Source: Rhizophagus irregularis
Lineage: Eukaryota > Glomeromycota > Glomeromycetes > Glomerales > Glomeraceae
NCBI RefSeq assembly: GCF_026210795.1
Contig: NC_089435.1
Span: 1,674,001-1,738,000, forward strand
Reading direction: 5' to 3'
Length of the DNA: 64,000 nt
Below are positions 1-64,000 of the stretch, in pieces. The translations under genes were made by a program, and so were the position numbers. The notes under the pieces are model-generated. The model was not told where the DNA came from, ran no database searches, and saw only the letters and a list, made by a program, of their open reading frames with translations. Every line of letters starts with the position of its first letter. The first letter of the stretch is position 1.

Positions 1-74
1 AGGAAATGAAAATTATTCACAATCAGAAATTTCTTTTAGAAATAAAAAATCAAAATAAAATAATTTAAAACAAT

Positions 75-1215
75 ATGATGACAACTGAGGAACAAAGTTA
101 TAATCGTTCAGATATTCGATCAGATGTTTCCTGGGGAAATGATCCATGTCAACAACAGCAATCATCACGGCAAGTAAAAAGTCCGACCGTAAAAATTAAT
201 CCTAATTTTATTATAGAAGGTCAAGGGTTTACACCTAAATTATCTTTTTATATTAATAATAATGCAACCTTCTTGTCGTTATACAAATACAATGAATGGA
301 GTACAAAATCATTCGATTCTCGTTTGGAAATCATGTATGAAGGAAGAGATAATGATAAAGTAGTATCTTCTAGGCATATTAACCCTATAATTAGAAATCC
401 AAGGTTTAATTCATAGATAGGAATTCCAAAGACTATGTTAGATGTAACTTAGCAACCTAAAGAATTAAGAACAGAAGCTTCTAATTATGATAATCCCGGA
501 TATCCTTCTTACGGAGGAAATTTATATCAACGTAAACCAACTGATGAAAGTACTTCTTATTCTGGTACTAGGTTATAAATCAACAATACAAAAACATAAA
601 CCAAAGGTTTTTGTTGAACCACAAAGGAAAGTCTCTTCTTTTGCTCAATTGAATAAAGATGATGAGGATAATCTAGTAAAAATGAAGAAGAAAAGAAAGA
701 AGAACAAGATGAAGAGATAGAAGAATTAATTAATATGACAGACGATGAAAATATTTAGAGAAAGGTAAATTGTAATTATGTTTCTAAATTCAAATAAAAA
801 GCTTAACAAACATTTTATTTTTTCTTTAGTTACTTGAACTTCACCTTTCTGATAAGGAACTTCTTTCGTTAAATAAGCCACTTGAAGAACAAATTAATGA
901 ACAATCATCTGAACTCGAAAACCTTTCATCTTTGAGTCATTGATAAAAACTCAAAAAGAACAACTTGAACATATAACTAATCTTGAAAATATAATAAAAG
1001 ATTTAACTACTAAATTATTTGAGCAAGAAACTCAAATTAAAACGATTAATGATGACAATGAAGAAAATAAAAAGGTTAGTTATTTATTATTAAATAAGCA
1101 AATCAAATAAAAAATTTATGAAATATCTATTTCACTTAGACAAAGGCGACATTATTTTATGATCCGAGAAATCTTCCTCTTCATACTTGCCAAGAATTAT
1201 ATTTGATAGAGGTGA
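75..1215 (+). pseudogene. decayed multi-exon gene with coiled-coil segment
   Basis: An ATG at 75 opens a 113-codon frame that ends at 416. The same frame resumes briefly with coding-like text (...NYDNPGYPSYGGNLYQR...), then a frame with VFVEPQRKVSSFAQLNKDDE and an acidic/lysine stretch follows. Intron-like gaps lie at about 764-829 (GTAAAT...TTTAG) and 1075-1140 (GTTAGT...ACTTAG). Between them are heptad-rich residues (LLELHLSDKELLSLNKPLEE; EQLEHITNLENIIKDLTTKL) typical of a coiled coil. A last exon-like piece reads ATLFYDPRNLPLHTCQELYL up to about 1212. Several stops and frame changes interrupt the coding text, so I read it as a decayed host gene. The family is not recognised and no function is proposed. 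Confidence 0.4.
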
Positions 1216-1249
1216 GTAGTAAATATATGTAATTTAAATTTTTATAATA

Positions 1250-2340
1250 AACTTGTAGATACTAACTAAAAATTTATACTTTAATAATTTATGACGATTT
1301 GTCCATTCTTTATTTAGTTATCAAATCACTTCTGTATACTTTTTATATATTTCCAATATTAATATTTTTTAGAGTTACAAGAAACTTTTATGAAAAATCA
1401 AAGATTAAATTTATGGAAATTACTGCCGAATAAATAAATATTTTATCTATCTATATAGAATAGTAGAAGTTAAATTTGGATTTTTTCTTTGTAAAGGACA
1501 TTTCTAATACGTTGGCCGGTATTTAGGTTTTTCGCTTAGTCCTAATAAACTTCTCGTAATGACGTATATTCATTAAAGATATTAATAATATTTTAGTCTA
1601 TGGCGGTCTATTAATTTAATAATAAAAGTATTGCGTCATTAATTAATATATTATTTATTAATTTGACAATATTTAATATTTAATTCCAAATAATTTAGAA
1701 CTTTGTAATATATACTGTATTTAACAAATAAACAAATTTTAAAATATTAAAATTGGGATATATTTTAAAAGTGTACATGATTACATTGCCTTATAACTAG
1801 ATGTAGTGGCGCGATGATACGATTCATTACTTGAATAATTAAATAATTAATTGATGATATTTACTTTTTTTTGCTAAAATTGAATTGAACCAATTAGGGA
1901 TTAGAAACTTGAAAGATTCGATTTTCAATTCCAACGCCTAAGAGGCAGTAAGAGCCAATATTTCTTAAAAACAATTAATTAATTCATTAATCTGAAAATA
2001 TTTATCTCTTGGCGTTTTTAAACAATATTTTAAATTTAGGTTCATTGTGAATGAGTCTATTGGCTGACATATAAGGCATTAAGGCTCGTATAACAAAAAA
2101 ATTGTAAAAAAAAACTCTTAAAAATAGGGTATTAAACGTAAAAGTACGAATATTACATGCATTGACGAGTGCTTAGTGAACCCATTTGTTACAATGCCCG
2201 CTTAAGTTGTGAACTTTTTTGTCAATAAATTCAACTAATTTTAGATTATTTGACTTATCAAATAGAAAAAAAAGAAAGGAAAAAAAATATATTCTTTTAT
2301 TATATATAATTAGTGTAATATATATTACAAGATTGTAATC
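1250..2340. other. AT-rich gap, no gene seen
   Basis: AT-rich sequence without open frames of note, RNA-gene signatures or clear repeats. I see nothing to annotate here. Confidence 0.5.
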
Positions 2341-2389
2341 TCGATTCATAAAGAAAAAAAATGAAGTAACATTTCTAGTATTTCATCGA

Positions 2390-4028
2390 AATTTGATAAT
2401 TCTAAACCTCCACATCATGGAAAAGAAATATCAAGGAGTTATCTAATTACATTTAGTAGGGATGATTCTTCAGTTGTAGGTTGGCCGGTCAATGAAAATA
2501 AAATTTGGATAACTTGTTTATGATACTGAATATAAATCAGAAAAGATTATGTAAGTTCTAATCATAAACATGTTTTAGTAGAAGATTCAGAACCTATAAT
2601 ATTTCAAAAAATTAATTAAATTAAATCCTGTTGGGAATAATATTTATTTTGTTAAAGAAATTTCACGTATAAGATAAAGGAATATTTGTAAATGGAACAA
2701 ATGATTTATTTATGGTATTTGGAATTGATCCGATAGCTCACTTATATTCGAATTCTACTGGAAAATGGAAGATTAAAAAAACGGTTATAATATCAAAAAA
2801 ATTATTTATAGCATCACAATAGGACATAGCAACAATGACTTCTGAAAAACAACATTAAATTTGATAATTTGCATCCATCAACTGCCACTGATGTAGGTTT
2901 ACAAATTTACAATATAATCCTATTAAAATTGAATAACAAATTTTATTTAATGATTCAAAAACTTTAATGACAATTTATGGATTTAGTACTTATATTGTAG
3001 AACAAGTTGTAATTTATTCTACTCGATCATGTATTCGTATCGCGTCTGCTGCTGTCATGGATTATGAAACATATTCAGTGTTGCATTGAAATTTTCTTGG
3101 AGCAGATGAACATAATGAAAGTTTATTGATTAGAGAGAGAGAAATTTTTTTTTTTTTGTTGAATCTCGTTGATTTTAATAAATAGAATGCTCGGATCGAT
3201 ATTGAACAACTTTTTGTACAAATTCAGATGTAGAAGTAATTCTTCATACGGAAAAATCACTCATTATGATATTAATGGAAAAACACTTGAAAGAATTCAA
3301 GAAAAATTAAACATTCTTTACCCGAAAATCATATGTATTAAATAGAATCTATTACTTCCGGAAAGTTCTTCATTATTCAGGAACCGGAAGTACTCATATA
3401 GTTGCATACGAAGGAAAGAAAAAAATTGACGAATATAAATTTTTTGAACCAAGAAATGGATATGATGTGATTGTAGACATATTAATAATGGTGGATCACA
3501 AAGGATAGAAAGATACAAATGTGTTGCTTTTGGGTTAATGATAGATTGGAACAATTTATGGAAAGAAACAAGACAACTCACGAGCAATTTTTTCTAAATA
3601 AAAGTGAGGATGGACCATTTTTTTGGTGAAACAGCCATAAGGAATTATCAAAAGTATTACTTCCAATGGATATTGAAAGAATTATTATTGACGAATATGA
3701 AACGTGTTGTGTGTCAAATAGATATATATCTTTACTAAATTGTACTGATGACGTCTCTTGAGTATATTCATCTGAAGCTAACATCACATTTATGACGAAT
3801 TACCTAGATGATGTTGAAATTCTTGCCGAGCTAGGTGAAAAAGTTCTCAAAAATTGGCAATTAAAAAAAAATAAAGGAGAAGCCATGGATCTTGTTTATG
3901 ATTTAGTTGTCACCGTAATCAAGTTTTTGATTCATGTGTTGGATAAGAGTGAAAATTTGGTTTTGATTTTTATTCATTTCTGGATAACACTGAGAGTTCA
4001 ACTTTTTGTTGATGATCAGCTGATTTAG
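2390..4028 (+). pseudogene. decayed gene, propeller-like N-terminal text
   Basis: Broken coding text runs along the plus strand. Near 2400-2490 it reads PPHHGKEISRSYLITFSRDD then SSVVGWPVNENK. Near 2690-2810 it reads GIFVNGTNDLFMVFGIDPIA then HLYSNSTGKWKIKK. Near 3660-4028 it reads MDIERIIIDEYETCC and a 78-codon open stretch at 3792-4028. The 'SRDDSSVVGWPV' pattern resembles the N-terminal WD40/propeller-like part of a large Glomeromycotina protein family, as I remember it. That link is recollection, not a search result. Many stops and frame changes interrupt it, so it is not an active gene. Confidence 0.3.
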
Positions 4029-5230
4029 CACGAATTTTTGGTAAATACCAAATATCCTCAGCCACACTCCAACTATCACCACTAGTCTTTGAACCAATTT
4101 CAAGTGTATGTGCTTAGAAGGAAGTTCTAAACGTTTGCACGTGGTTGATCAATATAAATCCACGATTCCCAATAATATTATGATCAAAAGGATGATGATG
4201 TAGTGAATCATAATAACTGCCATAAGTCTCCCTATCATACTCGTCACTTGAACATTTTAAATCAGGATAGAAATAGATGCCCACTAATCAGATCCTGGGT
4301 TGCAATCTTCAAAGTCAACCATATAAACAGTTGTAATGATAGCAGCAATTGATATATTTTTGTTTACTGGAGAAGTAATCTTGATTCCAGATCTATATGT
4401 CTCGAGCTGCATCCCTTGAGAAATACTAGGGGTATCAAGATCATAAATACGACTAGTACAAGCGTATATAGGCTCAAAAATAGTCCGAATTTCCGGGTCA
4501 AGTATCCATTTATGAAGCAATTTTATTGGCTCAGCTAGTTCATGATGTGAGGGTGGATTATTTTTTGGTTAAGTTATGAACAATTGACAATAAATCTTTA
4601 TCAAGATTTGAAAGCCGAAGGTAATTATCGATAGCAAATTGGCGAAACCAGTCTTTAGTCAAAGAAGTGCAAATTCTAATGAACGCTGAACTGTAAGAAG
4701 TTTCTTGATCCTTCAAGATCTTTGGAATAAGATATCTTTCAAGTGCAATAACCATCGCTTCTTCTTTCATACAATACTAGTTGTTTTTGATAGTCAAGTT
4801 TTTGAAAAAGAGATTTTTCGATCATTGCTTTAGACTTATCATTCTTTAAACCTTCATAAATTAGGTGATCTCCATACTTAACAAGTGTGTAATTTATCAT
4901 GAGGAACGACTCTATCTACAACAAAATCATCTTCACGATCCAAAAATTCTTCATCAGAATTATTTAAATTTACATGTACAGATGGTGTTGTTAAAGTAGA
5001 CGTGATGGGTTGCTATTTCCTTTTTCATACTATATATTTCGTCTTGCTGTTGTTTATTTGTTTCTTTCAACTGTAATACCACTGCAATACCTCTTGTTTT
5101 AGTAGTTGAATTTCACTAAATAAAGTATACGATTTACTTAAAGGAGTGTCTTTACTTTGAATATCTGATGCATGATCTTGAGTATGATCGTTATTTACAA
5201 TTGAACTTTGATAGGTTGAATAATCTCCTT
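3900..5230 (-). pseudogene. decayed unrecognised gene
   Basis: On the minus strand coding-like text alternates between frames from about 5230 down to 3900: DEEFLDREDDFVVDRVVPHD, then a 70-codon stretch at 4558-4770 (MKEEAMVIALERYLIPKILK...), a 78-codon stretch at 4284-4520 (LLHKWILDPEIRTIFEPIYA...), and DRETYGSYYDSLHHHPFDHN with GFILINHVQTFRTSF downstream. The pieces follow one another in protein-like order with short breaks between them, which suggests one gene that has decayed. I do not recognise the family. Its 3' part overlaps the decayed plus-strand gene ending at 4028. Confidence 0.35.
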
Positions 5231-5439
5231 TTCAATGTAGGTTTTGTATACAAATTACTTTATTCATTGGATTTTTGTTTAAAATTATTAAGTACACCTT
5301 GTCTATCGTAATTAACCGTGCGCCCGTAAGGAAATGCCGTGTTGTATACGTTTTTTTATTTTTTTGATTTGCGGGTAGATTCATTTCTTTTATAAAACTT
5401 TCTGTAAGAATCTTTGAGTTTACATTCTTCTATAACGTG

Positions 5440-5721
5440 TTTGAGATTGCATCCCCCGATAGGATATTACCCTTATCAGTCTTGTAACTTGTTCTGAAAT
5501 AAATAAAATGAATGAGTGAATTGTATCATCATTGTTGCCATACAGAATGGACTCAAGGATGCCTTAGGATGGACACATCTATAGGACAGCATAACATGAT
5601 AACACTTTAGGCCCGGTTGTTCGACCACACGCCACCACAAAACATAGTATGACCTATATATACAGGTACCACCAGACTCAATACGGTTATGAACTTCATC
5701 TGAAGTAACAAGTATAGCCAT
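5440..5721 (-). pseudogene. fragment related to the Mrr-type nuclease gene at 27.2 kb
   Basis: An 81-codon minus-strand frame begins MAILVTSDEVHNRIESGGTC. The DNA at its 3' end (CTGTATGGCAACAATGATGA, then TACAAGACTGATAAGGGTAA) is nearly identical to 27185-27240 on the plus strand. There it leads into the catalytic core of an Mrr-like (restriction-endonuclease-fold) protein. Here the match reads YKTDKGNILSGD and then diverges before the catalytic residues, so this is a partial copy. It shows that the Mrr-like family is present at least twice in the window. Confidence 0.45.
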
Positions 5722-6261
5722 ATCATATTTTGCTGTGAAACCACCAGATAAAAGTAGTTTCTCTCAATATTTCATGAAAACATGAGAGCAAGGTACAGTA
5801 CATAACCTCTGCTTCTTAACGCAGATAAATATCTGGAGCCACGGAATGCATCTGTGAAATACCAATGTAATATGTGACCCAGTGCGTGGATGCATTGATA
5901 ACATATCCAACAACTCAACGAAACACTCACTTTACGCCGTATACTATAACATTTATCTCCTCAAACTTCTTCTTAACTTCGTATTCTAGAGTATCCCCTT
6001 TCACTTGAGTACTTAGAGTTGTGGTTGTAAACATATGATTACAGACTGCATAACGCGATAATTTAATTGTAACATTTATGGAAAGTTCGTGTAAACTGAT
6101 AGTGCATAGTTTTCATATTCAGAACCAGTATTGGCAAAACATTTTTTTTTTAAATCGCGTAAAATATTACATAATGTTCAAATAAAATCATATTCTTACT
6201 GTTAGTACATACGCGTGAATATTCTAATATGAATTATCATAATGATAAATTCATTTTTTTT

Positions 6262-6660
6262 TAGTAATAACTAGGCGTAACCCGTCGCGTTGCGGCGGGA
6301 ATGATACTTGCCCATCAAGTAAGAGAGTAATAAAGAGAGTAATAATAACACACGTCTCCCATCACTCCTCTTCATCTTCTCATCTCCTTTTCGTCTTCCA
6401 TCACTTCTTTTCGTCTCCCATCACTCCTTTTTACCTCCCATCACTCTCTCATCGTCTCCCATCACTCCTCTTCATCTCCCATCACTTCTTTTCGTCTCCC
6501 ATCACTCCTTTTCGTCTCCCATCACTTCTTTTTGTTTCCCATCACTACTTTTCATCTCTCATCATGTCCTATTTCTCCTTTTTGTTTCCTATAACTTCTC
6601 ATTACTCTTTTTTTCTCTTTCGTCTTCTATTACTTTCCATTACTCCATTGTTATTTCATT
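6262..6660. repeat. pyrimidine-rich tandem repeat (TCTCCCATCACT...)
   Basis: From about 6345 the plus strand is a degenerate tandem array of roughly 16-20-nt units built on CGTCTCCCATCACTCCTTTT, strongly biased to C and T. It is preceded at 6267 by ACTAGGCGTAACCCG, which resembles the start of the dispersed repeat at 57313 (ACTAGCCGTTAACCCG). The array may therefore lie inside or beside a degraded copy of that element. No coding potential is seen. Confidence 0.7.
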
Positions 6661-7259
6661 TTTTTATTAGAATCTTTCTCCTTGGTCATTATAATTTATT
6701 TATCTTTTTATTTATTGTTATTGTTTAAATACGGTGATTTTTTTCTTTAAAATCGTAAATGTGTGGCTTAAATTTTAATATTTGCAAATAAAATTTCATT
6801 AAATAAGATTATTTTGAATAAATATGCAAAAAAAATTTTTAAAAAAATATCTTCGCAATAAAATTTTAAGTTTAACCGATCAAAATAGCTAAGTTAAAAA
6901 ATCAGCCATCATAAATTTGTACATCATGTGACATATTTGGAAAAAAACCCAGGCGGTGATCGGTTAGCAAAAAAATATCTCACAATCCCCAAAAATCAAT
7001 TATAACAATCTATTGCTATGAAAAAAAAAAAATTCCCCAATTATAACAATCTATTGTCATGAAAAAAACAATTTCCCATAGAATTTATTAAACCGATCTA
7101 TTGTTACAAAAAATAAATAAATAAATTACATGTCAGTCTATTTATATTGAGCCTAAAAATTAATTAGGGAAAATATTATTACTAATAATAATAATAAGAA
7201 TCGGGAAAAAGGCGATTACCGTAGTGCTACAGCGTCAATCCGATCACCGATCCAAATCT

Positions 7260-7800
7260 AAATGGTTTAAGAATGTGGTTTGGGAAAAAAAAATAACAAT
7301 GAAGAAAATTGAAAAAAAAAGCGAAAAATAAAATTTGGGGGAAAAGAAAAAGGATAAGGAAAGAAAAAAAAGGAATCCGTAAAAAAAATAAGTACCGAAA
7401 AAAATTCCGAAAAAAATGAACAATAAATCTGGTCCAAAAAAGACTGAAAAAAAAAATTTTAAAATAAATTAATAATACGGTCTAAAAAAAAAGACCGAAA
7501 AAATAATAATATAAAAAAAATCGGTCTTAAAAAGACCAATAAAAAAAATTTAAAATTTTTCAGTTTGGGAAAAAAAACCAATGAAATTCTCGGGTTGGAA
7601 AAAAAACCAAACCGAAAGAGAAAAAAAAATGAAAATTTTTTTTTTAAAAAAAAAAGGAAAAGAAAAAGGAAAAAGGTTCGAAAGAGAAAAGAGGAAACTT
7701 AAAAAAAAAGAAAGAACTGAAAGTAAAAGATCGATTCAAGGAAAAAAAAAGAAAATTAAAAAAAAGGGAACTGAAAGAATTCAATCAATAATATATATTT
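7260..7800. repeat. purine-rich low-complexity tract
   Basis: The plus strand is dominated by A runs with interspersed G, including near-repeats of 'gggaaaaaaaccaatgaaa' and 'ggtctaaaaaaaaagaccg'. A lysine-rich open frame at 7581-7814 is a by-product of base composition and is not called as a gene. Confidence 0.6.
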
Positions 7801-7814
7801 TATCGAGTTTTTAA

Positions 7815-9690
7815 TTATCATTAACCTTGTGTTTATCTTAATAATAATATAGGATTCCCTATAATAAATTTATTCCGTGTTTTTTATTCTGTTATTTCCG
7901 TAAATGTATTATATTCACGGAATTTATAGCCTCAAAATGTATAGATTTTTAGTTAATTTTCCGTAATATAGAAATTACGGATAAATCTTTTACAGAAATG
8001 ATATCTTCTAACAAAAATGTTAATTTTTCGTTACTTATAAAGATGATCAACTGGTCCTAATAAATATTGTGTATTTGCATCAAAAAGATTTTTTTTCAAC
8101 CTCAAACTTGCCAAAATTATTAGAATTTAGAACATTTTAAATAATGAATTTAAAGATGTGATTTTATTTTTGTAATTTTTAGAATACACAAATGATAAAA
8201 TACAGATAGGTATGGCACGTAATTTAAAATAACATGTTCTAAAACAGTTTTCGTTTTATTATATATAAATTGATTTTTTAACCTAAATTTAAGATTTAAA
8301 GCATTAAGCTTATAATATCGAAGTGTTTTAAAACATTTTTTAACACATGTTTTAAACCACCGAAATCGGTTTAAAACATGTCCCTAAATACAGAATACAA
8401 GACAAAATATGTAATAGTGATTCGAATATTAAGTAATTTGATAATATAATAATAACGAAATATATATATATAAAGTACAAATGTACAATGTATTATTACA
8501 AATAAATAGATAAACTATAGACAAATGATTATTTAACAATACATAAATGTTTAATTTCCTGACGATAAAATTCGTAAATGTAAAGAATTTTATTTTATTA
8601 CATAATTGTACAGCCACCAGATTCACCCGGTTTTTCAGTGGCTTCAGCAGTTGCGATAGATGGAATGGATAGTTTAATGGTAACTTCAGTCTGATTCATT
8701 TTGTTAGGAAATTTAAAGAATTTAATTGATTTTAATGAGTTTGAATTATGCGAAAAAAACTATCAAAGTATTTTTTCTTTTTCTTTTTTTTTTTTGATTG
8801 AATTTTAATTTTTTGTCTTCTAAAGAAAATTTTTTGCTAATTTATACTTTTTCATACTTTTGGATTGAAAAATGTTTAATATTGTGTGCATTTACGCATG
8901 TCTCCGTGTTTGAAAAAACAATTAGTAATTGATCTACAATACGAATTTTTAGTTACACTTTTTAGGAGCTGAAACATCACAACATACAAAAGAATTTCAT
9001 ACAGACAATATTTTTACCATATTTGTGTGTTAACAATATTTTTTTAAAATTCAGTATAAGTATTGTCCTAAAATACTATATTATTATATATATATATATT
9101 TTTTTTTTATATTGTTTTATTATCTTTATCTATTATTTGAAATCATTGCAATCATGTGGTGTCACGTTAAGACTCCTTTGAATTGTGTAATTGTGTAGCT
9201 TTTCTCCCACTCGTCAGTTATATTACAAAACAAAAAATGAATAGTATTCCTAAGGAAAATTTTTGGTTACATTAATTTCCAAAAAGGAAATATCGTCTCA
9301 CGTCGCTTTTCAGCAACAGGCTATCTGGACAATTCAACGGTAAATGTTGATCTGTAGAATTTATATAAAATAGTCACCTTTCTTAGGTGACAATGTCAAT
9401 AAATGATCGGCAAATTCGTGATGAAGAAATTAAAAATTAAATGTAAAATTTTTTTAAAAGAAAAGGTGGATTTTTTTCGTCATGTGGGAAAATCCAAAAA
9501 AACTGAAAAATATTTTTTTTTTAAAAAAAAAAAAGAAAATTTGTCATATGGGAAAATTCAAAAAACTGAAATTTTTTTTTTAAAAAAACAATGACGATTT
9601 CTAAAAAGACAATGATGATTTCATTGTCACGATTAAATTATTTTTATAGCTTAACAAATTTTTTATTGGTTTAGTTTAATTTCGTTGCTA
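7815..9690. other. AT-rich gap, no gene seen
   Basis: No convincing gene. Short open frames at 8429-8626 (minus) and 9403-9594 (plus) are low-complexity Lys/Phe/Tyr-rich and have no family features. Several T-run/A-run hairpins occur, for example near 9515. Confidence 0.5.
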
Positions 9691-9824
9691 TAAATCTGTC
9701 CTACGCCAATCATTTAATTCAAAATTGTATTAGGATTAGGGAGCTGCTAATAAATGGCAAATGATGCGCCACTCTGAATCCTATATAAGAATCTGTAGCA
9801 CAGGGCGCAGGCACATGATGCTGG

Positions 9825-9912
9825 ACGATCTAATTCAAATCCACCTTTTTATGCGGGGTAGTCTAAACGTTACGGGCGCACAGGGATTTTTTTATAGATA
9901 TAGATAGAAGAT
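9825..9912 (+). repeat. short dispersed repeat, copy A (3' end)
   Basis: The stretch GGGGTAGTCTAAACGTTACG followed by a short GC-rich bit and 'tttttttatagatatagatag' matches the 3' end of the element at 57313-57612 (GGGTAGTCTAAACATTACGG ... tatagtatagatatagat). A looser match just before it (gat..aattcaaat) suggests the homology extends upstream. It looks like a 3'-end fragment of a short dispersed element of unknown class. Confidence 0.5.
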
Positions 9913-9914
9913 AG

Positions 9915-11575
9915 AAGATAGATAGATAGATAATAATATAATAAAGTCCCCTAAGAATTCCTTAGAATATTCTAGAATCCTTAAAGATCCGATAATTTGT
10001 GGATTACAACTTTATATTAGATATTTTTATCTTCATTTTTGATTCCACGTGAACAAAATCACGATAAAGATTAAAACATACAAAGACGAACTAATAAGTA
10101 AGTCAAAAGCGCCACTCTGGTGTCGATAAAATAAACCTATGGTGTGTTGTGTCCCGCCCATGGGTAGAATGTTTCACACTATTCTAAATTGTTTTTTTGT
10201 TTTAAATGTATATCTGCTGACTAAAAGTTAAAGTTTTTAGTTTATTTTTAGTTATGTTACATAGAGATATTTTTAGTTATTTAACGATTAGATAAAATCG
10301 GAAGCTTAGCGGTGGGAAAGTGGCTGAATTGAAGGTGGCTTAATAGATAAATACGACCAATAGACAAATTTGGCGTTAGGCGAGATTGGCCAGGGTAGCA
10401 ATCTTTTCGATAGTCAGATTCGCACCAAATTTTTAACGATATATAAAGAAAAAAAAGTAGTTTATGTAGTTTGTGTAGTTTGTGCAGTTCATGTAGTTTT
10501 TATTAAGTTAAAAGATATCAGATATACGGATATTACAGAGCGCCGAAGCAGTAATATCGTATTTTGTTTATTAACGAATAAACCTGCCGATTTGTTTCCG
10601 AATTACTTATACACGTTTTATCATTTTTCATCATAGTATAAATTGTACGTTTAATTTTCTATCATATACTGATACGGCGTCTCTTTGTTATTTGTTCATG
10701 AAACCAATTTTGAGTAGTTCTATTCGTTTAACAGTTCCAATAAATGAACTGTATCCATTAAAATGATTAAGGAAGGTTGAACTAATTGTGGTTGAATTCT
10801 GTTCTGGGAAATAGTCCCTGAATGTGAAACAATAATATCTAGGATTATTTCCATTAAGAGAAAAGTCTTCTATCTCATTCATCCTCTGAAACGTCTTGAA
10901 GATGTTACTATCGAATTGCGTCGGGGTCACGTGATAGTAACAGAAATTCGTGCTATGTTTATCGTAAAATAAAGTGTATATGTGAATTTAAAGTTTATAT
11001 GTTTAATTTTTAAAGTATAAGTTTATTCAAAATAAATAATAAATCAAAATAATGAAACAATACAAATAAATAAATACTAATTCATAAATCATAACAATCA
11101 TAACAAAAACTGAAGATAAAATATTGCTGCCTCCACCGGCGATCTGCAATATTACCGATAAAACTAAACTAAACTAAAAATTAATACTCTATATAAAAAC
11201 CTTCTTCCTCACCATTCGCTCATTCTATATATATTGTTCGAAATTTTGGTATAAATTATACTATGTGTAAGTTAAACTTCGTATAAATTACACTGGGGTG
11301 TAAATTAAACTAAGTACTGTATAAGTATAAGTTACACCGTTACACCGCTGATCACTGGACTTTCGATGTGGCGCAAATCCGCGTAACAAAGATCATTCCA
11401 TTAGTCTTTACCTTTTTCAGTGTTAGTGTTAGGGGTTTGCAGATCATCTGATGCTGGCGTATTATCGATCGACATATTCGGATTATGAATTGAATGGTCG
11501 ATATTCATGATCCGTTAGATTGCTAGCTGTATCCGAATTATTATTGGGTGTAAACTGTAAAGATTTCTTGATCAT
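9915..11575. other. gap with two unsupported small frames
   Basis: A plus-strand frame at 10370-10636 and a minus-strand frame around 10688-10890 (MNEIEDFSLNGNNPRYYCFT...) are open but lack family features, introns or repeats that would support them. A TATA-like CTCTATATAAAAACC lies at about 11188 on the plus strand with no recognisable gene after it. Confidence 0.4.
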
Positions 11576-11580
11576 GTGCT

Positions 11581-11733
11581 TCACTCATAGAAACGTCTTA
11601 GTTTTTTTTGATCGTTAACTATATCAATAGTTAAGTCCTGTTGAGTAGCGTTTGGGTTGGGGTTAGTTTTGTCATTTGGTTTACTTTTGGACATACTTCT
11701 AGTCGTTCTAGTGTTAGACGTTACTGGTGTCAT
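11581..11733 (-). CDS. small ORF, possible gene 5' fragment
   Basis: A 50-codon minus-strand frame starts with ATG at 11733 (MTPVTSNTRTTRSMSKSKPN). It is Thr/Ser/Asn-rich, ends after DIVNDQKKLRRFYE, and is followed by further coding-like text in other frames (NMSIDNTPASDDLQTPNTNT). Disordered TRS-rich starts of this kind are common at the N-terminus of mobile-element and host proteins in these fungi, as I recall. It is most likely the broken 5' part of a longer gene. Function unknown. Confidence 0.3.
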   Translation of the reverse strand: MTPVTSNTRTTRSMSKSKPNDKTNPNPNATQQDLTIDIVNDQKKLRRFYE

Positions 11734-11865
11734 TTTTATTTGTAAAATATCTATTTTATTATTTGGACTTTACTCTTTCTACGTCGTCTATATAGTTTGA
11801 TTTTTTTTTGAACAAAAACAATAAAATTTATTAATAGAATATTACGTTTTATATATGTTTTTAAA

Positions 11866-11881
11866 TTATATCATAGACAAT
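11866..11881. repeat. 16-bp direct repeat, left copy
   Basis: TTATATCATAGACAAT occurs here and again, identical and in the same orientation, at 14628-14643. The two copies bracket the whole unrecognised gene at 12316-14460. This could be a target-site duplication. On the gene's strand the sequence just inside this copy is A-rich (AATAAAATAAATAAATA), as at the 3' end of a retrotransposed copy. No matching inverted ends are seen. Confidence 0.6.
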
Positions 11882-12315
11882 TATTTATTTATTTTATTAC
11901 TAAAAGAGTGTTAAAACCCAGGCTATTACAAATAGAAGAAAAAAGAGTTCGGAAATACTTAAAACTAATATATGTGTATAGACCTTTGTTCGTCATCCCC
12001 TACGGGACCCCACTCTTCGATCTGTACTATTTGATAAAGTAGGACTACGCTAAAAAATCAAATGGCAACAATCAAAAAAGCTAATCTAAAAAAAAAGAAA
12101 AGTTAGTTGATCCGTATTTTTCTTTTGGCCTAAGCCACCACCTGTAAATACTGTCATAGGTGGAATGGTATACCCTATTCTTATTGTATATACTATCATT
12201 GTAAATTTAAAAACATAAAAAAGAAAATAAGAAATAGACAACATCTATATATAAAAATGATTCCAAAATAATGAAACACTAATCTATGAATTCAGATATA
12301 AGAACAATAATAAAA

Positions 12316-14460
12316 TTATTTAGACGGTCCCGCCTGCTCGGAATCAAGAGCTAAAAAAGTATCTAGGCGAGAGCGTTTATGGATGCCGTGGGAACTCGAG
12401 TTATTATCAAAGGTGCGATCTTTACGTATTGAAGGACGGTATTCAATTTCTTTGGTGTCATCAGACGTGTATGGGTTGGTAGGAAGTATATTATCCTTAT
12501 AATCGAACCTTGATCGTGTGGTATCACACATTAAGCTAAGAGGAGATGATACGCCAGGGTAGTTAATGAGAAAAGAATCTATTTCCGATTGTAAGAGTTT
12601 CTTCTTTTTCTTTTTCTTTTTGTTTGAAGAGGTAGGACGTTCGGCATTCATCATACAATTATGATAAGAATTGCTCCACCTGGTTAAATCAGATGCCTGA
12701 CGTTGTCGATATTTAACGTGTTTAGGACTAGTGCCGTGGTATATGGCTAAATCATGAATCCTAATATCTTCTTGTCTTATGAGATCGGTTATATTCTTTG
12801 AACGTTCTTCGAGACACTGTTGATAACGAACTCTAGAAGCCTCACCCTCGGCAGTAAGTTCATCAATGTAAGCGGTAAATTTAGCATCATCTGCTTTTCT
12901 AAGGCGTTCATCACGGGTATCTAAGTCCAATTGATACATATAAGTAAACCATTCCCTAGACCCAGGGATAATAAAAGAACCAGAATTATCGTAAATAGGA
13001 TCGGGCGGTATTATATCCTGATATTTAAGAGAAAAAACCATGTCCGGAAAAGGATTATAAGGAGCGACCGTATATAATATTTCATCGTTAGAGACTGAAG
13101 CTGAAGTCACAGCTGTGGCAAGGGAAGTATTATATGTAGCCATAGGTCAGCGAGTCGTATTCGTATTAATACCAAAATAATGAGGAATAGTAAAATTATA
13201 ATCCTTTTGTTTGGGGATATCAACAGTTTTCTTATAACATAAGTGTCTGAGACGAGTCGTGAATTTTTGAGATGGTAAGAAAAGGAATCATCCTTTTTTA
13301 GCCGCGGCCAGTTTCGTTGATGTACTGGAGACAGCGCCTGGTTTAATAACTTCTCGTGATAAGATACGATGACAAGAGCGTTCGAATCTAATTTGCTGCT
13401 TTTTAGCTGTCCTCGGATTAGGACTTGGAGATAGTTGGAAGTTATTCATAAGTTTGTGATAAATGTGAGTACGTCCAGGTCTGAGTTTACGATTTGAATT
13501 GCAGACAATATATCTTGAGTTATAAGAAATGCCCGTTCTTAAGGAGAATATCGATTTCAATTCTTTTTTTATCCATCGGTCAAATGTCAAATTAGCGTGG
13601 AACTGTTTGTCATGTCATTGATTTTTAGGTGTAAAATCACCATGTTCATTTCGTACAAAAGCTATTGCAGCTGGGTATTTGTGAAAAAAATGTAAGCCAC
13701 ATCCATGCCTATTATTAGACATTACTATAGGACAAGGAACCTCACAAAGTCGAGGTGGAATAGGTAAGCCTTTTGCCTCAATCTTATGGTCGCAAGGGAT
13801 AAAGATGCCAAAATGAAATCTATATCTTTTGTACGAGAAATTAAAAAAAGTTTTTGTAGTTGTATTCTTATTGATGATCTTACTCTCACGTGACTTGATT
13901 AATGTGATTCTATCTAATAATTTTTGGCGTATCATATTAAAATATTTTTTTTGAATACGACGTGGAATAACTTTTTGTGAGGAAAAAAAATGCTGAAGGC
14001 CTTTGCTAATTTGATATTTGGCGTTCGGTAGTGCACTTGTGGAATGATACTTAATAGGGGTAGTTGACATGAGATAATCATTTGTGTGTATCCGTAAATG
14101 AAGTTGATTGGTGTCCAAATGGTGATCAACAATCTCAAAAAAGAAACTTTTTGAACGTCTAAATTCGTAAATCTTGTTATAACCGGCTTTGTGTATTCTG
14201 GTCACGTGAAATTTCTTGAAAGAAATGAGAAAAGAATTATCGACATTAGGTGGGGTCGTCGTTGAAGAAATGGAAGATATAGAAGAAAAATCTTTTATTG
14301 GATAACCATCATTATTATTATTTAGAGAAGTGTGAGAGTCAACGTCCGGAATTGGATAAAGAGAATTATCATGTGAAAATGAAGGGTCGTCGATGCGAAT
14401 AAACGAGTGTGTTGATGAAGATGAAGACCAGTCTATTACTATAGAGTTTGAAGAAGTCAT
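12316..14460 (-). CDS. unrecognised protein, one frame with three internal UGA codons
   Basis: The ATG at 14460 opens a frame that runs to a TAA at 12316, 715 codons in all. It is interrupted only by three TGA codons, near 13615, 13288 and 13150. The text on both sides of each TGA stays in the same frame and is coding-like (NFTIPHYFGINTNTTR lies between the second and third). No TAA, TAG or frame change is seen inside. The N-terminal part has a Ser-rich leader, then a domain with YEFRRSKSFFFE and IHTNDYLMSTT. A second domain follows with KKYFNMIRQKLLDR and a Cys/His cluster C-x3-C-x10-C-x2-H (CEVPC...GCGLHF) that could bind zinc. Both domains recur in the split copy at 48994-55463. The C-terminal third is charged and has a run of nine lysines. 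Family not recognised. It could also be three separate or decayed frames, but the shared frame argues for one gene. Confidence 0.55.
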
Positions 14461-14623
14461 ATTCCCTTGGGTGTGGGTAAAATACTAACTAAAAACCTCG
14501 TATTCAACCAGAGGCGCCCTCTTGGGCCTCTTCCCCTTTAGCGTTTCAAGTCGAAACTGAGAAAAAATTAACTAGCGCAAAAATACTGCGGAAAACTAAC
14601 AAAAATAAAAAAAGGGGAAAGAG

Positions 14624-14632
14624 TTTTTTATA
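14624..14632 (-). promoter_or_regulatory. TATA box of the UGA-interrupted gene
   Basis: On the minus strand TATAAAAAACTC lies about 165 nt upstream of the ATG at 14460. It overlaps the right copy of the 16-bp direct repeat, so the TATA element is partly built from the repeat sequence itself. A CT-rich stretch (CTCTTTCCCC) follows immediately, as in fungal core promoters. Assignment is by position and consensus only. Confidence 0.45.
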
Positions 14633-14643
14633 TCATAGACAAT
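14628..14643. repeat. 16-bp direct repeat, right copy
   Basis: Identical to 11866-11881 (TTATATCATAGACAAT). Together the two copies delimit about 2.75 kb that contains only the UGA-interrupted gene. Confidence 0.6.
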
Positions 14644-15018
14644 AACAGATAAATGTATTTTTAATACGTGGTTCGGAATAAGTCACATGACTTTCATGTA
14701 GTTGCAAATTTCCCTCTCAGAAGTCACTTTTTTTGGAACTAAGAACCTATAAGTTTGGGTTAGATTCATTATTAATGAGGAAACAAACAAATAAATCAAT
14801 TGATCTAATCTTATCTAATCAATAATCTGTCAATGAATAAAGTTTCAATAGTTCGTTAATCGAGATTACGATAAATAAATTTAATAATATATTTATTGAT
14901 ATAAAAGCTAATTTAATACATTTGTTAGTAAATAAAAAAATATGTATAATAACAAATAAAACATATATTTCAGAATATAATTTACTTTATAACTCATAAA
15001 AAAAATAAAATATTACTT

Positions 15019-17040
15019 TCAAGGATAAATTTTACCAAGTTTTTTAATACAAATACCGTAAGGTCTAATATCATCACTTTGTGGACTAATCCAATATTCG
15101 CCAATACTAGTGTTAATTTTATTTAAAGTTTGAGGATTTACTCTATTTTGAAATACAAGACAATAAACTTCGTTATTATGAATAAATTTATTAGCAAATA
15201 AAGCCGCAACATTGATATCAGGAGTAGAATAAATTCCATATCCAAATTTAAATCTTTTTCCCTTTGTAATATCAAAACCAGTTTCAGCAATTGATCTTGC
15301 ATTAAATTTATCTGTTCCATGATAAGAAACAGGCCATTCGTTTGGGTCTGATTCATAACGCCAAGATCCTTTTTTAGCTGCTTTACCTAACCAAGCATTA
15401 TCTCCATATTTATTTAATACTTTAACGGCAATTCGTTTCCAACCGCACGGTCTGCGATATTCGTACGATCCTCTCATAAATTTTATATCATCAACAATAT
15501 TCGTAAAATCACAATCATACATTGGATCAAGGAAATCTGAATCAATAAAATTAATAACTTCATTATTTTGGCCAATCAAATTAATCATTGCATTATTATT
15601 TAATATATTATAATCTAATAATGTTAGATTATCTTTTAATAAAATTCCCGAATAAATCAATCGTTGTTGATTTGATGGAATTCTAGTTTTACTTTCAATA
15701 TGAAATTTTATGACAGAAATTTTTGCGATAATTGGAACATTTTTAATTGGAATTATTTGTCCATTTAACGTGCAAATTCTAATGACTATCATGGTCGGTT
15801 TTTGAGAAATTTGATTAGAATTTTGCTGAATTTGTTTAGAAATTTGTGACTGTTGTGAATGCTGCGATTGAATTTGTTGAGAAAGTTGCGATTGTTGCGA
15901 TTGAATTTGTTGAGAAAGTTGCGATTGTTGCGATTGAATTTGAGAAAATTGCGATTGTTGCGATTGTTGCGAGTGAATTTGTTGAGGAAATTGCGATTGT
16001 TGCGAGTGAATTTGTTGAGAAAATTGCGATTGTTGCGAGTGAATTTGTTGAGGAAATTGCGATTGTTGCGAGTGAATTTGTTGAGGAAATTGCGATTGTT
16101 GCGATTGAATTTGTTGAGGAAATTGCGATTGTTGCGATTGAATTTGTTGAGAAAATTGCGATTGTTGCGATTGAATTTGTTGAGAAAGTTGCGATTGTTG
16201 CGATTGAATTTGTTGAGGAAATTGCGATTGTTGCGATTGAATTTGTTGAGAAAATTGCGATTGTTGCGATTGTTGCGATTGAATTTGTTGAGAAAATTGC
16301 GATTGTTGCGATTGTTGCGACTGAATTTGTTGAGAAAATTGCGATTGTTGCGATTGTTGCGATTGAATTTGTTGAGAAAATTGCGATTGTTGCGATTGTT
16401 GCGATTGAATTTGTTGAGAAAGTTGCGATTGTTGCGATTGTTGCGATTGTTGCGATTGTTGCGAGTGAAGCGCTTGCAATTGTTGAGATTGAATTTGTTG
16501 AGGAAATTGCATCTGAATTTGAGACAATTGCGATTGAATTTGTTGAGGAATGTGCGATTGAGCTAGTTGAAAAACTTGAAATTTTTGGGCAATATGCTGT
16601 TGAAAAGGGAAAATTTGTTGAGAAATTTGTTGAGGAAGTTGAGTAATTTGTTGCTGTAAAGAAGACATCATAAAATTATTCGGGTTTACAATAAAACACT
16701 GCGTATTATTTGCAGAACAAAAATGAGAAGATTCTTGAGTAGAAAAAGAGGTATCAGAAGCAAATTGGGAATCGGAACAATCAATATCATGTTGATTGAT
16801 ATTTTCGTTTCCTTGCGAAGAATAATGAGGATCAAGATCATCATTATTATTTTGTACTTCCCCACCAGCTAAATAAGAACTATGGAGTGATACTGGATTA
16901 ATGTTTTGATAAGTAGCGTTATTTATCCCATTGTGTATTTGATTCAAATACTCTGATTGTGATATAATGGATAAACCGGTCAATGATTTGAGGGCTGCAG
17001 CAACAAGTGATGAATTTGAATTATCAAAATTGTATGCCAT
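15019..17040 (-). CDS. Gln/Ser-rich, ubiquitin-like and ADP-ribosyltransferase-like fusion protein
   Basis: I choose the ATG at 17040 (MAYNFDNSNSSL, 673 aa). An upstream in-frame ATG at 17124 exists but lies beyond a palindrome. Residues about 130-410 are a tandem QQIQSQQSQF-type repeat, prion-like in composition. Residues about 413-490 look ubiquitin-like (IRICTLNGQIIPIKNVPI; SNQQRLIYSGILLKD with the IYSG loop). Residues about 528-673 resemble a PARP-fold ADP-ribosyltransferase family: RPCGWKRIAVKVL, then YHGT (the HG[ST] motif), FKFGYGIYST (the conserved Tyr) and GEYWISP with a candidate Glu, ending RPYGICIKK. The frame is intact and intronless. Linkage of a ubiquitin-like module to an ART module suggests a role in ubiquitin or ADP-ribose signalling, which is inference. 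The large antisense frames across the repeat are shadows. Confidence 0.7.
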   Translation of the reverse strand: MAYNFDNSNSSLVAAALKSLTGLSIISQSEYLNQIHNGINNATYQNINPVSLHSSYLAGGEVQNNNDDLDPHYSSQGNENINQHDIDCSDSQFASDTSFSTQESSHFCSANNTQCFIVNPNNFMMSSLQQQITQLPQQISQQIFPFQQHIAQKFQVFQLAQSHIPQQIQSQLSQIQMQFPQQIQSQQLQALHSQQSQQSQQSQQSQLSQQIQSQQSQQSQFSQQIQSQQSQQSQFSQQIQSQQSQQSQFSQQIQSQQSQQSQFSQQIQSQQSQFPQQIQSQQSQLSQQIQSQQSQFSQQIQSQQSQFPQQIQSQQSQFPQQIHSQQSQFPQQIHSQQSQFSQQIHSQQSQFPQQIHSQQSQQSQFSQIQSQQSQLSQQIQSQQSQLSQQIQSQHSQQSQISKQIQQNSNQISQKPTMIVIRICTLNGQIIPIKNVPIIAKISVIKFHIESKTRIPSNQQRLIYSGILLKDNLTLLDYNILNNNAMINLIGQNNEVINFIDSDFLDPMYDCDFTNIVDDIKFMRGSYEYRRPCGWKRIAVKVLNKYGDNAWLGKAAKKGSWRYESDPNEWPVSYHGTDKFNARSIAETGFDITKGKRFKFGYGIYSTPDINVAALFANKFIHNNEVYCLVFQNRVNPQTLNKINTSIGEYWISPQSDDIRPYGICIKKLGKIYP

Positions 17041-17090
17041 CTTTGATATATTTTTCTTTAAAAAAGAAAAATATATCAAAGATGGCATAC
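17034..17090. repeat. 57-nt near-perfect palindrome over the start codon
   Basis: The sequence reads into and out of itself with arms of about 27 nt around a central AAA. Its left arm is TATGCCATCTTTGATATATT and continues TTTCTTT; the right arm is the exact complement. The start codon of the ART-like gene (minus strand ATG GCA TA) lies in one arm and is duplicated in inverted form in the other. An mRNA starting upstream would fold into a strong hairpin covering the initiation codon. It could also be a fold-back insertion or an assembly artefact. Confidence 0.85.
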
Positions 17091-17199
17091 AGAGTTTATA
17101 TAAAAATTTTCCCCCATTCAACATTCAAATATTACTTAATTTAGAAAACTCAATGAAGGTGATCATTTTCATTAGAATTAAATTTTTAATTTATTAACA

Positions 17200-18837
17200 T
17201 AAAAATTTATTAAATTTTTATAAAAAAAATTCTTGACTTTTCGTCCAAACGGCACACCGTAGTCTTATATACATTGTAATGTGCTTAAAATAACCATATA
17301 TCATATATCTATTATATAATATAAAACATATATATTAGAAACTATTATAAAAGTGATATCCTCGATTTTATCAGTTTGGAAATTAAAACAATGCGGTACA
17401 AGCGGTAGTTCTTTCAAGGATTTCCAAATTAAGAAGTTCATTCAAAGTGGGATTGGATTAGAACTGCAAAAACACAAAGAAAAAAAAAATTAACGTTTAT
17501 TAAACTAAACATAGAAAATAGATTTTTTTGGTTAGATCTATTAATTTCAAATGAAGTAATATACAGTAATATTGTTTGTTAATAAATCTGTATATCTGCT
17601 ATTCATGCAGGAGTTCATTTAAAAAAAAACGGTTAAAAAATTATTTATTATTAAAAAAATGTTGTGTTACAAATAATCTGTTGATACTTTTGAATAATTT
17701 CTTTCAAATTGGCGATACATTGTAAAGCTTCCTTTTAGATAGTGTTTCAAAGAGTCATATTTTCTTTGAATTCATTTGATGGCAGATTATCTATTATATT
17801 TCAAACGGACTAAAAGTCAAACAAAACTACGATTACAATAAAATAAAGTAACAATCAAAGTATTAAGCACTCGGAGCGAAAGTTGTGAAAGAACCGATTT
17901 TCAACTCCGGTGACTCCGATTCACTGATATTCTCTGAAGCAATAATAATAAAAATTATAATTTCCGCAAAAATAAGTTTGAAGTATTCTCAGCAGGATAG
18001 CCAAAATAACGATATTTGAAGCTTAAACAATGAATAGATCCAGCTTATAAGAGTTCAATACTATATTTGCACTCCATAAGTGCATACCTCTCTAAGTGTA
18101 CACTTCCGCTATTTTTTTACTAAATGGTTTTGCAGACAAATTTGACTGCAATTTTTTAAAAAAAAATAAATAATTATTGAGGAATTTTCTCAATATTGAT
18201 CAGTTTCGCCAGCCATCAGATTAATTTATTACATTTATTTTTTATCATTAAAGACTTTAAAATTCTAATAATCAAAAAGATTTCTAATTTTTATTTTCTT
18301 GTAAGCTCTATTTAAAGTCGTCAAAATTCCACTTCTAGATCCAAAAAAATTACCATATTGAAGCTACAAATTTTCTTAAAATACTCAACAAAATCACCGC
18401 CAAAGATGAAGAATATTCAAAGAAATACATTTTTAGAAGTAAAAATTTTGACTAATATTTTTCAATATCTGGTTAAAAAACGAAGGTCATCATTATGTGT
18501 ATATATAAGTTGGTTTAGCTATTCAAAATTTTTTTTAAAAATTCTTTGATTCTTGATTCTGATTATTGAAAGTAAGCGAGAATTTATAATATAAGTTTCA
18601 TAAATTTTATTTAATACATTATTCGATACTAAATATACTAAATCCACCAAAATAAACTCGCTTTTTAACTATAACTAAAAAAATTTTTTTTTTTTTATAA
18701 AAAAAATTAATAAAAAAAAAATAATGTTTTATGAAATTAATTACATAATATTTAAATCTTATAATTACATATAAAATTTTGTGCATCACTTCTAAACTAA
18801 CTATATACATAGTTTTTACCAATTAACAGTTTCAAGC
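17200..18837. other. AT-rich gap, no gene seen
   Basis: No supported gene. The open frames at 18358-18549 and 18619-18822 are Lys/Phe/Tyr-rich products of base composition. A/T-run hairpins are present near 18680. Confidence 0.5.
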
Positions 18838-21489
18838 TTATCTACGTCTCACCCACTTTTTCTTCTCCTTAGGATCTTTAGCAGGCGCATTTGCTGCTTC
18901 ACGAGCAGCATTACGGGTGATTCGTTTCGTTGGAGGCTTTGGATAGCGTCTCCTATCATTAATTGGACGAGATCTTCGAGGAGCGATCGAATCCTCATCT
19001 GTAGAACTACTACTACTACTACTGAGTGACCCTTTACGAATTTCCTTCCTAAATTTCTTCCGTGAAGATGCAGCTATGGCCGCTTCTCTTTCTCGTTGAC
19101 GTTCTCGGGATCTTTTCTTGTTGATTGCGTCTTTAGAAATAGTAACTTCTTTCTTGCTTTTATTTTTTTTAACTGTTATTTGAATAGTTTCTGACTCAGA
19201 TGATGATGTCGATGACGTTGCAGATGAAATTTCTTTCCTCTTAGCTTTTGTTCTTGCCGACGATGAGGATATTTCTTCCTCCTCGGACGAGGAAGAGGAA
19301 GAATTGCTCGATGATGAACTTTGCGATTGCTCTTTTTCTTGTTCATCTTGAGGTTCTTCTATAGTTAAAGATGTAGTATTTTTCTCTTTTGTTATAATCA
19401 TTTCGCTAGTGGGGTTTTCACTCAAATCTTCTTGCAGGTTCGTTCTCACTGAATTTTCAGGGCTCACAGTATTATTATCTGCATCAGGGTTCTTTGATTG
19501 ATTGTTAATATCCGAATTCATTTGTTTCTCCGGATTTGTAGACGTAGTATGCAGGGGTTCATCCAATGGTGCACTGAACGTAGATCGAAATGGTAAGACA
19601 GGTGGCGCAAACCACTTTCTTGGTGGAGCTGTCGCGGGCTTTGAATAATCAGGATATGAAATCGTTGGTTCTGGTGGTGGTAACACTATATTGTTTCTTC
19701 GTGTCGCTGTAGTGACTAAAGGTGACATTGGAATCGTTGACTGATTAGGAGCCGTTGACTGATGGGGAATCGTAGACTGCATAGGAATCGTCGGACCACC
19801 TGTCGACTGAATGGAATTCATTGAACACGTCGACTTATTGGAGAACATTGTATTTGTCGATTGAATGGGAAACATTTGGCTGTTCTGTTGAATAGGATAC
19901 GTTTGATTTGTTTGCTGAATGGGAAACATTTGATTTGTCTGCTGAGTGGAAAACATTCGACTTGTCGGCTGAATGGTAATCATTGGACCTGTCTGTTGAA
20001 TAGGATACATTGAGCCTGCCTGCTGAATAGGATACATTGAGCCTGCCTGCTGAATAGGATACATTGAACCCGCCTGCTGAATAGGAATCATTGAGTCCGC
20101 CTGCTGAATAGGATTGCACAGTTGACCTACTTGTGGACTTGTCTGTTGAATGTTCGGCCTAATCATTACTGGACTTTTTGGCTGAATAGGAATTGTATTC
20201 GTCGACTGAATTTTAATTCGAGCCGGAATGTACCATGCGTAAGCTTTTTTTGATGAAGATGAAGGAGGAGTTGATCTTACATCTTTAATAGAAGATGTTG
20301 ATTGTGTAACTGATGCTACAACGGGAATCATTGAGCCCGCCTGCTGAATAGGATTGCACGGTTGACCTACTTGTGGACTTGTCTGTTGAATATTCGGCCT
20401 AATCTTTACTGGACTTTTTGGCCGAATAGGAATTGTATTCGTCGACCGAATTTTAATTCGAGCCGGAATGTACCATGCGTAAGCTTTTTTTGATGAAGAT
20501 GAAGGAGGAGTTGATCTTACATCTTTAATAGAAGATGTTGATTGTGCAACTGATGCTACAACTTTAGCAGCAGATGATTCAGATGATTGTGTAGCTAATG
20601 TTATATCTTTAGAAGTAGACGATGATTCCAGTGATTGTGTAGCTGATGTTGCACCTGTAGAAGATGATGATTGTGTATCCGGTGTGTTTTTTGAAGATGA
20701 AGAAGTTGATTCCAATGATCGTGTAGCTGATGTTGTTGCATTCGACAATTCTATTGATGGTGTAGTTGATGTTCCATCTTTAGCAGAAGATGATGATTCC
20801 GATGATTGTTTAGGCGATGTTACATTTACTAAATTAGAAGATACTGACACTACATTTGAAGCAGGTGATGATGAATCCAATGGTTGTGCAGCTGATTTCT
20901 CTTTTGATGACGAAGACGATGATGATTTTGCTGAAAGTGATGGAGCGATTGACTGAACATTTGTAGATGTTGATGGAGTAGTCGTTGGTGGATTATTTGA
21001 TGGAACATCTGGTGGAATAATAATTGATAAAACAGTATTAATAGTTGATGGAATAGCTGATGAAGTAGTAATTAATAATGATGAAGTAGTAGTTGCAGTT
21101 TTTGATATAACAGTTGATGGAGCAGTTAATGAAATATTTGGTGATGGAGCAATTGATGAAGTAGTAGCTAATGATGATGGAGTATTTATAACCAACGTTG
21201 AATTATCAATTGGTCGTGGCATTTTCGGTATTTTCGCCAAGCTACGCTCACTTGCTGCATTATACGGGCGAGCATTATCCCTTGCCTGAAGTTGACTCTT
21301 AAACTCTGTTTGTCTTGCCTTCATATGGATTGGATATATCGGAATAGGCCGATATAATGGAGGATTTTCACCAAACACGCCCAACTCCTTTATTGTTGGC
21401 AAGCTAATACCTAAAGTACCTGTAATACTTGGAGAATAATCCGATTTCTGATGTTCATTTCCTAAAAAAGGTAAATATATTAAAGACAT
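18838..21489 (-). CDS. large Ser/Thr-rich low-complexity protein with basic tail
   Basis: An uninterrupted frame of 883 codons from the ATG at 21489 (MSLIYLPFLGNEH; an in-frame ATG 11 codons upstream is possible). A short ordered-looking N-terminus (residues ~1-90) is followed by a Ser/Thr/Ala-rich region. A directly duplicated ~78-residue block (SSSSKKAYAWYIPARIKI ... NIQQTSPQVGQ) and a run of 9-residue repeats (YPIQQAGSM and variants) come next. The C-terminal ~220 residues contain Ser/Glu runs, KKNKSKKE and RS/SR-rich stretches, ending RITRNAAREAANAPAKD. The tail resembles nuclear or RNA-associated disordered regions, but no domain is recognised. It is followed upstream on the same strand, after about 40 nt, by the Asn/Asp-rich gene. 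Confidence 0.65.
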   Translation of the reverse strand: MSLIYLPFLGNEHQKSDYSPSITGTLGISLPTIKELGVFGENPPLYRPIPIYPIHMKARQTEFKSQLQARDNARPYNAASERSLAKIPKMPRPIDNSTLVINTPSSLATTSSIAPSPNISLTAPSTVISKTATTTSSLLITTSSAIPSTINTVLSIIIPPDVPSNNPPTTTPSTSTNVQSIAPSLSAKSSSSSSSKEKSAAQPLDSSSPASNVVSVSSNLVNVTSPKQSSESSSSAKDGTSTTPSIELSNATTSATRSLESTSSSSKNTPDTQSSSSTGATSATQSLESSSTSKDITLATQSSESSAAKVVASVAQSTSSIKDVRSTPPSSSSKKAYAWYIPARIKIRSTNTIPIRPKSPVKIRPNIQQTSPQVGQPCNPIQQAGSMIPVVASVTQSTSSIKDVRSTPPSSSSKKAYAWYIPARIKIQSTNTIPIQPKSPVMIRPNIQQTSPQVGQLCNPIQQADSMIPIQQAGSMYPIQQAGSMYPIQQAGSMYPIQQTGPMITIQPTSRMFSTQQTNQMFPIQQTNQTYPIQQNSQMFPIQSTNTMFSNKSTCSMNSIQSTGGPTIPMQSTIPHQSTAPNQSTIPMSPLVTTATRRNNIVLPPPEPTISYPDYSKPATAPPRKWFAPPVLPFRSTFSAPLDEPLHTTSTNPEKQMNSDINNQSKNPDADNNTVSPENSVRTNLQEDLSENPTSEMIITKEKNTTSLTIEEPQDEQEKEQSQSSSSSNSSSSSSEEEEISSSSARTKAKRKEISSATSSTSSSESETIQITVKKNKSKKEVTISKDAINKKRSRERQREREAAIAASSRKKFRKEIRKGSLSSSSSSSTDEDSIAPRRSRPINDRRRYPKPPTKRITRNAAREAANAPAKDPKEKKKWVRRR

Positions 21490-21530
21490 CTTTCTATAAA
21501 ATGGCTTTCTTAAGCGAAACACACATGCAC

Positions 21531-22769
21531 TTAAAATTTCTTACCTTGCTGCTGCTGCTGTTGATGTTGATGTGGTGGTGATGGTGGTTGTTGTAGTTGT
21601 GGATATGGTAATTGTGGTTGTGGTCCTTTACCTTTCTTATCTTTATCATTAACAAATGAATTTGGAAGCATATGACTAAATTGCGATCTTTGCTTAAGAA
21701 TAACGGGTCTATTGGTTTGTTTTTTATTAGATTGACGTTTTGGACGGTTCCCAACAAATCTGACAACGTTGATAATATTGCTAACATTGCTAATTTTGCT
21801 AATACTGGTAACATTGTTCTCATTATAATTGCTATATTTATGAATATCGGCAAAAATATTGCAACTAATGTCGTTAGCATTATAACCATTATTAACATAG
21901 CTGACAGAATTACTAATATTGGCAGGCTTACTAACACTGGCAACATTGGCGGCATCACTAATATCGACGGTATCACTAACATTGACATCATCGTTAACAT
22001 TGGTATTATCGCTAACTTCAGCAACATCGTTAATTTCGGCATCACCGTTAGCTTCAACATCACCGTTAGCTTCAACATCATCGTTAACGTCGACTTCATC
22101 ATTAACTTTGAAATTACCTTTGACATTATCGATATCATCATTAACTTCGATATCATCGTTAATTTCGGCATCATCGTTAATTTCGGCATCATCGTTAATT
22201 TCAACATCATCATCATCGTTAATTTCTATATCATCATCGTTAATTTTTATATCATCATCGTTAATTTCTATATCATCATCGTTAATTTCTATATCATCAT
22301 CGTTAATTTCTACATTATCTTTAAAATCGCTACATGAGTCATCTCTTGCACCACCATCAATTCCTCTTAAATTAACCATAAATTTAGCAAGTTCTAATTC
22401 TAAATCTTCAGATTTTCTTTGTTCAGGACCTGTTAATCTGGAACTTTCAGAACTTTTTGATTGTTCTAAACCAGAAGAAAAACCGGTACTAGAATGATGA
22501 GCGGGAGTGGAAGTAAATTGAATATTAGGTAAGCTTCTAGTTTCAGAAGGAGAAGAGACAGTTGAAATAATAGGGGGAGGATAAATGTAACCAACGTTAT
22601 GAGGATATGGTAAATAATCAAAAGAATTTAAATGGTAAATATTTGAATAAGGATATCTATTAGGCACATTAGGCATAATGGGAGTAAAAGCAGAATTTCT
22701 CTCATAACCATTAAGGTGCCTTAATTCTTCTTGTATTTGAGGGTCTTTATTATTATATACAGATTCCAT
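21531..22769 (-). CDS. acidic Asn/Asp-repeat protein
   Basis: A 412-codon frame from ATG 22769 (MESVYNNKDPQIQEELRHLN). The N-terminal ~130 residues are Pro/Tyr/Ser-rich. The middle is a tandem EINDDDI/EVNDD repeat, encoded by a degenerate 15-18-nt DNA repeat (ATCATCGTTAATTTC on the plus strand). A Ser/Asn/Val stretch and a His/Gln-rich tail (PPHQHQQQQQQ) follow. No domain is recognised. The stop lies 42 nt upstream of the next gene's ATG on the same strand. A GTAAGA donor and a TTTATAG acceptor flank the junction, but splicing there would not join the two frames. The antisense frames across the repeat are shadows. Confidence 0.6.
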   Translation of the reverse strand: MESVYNNKDPQIQEELRHLNGYERNSAFTPIMPNVPNRYPYSNIYHLNSFDYLPYPHNVGYIYPPPIISTVSSPSETRSLPNIQFTSTPAHHSSTGFSSGLEQSKSSESSRLTGPEQRKSEDLELELAKFMVNLRGIDGGARDDSCSDFKDNVEINDDDIEINDDDIEINDDDIKINDDDIEINDDDDVEINDDAEINDDAEINDDIEVNDDIDNVKGNFKVNDEVDVNDDVEANGDVEANGDAEINDVAEVSDNTNVNDDVNVSDTVDISDAANVASVSKPANISNSVSYVNNGYNANDISCNIFADIHKYSNYNENNVTSISKISNVSNIINVVRFVGNRPKRQSNKKQTNRPVILKQRSQFSHMLPNSFVNDKDKKGKGPQPQLPYPQLQQPPSPPHQHQQQQQQGKKF

Positions 22770-22779
22770 ACGACTAGTT

Positions 22780-24060
22780 CGACTTCTTTATTACTTCTTG
22801 TCCAGGTGGTGGACCTCTTTTTTTTCACCTGGTTTACCAGGTTCACATTTTTATACAATATTTACAAGGAGTTTCGCCGGAACACTTAATCTCTCGTCTT
22901 TGACAATTTTGGCATGCGGTTGTAACTTTAAGTCGATAGTTATTATTATTCTTTTTTAGTCATATTATAAATGTTTTGGTGAAGCGTATATATATATATT
23001 TATTTATTTAAGCTAAGTAATATTCTATGTTTGTTTGTTTGTTTTCTTTTTTTTGGTTTTTTTTTTATTTCAAAGAAGAAAGATATGTGAAAAGAGGTTT
23101 CCAACAGAAACCGTTTGTAACAGTAACAAAGATTACCTGTTGGAGAACTTTCGCACTTTCCTAAAATTTAAAAAAAAAAGATGGAAAGGAAAAAAAAATC
23201 ATTTAAGAGCGGAAAAATCTCGGACTTGCTCGGAAAAATCTTCTTATGCCAATATCGATAATATATAGTACAATCCTGGTTCAGTTCAAGCGCGTGCATA
23301 GCAGAAAGTCAATACGCCTTATATATCCTTGCACTACACTCTAAGGGGAAATCTGATTAGCGAAAGAGGGATACGAAAGAAACACAACATCAGAAAATCG
23401 TGTTTATTACTAACCATCATGCAGATAATAACGGTGTCTTCATTTTTTTTTTAATTCGTGCATAAACCTGATGTAGACATGTGTACATACATAAACATAT
23501 ATATAGTACTATTGTAGATTTTCTCCCGATCCTGATGCAGATATATTTTTTATTCACGCACAAATCAGTATGTATTATTTGCTATTGTATTTGTTGTGTT
23601 TGTCTTTTATCAATTTTAAAGAATCGTTGCAAAGTATTCCACAATCTTCGACATGGCACAAAAATTTTCGAGAAAGGATAATACATAGTAACATTTTTTC
23701 AGTTTGCAATATGAGTTGGCAATAAGGACAAGCAACAAGGGAGCGAGTTATTATTTTTATTATTTCAGCAGCAATGGTATTACAACACCACCATAATGTC
23801 GAGACTTTCTGGGTGCATTTATCAACAAACTACCATATGTTCATATATTAACCATGGAAAACGGATTTGTTTTTATATCAATGTGCCTAGAATATATATA
23901 GGACTTGGATTTAGGAGCTGTTTCTTCGGTGGCTACTTTATTAATGACAAGGAGAGGATTATCGTTCTATAATCCTCTAGTATCTGCTTTTACTTTCTTA
24001 TACGGTCAAAATTTTTTTTTATCGTTCTTTTGTTCTTTTGAAGAAATTGGATTAATATAA
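22780..24060. other. gap without recognisable gene
   Basis: Mixed-composition sequence. Two small plus-strand frames (23035-23268, 23481-23681) have no family features. No RNA gene or repeat is evident. Confidence 0.5.
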
Positions 24061-24062
24061 AA

Positions 24063-25760
24063 ATGGATAACGTGAAATTCCGTAAACATTGTTCACCGGA
24101 GAAGAATAAACTGTATGCTGATTTTTACGAAGTTGAGGCCACATACGACAGAGAGAAGTTGTCCACAATGTTGATAGTGCAAGACAACAATGCTCGTGGC
24201 TATAGAGCGTTTAACTCTTGTGAAGATTTTTAGGAATATAATGGAACTGTGCCTGAACATCATCGTTGTTTTCCTGAGGGGTTACCCGGTCACCTAAAAT
24301 ACAAGTAGATTTCTCTTCACGGTCGGAGATTCCAAGGAATGTGATCGTTGAAATTCTTGACAGAATGTTGATAGAGTTTCGTGCTAGTTTCAGTGACCGA
24401 AGAGATACACCCAAGAGTCTCAAGGATCTCGTGGTTATGGACGCAATACTCTTGATTTTTTGTCTTACAGTTACCATTTTCAACCTATCTCCTTTTAGGT
24501 AGCCTATTCAATGTGTCCGAACCATAGGTTCCACCCAGTATAAGCAGTCCCTTCACAAGAAAATCTCTCCTCTTAATCGGTCCTTAGGTACGGCAGTTGA
24601 TGTCCACAGAAATGATCTGTTCGTTAACAGACTTTCGGCTACAGATCACGATGACAATGCTCTAGCAAAAGCAAACGAGAGTACGAAAATAGATTGTGTT
24701 CCACCTAATACATCTATTCATGGTCCCCTTCAGATTCATGGTACTACGGACATTACATTAAGGATGCTAGCTGTGTAGTCAGTTTTATTCAACCTGAAAC
24801 TGTTAACGACAACTAATACAGATATTGGTCAACAGATAGTCCATGAGAAACAGTCGGCCATTTTACGATAACGAAAAATACATCATCACTTCGTGATCAC
24901 AGCTCAGAAATGGCGAACATTTTGTCACATAACACAGGTAATTACTCCAAAGATATTATTACTGCTCCGTCTAATTTCCCGAAAGAAAATCCCTTTGCAG
25001 GGAGAAAAAATTCTTTTCCATAATAACCAGGATCTTTCCGTTCTCTCTACTTCTCCATCATCTTCCACAGGAGATAACGCTTCGGACGTTTTAACAGAAA
25101 AAATAAGGGACGTTATCACAAAATATATCCATAGTTGTACCAGAGCGAGTTCAAGAATATCTTTCACGGAAAAAAATCTCCAACTCATGTGAGTAGACAT
25201 AGGATCAAACATCAAGACATTTATGGTGGAACGATAGCATGTGGTGGGAGATGGTTAAAAAATTTCACAAGAGACGAAAAGTGACTGCGTTAGACACGAA
25301 TGATGATTTCATGATACACTTATCCGGACAAGCCTAGGAAAATTGTTTGCAATATATCCATAACCAGAGAAAATTAATTAATCGGAGAAAAGGAGTGAAC
25401 ATTCTAAACTCAAAGGTGTCAAAGATCAGCGATAATAGTGGGTTATCCCGCATCATCATACGAGACAATTGCAACATCACACGTAGTTCTCATATAATTG
25501 GATGCCATTTATGGACGGAGTATTGTACTACTACATGTGGTAATTACCTTGCGGAAAAACTGTTGCTCAATATTATTCGGCTGGTGGAACACGAATACTG
25601 GAATGTATGCAGGAGATGTTTAGGGATCTCAATGACATCGCACCTTTGGTGGTTTCACTGATTCGTGAAAAGTATTAGCGAGAATTGCAATCGATCAAGA
25701 ATATATCATCTGAAGCGTTTACAACTTCTGTATGATAATGTTGGTAGGTTCATAATTCTT
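24063..25760 (+). pseudogene. decayed unrecognised gene
   Basis: An ATG at 24063 starts MDNVKFRKHCSPEKNKLYAD and runs 56 codons to a stop. The same neighbourhood then shows coding-like text on the plus strand in changing frames: AVDVHRNDLFVNRLSATDHD, ENPFAGRKNS, VTALDTNDDFMIHLSGQA, a 104-codon stretch at 25347-25661 and MQEMFRDLNDIAPLVVSLIR. Base composition is less AT-rich than the flanks, which fits a once-coding region. Many interruptions are present. I do not recognise the family. Confidence 0.35.
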
Positions 25761-25769
25761 CTTGAGTAA

Positions 25770-27180
25770 TGTAATTGTGGTATGGTGTTCTAATTTGTTA
25801 TTGCGTGTTACTTTTTTGTCTTAACTAAAAACATAATGAGTCATTACTAAATAGACAATACTTTCCTAGGCGAAGCCTATATTTATTTTGTTTGAGTAGT
25901 ACATGGCACTGCGAAACCTCAAACCCTTTCATGATCAATCAAAACAATAATCTTTTCAATGATCATTTTGTCTTATATCAAAGAGAACAGAAGTATGAGT
26001 AACACAGGAAATTTTCAACAAGTAATATTGAAATTATACAAACGTTAGCCGGTATGTATATTCATTTTTTTTTGAACGATACGAACTTCTTGTAGTTTTA
26101 CGTTTGTGTCAAAAAAATGTTATAATAGTCACAACAACAAGCTAGAAGATAATCAAAATTTTGAAAACGCAATGGATTTCCATGTTTGAAACATCTCCAA
26201 ATTGATATTTAACTTATTTCTGTAGTCAATAAGGTTTACAATTTTCTTGAATAATGCCGTATAAGTGAAATCCAAATGAAATAACAAAGTTGAAATGGTC
26301 AGAAAAATTCCATGGTCGAAATACGAAACCGAAATGAATGAATTTTGATAGGAAACTAGAGTCATACCAGTGGCCGGCCCTTACTAAGAGTATGATATAT
26401 ACCATATATACCATAAACTTTAACACTTATTTGTGAATATCCAAAATAAAAATGATTCAATAAAATTTATTTCACATGATTAAAAACATCGATATTTCAA
26501 ATCAAACTTGGACGATCCTATGTCCACAAATTTTTTTTTTTTAATAAATCAATTCGTGTAATATATATAATTTTTTTTAATAATATAATATATATTTTAA
26601 TAAGTAAATTCGTATACTTAATAATTTAATGTTTTTTAATATTTAATATATAAATTTAATAAATTCGGGTATATATTTTTTTTCAGATATATATTTTTAA
26701 TAGAATTTTTTTTTTAATAAAATTCAGATATATATTTATAGTACATGTATATATTTATATTTTGATCGGGTTCATTTAAGAACGTTTAAATTCTTTCATA
26801 TATTTAACTTCCTTCAACTCTTATAAATTATAATTAATCGCGAATAATAAATATTTCCTTGATGTTAATATATGGTATATGGTTAGCTCTCGGATTTTTG
26901 ATCAACCAATTCGGATCATGTTGCAGATCATGATCAATTTTTTTTTTTCTATATAAACGACCATTGTTCGCAATATTGATATCGTTTATCATTTTTTTTT
27001 TAAAAAAAAAAATCCTCGATATCAATATCTCAATATCAATATTATAAAATGCTCCCGTTAACTATATAGCGTGATCTGTATATGGTGTCAACGTATTATG
27101 AGGGTCGTAGAGGGTCGAAATGACGAAACGTATTACAAGGGTCAAAACGTCAAGCTTGCTCTCATGTTTTCTGAGGCCTA
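25770..27180. other. AT-rich gap, no gene seen
   Basis: Strongly AT-rich with long T/A runs (26520-26760, 26990-27010). Small minus-strand frames at 26153-26426 overlap each other in two frames and are not supported. Confidence 0.5.
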
Positions 27181-27204
27181 TCTGTATGGCAACAATGATG
27201 ATAC

Positions 27205-27781
27205 AAATTTACTCAGGGTTACAAGACTAATAAGGGTAATATCCTAACGGGGGATGATGGAATTGATTTAGTTGGGGAGCACAGGGGAGTAAAATTCGTT
27301 GTTCAATACAAGAATTTTACCCACAACAAAGTAAATAGCTCCCTCGTTAGAGATTTCATTGTATGTATATTTATGATTATTTAGAATTAAATCTTATATG
27401 ACCTCAACTAACTAAAGTCAATAATTATTCAGGGAGGATTGTTAAAATATACTCCAGATACCCTTGGCATTTTCGTTGCACCATCTGGATATACGCAGTC
27501 ATCACTTGAGTTGGCGGAAAGTGCTGATTACGATATTTTTACTACTTAATACATCAAATTTAATTAAAAAGTTTACTCTATATGTAAATAAAAGAGTAAA
27601 GAAGCGCTCAAGTGATGACTGTGATACAATTACGATCGAAAATGCCGAAGTTGATAATATTGAAGTTGAAGAGGGCTCCACTTTGTCCCTATTTGGAATT
27701 GAAGTAAAGGGCAAAGTGTCCCTAAGTAATATAAAATTTAAGAACATAACCATTAAGAAAAGAAAGTTAGAAGATAATTAA
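27205..27781 (+). pseudogene. Mrr-type restriction-endonuclease-fold protein, broken
   Basis: The plus strand reads GYKTNKGNILTGDDGIDLVG then EHRGVKFVVQYKN, which is the Mrr_cat signature: the Asp in GDDGID and the Q-x-K pair in QYK form the PD-(D/E)XK site. An intron with donor GTATGT after SLVRDFI (27359) and an acceptor ATTCAG at about 27433 leads to GGLLKYTPDTLGIFVAPSGY and SSLELAESADYDI, the rest of the Mrr core. A basic, then Asp/Glu-rich tail (ENAEVDNIEVEEGSTLSLFG) continues to 27781 but in another frame from the core, so the gene is not intact. The start is not clear. Mrr-fold proteins are widespread in these fungi, often of unknown role. Nuclease function is family knowledge, not shown here. 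Confidence 0.6.
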
Positions 27782-27789
27782 AAAACTTT

Positions 27790-28720
27790 TCCTTCATATC
27801 CCCCTTTCCCTTGTGCTCCCCTTTCCTTTTCATTTTTTCCCTTTCTAAAAGTTAAACAATAAAAATATTCTTTATTGATGTTACTTTTTTTGTTAAAATT
27901 GTTGGAAGTAGATGTTTGAGTAAAAAAAATATATTACGAAATTTTTTAAAACTTTAATACAAAATACAAAATATTGTACAATTTATTTTTATTTTTATTT
28001 TTATTTCACAAAGTATACAAAGTCAAAGTACAAATTATAGGGACAAGTTAAAAAAAATGCCAAAAATAATTCTAACACTAACGACCAAATCGCACCTTGG
28101 CCTTGAAAACAATAGGAGACGGAGGTACTATTCCGAGAACACCGCCAGGACCCATGCAAGTCCGAGGAAAGAAAAGAAAGGGTGATAATAAAAATGATTA
28201 ATTTAAATTAACAGAACGAAAAATTGAAAAATAAAGAAAATAATTCTGTATTATCAAATAATAAACTATCTCTATTGGATTCCCAAGAACTAGCGCGTAA
28301 AAAATTGGCAGTAACTGCTATACTAAACCTAGTTTCGTCTGACTTTTGGACGAAACCTTTTAGTATTATTGTTTGCATCATTAATCAGATTACATCTTTC
28401 TATATTTAAGTAACGAAGAACCTTTTTGGATTTTACGATAAATTTATTAAATCAAAATATAAAATATTAAAAATATTAAAATAATAATTAGATGAATATA
28501 AAAATATATATATTTAATAAAAAACAATGATAAAAAAAGTATAAAAAAAAATAATAAAAAAGTATAAAAAACAATAATAAAAAATATAAAAAACAACAAT
28601 AATAATATAAAATAATAATAATAAAAAATATAATAAAAAAATTATAATAAAAAAATATAAATAATAATAATAATAATAATAAAAATAGTAATAAAAAATA
28701 AAATAAAAGAATATATAAAA
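27790..28720. other. AT-rich gap with A/T microsatellite
   Basis: No supported gene. From about 28490 to 28720 the sequence is an ATA/AAT-rich microsatellite. A short plus-strand frame at 28224-28409 has no recognisable features. Confidence 0.5.
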
Positions 28721-28726
28721 AAAAAA

Positions 28727-29340
28727 TTAAGGCCGTTGATGTGTAGTGTTCCTACGTCGCCTCACTCGCCTGCGACTGTCACGGTTCTCTAAGAAATATA
28801 AATAAATTTAGATTTAAATATAAATAATATAAATTAAAAAAATTCTTGATAATTACCACCAGGTCTGTCCCAAAACCTTGTGCGAAACATTCTGTAATAT
28901 CTTTCCCCAATCCGGGACCACCTTCTATTTGGCGCACCATTTCTCCATTCACAGAATTCCTAAAAATGTTAATATTATTAATTTTTTTTTTAATTTGTTT
29001 TTTTATGGTTTTATTATTATTTTACTAACATTAAAACTCCTAACCAAGCTTCTCCACTTTCTTTCGACTTGTTGCGCTGTGAATCTAATATTATATCTTC
29101 TCCGAATTCTTCGGGCTGCGCCTGCCCAGAATTCAGAGCGATTTCTTCTGGGCATATTATGAAAGTAATCATTGTTCCTCCTTTACATTATTTATTTAAT
29201 TTTTAGATCAGAAAATAACGTAAGACAACTAAAAAAACAACTAGAATAAGATCGAAGTTATTTTATTAGTTTTCATTTATTTTTTACCTTCTGTATCTGA
29301 TTAGATACTCTGTTACTGCATCAGTCCAATATGCGGGCAT
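28727..29340 (-). CDS. Myb/SANT-like (trihelix-type) DNA-binding protein, four exons
   Basis: Four minus-strand exons join in frame: 29340-29288, 29180-29030, 28959-28857 and 28788-28727, giving 122 aa. Donors are GTAAAA, GTTAGT and GTAATT; acceptors end AAAG, TTTAG and CTTAG. Exon phases (2, 0, 1) match throughout, which supports the model. The protein begins MPAYWTDAVTEYLIRYRRR and continues FWAGAARRIRRRYNIRFTAQ then QVERKWRSLVRSFN. The spaced tryptophans (YW..., FW..., KW) and helix pattern are those of a Myb/SANT-like domain. The C-terminus is very Arg-rich (RDSRRRVRRRRN), likely nuclear. No exon is long enough to stand out alone. Such domains occur both in host regulators and in the helper protein of Harbinger-type transposons; no transposase is seen beside it. 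Confidence 0.6.
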
Positions 29341-29349
29341 TTTAGGAAA

Positions 29350-30518
29350 AAAATATATAATAAAAAAAAACAACACCAAATTTGACTATAGAAAAATCTT
29401 TAAGTAATGATATAAAATGGCGTTTATTAAGAAAAATAAAAGATGAAACCTCGTTTTTATAAACAATTTTTTATCTAATATATTAATTATCCTTTCAAAT
29501 ACATTTCCGGAAATTTACATTGACATCAAGATAAAAAGTCAAATCTAAAAAAGGTAAAAATCTAATAATAACACAGATAAAACAGACTGCGTGAACAATT
29601 ACAATTTACAATTACAAATAAAACAGTTACGGATCCTACAATACAATACACAAAAGATAAAATCTAATAATTACAGACCTACAATCATCACAATTTACTC
29701 CTAACAGAAGTCACGTGATTACGCGTTAAAGAAGTTTTTCCGGTAACAAATTTTTTCTTCTTGAATGGATGCTGGGAATCCTGGACTGGACGAACTCCTC
29801 CCTAACCAACCGTCTTTTATGGCGAAACTGCTTTTTGCTTAGTGTTTAATATGGGAGTTTAAATAAATATATCCTTGAAACCAAACTAAATCTATAGAAC
29901 ATTTCTGACGATTTATTTTCGGTATTTTTTAATAATTAAATATGAATTGTTATGATTGTTATAATTATTTTAAATTAAAAATATCGAATTAAGATCCAAT
30001 ATGAGAATTATTTTTATCCCTAAATTACTTCAATTTTTATCTCAAAAGTTTTTAATAGATATAAATTAATTGTTTAGCTTATCATTTTTACAATAAAGTT
30101 ATTTATAGCATGATCAATTATATGAACAAATTTAAACTTTTAATATGATAAATAATTTTATAAATGAATGGGTACAAATAAATTACGAAAAATAATTAAT
30201 TTATTATTTATATTTGAATATAAAAGACGAAAAAAAAAATGTAATAATAAATAATAGATAAAGATAAATATAAAATAAAAATTAATAATTATATAAATAA
30301 ATTTATATTATAACAGATAATATACTTAAATTATATATATGACTTATCGTAGTATAGTACGTAAAATAATGGTATCCAGACTTTTCGCCAAAGTCCATTT
30401 CAGTGAAAGGACATTTCGCTAAAGGTATGGAATTTTTTAATTTTTCTTTTCTTTTTTGGAGTTATACATTGTATTACGCGTTTGTTTTTATGTATTTAGA
30501 TTTATAAATTTCTAATTG
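29350..30518. other. AT-rich gap, no gene seen
   Basis: No open frames or repeats of note. A moderately GC-richer patch at 29700-29830 shows no recognisable feature. Confidence 0.5.
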
Positions 30519-30526
30519 TATTAATT

Positions 30527-31375
30527 AGGGATTGGAATCGATTCTCAAAATGAGAATCGATTTAAGAATCGATTAATCGCGATTAATCGAATCTCAAGAT
30601 TCGGTTCTAAGATTCGACTTTCGATTTCGATTAAATCGATTCTAATCGATTCTATGCGTCATAAAAAAAAATTTGATCATCATTCGTAATTAAATTTGTG
30701 GCGCAACAATTTTAATAGGCGAAAAATCTATTTTTTTTTACAGTAATTTTGCTTGGACGTTGCTAAATCTAACTGTTGGCGCTTAATTTTTGGCCAGAAT
30801 TATATAACCTATTTGACCTTTTTAGTTACAAGGTGGTATAAATCACTAAAATCTATTTCGTAATGGTTAAAAGTGGACTAAAAATGGTATGAAGTTTGAT
30901 ATACTTAATTGATGGATATTTGACCACTTTTAGGGTCATTTGGATCACTTTTAACCATCAACTAAGGTAGTTGATGGTAACATTTGACCACTTTTAGGTC
31001 ATTTAGAACACTTTCAACAATTAACTAAAAAGTCAAACTTTTTATTAGGTTATACAATTAACTCCGGCCAAATTATAATTCCGGCTGAAATTAAGCGGTA
31101 AGAATCACCTGCGGTGAGATTTAGCAATGCCCTAGCCTATTTATTTTATGTTTAATTAATATATAAATTAAAGTAATTTTACTATTCAATAACTAAAGGA
31201 AATAAATTAATTTATATAAAAATAATAAAAAATAAATTAATTAAATAAAAAAAATATTAAAGGCGAATTACTGCGCCACAATAAAGATTCGATTTTTTAA
31301 TTCGATTTTCGATTAATCGATTTAGATTCGATTTTCGATTAATTCGATTTTGCTAGAATCGATTCCATTCTCTAG
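30527..31375. mobile_element. non-autonomous hAT-type element with 8-bp target duplication
   Basis: The left end AGGGATTGGAATCGATTCT and the right end, whose complement reads AGAGAATGGAATCGATTCT, form imperfect terminal inverted repeats. They are followed inside by stacked ATCGATT/AATCGA motifs. The flanks carry an exact 8-bp duplication, TATTAATT, at 30519-30526 and 31376-31383. An 8-bp duplication and A/T-GGG-starting ends are typical of the hAT superfamily. The 849-bp element has no open frame, so it would depend on a transposase from elsewhere. Another inverted-repeat element is nested in it. The intact target duplication suggests a fairly recent insertion. Confidence 0.8.
30760..31127. 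mobile_element. MITE nested inside the hAT element
   Basis: The left end TTGCTAAATCTAACTGTTGG and the complement of the right end (TTGCTAAATCTCACCGCAGG) match over the first ten or so bases. Further in, both ends carry GCGCTTAATTTTTGGCC / CCGCTTAATTTCAGCCGG followed by GAATTATA. The centre contains an inverted pair around 'gaccacttttagg'. A one-ended relative lies at about 57786 (ATTGCTAAATATCACCGCTG). No target duplication is clear and no gene is present. Confidence 0.6.
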
Positions 31376-31917
31376 TATTAATTGTATTATAATGAGGTGG
31401 CACAGAGATTTAGTAGGGATTTGGCTATGTGAAAATTGAAAATATCCTTCAATTCTAAGATATAACATTGTTATATAGATATACTCAATTACTCATGCAT
31501 GTTGTATTGATCTGTATTGTTTATTTTCGGTATTTTAACAATTAAATATGAATTATTATAATTTTTATAATTATTTTCTAAAAATAAAATAAATTAAAAA
31601 TAACGTAATCACACGCTCAAATCGAATTAAGATCCAATATTATTGCTTGCATTTGAAATTGTTTTTTTGATTGGCTCGAAGTTTTCCCTTCTTTATGTTT
31701 AATGATTTAATCGATTTACATGAACAATGATAAAGATTGTATTATTTTTATCCCAAAATTACTTCTTTTTATTTCTAAAGTTTTTAATAGGTGCAATTGC
31801 ATGTTACAGATGATGCTTTTGTGCGCCTGGGTATATATTAGTTTGCTCAGTTTTATTTTAGATAGATTACTATGCCATATGATCACGTGACATTTTGGAC
31901 TGTGCCTGACGACCATA

Positions 31918-32212
31918 GCGTCGCCTCCAAAAAATGGTAGCCGGATTATTTTGCCGGTTCTTTAGTGTTAGGGTTGGGATTAGGGTTGGGATTAGGGTAA
32001 GGGGATTAGGATTAGGATTAGGGTAAGGGATTAGGGTTAGGAATTCGTCACATAATGTCACACCCTAACGTTTCTTTAATTTTATAATCATTCTGAGGAC
32101 TTAGAAAATTTTTTATACGTAAAGTACTAAATGTCACGTATTATTTATCACCTCTCAATAATATATGTAACCCGGCAAATTAGAACCGGCTACCATTTTT
32201 TGGAGGCGACGC
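31918..32212. mobile_element. Tc1/mariner-like MITE carrying TTAGGG-type repeats
   Basis: Perfect inverted ends begin GCGTCGCCTCCAAAAAATGG and continue TAGCCGG. They are flanked by TA at 31916-31917 and 32213-32214, as expected for a TA target duplication. The 295-bp element has no coding capacity. From about 31968 to 32042 it holds a degenerate run of TTAGGG/TTGGGA/TTAGGA units, the fungal telomere-type repeat. The ends are almost free of mismatches, so the copy is probably young. Superfamily assignment rests on the TA duplication and end structure only. Confidence 0.7.
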
Positions 32213-32219
32213 TAGGGTG

Positions 32220-34040
32220 GTTGACTGTGCCTCATCTTCCCCAGTAACACCATCAAAAAAAGCTCGGGCATGTGATTTTTGGGCATGTGATTTTGTTACA
32301 TACGGCGCAGTTTGTGGCAATATTTATCGCGTATTTAAGCTATTATTTAAGCTTTCCTTTCTTTTCGCGTCTACATTACCAATACCAAAGAATACAAATT
32401 TTTTTTTTAAAAAAAAAAATTATAAATTTAATAATTATACAAATAAAACAATTACGGATCTACAATACGATACATAAAGTTCTTGAGCGAACGAGTTCTA
32501 TAATATTATACAAATCAAACCAATCAGATTTCGGGGTCGAATGTGTTTTTTTAGAAATACAATAGTTTGTTCAACTTCTATAATCAAAAAAGTATCCCTT
32601 TTTTTCATTCGAAGTAAAAATATGATATACAGTATATAGGGTGATTTTATAGAGGCGTGACTGTATTGGTTCAAATATTACAAATAATATAAAAATTTAT
32701 TATTATTGGATGTAATTTTGATAAATTTAATCATGCATAAATCAAGTGATTAAAGAAAAATTTTTTTTAATTTTTTTTTTTCTTTTATGACAAAATGAAA
32801 AGGGTTTCAAGTTGAATGAATGTAATATTCATTTTTACTAATGCAATGGCATATTATTTTCATCTTATTATATACAAAATATATACGATATGTACGAAAC
32901 TTAAAAAATTTCTTGTGGAATGTAAAAGACCATTTAATCCAATTTCGTCAATATTTTTTTCAATATTTTATTTACATTTTTTATAAATATTTTTTCTTGT
33001 TTGTTAAATTAGAAAAAATTAATTTTTATTTTTTTATTATTATTTTTTTCTTTATAGAAAAAAAAAATGTATGTAAATGAAAAGTATACACTTTTGTTTT
33101 ATTATTTAATACTTTAAGTTTCACTAAAGAAGGGAATTTGATGTATAGAAGAATGAAAAAAGATAAAATTATAAAGATAATTCCGTTTTTTCTTATCTTT
33201 TTCTTATCTTTTTTAATAAAAAAAAAAAACTTGAATGTTTAGATAATATGAGTTATTTATCCAAAAAGGGTTATAAATTAATTGTAAAAGGAAAAATTAC
33301 TTGTTAATTTCAAAGGGAAGTGGAAAAACCTCAATTCCAAAATTTCATAACTAAGTTTTATAAAATTTTATCATATAAATATTTTTATTATTGAATTAAG
33401 TCGAATTAGATAATATTAAATATCATATATATTATAAAATGTAATGCATCATTCGTCTGAATACGTGTCACATAAACTCACATATATTTGTTGAAAAAAA
33501 ATAAATAAACATAGTAAATCAATGATAATTATTGTACAATATAAACCCAAAATTAATTTATAAATATAATTTAAAATGATTTAAATGATTAATTTAATAT
33601 CGGGTTCATCATTATAAATTATGTATTGTAGATGATGATTATAATAAAAAATTTTAAGATGAGATAACGCTTGTGTAATCAATAATTTTATGGGATGGGA
33701 AAGATTTTGTACTAGAATATCTCTTATTATAATTTCTGAAATAAGAAAGAATTATTTTTTATTTAAATAATAATGGATATTACAAAATTATTAAAGATAA
33801 CGTCTTTCTTATCTTTAAATCGTGTTACCATACCTTTGAATAAAATCATTTTTATAATATTTTAATCTTGAAAGAATTCGGATAATAAAAAAAACATTGT
33901 AGGTTACACATGACATTTTTTTTTTTTTACAAACAATATTAGTAGTTATGATGTAATAATTAAAAATAAAATAACGTTTTCTTGTAAAAAAATTCCAAAC
34001 AGTTAATCCTTTACTTTTTTTTTAAAAAAAAAAATTTATT
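32220..34040. other. AT-rich gap, no gene seen
   Basis: Open frames at 32217-32565 and 32841-33080 are Phe/Lys/Tyr-rich without domain features. Long T/A runs at 32395-32420 and 34010-34035. Confidence 0.5.
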
Positions 34041-34045
34041 AAATT

Positions 34046-35531
34046 ATGAATGATAATAAATTTTTTACCGAAATTATCTCAAAATTTACTTGATATTTTA
34101 AATGATGAAGAATATTATGATGTTACTATTGAAGTTGGTAACGGCCCTCATATAAAGATATTTCGTGCTCATATGGTTATCTTACATTATCGTTCCACTT
34201 ATTTACGAAGAATTTTGTCTACCAATAAAAATAAAAATGATGGAACTTTGGTTCATATAAAATTATCAAATATTTTACCTGAAATTTTTCAAATAATTTT
34301 GAGGTAAGAGAATTTGAATTTAAATTACAAAATTTAAATCACAAAATGATTATATAATAATGTAATACTTTTTTATTTCAGATATATTTATGGTGGTAGA
34401 ATTTCTTTGGAGGAATATGATACTTCTGATATAATTAACGTCTTGCTTGCTGCGAGTGAACTTGGTCTCCAAGAACTAATCACTTATGCACAATCCTTTT
34501 TAATTAAAACTAAGGCAGATTGGATGGAATCAAATTTTAATTTGATATATCAAACGAGCTTTGAGAATGATTCTTTCTTGGAACTACAAAGATTTTGTAT
34601 TGATTTATCGTCTAAAGAGCCAGATAAAATATTCAATTCACCAAATTTTTCCTCAATTCCAGAAAATCTTTTAGTTTCACTTATTCAAAGTGATAATCTT
34701 CAAATGAGCGAAATTCAAGTATGGGAATATGTGCTTAAATGGGGACTTGTCCAAAGTCCAGAACTCCCTTCTGATACTACAAATTTCTCAAAAGAAGTTT
34801 TCAAAACTTTAAAGAATAATGTGCGTCAATGTATTCCATTTATCAGATTTCATAATTTATCTTCTGAAGAATTTTCGGATAAAGTATTACCTTACAGGAA
34901 GATTTTACCAAAGGATTTATTATATATATGAAGACTTATTAAAATATTTTATGAATCCTAATAAAAAATCAAAACCTCGTATGACTGCTAATGAAATTTA
35001 TATTAATTCCAAAATTATTACAATTCAACATGCTGAATTAATCTCAAAATGGATCGATAGATTAGAAATTACAGATGAGATAAAAAATGTGTACAAATTC
35101 CAATTGTTACTTCGTGGATCTCGTGATGGATTTACAACTAAAAAATTTCATGAAATCTGTGATAATCAAACTAGTACTGTAGCAATTATTAAAGTGAAAT
35201 ATAGTAATGAAATTCTTGGAGGATATAATCCAATTGCATGGGATTCTGATGAATTTGATGATGAACTTGATGAAGGAATTTATGGTACTACTAAAGATAG
35301 CTTTATATTCTCTTTTGAGAATAGTGTCGATATTAAAGTTATATTTTAAGTCGTGTAAAAACTGAAAAATATGCCACGTATAACTATAGTGGTTTTGGTC
35401 CATCATAACGAGGATCTTAATTTGCATGGAGACACCGGTTGTTGTAATGGTGTTGATTATGAAAAGCAGATCAGAGAATCTGCTGATATATTTTATATAG
35501 AAGAATATGAAGTATTTCAACTTATAAACTA
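34046..35531 (+). pseudogene. BTB/POZ-BACK-TLDc protein, frame broken
   Basis: The order of domains is BTB (DEEYYDVTIEVG, FRAHMVILHYRSTYLRRIL), then an intron at 34304-34381 (GTAAGA...TTCAG) that splits an Arg codon, YIYGGRISLEEYDTSDIINV, a BACK-like helical stretch, and TLDc (IITIQHAELISKWIDRL, LLLRGSRDGFTTKKFHEICD, IYGTTKDSFIFSF, NEDLNLHGDTGC, ending about 35531). Four frame changes are visible: at the very start (MNDNKFFTE... versus LSQNLLDIL), at the TA run near 34925, near 35345, and near 35390. TLDc proteins are linked to oxidative-stress responses and V-ATPase in other eukaryotes. BTB-TLDc genes form a very large family in Rhizophagus. Homopolymer or dinucleotide sequencing errors could explain some breaks, but not all four comfortably. 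Confidence 0.7.
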
Positions 35532-36189
35532 ACAATGGTTGAATTTGTAAAAAATTACAATACATTTGATTCTAAACATGCTAGAATTTGGTATGATGTT
35601 ATTTTAATATCTTGAATAAATTTAAAGAACTCTACTTTTGCTTGTTTAATTCAAAATATTTTGAACACAAAATAAGTAGATTTTTATTACATAATCCATA
35701 AATAAAGGAAAAAATATCTTTTTTAAATCATTTTAAGTTACCTCAAAATAAAATGAATTTGCTGAAAAACTTATTCACATCCACATAATATGATTTCATT
35801 GATAGAGATTAAATCAAAAGATGTCTTTAATATCATTTTAAACGGGTTTCTTTAAATTGAAATTGAAATTGAAATATAAGAAAAAAAAAAAGAATTGGTA
35901 TTCATCGTATTCATCGGAAAATTCATAAACGATTACAATTATTTTATAATTAAATTTTTTCTTATTTTAAAATAATTAAAAAATAAAATAGAAATATTAA
36001 ATGAAAATTTTATCAAATTAAATATCGATTTATTCATATAATCTTTTCAAATTTTGAATATCAAGATGATTTATTTAATACTCTACTTGTAAATTCTTAT
36101 TGGGCTTTGGTATTATTGAAAACTTTCTTTTTTCTTTTTCTTGTAATAGAGTTCTCTTAGTATTCTCTCTCATTATAATTATTTTTTTA

Positions 36190-37040
36190 TGATAGGTTAT
36201 AGTCGACGAATTATGGAAGAAACCTACATGGAGATCACCTAATGTCTTTCATTAATTTGTAAATTCATCTACAACTTCTTTTAATTATGATAACTTTGTA
36301 CAACAAATAACATTTACATCATATCCTGAATTTTCTGAAAAATGTAAAATATAAAATATCTTACTTTTATATAGAAATGTTTTTTGAAAAATTGTCCTGG
36401 TTTAATTTATTTTGCAATTTTTAGTCATAAATATTCCTCATTAGGTATTGTATTAAGAATTTAAGATCAATTAGAGATGAAAATGTTCAAGACCCAACAT
36501 CTAGATTTACAGTATCGGAAATCTGAATGGAAACATGATATTTTAAAAGTTATTGGAAGTGGATGTCATTTACTTACAACCTTGATCATTTCTAGTTTAG
36601 TAACAAATACTTTGGCTGGTGAATTCTTTTCCTAATTTAAAAGGTTTACAATTACTGGTGCGAGTTTTACTATTTTAATATCAGGTTTCCCAAAATTAAA
36701 ATTTTATCCTTAGAATTTCCTTATATTAGGTAAGAAATAATATATTATATACATATACATATACATATATATATATATATATAATTATACTGTATATTAA
36801 TATAATAATGGAATCATCATTAATTAAAAATTTCATTCATATTTTATGTTTGAGACAGCTTTAGCTGTAGCAATGGATTTTCCTCCTTTAGAATCTTTTA
36901 ATTTAAGAATTAAATCATATAAAGGTTTTGATCATTTTGTTAGATTATGGGTACAAGGACAATCTTATCTTCAACATATTGAATTTGATACATCTCGTGG
37001 ATTATCAGATGATCCTTTTTTACCTATAGCACAATATTGA
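36190..37040 (+). pseudogene. F-box/leucine-rich-repeat remnant
   Basis: Plus-strand fragments in different frames follow the order expected of fungal F-box/LRR proteins: VDELWKKPTWRSPNVFH near 36200, SFNYDNFVQQITFTSYPEFS near 36280, KHDILKVIGSGCHLLTTLII near 36540, SGFPKLKFLSLEFPYI near 36680, and an open 64-codon piece 36846-37040 (FPPLESFNLRIKSYKGFDHF). The Leu spacing and 'LW..P' start support the assignment. A separate AT microsatellite lies at 36750-36790. Many interruptions; not functional as it stands. Confidence 0.45.
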
Positions 37041-37365
37041 AATCTGTGGAATTAAGGTCTAGTACGAATTTAACTGATTCTTCCATAATGCAAAATATAG
37101 AAATATTATTATTATTTTGTCACATTTAGATTACCTGTATAAATTAATTTGAATTGTGTAATATTGAAAGTGTGATATTCTTGCATTCGATCTATTTCGT
37201 ATTTAACATAATTAAGGATTCCTGACTACACTAATACTACACTAATACATTTCCGGTTAATTAAAATTTTAACTGGATTTTTTTTTCATCCGGATAGATT
37301 AATACTAACAAAAAAAAAGTATAATTTTTCTTATTAATTGCATTTTTTTTGTGTTCATTTCCGCT

Positions 37366-37616
37366 CTCTTAGTTACCGCGACTGCAATTTCAATATGTGT
37401 TGCATTTGCAATGACAATAAACAAATCACAGAGTCAGACATTAGTAAGCAAAATGGGCCTTTATTTACCATAACCAGTTTTCCATATGGCCAGCTATATG
37501 TTCCTTTATCAAGAGTTATATCATATCAGTATATTAAAATTCTTATATTGCATAATGAACAAGAAAACTATCAAACTGAAAACATTGTATATAATAAAAT
37601 ATTTCAAAATATTTAA
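37366..37616 (+). pseudogene. C-terminal fragment of a Pif1-type helicase
   Basis: Two overlapping frames give the end of a superfamily 1B helicase. One reads VAFAMTINKSQSQTLVSKMG (helicase motif V-like AFAMTINKSQGQT). The other reads FPYGQLYVPLSRV then YIKILIL and TENIVYNKIFQNI, the motif VI region HGQLYVALSRV and the usual tail. The frame changes between them, so it is a fossil. The fragment could come from a Helitron Rep/helicase protein or from a host Pif1 gene. No Helitron end (TC...CTRR hairpin) was recognised nearby. Confidence 0.6.
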
Positions 37617-38022
37617 ATAACATATTTTAAATACAATAATTAGATTATTTAATATTGTTGATATAATCTATATCATTCTAATTTAGTTATAGAATAAAAT
37701 CCGATTTACAAAATATCGAGATTTTACTAATAAACTCCGATATATCAAGATTCAAGACTGTTTTAATATAGATGATTTAGTTCCAGAAGAATAATCCGAA
37801 ATAGTGCCAAGATTTATCAAGGATCTGATTTATCAAGATTGCCTGTGTAATACCAATCGTAATTACAAAAGGAAATTTATTGGTTTGCTAGATAGAAATT
37901 TACATATCAGATAACAAACAAAATAAAATAACGCTTATACACTTAATACATTTAATAATGTTATACTAATGTTTATACGGTAATATCAAGAAATCTATAC
38001 TATCTAAACTTTATTGTCGGCT

Positions 38023-39090
38023 TTATATATTATTGACTTTATTATTGTCTTCTACCAATAAATTCAAAAAACCAGTATCAAGATAATTTACTTTAAGTAT
38101 ATTTTCAATATTTTGAACGCATCCTTCCAATGTACCATTTTTGGTCCTTCCACTAATGAATAGAATTGGTTCGTATTTATTTTTTTAAGTTTTCTTACAA
38201 GTTTTCTTCGAAATTCCGTACACAAATAATTAAACACATATGTTTGTAAAAATCCCCTATCAAAAGTAATAAAATATTATGAATAATATCAGATATAATT
38301 ACGAATTGTATAAAATCATTATTTAACTTACCATGGCACTAACTTAGTTGCTCCAAATAAAAATACGAAGACTCCTGACAAAAAGCTAAAGAATCCACTG
38401 ATGCTTGATAAAATTGAGGCAACTAAAGAGAAAAATAGGAAATAAAGATTTTAATTTTTATTTTCCTGAAATTAAAAAAATCAAGATAATTACGATCATA
38501 ATAAAATTCCTCTTGATAAAAAAATATCCTTTGATACTGGTCTTAATATAGGCATTGTTGTATTTGGGGTTGATAAATTTGTTAATATATGATCAGTATG
38601 TGCATTAAAGTCAACGAATTCTTCTTCCAATCCTCCCACAAGACCGTAAACATACTTGCTAAATATACGTTTGTTGATTATAGGTGAATAATATACGATT
38701 GCAGCTTGCTCATTCACAATAAATAAAGGAATAATAGAAATCAAATTAAAGCCAGAAGATGGATAAACTTTGTCTATTTTAAATCCATCTAAATAGGCTT
38801 CAGTGATATTGGGAGTTATTACTGTTCTATTCTCCATCAGATAATCGAAAGTATAGTAAACTTTCACCTCCATTTTTACAAATATGAGGGACATAACTAC
38901 TATTTATTATAGGCCCAGTTGTTTCGCATTGCTTTGGTTCAGGGTTAGTGTAGTTAAGATTTGAATTAAAATCAACATAATCAACGGACAAAATATTAGA
39001 AGAGTAATTACAATTTATAGGAATTATACTACAAATTCTGATAGCAATATTGCCATAATTTATATGTTTTATACTGGAAATTAAGTTGGT
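38023..39090 (-). pseudogene. decayed single-pass membrane protein
   Basis: Three minus-strand exons are visible: an ectodomain-like exon from about 39090 to 38496 (SIIPINCNYSS, PEPKQCETTGPIINSSY, then YYTFDYLMENRTVITPNITE, AYLDGFKIDKVYPSSG), 38422-38332 and 38256-38023. Exon two encodes a hydrophobic helix (ILSSISGFFSFLSGVFVFLF) and exon three a basic cytoplasmic tail. Splice sites GTAATT/TTTAG and GTAAGT/GATAG fit. The frame shifts at several homopolymer runs, so it is either decayed or affected by sequencing errors. The pattern, with NxT/S sites and Cys outside and a short tail inside, matches an unnamed family of surface proteins. Function unknown. Confidence 0.45.
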
Positions 39091-39273
39091 TTAGTAGTCG
39101 AAATAGAAAATTTTGAAAACTGATTAAGTATAAATAAGAATTGCAATTACAGTGAGAGAGAGCATAATCTCTTTAAAAAAATAAAAGAAAAAGGTTCAGT
39201 TGATGGTTTAGCTTCTGGAAATATCATTTTGAATAATTTCAAATTTAAAAAATAAACTGTCTAGTATAATGTA

Positions 39274-41086
39274 TTATCCGGTATCCCGTGATTTTTTCCA
39301 GTTTTTTTATAATTGTCGATCACTATGATAAATCATGTATTAAGCAATAAAATCTTTATATTGTATATTAGGCGTTATTTATATACTACAATATACATCA
39401 ATTGTTATAAATTGAACAATTATTATAGTAATATTTATTTATAATAATTTTTTTTCTTTTTTTCTTTTTATTATTATTAATATCTATATTTTTGTTAGTA
39501 GAAGTTTCCTGTAATGGCCGCTTGTTCTTATTTTCCAATAATTCCGAAGCCTTGCTAAATCCAGATAATACAATTTCTCCATGTTGCATATTGTCATCAC
39601 ATTGCACTTCATTATCATACTGTATTTCAGTTTTTGAGTTGATATCTGACGTATCTTCAGTTAACCTTTGCATAACCGAACCTAGAATCTTCCTTTTCTT
39701 TTCTTTTGTTACTTTAAGGTAATTACGCACTCCTGCAGATGAATTATGACCTGAAATTGCCATTGCTTCAACTTCTTCATTTCCGGCATCAAATATTGAT
39801 TGTATTGCCGTATCTCTTCCTGAATGGTTAGAAATATTTCTTCCGGAAATGTCAATACCGCACGCAATACAGATTTCACGAAACATCCCTCTAATCCGTT
39901 TTTCACCAAGTGCCCAATCATAATACCATTTACCTTTAGAAATTGCTAGTAAATAATATTAAAATTATAGATTTAATGTAATACAATAAAATAAATTAAT
40001 TTACCTGCTGTATTTGTTGAAATTCCTAAGTAAAATTCTTTGGTTATACAATCTGAGGGTCTCATTGAAATATATTTGCGAATATCTGCATTGGGTTCAG
40101 CTTTACCTTTAACATCTGATGGAAATGGAATTTCAAATGTATATTGGTTACTTTCCAACCCTCCTTGATCATTTTTTTGATGAAATTTCTTAAAAATAAA
40201 TCCATTATCTGTATCTTCAAATTGATTAATTAGTAAATTATAATGTTCACCACCTCGTGGACATCCTAATAAACATATCCATAAAAATACTCTTCTAAGT
40301 AATCCTTCAGGATTATTAAAAGACACAGCATCATGATCTAAAATAATTTTTAATTCGTCATTTGTCAAGCCTTCATGTGGCTTTGCCGCGCCTATTCCTA
40401 ACTTTTTCATCTCTTTTAATGTGCCATCAAGAGTAGCATGTAACTTTGGAAAATGATTTTTATCTAAAAGGTTATAGTTCCATTGTGGAATGGTGTCTTT
40501 AAGATGGCGGCTTATTGAAGCAACTGCATTTTTAAGTGAAGCTCTTGAATATCGCTCTCCAGATTTTGTTCTTATACCGTAAATAAACTCGCACATTTCT
40601 TTTTCAATTTGTTGATTAGAGGAAAGTGATTCTAATGTATATTTATAGCCTACATCTTCATGATTTCGCCAAGAATTTAAAATATTAATCCATTTTTTTG
40701 TACATTTAACTGTATTTTGTGGTACATGACTTTCTTGAACCTTTAAAAGTTCCTTAGCTGTAGGTTTAAAATAAGACTAAAAATTTATTAGTTTTTAAAA
40801 TATAATGATTTTAATAACAATCTGTATTTATAAAATACTTACTTCTTTTATATTCTCCATTATTTTACATTGAAATAATGTGCATAAAGAAATTATTGAA
40901 AGAGGTTAAAGAGGTTTATGTAAAAAAATATTAAAGGAGGTTATATGTAAAGAAATTATAAAAGAGGTTCGTGTAAAAAAAAAATTAAAAGAGGTTACAC
41001 GTAAAAGAGATTATGTGAAGAGAAAAAAAGCTTAAAAAAGCTTAAATAAATGATTTGTAATCACATAATCACAGGATACCGGATAA
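39274..41086. mobile_element. tyrosine-recombinase (Crypton-type) element with inverted ends
   Basis: The ends are TTATCCGGTATCCCGTGATT at 39274-39293 and its inverse with one mismatch at 41067-41086. They enclose a single recombinase gene (39398-40860). Inside the right end, 40905-41025, are about five copies of a unit like AAAGAGGTTATATGTAAAG. No target duplication is visible at the boundaries, as expected for a recombinase-mediated insertion. Known Cryptons generally lack long inverted ends, so this architecture is unusual. The open gene and near-identical ends suggest a young, possibly active copy. Confidence 0.65.
39398..40860 (-). CDS. Crypton-type tyrosine recombinase, three exons
   Basis: Exons 40860-40843 (MENIKE), 40776-40005 and 39945-39398 join in phase (0, then 1) through GTAAGT/TTTAG and GTAAAT/ACTAG, giving 445 aa. 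The N-terminal part (TKKWINILNSWR, YSRASLKNAVASISRHL) resembles the core-binding region. The catalytic domain shows all expected residues: Arg in CPRGGEHYNLL, Lys in SKGKWYYDWALGEKRIRG, HSGR, His in AISGHNSS and the nucleophile Tyr in GVRNYLKV. The RGGEHYNL and NHSGR/SGH context is that of the DUF3504/Crypton family (related to the domesticated ZMYM/QRICH1 group in animals). The protein cuts and rejoins DNA through a Tyr-DNA bond. Lys-rich C-terminus. The gene appears intact. Confidence 0.8.
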
Positions 41087-41089
41087 ATC

Positions 41090-41251
41090 ACTTATTCGGC
41101 ACTTCGAACCGAATAACTAACGCCACCTAAAGGTAGCTTATTATATTGGGAATCAAATTTGATCAGTTGATCGCGGAGCCCGGATCAACCAATCAAATTT
41201 GATTTACCCAATATAACAGTTATTCGGCACTTCGTGCCGAATAACTATTAA
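41090..41251. mobile_element. foldback element of nested palindromes
   Basis: Three inverted repeats lie in a row: TTATTCGGCACTTCG-AA-CCGAATAA; a long palindrome whose arms are TTATATTGGG...ATCAAATTTGAT...TTGATC and the complementary GATCAA...ATCAAATTTGAT...CCCAATATAA; and GTTATTCGGCACTTCGTGCC-type hairpin GAATAAC. It starts four bases beyond the recombinase element's right end and ends just before the kinase gene's last exon. It is non-coding. It may be an independent foldback MITE or part of a larger composite with the recombinase element. Confidence 0.6.
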
Positions 41252-41262
41252 TTATTGATCAG

Positions 41263-43068
41263 TCATTCGCATTCTTGATCAACGATCACCTGGCTCTGAT
41301 ATAGGTGTAATTCCTATATTGGTCAAAATATTTAAATAAGATTAAAATAAAGTCAATATACTTACGAATCTTGGTTTTCCATTCTTCGGAAGTCCACCCA
41401 CAATACAAACTAAATACAATCCGCTATTGAAATAAGTATAACAAATTTTACATTATTCATTTTTAATTTATGTATTAGAAATGGGTTTATATACTTATTA
41501 TTTGATAATTTATAAAAAAAAAAGATTTATTTAAATTACAAACTAAGAAATTTGTAAAATATTTACTACTCTAGTCCTAGTGTTTAAATAATTCTAAGAA
41601 GAGAATACTTATATTTAATATTTGATAAAATATAAAAAAAAGGAATTATTTAAATTACAAACTAAGAATCTTTAAAATATTTTACTACTCTAGCCTTAGT
41701 GTTTAAATAAATCTAAAAAGAGTAAAGTGAAGAACAATTTTTTGTTAAATGCATGATATCAAATATTACAAAAAAAAAAGCTATATCTTTTTAAAACACA
41801 AATAATTAGTTAATTTTCATTTGTTTTAATATCTAAATATTAAATAAATAAATTAATTAATTTGTAAATTAATTTATTTTATATTATACCAGCTAAATTA
41901 TATACAATTTACATACCTAATTTCAGCATACATTCATTCAAGTCTTCGCTTACTAGCATTTCACTCACTTGTACAGTAGTTTGTGAATTTTTACTTTCAA
42001 GAATTTCATTCAATTGTTTACTAGTAAAATTAAGTAAGCGACTTGTATAGCAAGCCTGTGAGTGAGATTCAGTAGCAAGATTGTTATGCCCAATTGGTGC
42101 ATTTATAAATTCCATAATATTGCATTTTAATTCTTCATTAATATCTTCAATTTTTTTACCACGAGGAAGAGAAGTCCATTCAAGAATAATTTCTAAAACT
42201 TCCTTAGAAGATGGTCTTTTTAATGGATCTTCATCCCAACATTTTTTCATCAAATCAACATAGCATTGTGGAGTATTTTCAATAATTTCAGGACGTTCAC
42301 CTTCACAAATACTTAAACTAAGTTGAATATCATGTGCTCTATTATTAAATGGTGGTATTCCAGATGTAAATTCCCACATAATCATAGAAAAACTATATAT
42401 ATCACTAGCTGGAGTATAAGGTTTGCCTCTTAATACTTCAGGTGCCATAAATGGTACAACACCATAAATATTATGTTCTTCCAATAATGATTTTACAGGT
42501 TGACATAATCCTAAATCACTAATAAAAATTTTACTCTCATCATGATTTAAAATATTGCCATCATGAAAATCATGATGGATAAGATTTTGATTATGTATAT
42601 TTTTAAGTCCAGAAATAATTTCATACAACATGCATAATTTTTGATCCCAACCACTTTCAACTATTCTTGTTAAGTTTCCTCTTAAATTACCTTTGTTTGC
42701 ATAATCCATTACCGCCATATATTTCAAAGTATCTGGATTTTTTGTAAATCCATAAAAATAAATAATTTCATATGAATCTAAACAACTTTCATGATATTTC
42801 CACTATAAAAAATAATAATATATTAATATAAGTACATTATAATTTAAATTAAAAAAATAGTAATATACTATCATACTTCATTTAAAAATTCATTTAAATT
42901 TTCATTTAAATTATCATGACATTTAAGAATTACTTCTCTATCTTTATTATTATACGACCAAATGGCTTTGTATATAGTACCAAATCCTCCTTTATTAAGA
43001 TATTCAACATTTTTAAAATTATTATAAGGAATCCGTATTAACTTTTTTTCAAAAATAAATTCATCCAT
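41263..43068 (-). CDS. TKL-like protein kinase, four exons
   Basis: Exons 43068-42877, 42802-41917, 41409-41366 and 41313-41263 join in frame (phases 0, 1, 0), giving 390 aa. Introns use GTATGA/TATAG, GTATGT/TTTAG and GTAAGT/TATAG. The kinase domain is complete: Gly loop NKGGFGTIYKA, Lys in EVILKCHDN, catalytic loop LIHHDFHDGNIL, a DFG-position SDLGL, APEVLRG, DIYSFSMIMWEF and KRPSSKEVLEI. The style is that of the very large Glomeromycotina TKL/Sel1-type kinase family. HHDFHDGN keeps the catalytic Asp and Asn, and SDLG keeps the metal-binding Asp, so activity is plausible. The frame stays open upstream of the ATG to an acceptor (ACTGTAG) at about 43094, so the real start may lie further upstream, beyond or within the intron array. 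If exons 3-4 are not used, the protein stops at 41909. Confidence 0.75.
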
Positions 43069-43139
43069 GATTTTGTTTTCACTTTGTCCAAATCTACAGT
43101 ATAAATTTAAATAATTAAAATTATATAAAAGTTTATAAT

Positions 43140-46100
43140 AAAATTTACACTAAAATTTAAGATTAAAATTAACACTTACTCTAAAATTTAAATAGGAATT
43201 TGAGATAATTTATGTCTTAGTTTTTGTATAAATATATAATAATAAGCTATATTTCATAACTTACCAACTAAAGTAATAGAAATTTTAAAAGAATACAGTT
43301 AGCAAATAAATATCTAGCAATAGAATTAAATAAATAACGTACCATCTATAAAATAATTTTTTAAATAAAGAAATTTAGTTAGTTTAAATTATATGTAAAT
43401 ATTATAACAATAAGTTAATAATAGAATTAAATAAATAACTTACTCCCTATATTATTTAAATAATTTTTTAAATAAAGAAATTTAGTTAGTTTAAATTATA
43501 TGTAAATATTATAACAATAAGTAATAATAGAATTAAATAAATAACTTATGACTTACCAACTAAAATAAATTACAAAATAATTTTTTAAATAAAGAAATTT
43601 AGTTAGTTTAAATTATGTGTAAATATTATAACAATAAGTAATAATAGAATTAAATAAATAACTTACGTTCTATTAGTAAATAAATAAAGAAATTAGATAG
43701 TTTAAATTATATGTAAATATTATAACAATAAGTAATAATAGAATTAAATAAATAACTTACTCCCTATATTATTTAAATAATTTTTTAAATAAAGAAATTT
43801 AGTTAGTTTAAATTATATGTAAATATTATAACAATAAGTAATAATAGAATTAAATAAATAACGTACGATCTATAAAATAATTTTTTAAATAATAAAATTT
43901 AGTTAGTTTAAATTATATGTAAATATTATAACAATAAGTAATAATAGAATTAAATAAATAACTTACTCCCTATATTATTTAAATAATTTTTTAAATAAAG
44001 AAATTTAGTTAGTTTAAATTATATGTAAATATTATAACAATAAGGAATAATAGAAATAAATAAATAACTTACTCCCTATATTATATAAATAATTTTTTAA
44101 ATAAAGAAATTTAGTTAGTTTAAATTATATGTAAATATTATAACAATAAGTTAATAATAGAATTAAATAAATAACTTACTCCCTATATTATTTAAATAAT
44201 TTTTAAATAAAGAAATTTAGTTAGTTTAAATTATATGTAAATATTATAACAATAAGTAATAATAGAATTAAATAAATAACTTACGAACTATATTATTTAA
44301 ATAATTTTTTAAATAAAGAAATTTAGTTGGTTTAAATTATATGTAAATATTATAACAATAAGTAATAATAGAATTAAATAAATAACGTACCATCTATAAA
44401 ATAATTTTTTAAATAAAGAAATTTAGTTAGTTTAAATTATATGTAAATATTATAACAATAAGTAATAATAGAATTAAATAAATAACTTACGAACTATATT
44501 ATTTAAATAATTTTTTAAATAAAGAAATTTAGTTAGTTTAAATTATATGTAAATATTATAACAATAAGTAATAATAGAATTAAATAAATAACTTACGAAC
44601 TACATTATTTTAAATAAAGAAATTTAGTTAGTTTAAATTATATGTAAATATTATAACAATAAGTAATATTAGAATTAAATAAATAACTTACGAACTATAT
44701 TATTTAAATAATTTTTTTAAATAAAGAAATTTAGTTAGTTTAAATTATATGTAAATATTATAACAATAAGTAATAATAGAATTAAATAAATAACGTACCA
44801 CCTATAAAATAATTTTTTAAATAAAGAAATTTAGTTAGTTTAAATTATATGTAAATATTATAACAATAAGTAATAATAGAATTAATAAATAACTTACGAA
44901 CTATATTATTTAAATAATTTTTTAAATAAAGAAATTTAGTTAGTTTAAATTATATGTAAATATTATAACAATAAGTAATAATAGAATTAAATAAATAACT
45001 TACTCCCTATATTATTTAAATAATTTTTTAAATAAAGAAATTTAGTTGGTTTAAATTATATGTAAATATTATAACAATAAGTAATAATAGAATTAAATAA
45101 ATAACTTACTCGCTATATTATTTAAATAATTTTTTAAATAAAGAAATTTAGTTAGTTTAAATTATATGTAAATATTATAACAATAAGTAATAATAGAATT
45201 AAATAAATAACGTACCATCTATAAAATAATTTTTTAAATAAAGAAATTTAGTTAGTTTAAATTATATGTAAATATTATAACAATAAGTAATATTAGAATT
45301 AAATAAATAACGTACCATCTATAAAATAATTTTTTAAATAAAGAAATTTAATTAGTTTAAATTATATGTAAATATTATAACAATAAGTAATATTAGAATT
45401 AAATAAATAACTTACAAGCTATTATTTAAATAATTTTTTAAATAAAGAAATTTAGTTAGTTTAAATTATATGTAAATATTATAACAATAAGTAATAATAG
45501 AATTATATAAATAACTTATGACTTACCAACTAAAATAAATTACAAAATAATTTTTTAAATAAAGAAATTTAGTTAGTTTAAATTATACAGTATGTAAATA
45601 TTATAACAATAAGTAATAATAGAATTAAATAAATAACTTACAAGCTATTATTTAAATAATTTTTTAAATTTAGAAATTTGGTTAGTTTAAATTATATAAT
45701 ATTATAACAATAAGTAATAATAGAATTAAATAAATAACTTACTCCCTATATTATTTAAATAATTTTTTAAATAAAGAAATTTAGCGTTTATTATATGTAA
45801 ATATTATAACAATAAGTAATAATAGAATTAAATAAATAACTTACTCCCTATATTATTTAAATAATTTTTTAAATAAAGAAATTTAGTTAGTTTAAATTAT
45901 ATGTAAATATTATAACAATAAGTAATAATAGAATAAAATAAATAAATTTCTACAAGCTATTATTTAAATAATTTTTTAAATAAAGAAATTTAGTTAGTTT
46001 AAATTATATGTAAATATTATAATAATAAGTAATAATAATAGAATTAAATAAATAACTTACTCCCTATATTATTTAAATAATTTTTTAAATAAAGAAATTT

Positions 46101-48020
46101 AGTTAGTTTAAATTATATAAATATTATAACAATAAGTAATAATAGAATTAAAATAAATAATCTTACTCCCTATAATATTAAATAATTTTTTAAATAAAGA
46201 AATTTAGTTAGTTTAAATTATATAAATATTATAACAATAAGTAATAATAGAATTAAATAAATAACTTACGAACTATATTATTGGGGCCACTTTAAATAAA
46301 GAAATTTAGTTAGTTGAATATATATAAATATTATAACAATAAGTAATAATAGAATTAAATAAATAACGTACCATCTGTAAAATAATTTTTTAAATAAAGA
46401 AATTTAGTTAGTTTAAATTATATGTAAATATTATAACAATAAGTAATAATAGAATTAAATAAATAACGTACAATCTATAAAATAATTTTTAAATAAAGAA
46501 ATTTAGTTAGTTTAAATTATATGTAAATATTATAACAATAAGTAATAATAGAATTAAATAAATAACGTACCATCTATAAAATAATTTTTTAAATAAAGAA
46601 ATTGTTAGTTTAAATTATGTGTAAATATTATAACAATAAGTAATAATAGAATTAAATAAATAACTTACGTTCTATTAAATAAATAAAGAAATTAGATAGT
46701 TTAAATTATATGTAAATATTATAACAATAAGTAATAATAGAATTAAATAAATAACTTACGTTCTATTAAATAAATAAAGAAATTAGATAGTTTAAATTAT
46801 ATGTAAATATTATAACAATAAGTAATAATAGAATTAAATAAATAACTTACTCCCTATATTATTTAAATAATTTTTTAAATAAAGAAATTTAGTTAGTTTA
46901 AATTATATGTAAATATTATAACAATAAGTAATAATAGAATTAAATAAATAACTTACTCCCTATATTATTTAAATAATTTTTTAAATAAAGAAATTTAGTT
47001 AGTTTAAATTATATAATATTATAACAATAAGTAATAATAGAATTAAATAAATAACTTACTCCCTATATTATTTAAATGATTTTTTAAATAAAGAAATTTA
47101 GTTAGTTTAAATTATATGTAAATATTATAACAATAAGTAATAATAGAATTAAATAAATAACTTACGAACTATATTATTTAAATAATTTTTTAAATAAAGA
47201 AAATTAGTTAGTTTAAATTATATGTAAATATTATAACAATAAGTAATAATAGAATTAAATAAATAACGTACCACCTATAAAATAATTTTTTAAATAAAGA
47301 AATTTAGTTAGTTTAAATTATATGTAAATATTATAACAATAAGTAATAATAGAATTAAATAAATAACTTACGTTCTATTAAATAAATAAAGAAATTAGAT
47401 AGTTTAAATTATATGTAAATATTATAACAATAAGTAATAATAGAATTAAATAAATAACTTACGTTCTATTAAATAAAGAAGAAATTAGATAATTTAAATT
47501 ATATGTAAATATTATAACAATAAGTAATAATAGAATTAAATAAATAACTTACGTTCTATTAAATAAATAAAGAAATTAGATAATTTAAATTATATGTAAA
47601 TATTATAACAATAAGTAATAATAGAATTAAATAAATAACGTACCATCTATAAAATAATTTTTTAAATAAAGAAATTTAGTTAACTTAATTGTATTACAAT
47701 AGAAATATAGACATCATATAACTTACACCCTGAATTATTATTAATTTTTAATTAGTTAAATATAGATATAAATATAATAGAAAGATATTCACTATAAATT
47801 GAATATATTACTTACAATCTATTTATTTTAAATTAAGAATATAATTAGTTAAATTATATTAAAATATTAATAAATAAGTCTAATATTAAATATAGCATTC
47901 TTAAGTATTATAACTTACCAGCTGTAATAATATTTAAACATAGAATTTAGTTATTTGATTATTATGTAAAATAAATAGTAAAAAACTAAAATTTAAATAA
48001 CTGATAACTTACAAACTTAT
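43140..48020 (-). repeat. tandem array of ~48 intron-like units separated by 3 nt
   Basis: The units are ~90-125 nt. On the minus strand each reads GTAAGTTATTTATTTAATTC ... TTTAAACTAACTAAATTTC ... AAATAATATAG: a consensus donor, a CTAAC branch-site motif ~40 nt from the end, and an AG acceptor. Between the AG of one unit and the GT of the next there are, in almost all units, exactly three nucleotides (GGA, TTC, ATG, AAC, TTG, CTT, GTG, ATC, ATT, CGA, GGT, CTG or TTT). None of these is a stop codon. Donors vary only as GTAAGT or GTACGT. The outermost units (47700-48020) have diverged in body sequence but keep donor, branch site, acceptor and spacing. At 43140-43185 two units have one nucleotide instead of three. 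The array lies directly upstream of the kinase gene on its strand. One unit, near 45950, has lost its donor. Confidence 0.85.
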
Positions 48021-48024
48021 AGTA

Positions 48025-48970
48025 TTATTAACCATAAATAAATTATTTAGTTACATAGAATATAATGATAATAATTAATTTTTAATATAATTTTTATATA
48101 ATATGATAGTTAGTTTATATTTGCAAAATTGTTTAAAAATTTGATGGGATAATTCTAATTTTATTTTATAGCTGTATGATTACCTTTATGATCCATTACT
48201 ATATCAAATTCTTCCTAATTGGAAAGATAAAGTGAATATGTATATCCTTTTTTCTTTTTTTTTATTTATCTTAAACGCCTTATTAGTACAGATATTAAAA
48301 TGGTAATAATATTTATGCAAAACGCATTGTATACAAAATGTTGATCGCAAGTACAAGTTGTATGACGCATGTCCGGAATGCATGTTGTAAGACCTAAGTC
48401 CGTATAATAATACGTTTGCCACCTTAGGACTTAACAAAATAATACTTTATTAATAATATAAATAAATACAATAATATGCTTAGTAGTTTAACAATACTAT
48501 AAAATAATAACTAAATATTTATCCAAATATTTCCCTAAATTCGTAACCTGATTTTCCACAATGTCGCCTTTATACAAAGAAACTTCTGCGCATCCCTTTT
48601 TATTAGTTTAACTGCAAAATCTGAAAATATCCTTATCTCATATAACTTTATACTCATAAAAACTACAAGTATTAGTACTTGTTATTTTTCATGTTTTTGA
48701 AATTTCCATTTTTCTTCGTTTTTGATCTTCAAAACCCTTTCCTTAAATGTTAATATCCTAATTATAGATTCTTTCATCATGATCTACAAATCAATCACAT
48801 GATTTCCAATCATCTGATAATCATCTGACTTAAATCTTTCATCTTGGACGTTACATTTCAATATTAAATACTAAAAATTTTAGAAAAAAAAAAAAAACTC
48901 TTCCCCCTTTCCGTCTGATTTCATAGAAATCCGCAGTATACACAAATTTTTTATTTTTTAAAATTTTTAA
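48025..48970. other. gap, possible upstream exon only
   Basis: On the minus strand a 31-nt exon-like piece (CAATTAG | GAAGAATTTG... | GTAATC) lies at about 48188-48218, in line with the array. Nothing else is supported; the 77-codon minus frame at 48204-48437 has no features. Confidence 0.35.
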
Positions 48971-48982
48971 CCCTTTACGTTG

Positions 48983-48990
48983 GTATAAAA
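48983..48990 (+). promoter_or_regulatory. TATA box upstream of the split gene
   Basis: GGTATAAAAGGAG lies immediately before the open frame of the second copy of the unrecognised family. It matches the consensus and position of a core promoter element. No ATG is found in the frame shortly downstream, so the true translation start is unknown. Confidence 0.4.
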
Positions 48991-48993
48991 GGA

Positions 48994-49490
48994 GTGAGGA
49001 CCACTTGGTGGCCTCGACAGAAAGTTCTCCTTAATACACCCCGTTGCTTTTGGAGAGTATTTTATAATAGTATACCAAATATTTTTATCATTATAACACC
49101 TTTGAATATTTTACCTTCCTTTGGGAAAAAAAACCCCTCTGACGCTTCTGCTTCTAAATCGCACGTGACCGTTCCTGATAAGGATGGTTACAACAAAAAA
49201 TCTTTACACAAAATACGTAATATTTTTGCTTATTCATTTCAAACTCACAAGCTTAATCCATATATAGTTAACGATACACGAGGTAGTGGTACCTTGTATA
49301 ACACCAAAAAAAGTAGATACTTCCTTATGGAGTTACACCCAAATGCTGATCTTTGTTTAACAAAGAAAAATTCTTTCAACGTCTACACCAATGATATTGA
49401 TATGCATAATGATCATCAGAGGATCTTCAACTCAACTAGTAAAAAAGTTAATCTTAATTACTTGATAGGGACATATCTCGCTTTTATATT
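48994..49490 (+). pseudogene. first half of second copy of the unrecognised family
   Basis: The frame (no ATG at its beginning) contains KDGYNKKSLHKIRNIFAYSF, YNTKKSRYFLMELHPNADL, NVYTNDIDMHNDHQRIFNST and NYLIGTYLAF. These align with the first domain of the 12.3-14.5 kb gene (AGYNKIYEF, YEFRRSKSFFFE, IHTNDYLMST, KGLQHFF): Y-x3-[KR]S-x2-F-x2-E, then TND-x2-M, then STS. The homology stops where the TIR element begins at 49491. The second domain resumes after the element at 54032. So this is one gene cut in two by an insertion. Confidence 0.6.
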
Positions 49491-49689
49491 CACAGGTCGA
49501 ACAGATGTCATTGTCGCAAAATTTGCCTGGAATTTTTCTGGCAAATTGAGAATTATCCCGGTAAATTGGGGTAAATTGTGTTACAATTTTGGGATAATGG
49601 AGGACTTACAATTTGGCAAATTTTGTCAAAATGGCGGAATTCCTACAGAATTCCTAATTCAAATATTGAGAAATTTTTCAGTAAATTAT

Positions 49690-50260
49690 CATTAATTGTG
49701 GGAAATTTTAGGTAAATTTTTAGTAATTTTATGTAAATTGTAGTGAATTTAGTCAAATTTTTAGTAATTTTATGTAAACGTAATGTGAATTTAGTCAAAT
49801 TTTTAGTAATTTTATGTAAACGTAATGCAAATTGTGGTGAATTTAGTCAAATTTTTAGTAATTTTATGCAAACGTAATGCAAATTGTGGTAAATTGTAAT
49901 GTATTTTTAGTAATGTTATATAAATTGTTGAAAATTTAGGTGAATTTTTCAGCAATGTTGTGCAAACGTAATACAAATTGTGGAAAATTGTGGTGAATTT
50001 TGCATTTTTTCGGTAAATGTTAGCTAAACTTTTGATAATTTAGTGAAATTTAGGATAATTTTGGACAATTGAGTGAAAAATGTTTTACTGATTTTGTACA
50101 ATTGAGTGTAAACAGTATAAACGCAACATTTTCGGAGACAATTTAGTGAAATTTTGCAATAATTTCGGACAATTGAGTGAAATTTTGCAATAATTTCGGA
50201 CAATTGAGTGAAATTTAGTAATAATTTTAAACAATTTAGTGCAAATACCATGACAATTTA
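49690..50260. repeat. degenerate ~30- and ~60-nt tandem repeats
   Basis: Units such as TTAGTCAAATTTTTAGTAAT + TTTATGTAAACGTAATG recur about four times. They pass into ACAATTGAGTGAAATTTTGC-type ~31-nt units around 50050-50230. Non-coding, inside the TIR element. Confidence 0.65.
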
Positions 50261-50429
50261 AAACACTGGTTTAATAATTTTACATAATTTATTACAATAT
50301 TATTTATTAACAAATGCACAATTATTATTTAACGATGAGAATCTATATTAATCTATATTCATCAGATATCCAATGATCCATGGGTAATCCGCACATCTAA
50401 TTCATTCATGTATCTCCGATGCCAAAGTA

Positions 50430-52065
50430 GAAGCTGGTGAAAACCTACAAAAAAGAAAGTAAAGAAACGTTAGTTAACGTTTCTTAAAAAAAAATTAATA
50501 AAAATTAAGTTTCACAACCAATGTTGCGAAACTCACCGGTTCGTTTTGATTTCCATTATCCAAACGTCCGGAACCTACAAAAAGTAAAAAAGAAATGTTA
50601 GGTAATATTTCTTTTAAAAAAAAAGAACAAAAATTAAGTTTCGCAATGTAACATTGCAAAACTTACCGGTCGTTTCATTCATTCTAACATCTGGAACCTA
50701 CAAAAAGTAAAAAAGAAATGTTAGTTAACGTTTCTTTTAATAAAAAAAAAACAAAATTAAGTTTCGCAATGTAACATTGCGAAACTTACCGGTCATTTCA
50801 TTCATTCTAACGTCCGGAACCTACAAAAGTAAAAAAGAAACGTTAGTTAACGTTTCTTTTAATAAAAAAAAACAAAAATTAAGTTTCGCAATGTAACATT
50901 GCGAAACTTACCGGTCGTTTCATTCATTCTAACGTCTGGAACCTACAAAAATTAAAAGAAAGAAACGTTTAGTATCGTTTCTTTAAAAAAAATTAATAAA
51001 AATTGTTTCGCAACACAATGTTGCGAAACTTACCGGTTCATTTCGAAGTTCATTATCCAAACGTCCAGAATCTACAAAAATTAAAAGAAAGAAACGTTTA
51101 GTATCATTTCTTTAAAAAAAAATAATTAAAAAAATAAGTTTCACAATACAATATTGCGAAACTCACCGGTTCGTTTCGATTTCTATTATCCAAATGTCCG
51201 GAATCTACAAAAAGTAAAAGAAACGTACGTTAGTATCGTTTCTTTAAAAAAAAACATAATTAAAATTAAGTTTTGCAACAATTGTTGCAAAACTTACCGG
51301 TTCATTTCGAGTTTCAAACGTCCAGAACCTACAAAAAAAAAAGAAAGAAACGTTAGTTAACGTTTCTTTTAATAAAAAAAATCAATAAATTAAGTTTCGC
51401 AACGATTCGTTGCAAAACTCACCGGTTCGTTTCATCCAAACGTCTGGAACCTACAAAAAGAAGGAAAGAAACATTAGTTAACGTTTCTTTTAATAAAAAA
51501 AAAAATTTAACAAAAAAAAGAAAATATTACCTTTCTTCCAAAGTCCGGGTCATAATTTCGTCCGGCGTTCTTACAAAAAGAAGAAAGGAAACGTTAGAAA
51601 CGTTTCCTAAAAGAAATTAAAAAAAAAAGTAAGTTTTGAACACGAAACTTACCATTTCACTTTCCGAAGTTGAAGACCTACACAAAAGAAAAATAGGAAA
51701 CGTTAGAAACGTTTCCTTACAAAAAAGAATTAAAAAAATTTTTTTTAAAAAAGTTTTGAAGCGAACGCTTCGAAACTTACCATTTTCGTTTCCTCGTTTC
51801 CTAAGTCAAAAATACCGAAAGACCCAAAAAAAAAATAAAGGATCGTTAAAAATGATCCTTATAAAAGCAAAAAAAAAAATTTATTTTAAAGTTTCAAAGC
51901 GAAACGCTTCGAAACTTACCATAATTTCAGTAGTCAAAACATCGAAAATCCTACAAAAAAGAAAGAAAGGAAATGTTAGAAACGTTTCCTTACAACAAAG
52001 AATTAAAAAAAAAAAATTTAAATTTAAAAAAGTTTCGAAGCGTTTCACTTCGAAACTTACCATTG
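50430..52065 (-). repeat. array of ~14 mini-exon/hairpin-intron units
   Basis: Each ~110-120-nt unit on the minus strand reads TTTTTGTAG | 25-38 nt | GTAAGT (or GTGAGT). The exon-like parts are related (GTTCCGGACGTTTGGATAAT..., ending ACCG or ATG). The introns consist of two hairpins. The first contains the donor itself (TAAGTTTCGCAATG / CATTGCGAAACTTA). The second, AGAAACGTTA / TAACGTTTCT, stands just before the pyrimidine tract and acceptor. Stem sequences change from unit to unit in a paired way (GGATC..GATCC in one unit for GAAAC..GTTTC in others; GAAGCG..CGCTTC for GCAATG..CATTGC). Exon lengths 28, 31 and 38 do not keep one frame, so a protein product is unlikely. Confidence 0.8.
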
Positions 52066-52079
52066 TTTTTCTGAAAGAC

Positions 52080-52380
52080 GGTTCTGGGAAGGGGAAAGGG
52101 AATGGGGAAGGAGTGGGAGGAAAAAGGGAAGGGGAAGGGTGGAGGAAGGAAGGAAGGGGAGGAGAAGGAGAGAAAGAGGGAAGAGGAAGGTGAGAGAAAG
52201 AGGGAAGGGGAAGGCGAGAGAAAAAAGAGGGAAGGGGAAGGTGAAAGAAAGAGGGAAGGGAAAGGTGAAAGAAAGAGGGAAGGGTAAGGTGAGAGAAAGA
52301 GGAAAGGGGAAGGTGAAAGAAAGAGGGAAGGGGAAGGGCAAAAGAAAAAAGAGGTAAAGGCGTGAGAAAAAAAATATTAA
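52080..52380. repeat. GGGAAGG-type purine-rich tandem repeat
   Basis: Degenerate ~20-26-nt units (GAAAGAGGGAAGGGGAAGGT) with strong strand bias of purines. Open frames in both directions across it (Glu/Arg/Lys-rich, Pro/Phe/Ser-rich) are composition shadows. Confidence 0.8.
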
Positions 52381-52477
52381 GCTTTTGCTAAAAAAGCTTA
52401 ATTTTTTTTTTTCGTTATACTGCAGCTGAAGCTGCGGTAATTATTAAGTAATATCACGTGACGCACATGATATATAA

Positions 52478-52700
52478 TTTTATATAAATAGGGGCTTTCT
52501 CCCACCCCAGAATTTTTTTTTTTTATTTTAATAATTTTAAATAGATGTATATATATGCTTATATATACATATATATATATCTATTAACTAATACTTTACA
52601 AAAAGCCCCTCCTCTGTAAACAGGTAGAGGTCATAAAGTACCTATAGGGGGAGAGCCATTGCTGCTCCCTCCACCTGTTTATAGTGACAAAAAGAGAGAG
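52478..52700 (+). promoter_or_regulatory. TATA box and structured leader-like segment
   Basis: TTTTATATAAATAGGGGC at about 52478-52495 is a strong TATA consensus. Downstream, 52598-52690 contains complementary stretches (CTCTGTAAACAGGTAGAGG; GGGGGAG with CTCCCTCC; AAACAGGTGGAGG complement) that could fold. No coding frame follows directly. Whether this promotes a non-coding transcript of the TIR element is unknown. Confidence 0.4.
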
Positions 52701-52859
52701 TCTTCAGTAGTAAGGTTTAGTATTAAATTACATCACAACACATCGTGTTATATTAACAATGTGTTTAATGTTAAATAATGCATTTAAAATATAAATATTA
52801 TAAATTTAATAATGTACGTAATTAAATAAATAAAAATTATCATCAATTTTTAATGTAAT

Positions 52860-53985
52860 TAAGTGTAATGCTACGTTATCCAATGTAATTGTAGTATTTT
52901 TTTTGTGTTTTTTAGTGCAATTCCGCGTTTTTTAGTGCAATTCCGCATTTTCTAGCATAATGTTACATTTTCCAGTATAACGCGAAATTTTTTTAAAAAA
53001 AAATGATAATTGTGGTACTTTTTAGTGTAATGCTACATTGTCTAGTGCAATTGTGGTATTTTTTAGTGCAATTCTGAATTTTCTAGCATAATGTTACATT
53101 TTCCAGCATAACACGAAATTTTCTAAAAAATATGATAATTGTGGTACTTTTTAGTGTAATGCTACATTGTCTAGTGTAATTGTGGTATTTTTTAGTGCAA
53201 TGCCACATAATCTAGTATAGTGCTACATTTTTTAGTATAATTTAATGTAATGTGGAATTTTCCAAAAAATGAGATAATTGTGATGCTTTTTAGTGTAATT
53301 TGGTGAAATGCTACATTTTCCAGTGTAATGCTATATTACTGAGCATTTTCAAAAAAAAATGTAAAATCTTAACATTCTGACGAAAATGAAACATTTTGAC
53401 TAAAAAAACATAAAATTTGCTGAAAATATGCAACATTTGACAGAAAATATAGAATTTTCATAAAAAAATATACCATTTGCAAGAAAATCGGAATATTTGA
53501 CAAAATTTGAATTTAATTGACAATGTTATAACAATTTTATGAAATGTTGTTACAATGATATCACATTGAAGATAAAATGTGGCATTTTCATAAAAATGCA
53601 CCATTTGCAAGAAAATCGGAACATTTGACAAAAAAAAAGCAAAATTTGATTTTAATTGACAATGTTATAACAATTTTATTAAATGTTATTACATTTGAGG
53701 TGAAATGTGAAATTTTCATAAAAATGCACCATTTGCAAGAAAATTGGAACATTTAACAAAAAAAAAGCAAAATTTGATTTTAATGACAATGTTATAACAA
53801 TGTTACGAAATGTTACAAAAATGTTACATTTGAGATATAATGTAGCATTTTCCTAAAATTTCATAAGATTTGCTAAATCGGACAATGTTGTAACAATGCT
53901 ATTCCAAAAAATTGCTTAGCGTAATGCAGCATTTTCCACAATTTCCCACCATTTTCCAGGAAAATGGGGAATTTGCATTTTTTGA
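52860..53985. repeat. degenerate tandem repeats in right half of TIR element
   Basis: Recurring units of about 30-110 nt such as TTTTTAGTGCAATTCCGCAT, TCTAGCATAATGTTACATTT and, further right, ATGCACCATTTGCAAGAAAA with CAATGTTATAACAATTTTAT. No open frames. Confidence 0.6.
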
Positions 53986-54031
53986 ATTTTGGACAATGGC
54001 GCCCCTTCGACCTGTGATTTTCTATCAACAG

Positions 54032-55463
54032 ACAATTTTCACCTGATACTGTGAAAAAGTATTTTAAACGTTTACGCCAACTATTAATAGATAAATTAGT
54101 AGCGATTAAAAATAGACTTTCTTATTCGGCTAAAAATAGACAAACCAAAACTTATATCCGGTTCAGTTCTGGAACTCACGTGATCTATCTTGGATTTTAT
54201 TTTCGCTGTAGTGACACTTGCACCCAACCAGTGGCCTTTGTACTTCCGAATAATCAATGGCAATGCAATAAACATTTTACTCCTGTACCAGGGTTAAGAT
54301 CAAAAACCACACAACGGAAAGGAAAAGATTACAAAACTGTTAATTTTAATCCAGGGAAAGAAGTTCACTCAACACATTTAGGTTTGAAATATAACGTAAT
54401 TGTCAAACGTTATAATGAATGGAAAGGAAAGAATAATTCCAATTTAAAAGAAGTGATGGAACCTATTATAACTAATAGAAATGGTAAATCTACAACTAGA
54501 CCATTTTACAAAGAATACAAAAATTTTGAGTTTTACGATAATAGAACACCACAACAAGTCAAAAGATGGAATCGTTTAAAACATCGCATCATCAATCATG
54601 AAGAATACTTATATCATAGTACACCCTTTTTATTAAAAGAGAATTCTACAGTATTTAAAAAAGTATCTCATCTTGTGGAACGGGAACCCTCATATGAGAA
54701 ATCTGAGGAGGATAAATTATTGGATCAACTTACCCGGAAACATGCCAAGAATTGGCAACGACGCGTTAATAATCGTAATAAACTCAAGAAAAAATTACCT
54801 GCACTACCTGTTGATTTTAGGGGTGATGCTCGGAATTATTATTTTCAAACATATAACATCAATTTATTCGCTTATAAAGTTAGAAGGCGATATGATTTGT
54901 CCAACATTCCTCAATGTCAATATGGCTACTTGAAGGCCAAGAGGCTTTATAATAATTATATGGATCGCAAAAGTTTACGTCCTCCTATTATTAGACAACC
55001 ATCTCCTCCTCAAATTATTAGTCAACCCACACAACCTCAAATTGATCCTCTTGCGCATAATGCCTTGAGGGTCGCTCAATATGAAAATGCACGAGCTATG
55101 TTAGCTTTTCATCAAAATTCTACTGCTTTTAAGACACTTGCTTCGTCAATTGTTAAACCTACATTGCCGCCAATAGTTTATCCTAGTGCAAAAGAAAAAG
55201 CTCGTTTAAATGCTTTGGCTAATGATGACACACCCTCACCTAATTCTAATCAAACTACTAACAATTTATTCCCGAGACAAATAGCATGACCTCGGTCTAA
55301 AAAGATTACCCCTTCTACGAATACCGTTGATAATTGTAATACACCTCCATCTGGTCCTAGTCGAACCACTACTGATTCACCCCCGAGACCTATTGCGCGA
55401 CCTCGGAGAAGGAAAACTGATTTACCACCTACGCCTGAGTCGGACATTTACCCTTTTAAATAA
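54032..55463 (+). pseudogene. second half of second copy of the unrecognised family, one in-frame UGA
   Basis: The text begins after a possible acceptor (ATCAACAG) with QFSPDTVKKYFKRLRQLLID. It aligns with VIPRRIQKKYFNMIRQKLLD of the 12-14 kb gene and keeps the Cys/His cluster as C-x3-C-x14-C-x2-H (CSDTC...QCNKHF). A basic region (KHAKNWQRRVNNRNKLKKKL) and a Pro-rich tail follow. A TGA at 55287 is followed in the same frame by 57 more coding-like codons to TAA at 55463. Just after the TGA the tail repeats itself: FPRQIA-TGA-PRSKK versus PPRPIARPRRRK. The TGA therefore sits where the repeat has CGA (Arg). The half-gene is separated from its first half by the TIR element. Confidence 0.55.
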
Positions 55464-55482
55464 TAGTACACTTAAATTTGAA

Positions 55483-55580
55483 TAGACACCCAAATTTTAA
55501 AAGACATCTAAATTTTAATAGACACCCAAATTGAATAGACACTCAAATTTTAATAGACACCCAAAAATTATATACACCCA
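55483..55580. repeat. ~20-nt tandem repeat
   Basis: About five units of TAGACACCCAAATTTTAA with small variations, in the 3' flank of the preceding gene. Confidence 0.7.
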
Positions 55581-55599
55581 AACAAAAAACATTTACGGA

Positions 55600-57310
55600 C
55601 CTTTTTATAATACATCATTTTGTATATGACAGTATTTACATACAATAGCTAGTAATAGTTAAAAGAAAAATACGCATGATAGATTAGAACTCCCTTTTTA
55701 GTTTTGTTCATCCTTGATTTCATGGTTTACCTGCTCCTTCATCGGTCGTGTTGTTGGAGCAGTCTATCATATATAATAATTAGATAGGGTCTGCCCCTCG
55801 GGATAGATGATGGACTAAATGTTGGGCACATTTCTTTTGATAAATGCCCTCTTAGAATAGTTCTTCCGACTTTACATAAAATAAATAAATAAATAAATAA
55901 ATACTTAAAATTTTATCTAAATATAATACTACGCCTCATAATTCGGCATTATCTCATTGTTACGTATCAAAAATCACAAAATAGAGAAAATTTTCTTAAT
56001 ACATATTAAATATATAAAATTTTTTAAAAGTCATTAAGAAAATGATCGGCATATACTTAATTTTTTTATCATACTTAATGCTTATAAAACTATTATAAAT
56101 CAATAATTTAATGAAATTATAATTATTTAAATTATATTGTTAAACAGATGTATTATTTTTTTATTAAATATTTATATTAAAATTATTTACAATTAAGTAT
56201 ACGCAAAATTTTTTTAAGTAAAACTAGAAAATAAGAATCTGCTGTCGCCACAAAGACAAGTCAATTTTTAATTTTTATCAGAAGGAAAATTAATAATGCA
56301 TTCAAAAGCTTTGGTTTTTCTGCTATAAAATACTACGTAACACTTTCATTTTGTTGCACTGGATGCAGCGATACTTTACGATAGTAATTTTTACTGATTT
56401 ATAGCCAGATCTTAATTATAAAAATATAAGTTGCCGAAAATCAAATTCAAATTACATATATTGCTCAGTCTTAATATATATTTTCTCGAGTTTAAGTCAA
56501 AAAACTTGTGGAAAGAGTTCGCTGATCTTTGTATCGTTTCTTTAAGTATATGTATCGTTAAATTTCACTAAAAATATAAGTTAAAACATTAATGATAATT
56601 TTATGGTATAGTGAAACTTTAAGTATTAATTTTCATAAAAGAAAAGGAAACAAATATTTTGTTTAAAGTAATAAATTTTTTGTATACTTCGTTTCTATAA
56701 ATTCACATAAAATTAATTTTTTTAGTATTTCCTAAACTTAATTGGTAAAATCAGTTTGATAAATATTTACTTTATTATATTCAAATTTTTATTATTTTGG
56801 AGAAAAATATCTCAATAAATCCATTAATAACTTTAGTAACTTTTTGACCTCATGAAAGACGATTAAAGTTGTATCTATATATACTATTTAATTACATAAG
56901 TTTTTATTTTTTTAAGCGAAGCATAGTTAAAATTACTGATACATGATTTTATTTATTGTTTTTTCCAATAGTAGAAGTCAGAAGCTTCTTGCCGGAAAAA
57001 GAGATTATAAAGTTCAACCAAAAATTCGGAATTTATACCAATTTTGCATTATTTAGGTTTAACAAGTATAGCTATTAACTTTATTAAAACTAATAGAACA
57101 ATTTTATTGTTTACATTATTGCTTATTGTAAAAATAGAAATTATAGGTAAGCTGTAACCGGATATTTAAATATTCTCATAACAAAATGTGGCAGTACAAA
57201 AATGAAAAATAGTAACTGTTGATCTGTAATTACTGATTTTGAATATATTATTTCTTTATTTAGGCTTACCAAACTGATTTACAATTACATTACGTAAATT
57301 TTTATTTATA
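55600..57310. other. AT-rich gap, no gene seen
   Basis: No open frames of note. A hairpin CTGCTCC...GGAGCAG occurs at 55730-55765. Otherwise plain AT-rich sequence. Confidence 0.5.
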
Positions 57311-57312
57311 GT

Positions 57313-57612
57313 ACTAGCCGTTAACCCGTTGCTTTGCAACGGTATATATATATATAAAAAAGCGTGACCTGTATGTAACAATTAATTCTGGCCGGAATTA
57401 TGTGATCGGCGCAGAAATTTCCTTTTATGGAGTATTTGTGAAACCAAAATTTCCTATTTTGTGGGAAGCAAAATTTCCTTTTTGAAAGTTGGTGTAATGT
57501 CATGTGATAAAGTGCCCAATAGGAGCGATGTTACGCAATTCAAATTTATTTATACAGGGTAGTCTAAACATTACGGTTACACACAAAAACAATTATTATA
57601 TAGTATAGATAT
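57313..57612 (+). repeat. short dispersed repeat, copy B
   Basis: Begins ACTAGCCGTTAACCCGTTGC with a small hairpin (CCGTTGCTTTGCAACGG) and ends GGGTAGTCTAAACATTACGG ... tagtatagatatagat. The 3' end is shared with 9825-9912 and the 5' motif with 6267. No open frame. It resembles a short non-autonomous element with a defined 5' hairpin and an A/T-rich 3' tail; class not determined. Confidence 0.55.
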
Positions 57613-57960
57613 AGATGTACTTGAATAGTAATGCTTTGTATATATTTCTATTACAATATTACAATATGAGATTATTACCGCTTAAATTTTAGTATTAAAT
57701 TTTGTAAATTATATTTATAGGGACGCGTTTAATAGTTATATTGTTCATTTTTCTTAAATCAAATTATAAATCAAATTATAAATAGTATTGCTAAATATCA
57801 CCGCTGGTGATTGTCATCTTACCAGAATTAGGGTAGAATTTTGGGCAGAATTAAAAATGACATGAAAATCTGGTCATTTTCATTATAAAAACCGATAACT
57901 TTTTTTCATTATAAAATTTTTTAGTCCTTTTCTAATAGATAAATTAGTGATATAGTAGGG

Positions 57961-58145
57961 CAAACTTGGGGGTTCTGGGACAGCGGCTATCACATAGGTC
58001 TAACCATAATTTAGTGTACCCCCAGACCACCTAGCCTTGTTTTCTGATATGATAACACTATACCTGTTTTTCTATCCCCAGACCACCTAACCTTGATTCC
58101 CGATATGTTAATACTTGATAGCTAAAAAAGAACCCCCAAGTGTTG
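57961..58145. mobile_element. MITE with CTTGGGGGTTCT ends
   Basis: CAAACTTGGGGGTTCT at the left and AGAACCCCCAAGTGTTG at the right form an inverted pair with a perfect 12-bp core around 185 bp. Internally, 'cccagaccacctagccttg' and 'cccagaccacctaaccttg' are a direct pair. No gene. No clear target duplication. Confidence 0.5.
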
Positions 58146-58190
58146 TAGATAAGATTAAAATCATATATTCCTAGGCATTATTACCACGCA

Positions 58191-58343
58191 TGGATCCATT
58201 CCAGGGTATCATAATTTTATGCTATATCAGATTGCCTTTATAAGTGCCAAAGGTATGAAGGACACGAAGTGTCTGTAATACCGATAGCACGATTCAGCAA
58301 TCTATTGTGGCATACTATTTTTATGATACTCTAAAATGGATTC
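58191..58343. mobile_element. second small MITE
   Basis: TGGATCCATTCCAGGGTATC at the left matches the complement of the right end (TGAATCCATTTTAGAGTATC) with a few mismatches; the match continues ATAA. The 153-bp element has no coding capacity and sits 45 bp from the previous MITE. Confidence 0.5.
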
Positions 58344-58369
58344 ATTCGATGATTTAAGCCATTCATGCT

Positions 58370-58830
58370 CTAACCAAAAATTTTTAACAGGAAGGCAACT
58401 AGACATATTGTAAAGCTTTTCCTGCTATACGAAAAAATCTGGGACAGCGAAGTCTAACCAAAAATCTAACCCAGGTCTAACCAAAAATGTATAGCAGGAA
58501 GGCAACTAGATATATTTTAAAGCTTTTCCTCCTATACGAAAAAATCTGGGACAGCGAAGTCTAACCAAAAATCCAACCCAGGTCTAACCAAAAAATGTAT
58601 AGCAGGAAGGTAACTAGACATATTGTAAAGCTTTTTCTGCAATACGAAAAAATCTGGGACAACAGGTCTAACCAAAAGTCTAACCAAAAATCCGTCCAAG
58701 GTCTAACCAAAAAATATACAGCAGGAAGACAACTAGACATATTGTAAAGCTTCCCCTGCAATACGAAAAAATCTGAGACAATGAAGTCTAACCAAAATTT
58801 AACCCTAATCATAAATTGCTCTGATTCTTT
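58370..58830. repeat. ~120-nt tandem repeat with internal hairpin, four units
   Basis: Each unit contains TATAGCAGGAAGGCAACTAG ... CTTTTCCTGCTATACG, a stem of about 10 bp, then AAAAAATCTGGGACAGCGAA and two or three copies of GTCTAACCAAAAAT. Units differ by a few substitutions. The first MITE (57961-58145) shares GGGACAGCGG and AGGTCTAACC, so the array may derive from it. The antisense frame at 58561-58848 is a shadow. Confidence 0.75.
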
Positions 58831-58935
58831 GACGAAGCCTATTTTCATACCGATTTTGATAGTAATAAGATGGGAAACATTTTAGAATTTATTAATTGAA
58901 GAAAAAAATTTTTAGGTTATTAGTACACAACCAGT

Positions 58936-61520
58936 ATGGCAACAAGCAATCGAACTTGTGATAGATGTGGAAAGGCTTTTGCAACTCCACAAAAGCTTCG
59001 TGGGCATCAAAATAGAAAGTTTCTATGCAAGCCTGCAGCTAAACCTCAGGATCCCACACCTGAGATTGTACAATTGCAACCACAACTGGAGCAATTCCAG
59101 GATCCCACACCTGAAATTGTACAATTGCAATCACAACCGGAGCAACTCCAGGATCCCACACCTGAAGTTATCCCAGCTCATGCAGAGAAAACTCCTAACT
59201 TAACAATTGATGAACTAGCAAAATGGTTAGCAGAACCTGGTGATTACAATCAATATACTCCACGAAAAAGAAGAGCTCCCCAAACAGATAATGAATGGTT
59301 TGCTTATATGCAAGGAGATTATAGAGGAAGATGGTGTGATATTCAATTTGTAAAAAGAGTTCATGATCCTGCACGTTCACATAAATCTCTAAAACATAAG
59401 ACAGTATGGCAAGCTAATCTTAAACCAAATGTTAGAGATATACCATATTTTCCAAGTATAATAGCTGATACCCGTCAGAAAATAACAGAAATTCTTGAGA
59501 GTGAACTTGAAGAAAAAGGGCAAATCAAATCAGCTATCACTATATTGGCTACATATACAGATAATAGTGGAACAAATAAACAAGTTTATCATAGAGGAGT
59601 CATGCGTGTACTTCTTTTAAAGAATGATATAGATGATCATTTAACAAAATCAGCAGTGGATATCACGGATAAAATTGTCAAATTTATGAAAGGAGGGTCT
59701 GGTTGGAAAATTGTTAGTATAGATATATTAACTATTGAGACGTATACTTACCGCCGAGCAGAAGGAAGCTCATACATTCTTACACCTAAGGCACTTGCAA
59801 ATAAGAAGTGCACTATCAATCCGGATAACAAAGATCTCATAGATCCGGACACAGGCTTGCTCTCTGAAAAATGTTTGCAAGGGGCTTTAGGTGCTTACTT
59901 TGCATATAAAGATGGGCATACACAAAAACTTGAGCGAATCTTTCGGGCAGAAAAATTTAAGCCATACTTGGAACAAGTCAATCTCAATGCAATTCCCATG
60001 CCCACTCCTGTTTATCCACGCATATTTAGCAAGATTGAGGACCTCAATCCTGAGATCTCCATTAATGTATGGGAATGGGAGGAGAAAACTGGTATTCCAA
60101 AACCTGTTATTGCAAGTAAGAATTACAACCGTCAACATATCATTCACCTCATGGCCCTTACAGATATTACAAAATCAGATGAAGGAAAGTATGGTCAGAA
60201 GAATCACTTCCTTTGGATTAAGAATCCTGATGCTTTAATATACAAAGATACATCCCACAAGGGAAAGAAGCATCTTTGCAATCGGTGCTTCCAAAGCTTT
60301 CCATTGTCTAAATCTTTAACTAATCATCAGGAATGGTGTTTTGGATTAGGTGAGACACCACAAAGAGTTGAGTTACCAGTTAAAGGTAAGAATGATTTTG
60401 AGGAGTTTAAGAATTTTAACCGAACAATGTATGCTCCATGTGTAATTATTGCAGACTTTGAGGCTGATAACAGAAAGTGTAATGAAAACTATGGTGGAAA
60501 TATGCATAAGATTATGGAGCAAAAGGCTAATAGCTTCTGCTATATGGTCCACTGGATTGAAACTGATGAGACATGGGGGCCATTCTTATACCGAGGACCA
60601 AATGCAACAGAAGAGTTTGTCAGCAGACTTGATAAAGAATTAAGAAGGATTAATGATGTTTTAGAAGTAAAAGTAGAACGTATTATAACAGAGGAAGCTA
60701 AAAAGGAATTCACTGAAGCAGTTAGTTGTTGGATATGTAATGGAAATTTCAATCAGGGCATGCAAGACAAAAAAGTTTGGGATCACTGCCACATCACAGG
60801 TAAGTTTCGTGGGGCTGCTCATAATGCATGCAATCTTAAGCTTCAAATCGAAGCATGGAAGACTCCAATTCCTGTAGTATTTCATAACTTCCGTGGCTAT
60901 GACTTCCATTTAGTTTGTGAATCTGTTGGACGATCAATTGGAGCATATCAAATCAAAGTTATTGCAGAGACATTCGAACGTTACAAATCCATGAAGGTAG
61001 GGCAATTCAAGTACATTGATAGCATGCAGTTCATGTCCTCCAGTCTTGCAAACCTTGCAAAGAATTTAGGGACAGATAAACCCCTCACAAAGCGACACTT
61101 CAAAAACTTCTCGTCTGAACATATTGACTTAATCACACGTAAGGGGGTTTATCCTTATGAATATATTGATTCACATGATCGTTTCAAGGAGACAGAACTC
61201 CCATCTATTCATGACTTTCATAGTACTCTTGGAGGAAAGATCACTCAGGATAATTACAAACATGCACAAAAAGTTTGGAAGGAATTTGGCTGCAAGAACT
61301 TGGGCGAGTATCATGACCTTTATCTTAAGACTGATGTTCTTCTCCTAGCAGATGTCTGGACAAAGTTTCGACAGACAGCGATGCATCATTATGGACTTGA
61401 CCCAAGTCATTATGTCTCTGCTCCAGCACTTTCATGGGATGGCATGCTTAAGATGACTGGAGTCAAAATAGAGCTATTCACTGACATGACCATGCATGAT
61501 TTTACTGAAAAGGCTAAACG
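58936..61520 (+). mobile_element. Polinton/Maverick-like family-B DNA polymerase fossil, incomplete
   Basis: A long open frame encodes, in order: a C2H2 finger (CDRCGKAFATPQKLRGH...), three copies of a 17-residue QDPTPEIVQLQ repeat, a middle region, a second finger-like CNRCFQSF...HQEWC, exonuclease motif I (VIIADFEAD), an endonuclease VII-type His-Me domain (CWICNGNF...VWDHCHITGKFRG), and exonuclease motifs II and III (VVFHNFRGYDFHLV; LKTDVLLLADVW). This layout is that of polymerases from Polinton-like elements and related virus-like elements; linear-plasmid polymerases are the alternative. No polymerase palm domain, capsid, ATPase or integrase was seen in the window. The element is incomplete; the long open frame suggests that it is not very old. 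Confidence 0.75.
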
Positions 61521-62480
61521 TTGTAAACGGTCGAATATCAAGCATGAGAATATGATAAAATTCAATCACCAAATGTAATTGTCAAATATTAAGAACGAAC
61601 AAACTAATTATGAATTGGCGTGGATGGATAAATAATTAGCCAAAAAGGATAAACATTTAGAAAGAGTAATGATCTGCATGATGTAATATTTATTGAATGA
61701 TTGACAAAGAACCAATAGGATAAATAGAGTCGATCAATTGGGGCTTAGCAATCTTTAACAATAAGAACGATAAGAAAGAATAATTATAAGCCACAAAAGA
61801 TAGATTATAAGTAAAACATATAAAGCGGATTAAAAGAACATATAAAATAATGTCAGAAAGATTAAAGAACGTAAAATAATATAAAAGATAATATAAAAAG
61901 ATAATACAAAGATACTATAAAAGATAATATATATATATAAAAGATAGCATATTAAAAGATAGCGTATTTAAAATATAGATAGTATATTAGGAAGATAGTT
62001 CAAAGATAATATGTAAAAAGAACATAAAAGATAGTATATAGATAGAATAGAAAGTAGCGTAAAATTTGTATAAATAGAGAACAGAATTCAAAGTAATTCC
62101 ATAGTTCTCATCCACAGAACTCAATAAAAATATAAGTTTTATTTAATTATTTGTTAATGAAGTTTAATGTTAATTAAAGGTAATAGGTTCGCCCTAAACT
62201 TTAATTAATGTTCGCTTAATTAATTTTAATTAAACAAATGAAAATTTTAAGATGAATTAAATATATGTTTTTGAAAAGTAATAATTCGTAGCGAGAGCTA
62301 TCGAAGTTTGAAATTAAAGGTAAAAGTGGATATAATTTGGGGAAAATTTAGAGAAGTTAATTTTATTTTATATCGTTCAACGTTTTATATTACTAACGCT
62401 ATTTATTTTGTGAACCAAGAATGTTGTTGTATGTTGTTCGTTAATTTTGTTGTTTGTTAATTATGTTGTTGAGTAATCGC

Positions 62481-62537
62481 TTGTTCGTTTATTTGTTTGT
62501 TTGTTTGTTTGTTTGTTTGTTTGTTTGTTTGTTCGTT
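62481..62537. repeat. (TTTG)n microsatellite
   Basis: About a dozen TTTG units (GTTTGTTTGTTTGTTTGTTT), preceded by looser GTTGTT/GTTCGTT repeats from 62415. The minus-strand frame across it reads TNKQ repeats and is a shadow. Confidence 0.9.
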
Positions 62538-63564
62538 CGACCATGAGAAAGCCCGTTCGATGTGGTAACTCTGTAAATTGATGACAGGGGGAATTGGGAG
62601 ATCTCATATGGTGCATGCTCGCAAGAAAGGAAATGATCATCATCACATGATTATTATTATAATGAATATGAAAATTTAATTTCGTTAGTAAGTCACTGAT
62701 AGGTATTATTAATCAATATTTTATTTTAGAATTTATTTTTAGATTTCAGGTTTTGACGAGTTCAAAAGGAACCAATAAATCAATGAGGATTTAACGTGTT
62801 AAAAACTTGAAAAGGTGAAAGATTGGGGTTTGAAGTTGTGCAAGTAATCATTTAATCGATAGAAAGCACAAGAATATTTCTTTCGGGAATAAAGTACCTG
62901 AGAAATTTCATAAGGAGATGGGGAAGCGAAAGATGAATTTTAGAATAAAGATTAATAATGGGAGAACACCAATGTATTATCTGGGGTTCATCTGTGTGGT
63001 ATGGGTTATCTCTGAGTTTGAATTTTGGATAAATGCTCGAGATTGGAAAACTTTTATTCTTCGACATTAAAGATTATAACGTATGGGTTACATCAAATCT
63101 GGATACCCAGCTCAATAATGCGCAAATTGCTTTGGGGACAGGGAATGAAAATTGTAAAGACACCTACTATCAAGAAATATTGAAAGAATAAAATAGGACA
63201 AACCTGTAAACTATCATGCTTTTACCCAATGGGAAAAAGATAGAGATAAGCCCAGTATAGGTCCACCAATTTGAGGAAAGATAAGTTGGTTTAGATGAGT
63301 TTTATGGATAGCTGATGACTTTTGAAACTGGATTTTGGAAGGTTAGATTCACCCGTTAAGAGACGAGTCGGCCAACGAAGGAGGAGAAGACGGATACGTT
63401 GTATTGTTACAGGTCCTAGGCTACATTTCAGATGAGGGTTCCTGGTGTAGTGTGCTAGGTCACGTTCTCATTACAATGTTCTGTTAAAAGAAGATAACAT
63501 AGAAGGATATTTACACATTAACGAGCCGTATAATGAACATTACGTGCAGTATTTAATAATAGAG

Positions 63565-63680
63565 TAAAATCCGAAAAGAAGGACATTTATTTAAAAGAAG
63601 AACATTTGTTTGAAAAAGAATATTTATTTGAAAAGGAACATTTATTTGAAAAGAAGGATATTTATCTGAAAAGAACGACA
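63565..63680. repeat. ~24-nt tandem repeat
   Basis: About five units of ACATTTATTTGAAAAGAAGG with variation. No coding frame. Confidence 0.7.
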
Positions 63681-64000
63681 TTTTGTGTGTTATAGATTAA
63701 TTTATATAATATAGAATATATAGTAAGAAGGATTTATGTGGACGATAAGAAAGATTGAAAATTTGCAAACTTTAAAAGTTATGAAAATTTTGGAGTTTGT
63801 GATATGTGATATGTGAAATTATGAATCTCGGTGATAGAAGATAAATTTTAGAATGTGATATTATAGATCTCGGTGACAAAAGATAAACTTTGTGGAGCAG
63901 TAAAAATTAATAGTAAAATATGGCATAGTAAATATATAGAACCGAAAGATGGAATCTAAAGATTGAAAGAAGCAATCTACTTAAAGATAAAAGAATGTTT

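What the first reader, a model, noticed from the sequence alone, without database searches (positions are those of the whole stretch)
43140..48020. About 48 tandem introns separated by single codons upstream of a kinase gene
Seen: nearly every ~100-nt unit on the kinase strand has GTAAGT/GTACGT, a CTAAC-like branch motif and an AG, with exactly 3 nt between AG and the next GT. Thirteen different trinucleotides occur, none a stop. Diverged outer units (47700-48020) keep these signals although their bodies have changed, and in some units the acceptor changes from TATAG to ACAG or TTCAG while remaining a valid site. Close to the kinase, two units have one nucleotide instead of three; 1+1 nucleotides plus the first base of the kinase exon make one codon in the open kinase frame. 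Known: recursive splice sites (AG|GT) and very small exons exist (a single-nucleotide exon has been reported in Arabidopsis), but I know of no array like this. Inference: either serial micro-exons that add a variable peptide, or a stepwise-splicing device that removes a 5-kb leader, amplified by tandem duplication. The lack of stops is weak evidence because the units are not independent.
Basis: partly seen in the sequence, partly recalled or inferred. Interest (0 to 1): 0.88.

Follow-up and report, generated by a model that had tools for sequence, protein, structure and literature searches.

The report
Kinase gene with 48 single-codon exons
In a mycorrhizal fungus, the start of a kinase gene appears to be cut by about fifty tandemly copied introns into exons of only three letters each, so that copying one repeat unit adds exactly one amino acid to the protein; the DNA evidence is strong but RNA has not been checked.

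Summary
On the minus strand, 48 exons of exactly 3 nt and one of 1 nt lie between a 13-nt first exon (48196-48184) and the kinase exon (from 43093). A splice parse blind to exon length recovers this, and the joined sequence reads open into the kinase. The genome is probably Rhizophagus irregularis DAOM197198. Genome-wide, one unit-junction pattern occurs 1,049 times with exactly 3 nt and 15 times with 0-2 or 4-15 nt; on three contigs 12 of 13 multi-unit clusters lie upstream of a same-strand family kinase. Decisive test over 17 loci: codons formed across adjacent micro-exons contain 0 stops of 551 (14.9 expected), while pairs two to five exons apart contain chance numbers. So neighbouring micro-exons are very likely joined and translated, in a frame where each codon straddles a junction. 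Searches found no public protein with this N-terminus. No RNA was examined; 6 of 17 loci do not parse cleanly. Most likely: a kinase family whose N-terminal segments grow one residue per duplicated intron unit.

The parts
48197..48326 (-). upstream block (promoter / 5' UTR) conserved next to the start codon
   Evidence: The 130 nt before the ATG are 63% identical on average among 10 loci (26% in shuffled controls); 48% at -230 to -100 and 30% (control 28%) at -400 to -230 in 8 loci
48184..48196 (-). exon 1, ATGGATCATAAAG (M D H K + 1 nt)
   Evidence: 12 of 12 loci in which a short ATGGA.. first exon was found have 13, 19 or 22 nt, all 1 mod 3, ending AG|GTA (9 of them listed with length)
48013..48015 (-). 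micro-exon TTT (outer unit)
   Evidence: corresponding unit TTT/TTG/TTA/TCA in many other loci
47919..47921 (-). micro-exon CTG (outer unit)
47816..47818 (-). micro-exon ATT (outer unit)
47727..47729 (-). micro-exon GGT (outer unit)
43343..47646 (-). variable tandem array: 43 three-nt micro-exons separated by introns of about 100 nt
   Evidence: coordinates of every micro-exon; tandem periods 106/206/312
43265..43267 (-). last 3-nt micro-exon TTG (outer unit)
   Evidence: TTG 24, TTA 3, TCG 2, TCA 1 of the 30 loci matched
43180..43180 (-). 1-nt exon A
   Evidence: A with a GTAAG donor in 33 of 37 3' ends by script; of the other four, three keep A with donor GTGAGT, GTAGGT or GTAAGT in the listing and one (C9) has T; exact motif at 79 places in the genome
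42877..43093 (-). kinase exon 1 (A TTT GGA CAA ...; reads E-F-G-Q after splicing)
   Evidence: the codon that is ATG in the window is Met in 11 of 36 paralogous exons read and another residue in 25
42803..42876 (-). ordinary 74-nt intron in the kinase
41909..42802 (-). kinase exon 2, ends at TAA 41911-41909
   Evidence: Pfam PF07714 E=2.3e-41 over residues 82-329 of the spliced product

Best explanation
This is a protein-coding micro-exon gene. A transcript starting near 48.2-48.3 kb has a 13-nt first coding exon, 48 exons of 3 nt, one exon of 1 nt and two kinase exons. All 50 introns of the leader are removed and all micro-exons are kept (inferred from selection, not seen in RNA). Codons are built across the junctions: last nt of one micro-exon plus first two of the next. 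The predicted product begins MDHKVSDWYEQQRVRRRKQHDYVRRTWRTFAYDARIRVLLHVRRRNRKLGNV and runs into the kinase (EFGQSENK...). The repeat unit, one intron plus 3 nt of exon, duplicates in tandem; since nearly every unit carries exactly 3 nt, gain or loss of units lengthens or shortens the protein by whole residues without shifting the frame. Splicing is probably by intron definition and one intron after another, because neighbouring splice sites 3 nt apart can hardly be occupied at once (inference). The result is a kinase family with similar ends (such as A-L-S-D-W ... E-F-G) and a middle whose length and sequence differ among all loci parsed; its role as a variable regulatory or recognition tail is a guess.
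For: (1) Splice parse blind to exon length gives 48x3 nt + 1 nt and an open frame into the kinase. (2) Stops in junction codons over 17 loci: adjacent pairs 0 of 551 (shuffle mean 14.9; 0 of 5,000 shuffles as low); two apart 14 of 527 (14.3 expected), three 17 of 503, four 15 of 479, five 16 of 457; the other junction frame has 86 stops. Over globally distinct pairs 0 of 225 against 9 of 232 two apart, Fisher p=0.002. Restricted to the 10 of 17 loci with a perfect blind parse: 0 of 254, 6.1 expected, P=0.0006. (3) Spacing of one unit pattern: 1,049 junctions of 3 nt, 7 of 0-2 nt, 8 of 4-15 nt (five of 6 nt, one of 9, two of 4), while 601 intron lengths fall 186/191/224 in the three residues mod 3. 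(4) Short first exons are 1 mod 3 in 12 of 12 loci; exon 1 (phase 1) + 3n + 1 nt is what the kinase frame needs. (5) Conserved block just before exon 1. (6) 12 of 13 multi-unit clusters on C1-C3 lie within 5 kb upstream of a found same-strand family kinase, 0 of 13 near a found opposite-strand one. (7) A minimal paralogue with only 8 micro-exons reads MDHKALSDWYAFDFGKSGNK. (8) In the relaxed parse 11 of 17 loci are clean and open into the kinase. (9) 14 of 120 listed public models begin with the first whole codon of the kinase exon and are marked partial; for two of them (P0012, P0034) the locus was matched here.
Against: No RNA or protein evidence was available. Six of 17 parsed loci are not clean under the relaxed parse (C24, C21, C31, C16, C7:3148, C17: extra exons of 1, 2, 6, 7, 8, 10, 11 or 12 nt), and C31 has a stop in the kinase exon; some may be pseudogenes or hold insertions. 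In one further locus (C23) no 3' end was found. One multi-unit cluster of 13 (C2:19.5-23 kb) and 4 of 5 single units had no family kinase found within 5 kb. In the clean subset the second-neighbour control is lower than expected too (3 of 244, 6.0 expected, P=0.09), though the third is not (9 of 234). The kinase exon has an in-frame ATG in the window and a Met there in 11 of 36 paralogues, and many public models start at it. Five public models seem to read micro-exons in another frame. The window has lost one outer exon (CTN) and the last CTT.
Confidence: 0.87

Rival explanations
1. The micro-exons are translated in frame 0 (each 3-nt exon is one codon) and reach the kinase through a 5-nt exon AGTAA instead of the 1-nt A. 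This is what several public gene models seem to show (e.g. P0038, P0053, P0068, ending ...L-S-K-F/S-G-K-S).
For: Only 2 of 575 micro-exons are stops in frame 0; five of 120 listed public models look by eye like such chains (P0037, P0038, P0053, P0068, P0089), two of them from R. diaphanus; long first exons are open in both phases near the donor in C11, C25 and C5:4726.
Against: Frame 0 predicts nothing about neighbours, yet junction stops are absent only between neighbours. The donor after A is GTAAG in 33 of 37 3' ends by script, whereas the donor needed after AGTAA varies (GTAATA in 8 of 34, otherwise GTGTTA, GTGTTG, GTATTG, GTGATA, GTAGTG, GTGTTT). The short first exons are all phase 1. Two public models (P0116, P0033) look by eye like chains in the junction frame. 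[quoted passage not shown] PMC12940212, passages), which would force the AGTAA choice.
Confidence: 0.07
2. The array is a satellite or a run of amplified introns with no coding role; the whole leader is removed or never transcribed and the kinase starts within its own exon.
For: Tandem periods and high similarity of units; unit copies at many places and on both strands of the genome; an in-frame ATG in the window's kinase exon, Met in 11 of 36 paralogues, used as the start in many public models.
Against: Neighbour-specific stop avoidance, 3-nt spacing kept in 1,049 of 1,064 junctions, orientation tied to kinases where checked, no Met at that position in 25 of 36 paralogues, conserved block upstream of exon 1.
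Confidence: 0.04
3. Recursive-splicing ratchet or splicing regulator: introns are removed stepwise, but the micro-exons are mostly skipped, exon 1 being joined to the 1-nt A exon; the array acts through splicing time or as a decoy.
For: Exon 1 + A + kinase exon is also in frame (K-E-F-G; sequence reading), and any skipping of 3-nt exons keeps the frame.
Against: Skipping would put non-neighbours together and should select against stops in those pairs too; over all 17 loci none is seen at distances 2-5. Skipping of the whole array in all molecules would leave neighbour junctions free of constraint.
Confidence: 0.07

Closest known systems
Micro-exon genes (MEGs) of flatworms (Schistosoma, Hymenolepis, Echinococcus)
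   Same: Runs of consecutive tiny exons, mostly multiples of three, hard for gene finders, giving variable proteins (PMC7653826 passages; PMC10526429 passages).
   Different: In S. mansoni MEG exons are mostly 15 bp (6-81 bp in the text, 3-81 in the abstract), 10-20 per gene, with introns of about 100 to 5000 bp, and the proteins are secreted. Here 48 successive exons are 3 nt each, introns are about 100-nt copies of one another, codons straddle all junctions, and the product is a kinase.
Single-nucleotide exons (APC11 of Arabidopsis; CYP621A of Fusarium)
   Same: A 1-nt exon in AG|N|GT context needed for the frame (PMC4674806 and PMC12940212, passages).
   Different: Those are isolated exons with transcript proof; here the 1-nt exon follows a run of 3-nt exons and lacks transcript proof.
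Recursive splicing
   Same: Successive removal of neighbouring introns is the likely route (suggested for the 1-nt exon of APC11 in PMC4674806, passages; otherwise recalled).
   Different: Ratchet points leave nothing in the mRNA (recalled); here 3 nt stay per step.
Tandem repeat proteins with one repeat per exon
   Same: Length change by unit duplication without frameshift (recalled).
   Different: The repeat unit is nearly all intron; the coding part of each unit is a single triplet.

Membership tests
Micro-exon genes (working definition of PMC7653826) | at least 7 exons; micro-exons (<70 nt, divisible by 3) make up at least half; runs of at least 4 | tested here: met
   52 coding exons, 48 of 3 nt in one run (definition); a prediction, not an annotation
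Micro-exon genes (flatworm family) | N-terminal signal peptide, secreted protein | tested here: not met
   By inspection the product starts MDHKVSDWYEQQRVRRR, charged, and continues into a kinase; no signal-peptide program was run
Micro-exon genes | micro-exons present in mRNA, with skipping isoforms | not testable with these tools
   no RNA reads available
Single-nucleotide exon | AG|N|GT context, needed to keep the frame, conserved | tested here: met
Single-nucleotide exon | seen in transcripts | not testable with these tools
   no RNA reads available
Recursive splice sites (zero-length exons) | AG directly followed by GT, nothing retained | tested here: not met
   3 nt between AG and GT in 1,049 of 1,064 junctions of one pattern, 0 nt in 1
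Satellite DNA | orientation and position independent of genes, no coding constraint | tested here: not met
   (orientation checked on contigs C1-C3 and in the fetched loci only)
Protein kinases, PF07714 | Pfam score above gathering cut-off | tested here: met
   142.2 bits against a cut-off of 23.1
Introner-like elements | similar introns scattered singly in many unrelated genes (recalled) | tested here: inconclusive
   units cluster in tandem upstream of one kinase family where checked; 4 of 5 single units on C1-C3 were not assigned to a gene

The most novel reading that the evidence does not exclude
A tandem-repeat array in which each repeat is one intron carrying a single triplet of exon has become a one-residue-at-a-time protein-diversifying device: more than a thousand candidate 3-nt exons in one fungal genome build hypervariable N-terminal segments on a large kinase family, with every codon of the segment assembled across a splice junction; 48 in a row in the window gene, and perhaps 70-90 in two larger but less cleanly parsed genes.
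Probability: 0.8. Interest if true: 0.95.

Novelty: new variant of a known kind. Interest (0 to 1): 0.92.

Why it matters
If true, it sets an extreme for the number of smallest exons in a row, implies that a spliceosome can accurately join some 50 successive introns separated by one triplet, and shows a way for a repeat array to change a protein by single residues without frameshifts. It gives a natural test bed for exon against intron definition and for stepwise splicing, and means that N-terminal parts of a large kinase family in a model mycorrhizal fungus are probably mis-annotated. The ten searches of the held paper library, judged from their listings, showed no report of such arrays in this fungus or of tandem single-codon exons elsewhere; most subscription papers and preprints were not covered.

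Tried and rejected
Frame 0 reading with an AGTAA exon: considered because public models seem to use it; ranked below because of neighbour-specific stop avoidance, donor conservation and exon-1 phase. A start codon within the kinase exon: not excluded for single genes, but Met stands there in only 11 of 36 paralogues (in the smaller set it was 2 of 16). A first guess that the gene started at an ATG next to the TTT unit was dropped once the conserved exon ATGGATCATAAAG was seen. Conservation of splice signals against intron bodies in homologous outer introns gave only a weak contrast, since paralogues are similar (body 0.87-0.91, donor 0.93-1.00, acceptor 0.87-0.95). Searching public proteins for the predicted N-terminus of the C8 paralogue found nothing, and for the R. 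diaphanus chain P0068 only itself. No structure was predicted.

Rows left out: one search used the 100 listed of 1,049 junctions (contigs C1-C3), because the listing is cut; one unit count there was typed as 19 instead of 20, without effect on the pairing. One search used runs of at least three 3-nt exons from 17 of 18 loci with array interior; C23 was not parsed as no 3' end was found; for C7:3148 one exon was trimmed by hand to TCG. C24 and C7:3148 might be in frame if exons inside apparent insertions were ignored, but I did not rerun them so. Protein sequences were printed for 30 of the 120 listed hits; N-termini of all 120 were read. Homologous outer introns come from 30 and 21 loci that matched my patterns. 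Part of the output was cut; the same loci are.
Full report
WHAT WAS CHECKED. The minus strand of 43-48 kb was read directly and repeats listed (periods 106, 206, 312 within 43319-47682). A dynamic-programming splice parse that scores donors, branch motifs and acceptors, but has no preference for exon length, was run from exon 1 to the kinase exon. In the window it returns 50 introns, 48 exons of 3 nt and one of 1 nt (coordinates). [CT]AG-N{1-12}-GTA[AC]GT sites number 46 in the array, 45 of them with gap 3, against none on the other strand and a mean of 0.1 in shuffled sequence.

GENOME. The window is C7:1674001-1738000 of a 146.7-Mb, 32-contig genome. The length of contig C13, 5,085,394, equals the scaffold N50 that Manley et al. 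2023 give for their 32-scaffold assembly GCA_026210795.1 of Rhizophagus irregularis DAOM197198 (PMC10234402, passages; their total of 146,773,001 is 24,516 larger than G000), and all 120 listed public proteins are from Rhizophagus as far as named. The naming is an inference.

THE SAME GENE ELSEWHERE. One unit as a BLAST query finds 379 matches in the genome (40 of 603 candidates scored). I fetched 10 further loci, then 4, 3 more plus an extension, twenty 3' ends and twelve 5' ends. The outer units recur, in whole or in part, in the same order: exon 1 ending AG|GTA, then CTN or CCC, TTT/TTG/TTA/TCA, CTG/ATG, ATT, GGT, a variable array, mostly CTT, then TTG/TTA/TCG/TCA, a 1-nt A, and the kinase exon. 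Single outer units are missing in some loci; the window lacks CTN and the last CTT, and C7:288, C21 and C31 go from exon 1 to ATT. The most reduced paralogue (C8:4790401-4791950) has 8 three-nt exons and reads MDHKALSDWYAFDFGKSGNK.

FRAME. Short first exons have 13, 19 or 22 nt in 12 of 12 loci, always one nt beyond whole codons. Adding 3-nt exons keeps that phase; adding the 1-nt A makes the kinase exon read A-TTT-GGA in its known frame. The kinase exon is an unlikely start for the family: the window's ATG is Met in 11 of 36 paralogous exons and another residue in 25 (2 of the 16). The 130 nt before exon 1 are conserved (63% mean identity over 10 loci, 26% for shuffled sequence); this falls to 48% at -230 to -100 and to background at -400 to -230 (8 loci). 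The second 1-nt exon of the finding (T) needs a 31-nt intron and is missing in several loci.

THE STOP TEST. In the predicted frame each codon is the last nt of one micro-exon plus the first two of the next. In the first parse, 24 runs with 531 micro-exons have 0 stops in 507 junction codons (14.3 expected from shuffling exon order within runs; 0 of 20,000 shuffles as low), 76 in the other junction frame (61.7 expected) and 1 in-exon stop. Over 212 distinct neighbour pairs: 0 against 8.5. With the second parse (24 runs, 575 micro-exons, 17 loci): neighbours 0 of 551 (14.9 expected), two apart 14 of 527 (14.3), three 17 of 503 (13.9), four 15 of 479 (13.3), five 16 of 457 (12.9). By locus, 0 of 17 have a stop between neighbours, 6 of 17 between second neighbours; 9 loci have none at distance 2 or 3. 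Globally distinct pairs: 0 of 225 against 9 of 232, p=0.002. The 10 loci with a perfect blind parse: 0 of 254, 6.1 expected, P=0.0006; there the second-neighbour count was 3 of 244 with 6.0 expected (P=0.09), the third 9 of 234 with 5.7. The avoidance is thus specific to exons that would be joined if none is skipped. I take this as evolutionary evidence that full inclusion is the normal mRNA. Tandem copying makes pairs non-independent; the distance controls share that non-independence.

SPACING. AATAATATAG-NNN-GTAAGTTATTTATT occurs 1,049 times (519 and 530 on the two strands; the pattern read backwards 0 times). With gaps of 0-2 it occurs 7 times, with gaps of 4-15 8 times (from the coordinates five of 6 nt, one of 9, two of 4). 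This pattern covers one unit type only. Introns of the parsed loci vary freely: 601 introns below 130 nt, 186/191/224 by residue mod 3.

ORIENTATION. On contigs C1-C3, 13 clusters of at least two such junctions exist among the 100 listed; 12 have a found same-strand family kinase end within 5 kb downstream, 0 of 13 a found opposite-strand one nearby; one cluster (C2:19.5-23 kb) and four of five single units are unassigned. The kinase list is itself made from exact or near-exact motifs and is incomplete. The 3' motif with the 1-nt A occurs exactly 79 times and 113 times with up to one mismatch.

AGAINST. There are no RNA data here. In the blind parse 10 of 17 loci are perfect; in the relaxed parse 11 of 17 are clean and open into the kinase (two of them, C3 and C9, without a found 5' end); C24, C21, C31, C16, C7:3148 and C17 are not, and C31 has a stop in the kinase exon. 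C16 has two 2-nt exons that break its frame. These may be pseudogenes, insertions, or parse faults.

PUBLIC ANNOTATION. Of the best 120 of 1,354 public proteins found with the window product, none covers more than 89% of it. Fourteen begin with the residue of the first whole codon of the kinase exon and are marked partial (P0002, P0012, P0026, P0034, P0045, P0051, P0064, P0075, P0078, P0094, P0099, P0100, P0109, P0113; seven of them from R. clarus, one from R. diaphanus); two of these were matched to loci held here. Five look by eye like chains of single-codon exons in frame 0 (P0037, P0038, P0053, P0068, P0089), two like chains in the junction frame (P0033, P0116). The predicted N-terminus of the C8 paralogue was found in no public protein (one candidate shared words, none scored). 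So annotation pipelines seem to have met these arrays without resolving them.

MECHANISM. Shown by sequence: unit structure, frame, neighbour-specific constraint, family-wide order. Inferred: that all introns are removed and all triplets kept; that introns are recognised across the intron and leave one after another, as proposed for the 1-nt exon of APC11 (PMC4674806, passages). The peptide is rich in R, D, W, L, Y, F, N (551 junction codons) and differs among the loci parsed; its role is unknown, and a variable tail that tunes or directs the kinase is a guess. The R. irregularis kinase repertoire counts 2,533 members (PMC10234402, passage), so a variable tail on one large family could matter for signalling.

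KNOWN OR NEW. Micro-exon genes and 1-nt exons are known kinds. I saw no report of runs of single-codon exons made from tandem introns in the listings of ten searches. I rate it a new variant of the micro-exon gene kind, unusually far from the cases I could read about.

Noticed in passing
window 50442-51506: Tandem array of about 122-bp units with internal palindromes (GTTAGTTAACG...; TTTCGCAA...TTGCGAAA), unrelated to the intron array.
   Followed up: no
window 58924-61578 (+): Long ORF with an endonuclease VII match (PF02945, E=7e-07) and a C2H2-like finger below its cut-off; the rest looks by eye like a mobile-element or virus-like DNA polymerase (recalled resemblance).
   Followed up: partly
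window 15019-17124 (-): 701-codon ORF with a long Q/S-rich repeat and a ubiquitin domain (PF00240, E=2e-12); the repeat is also open in other frames.
   Followed up: partly
window 39398-40776 (-): Two adjacent ORFs that look by eye like a tyrosine-recombinase-type mobile element (recalled resemblance); no Pfam match. Described only.
   Followed up: partly
L027-L028 (C23:2305001-2322000), minus strand: A short array whose outer leader is split by a non-unit insertion and for which no 3' end with the 1-nt A exon was found in the fetched stretch: probably a broken copy.
   Followed up: partly
first exons of public models P0038, P0059: Some family members start MGQC/MGQY, resembling an N-terminal lipid-attachment motif, others MDQC/MDH (motif recalled).
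   Followed up: no
L037-L038 (C16:1436001-1456000): 74 three-nt exons of which many start AG (TATAG|AGN|GTAAGT), giving tandem acceptor choices two nt apart that would shift the frame.
   Followed up: no
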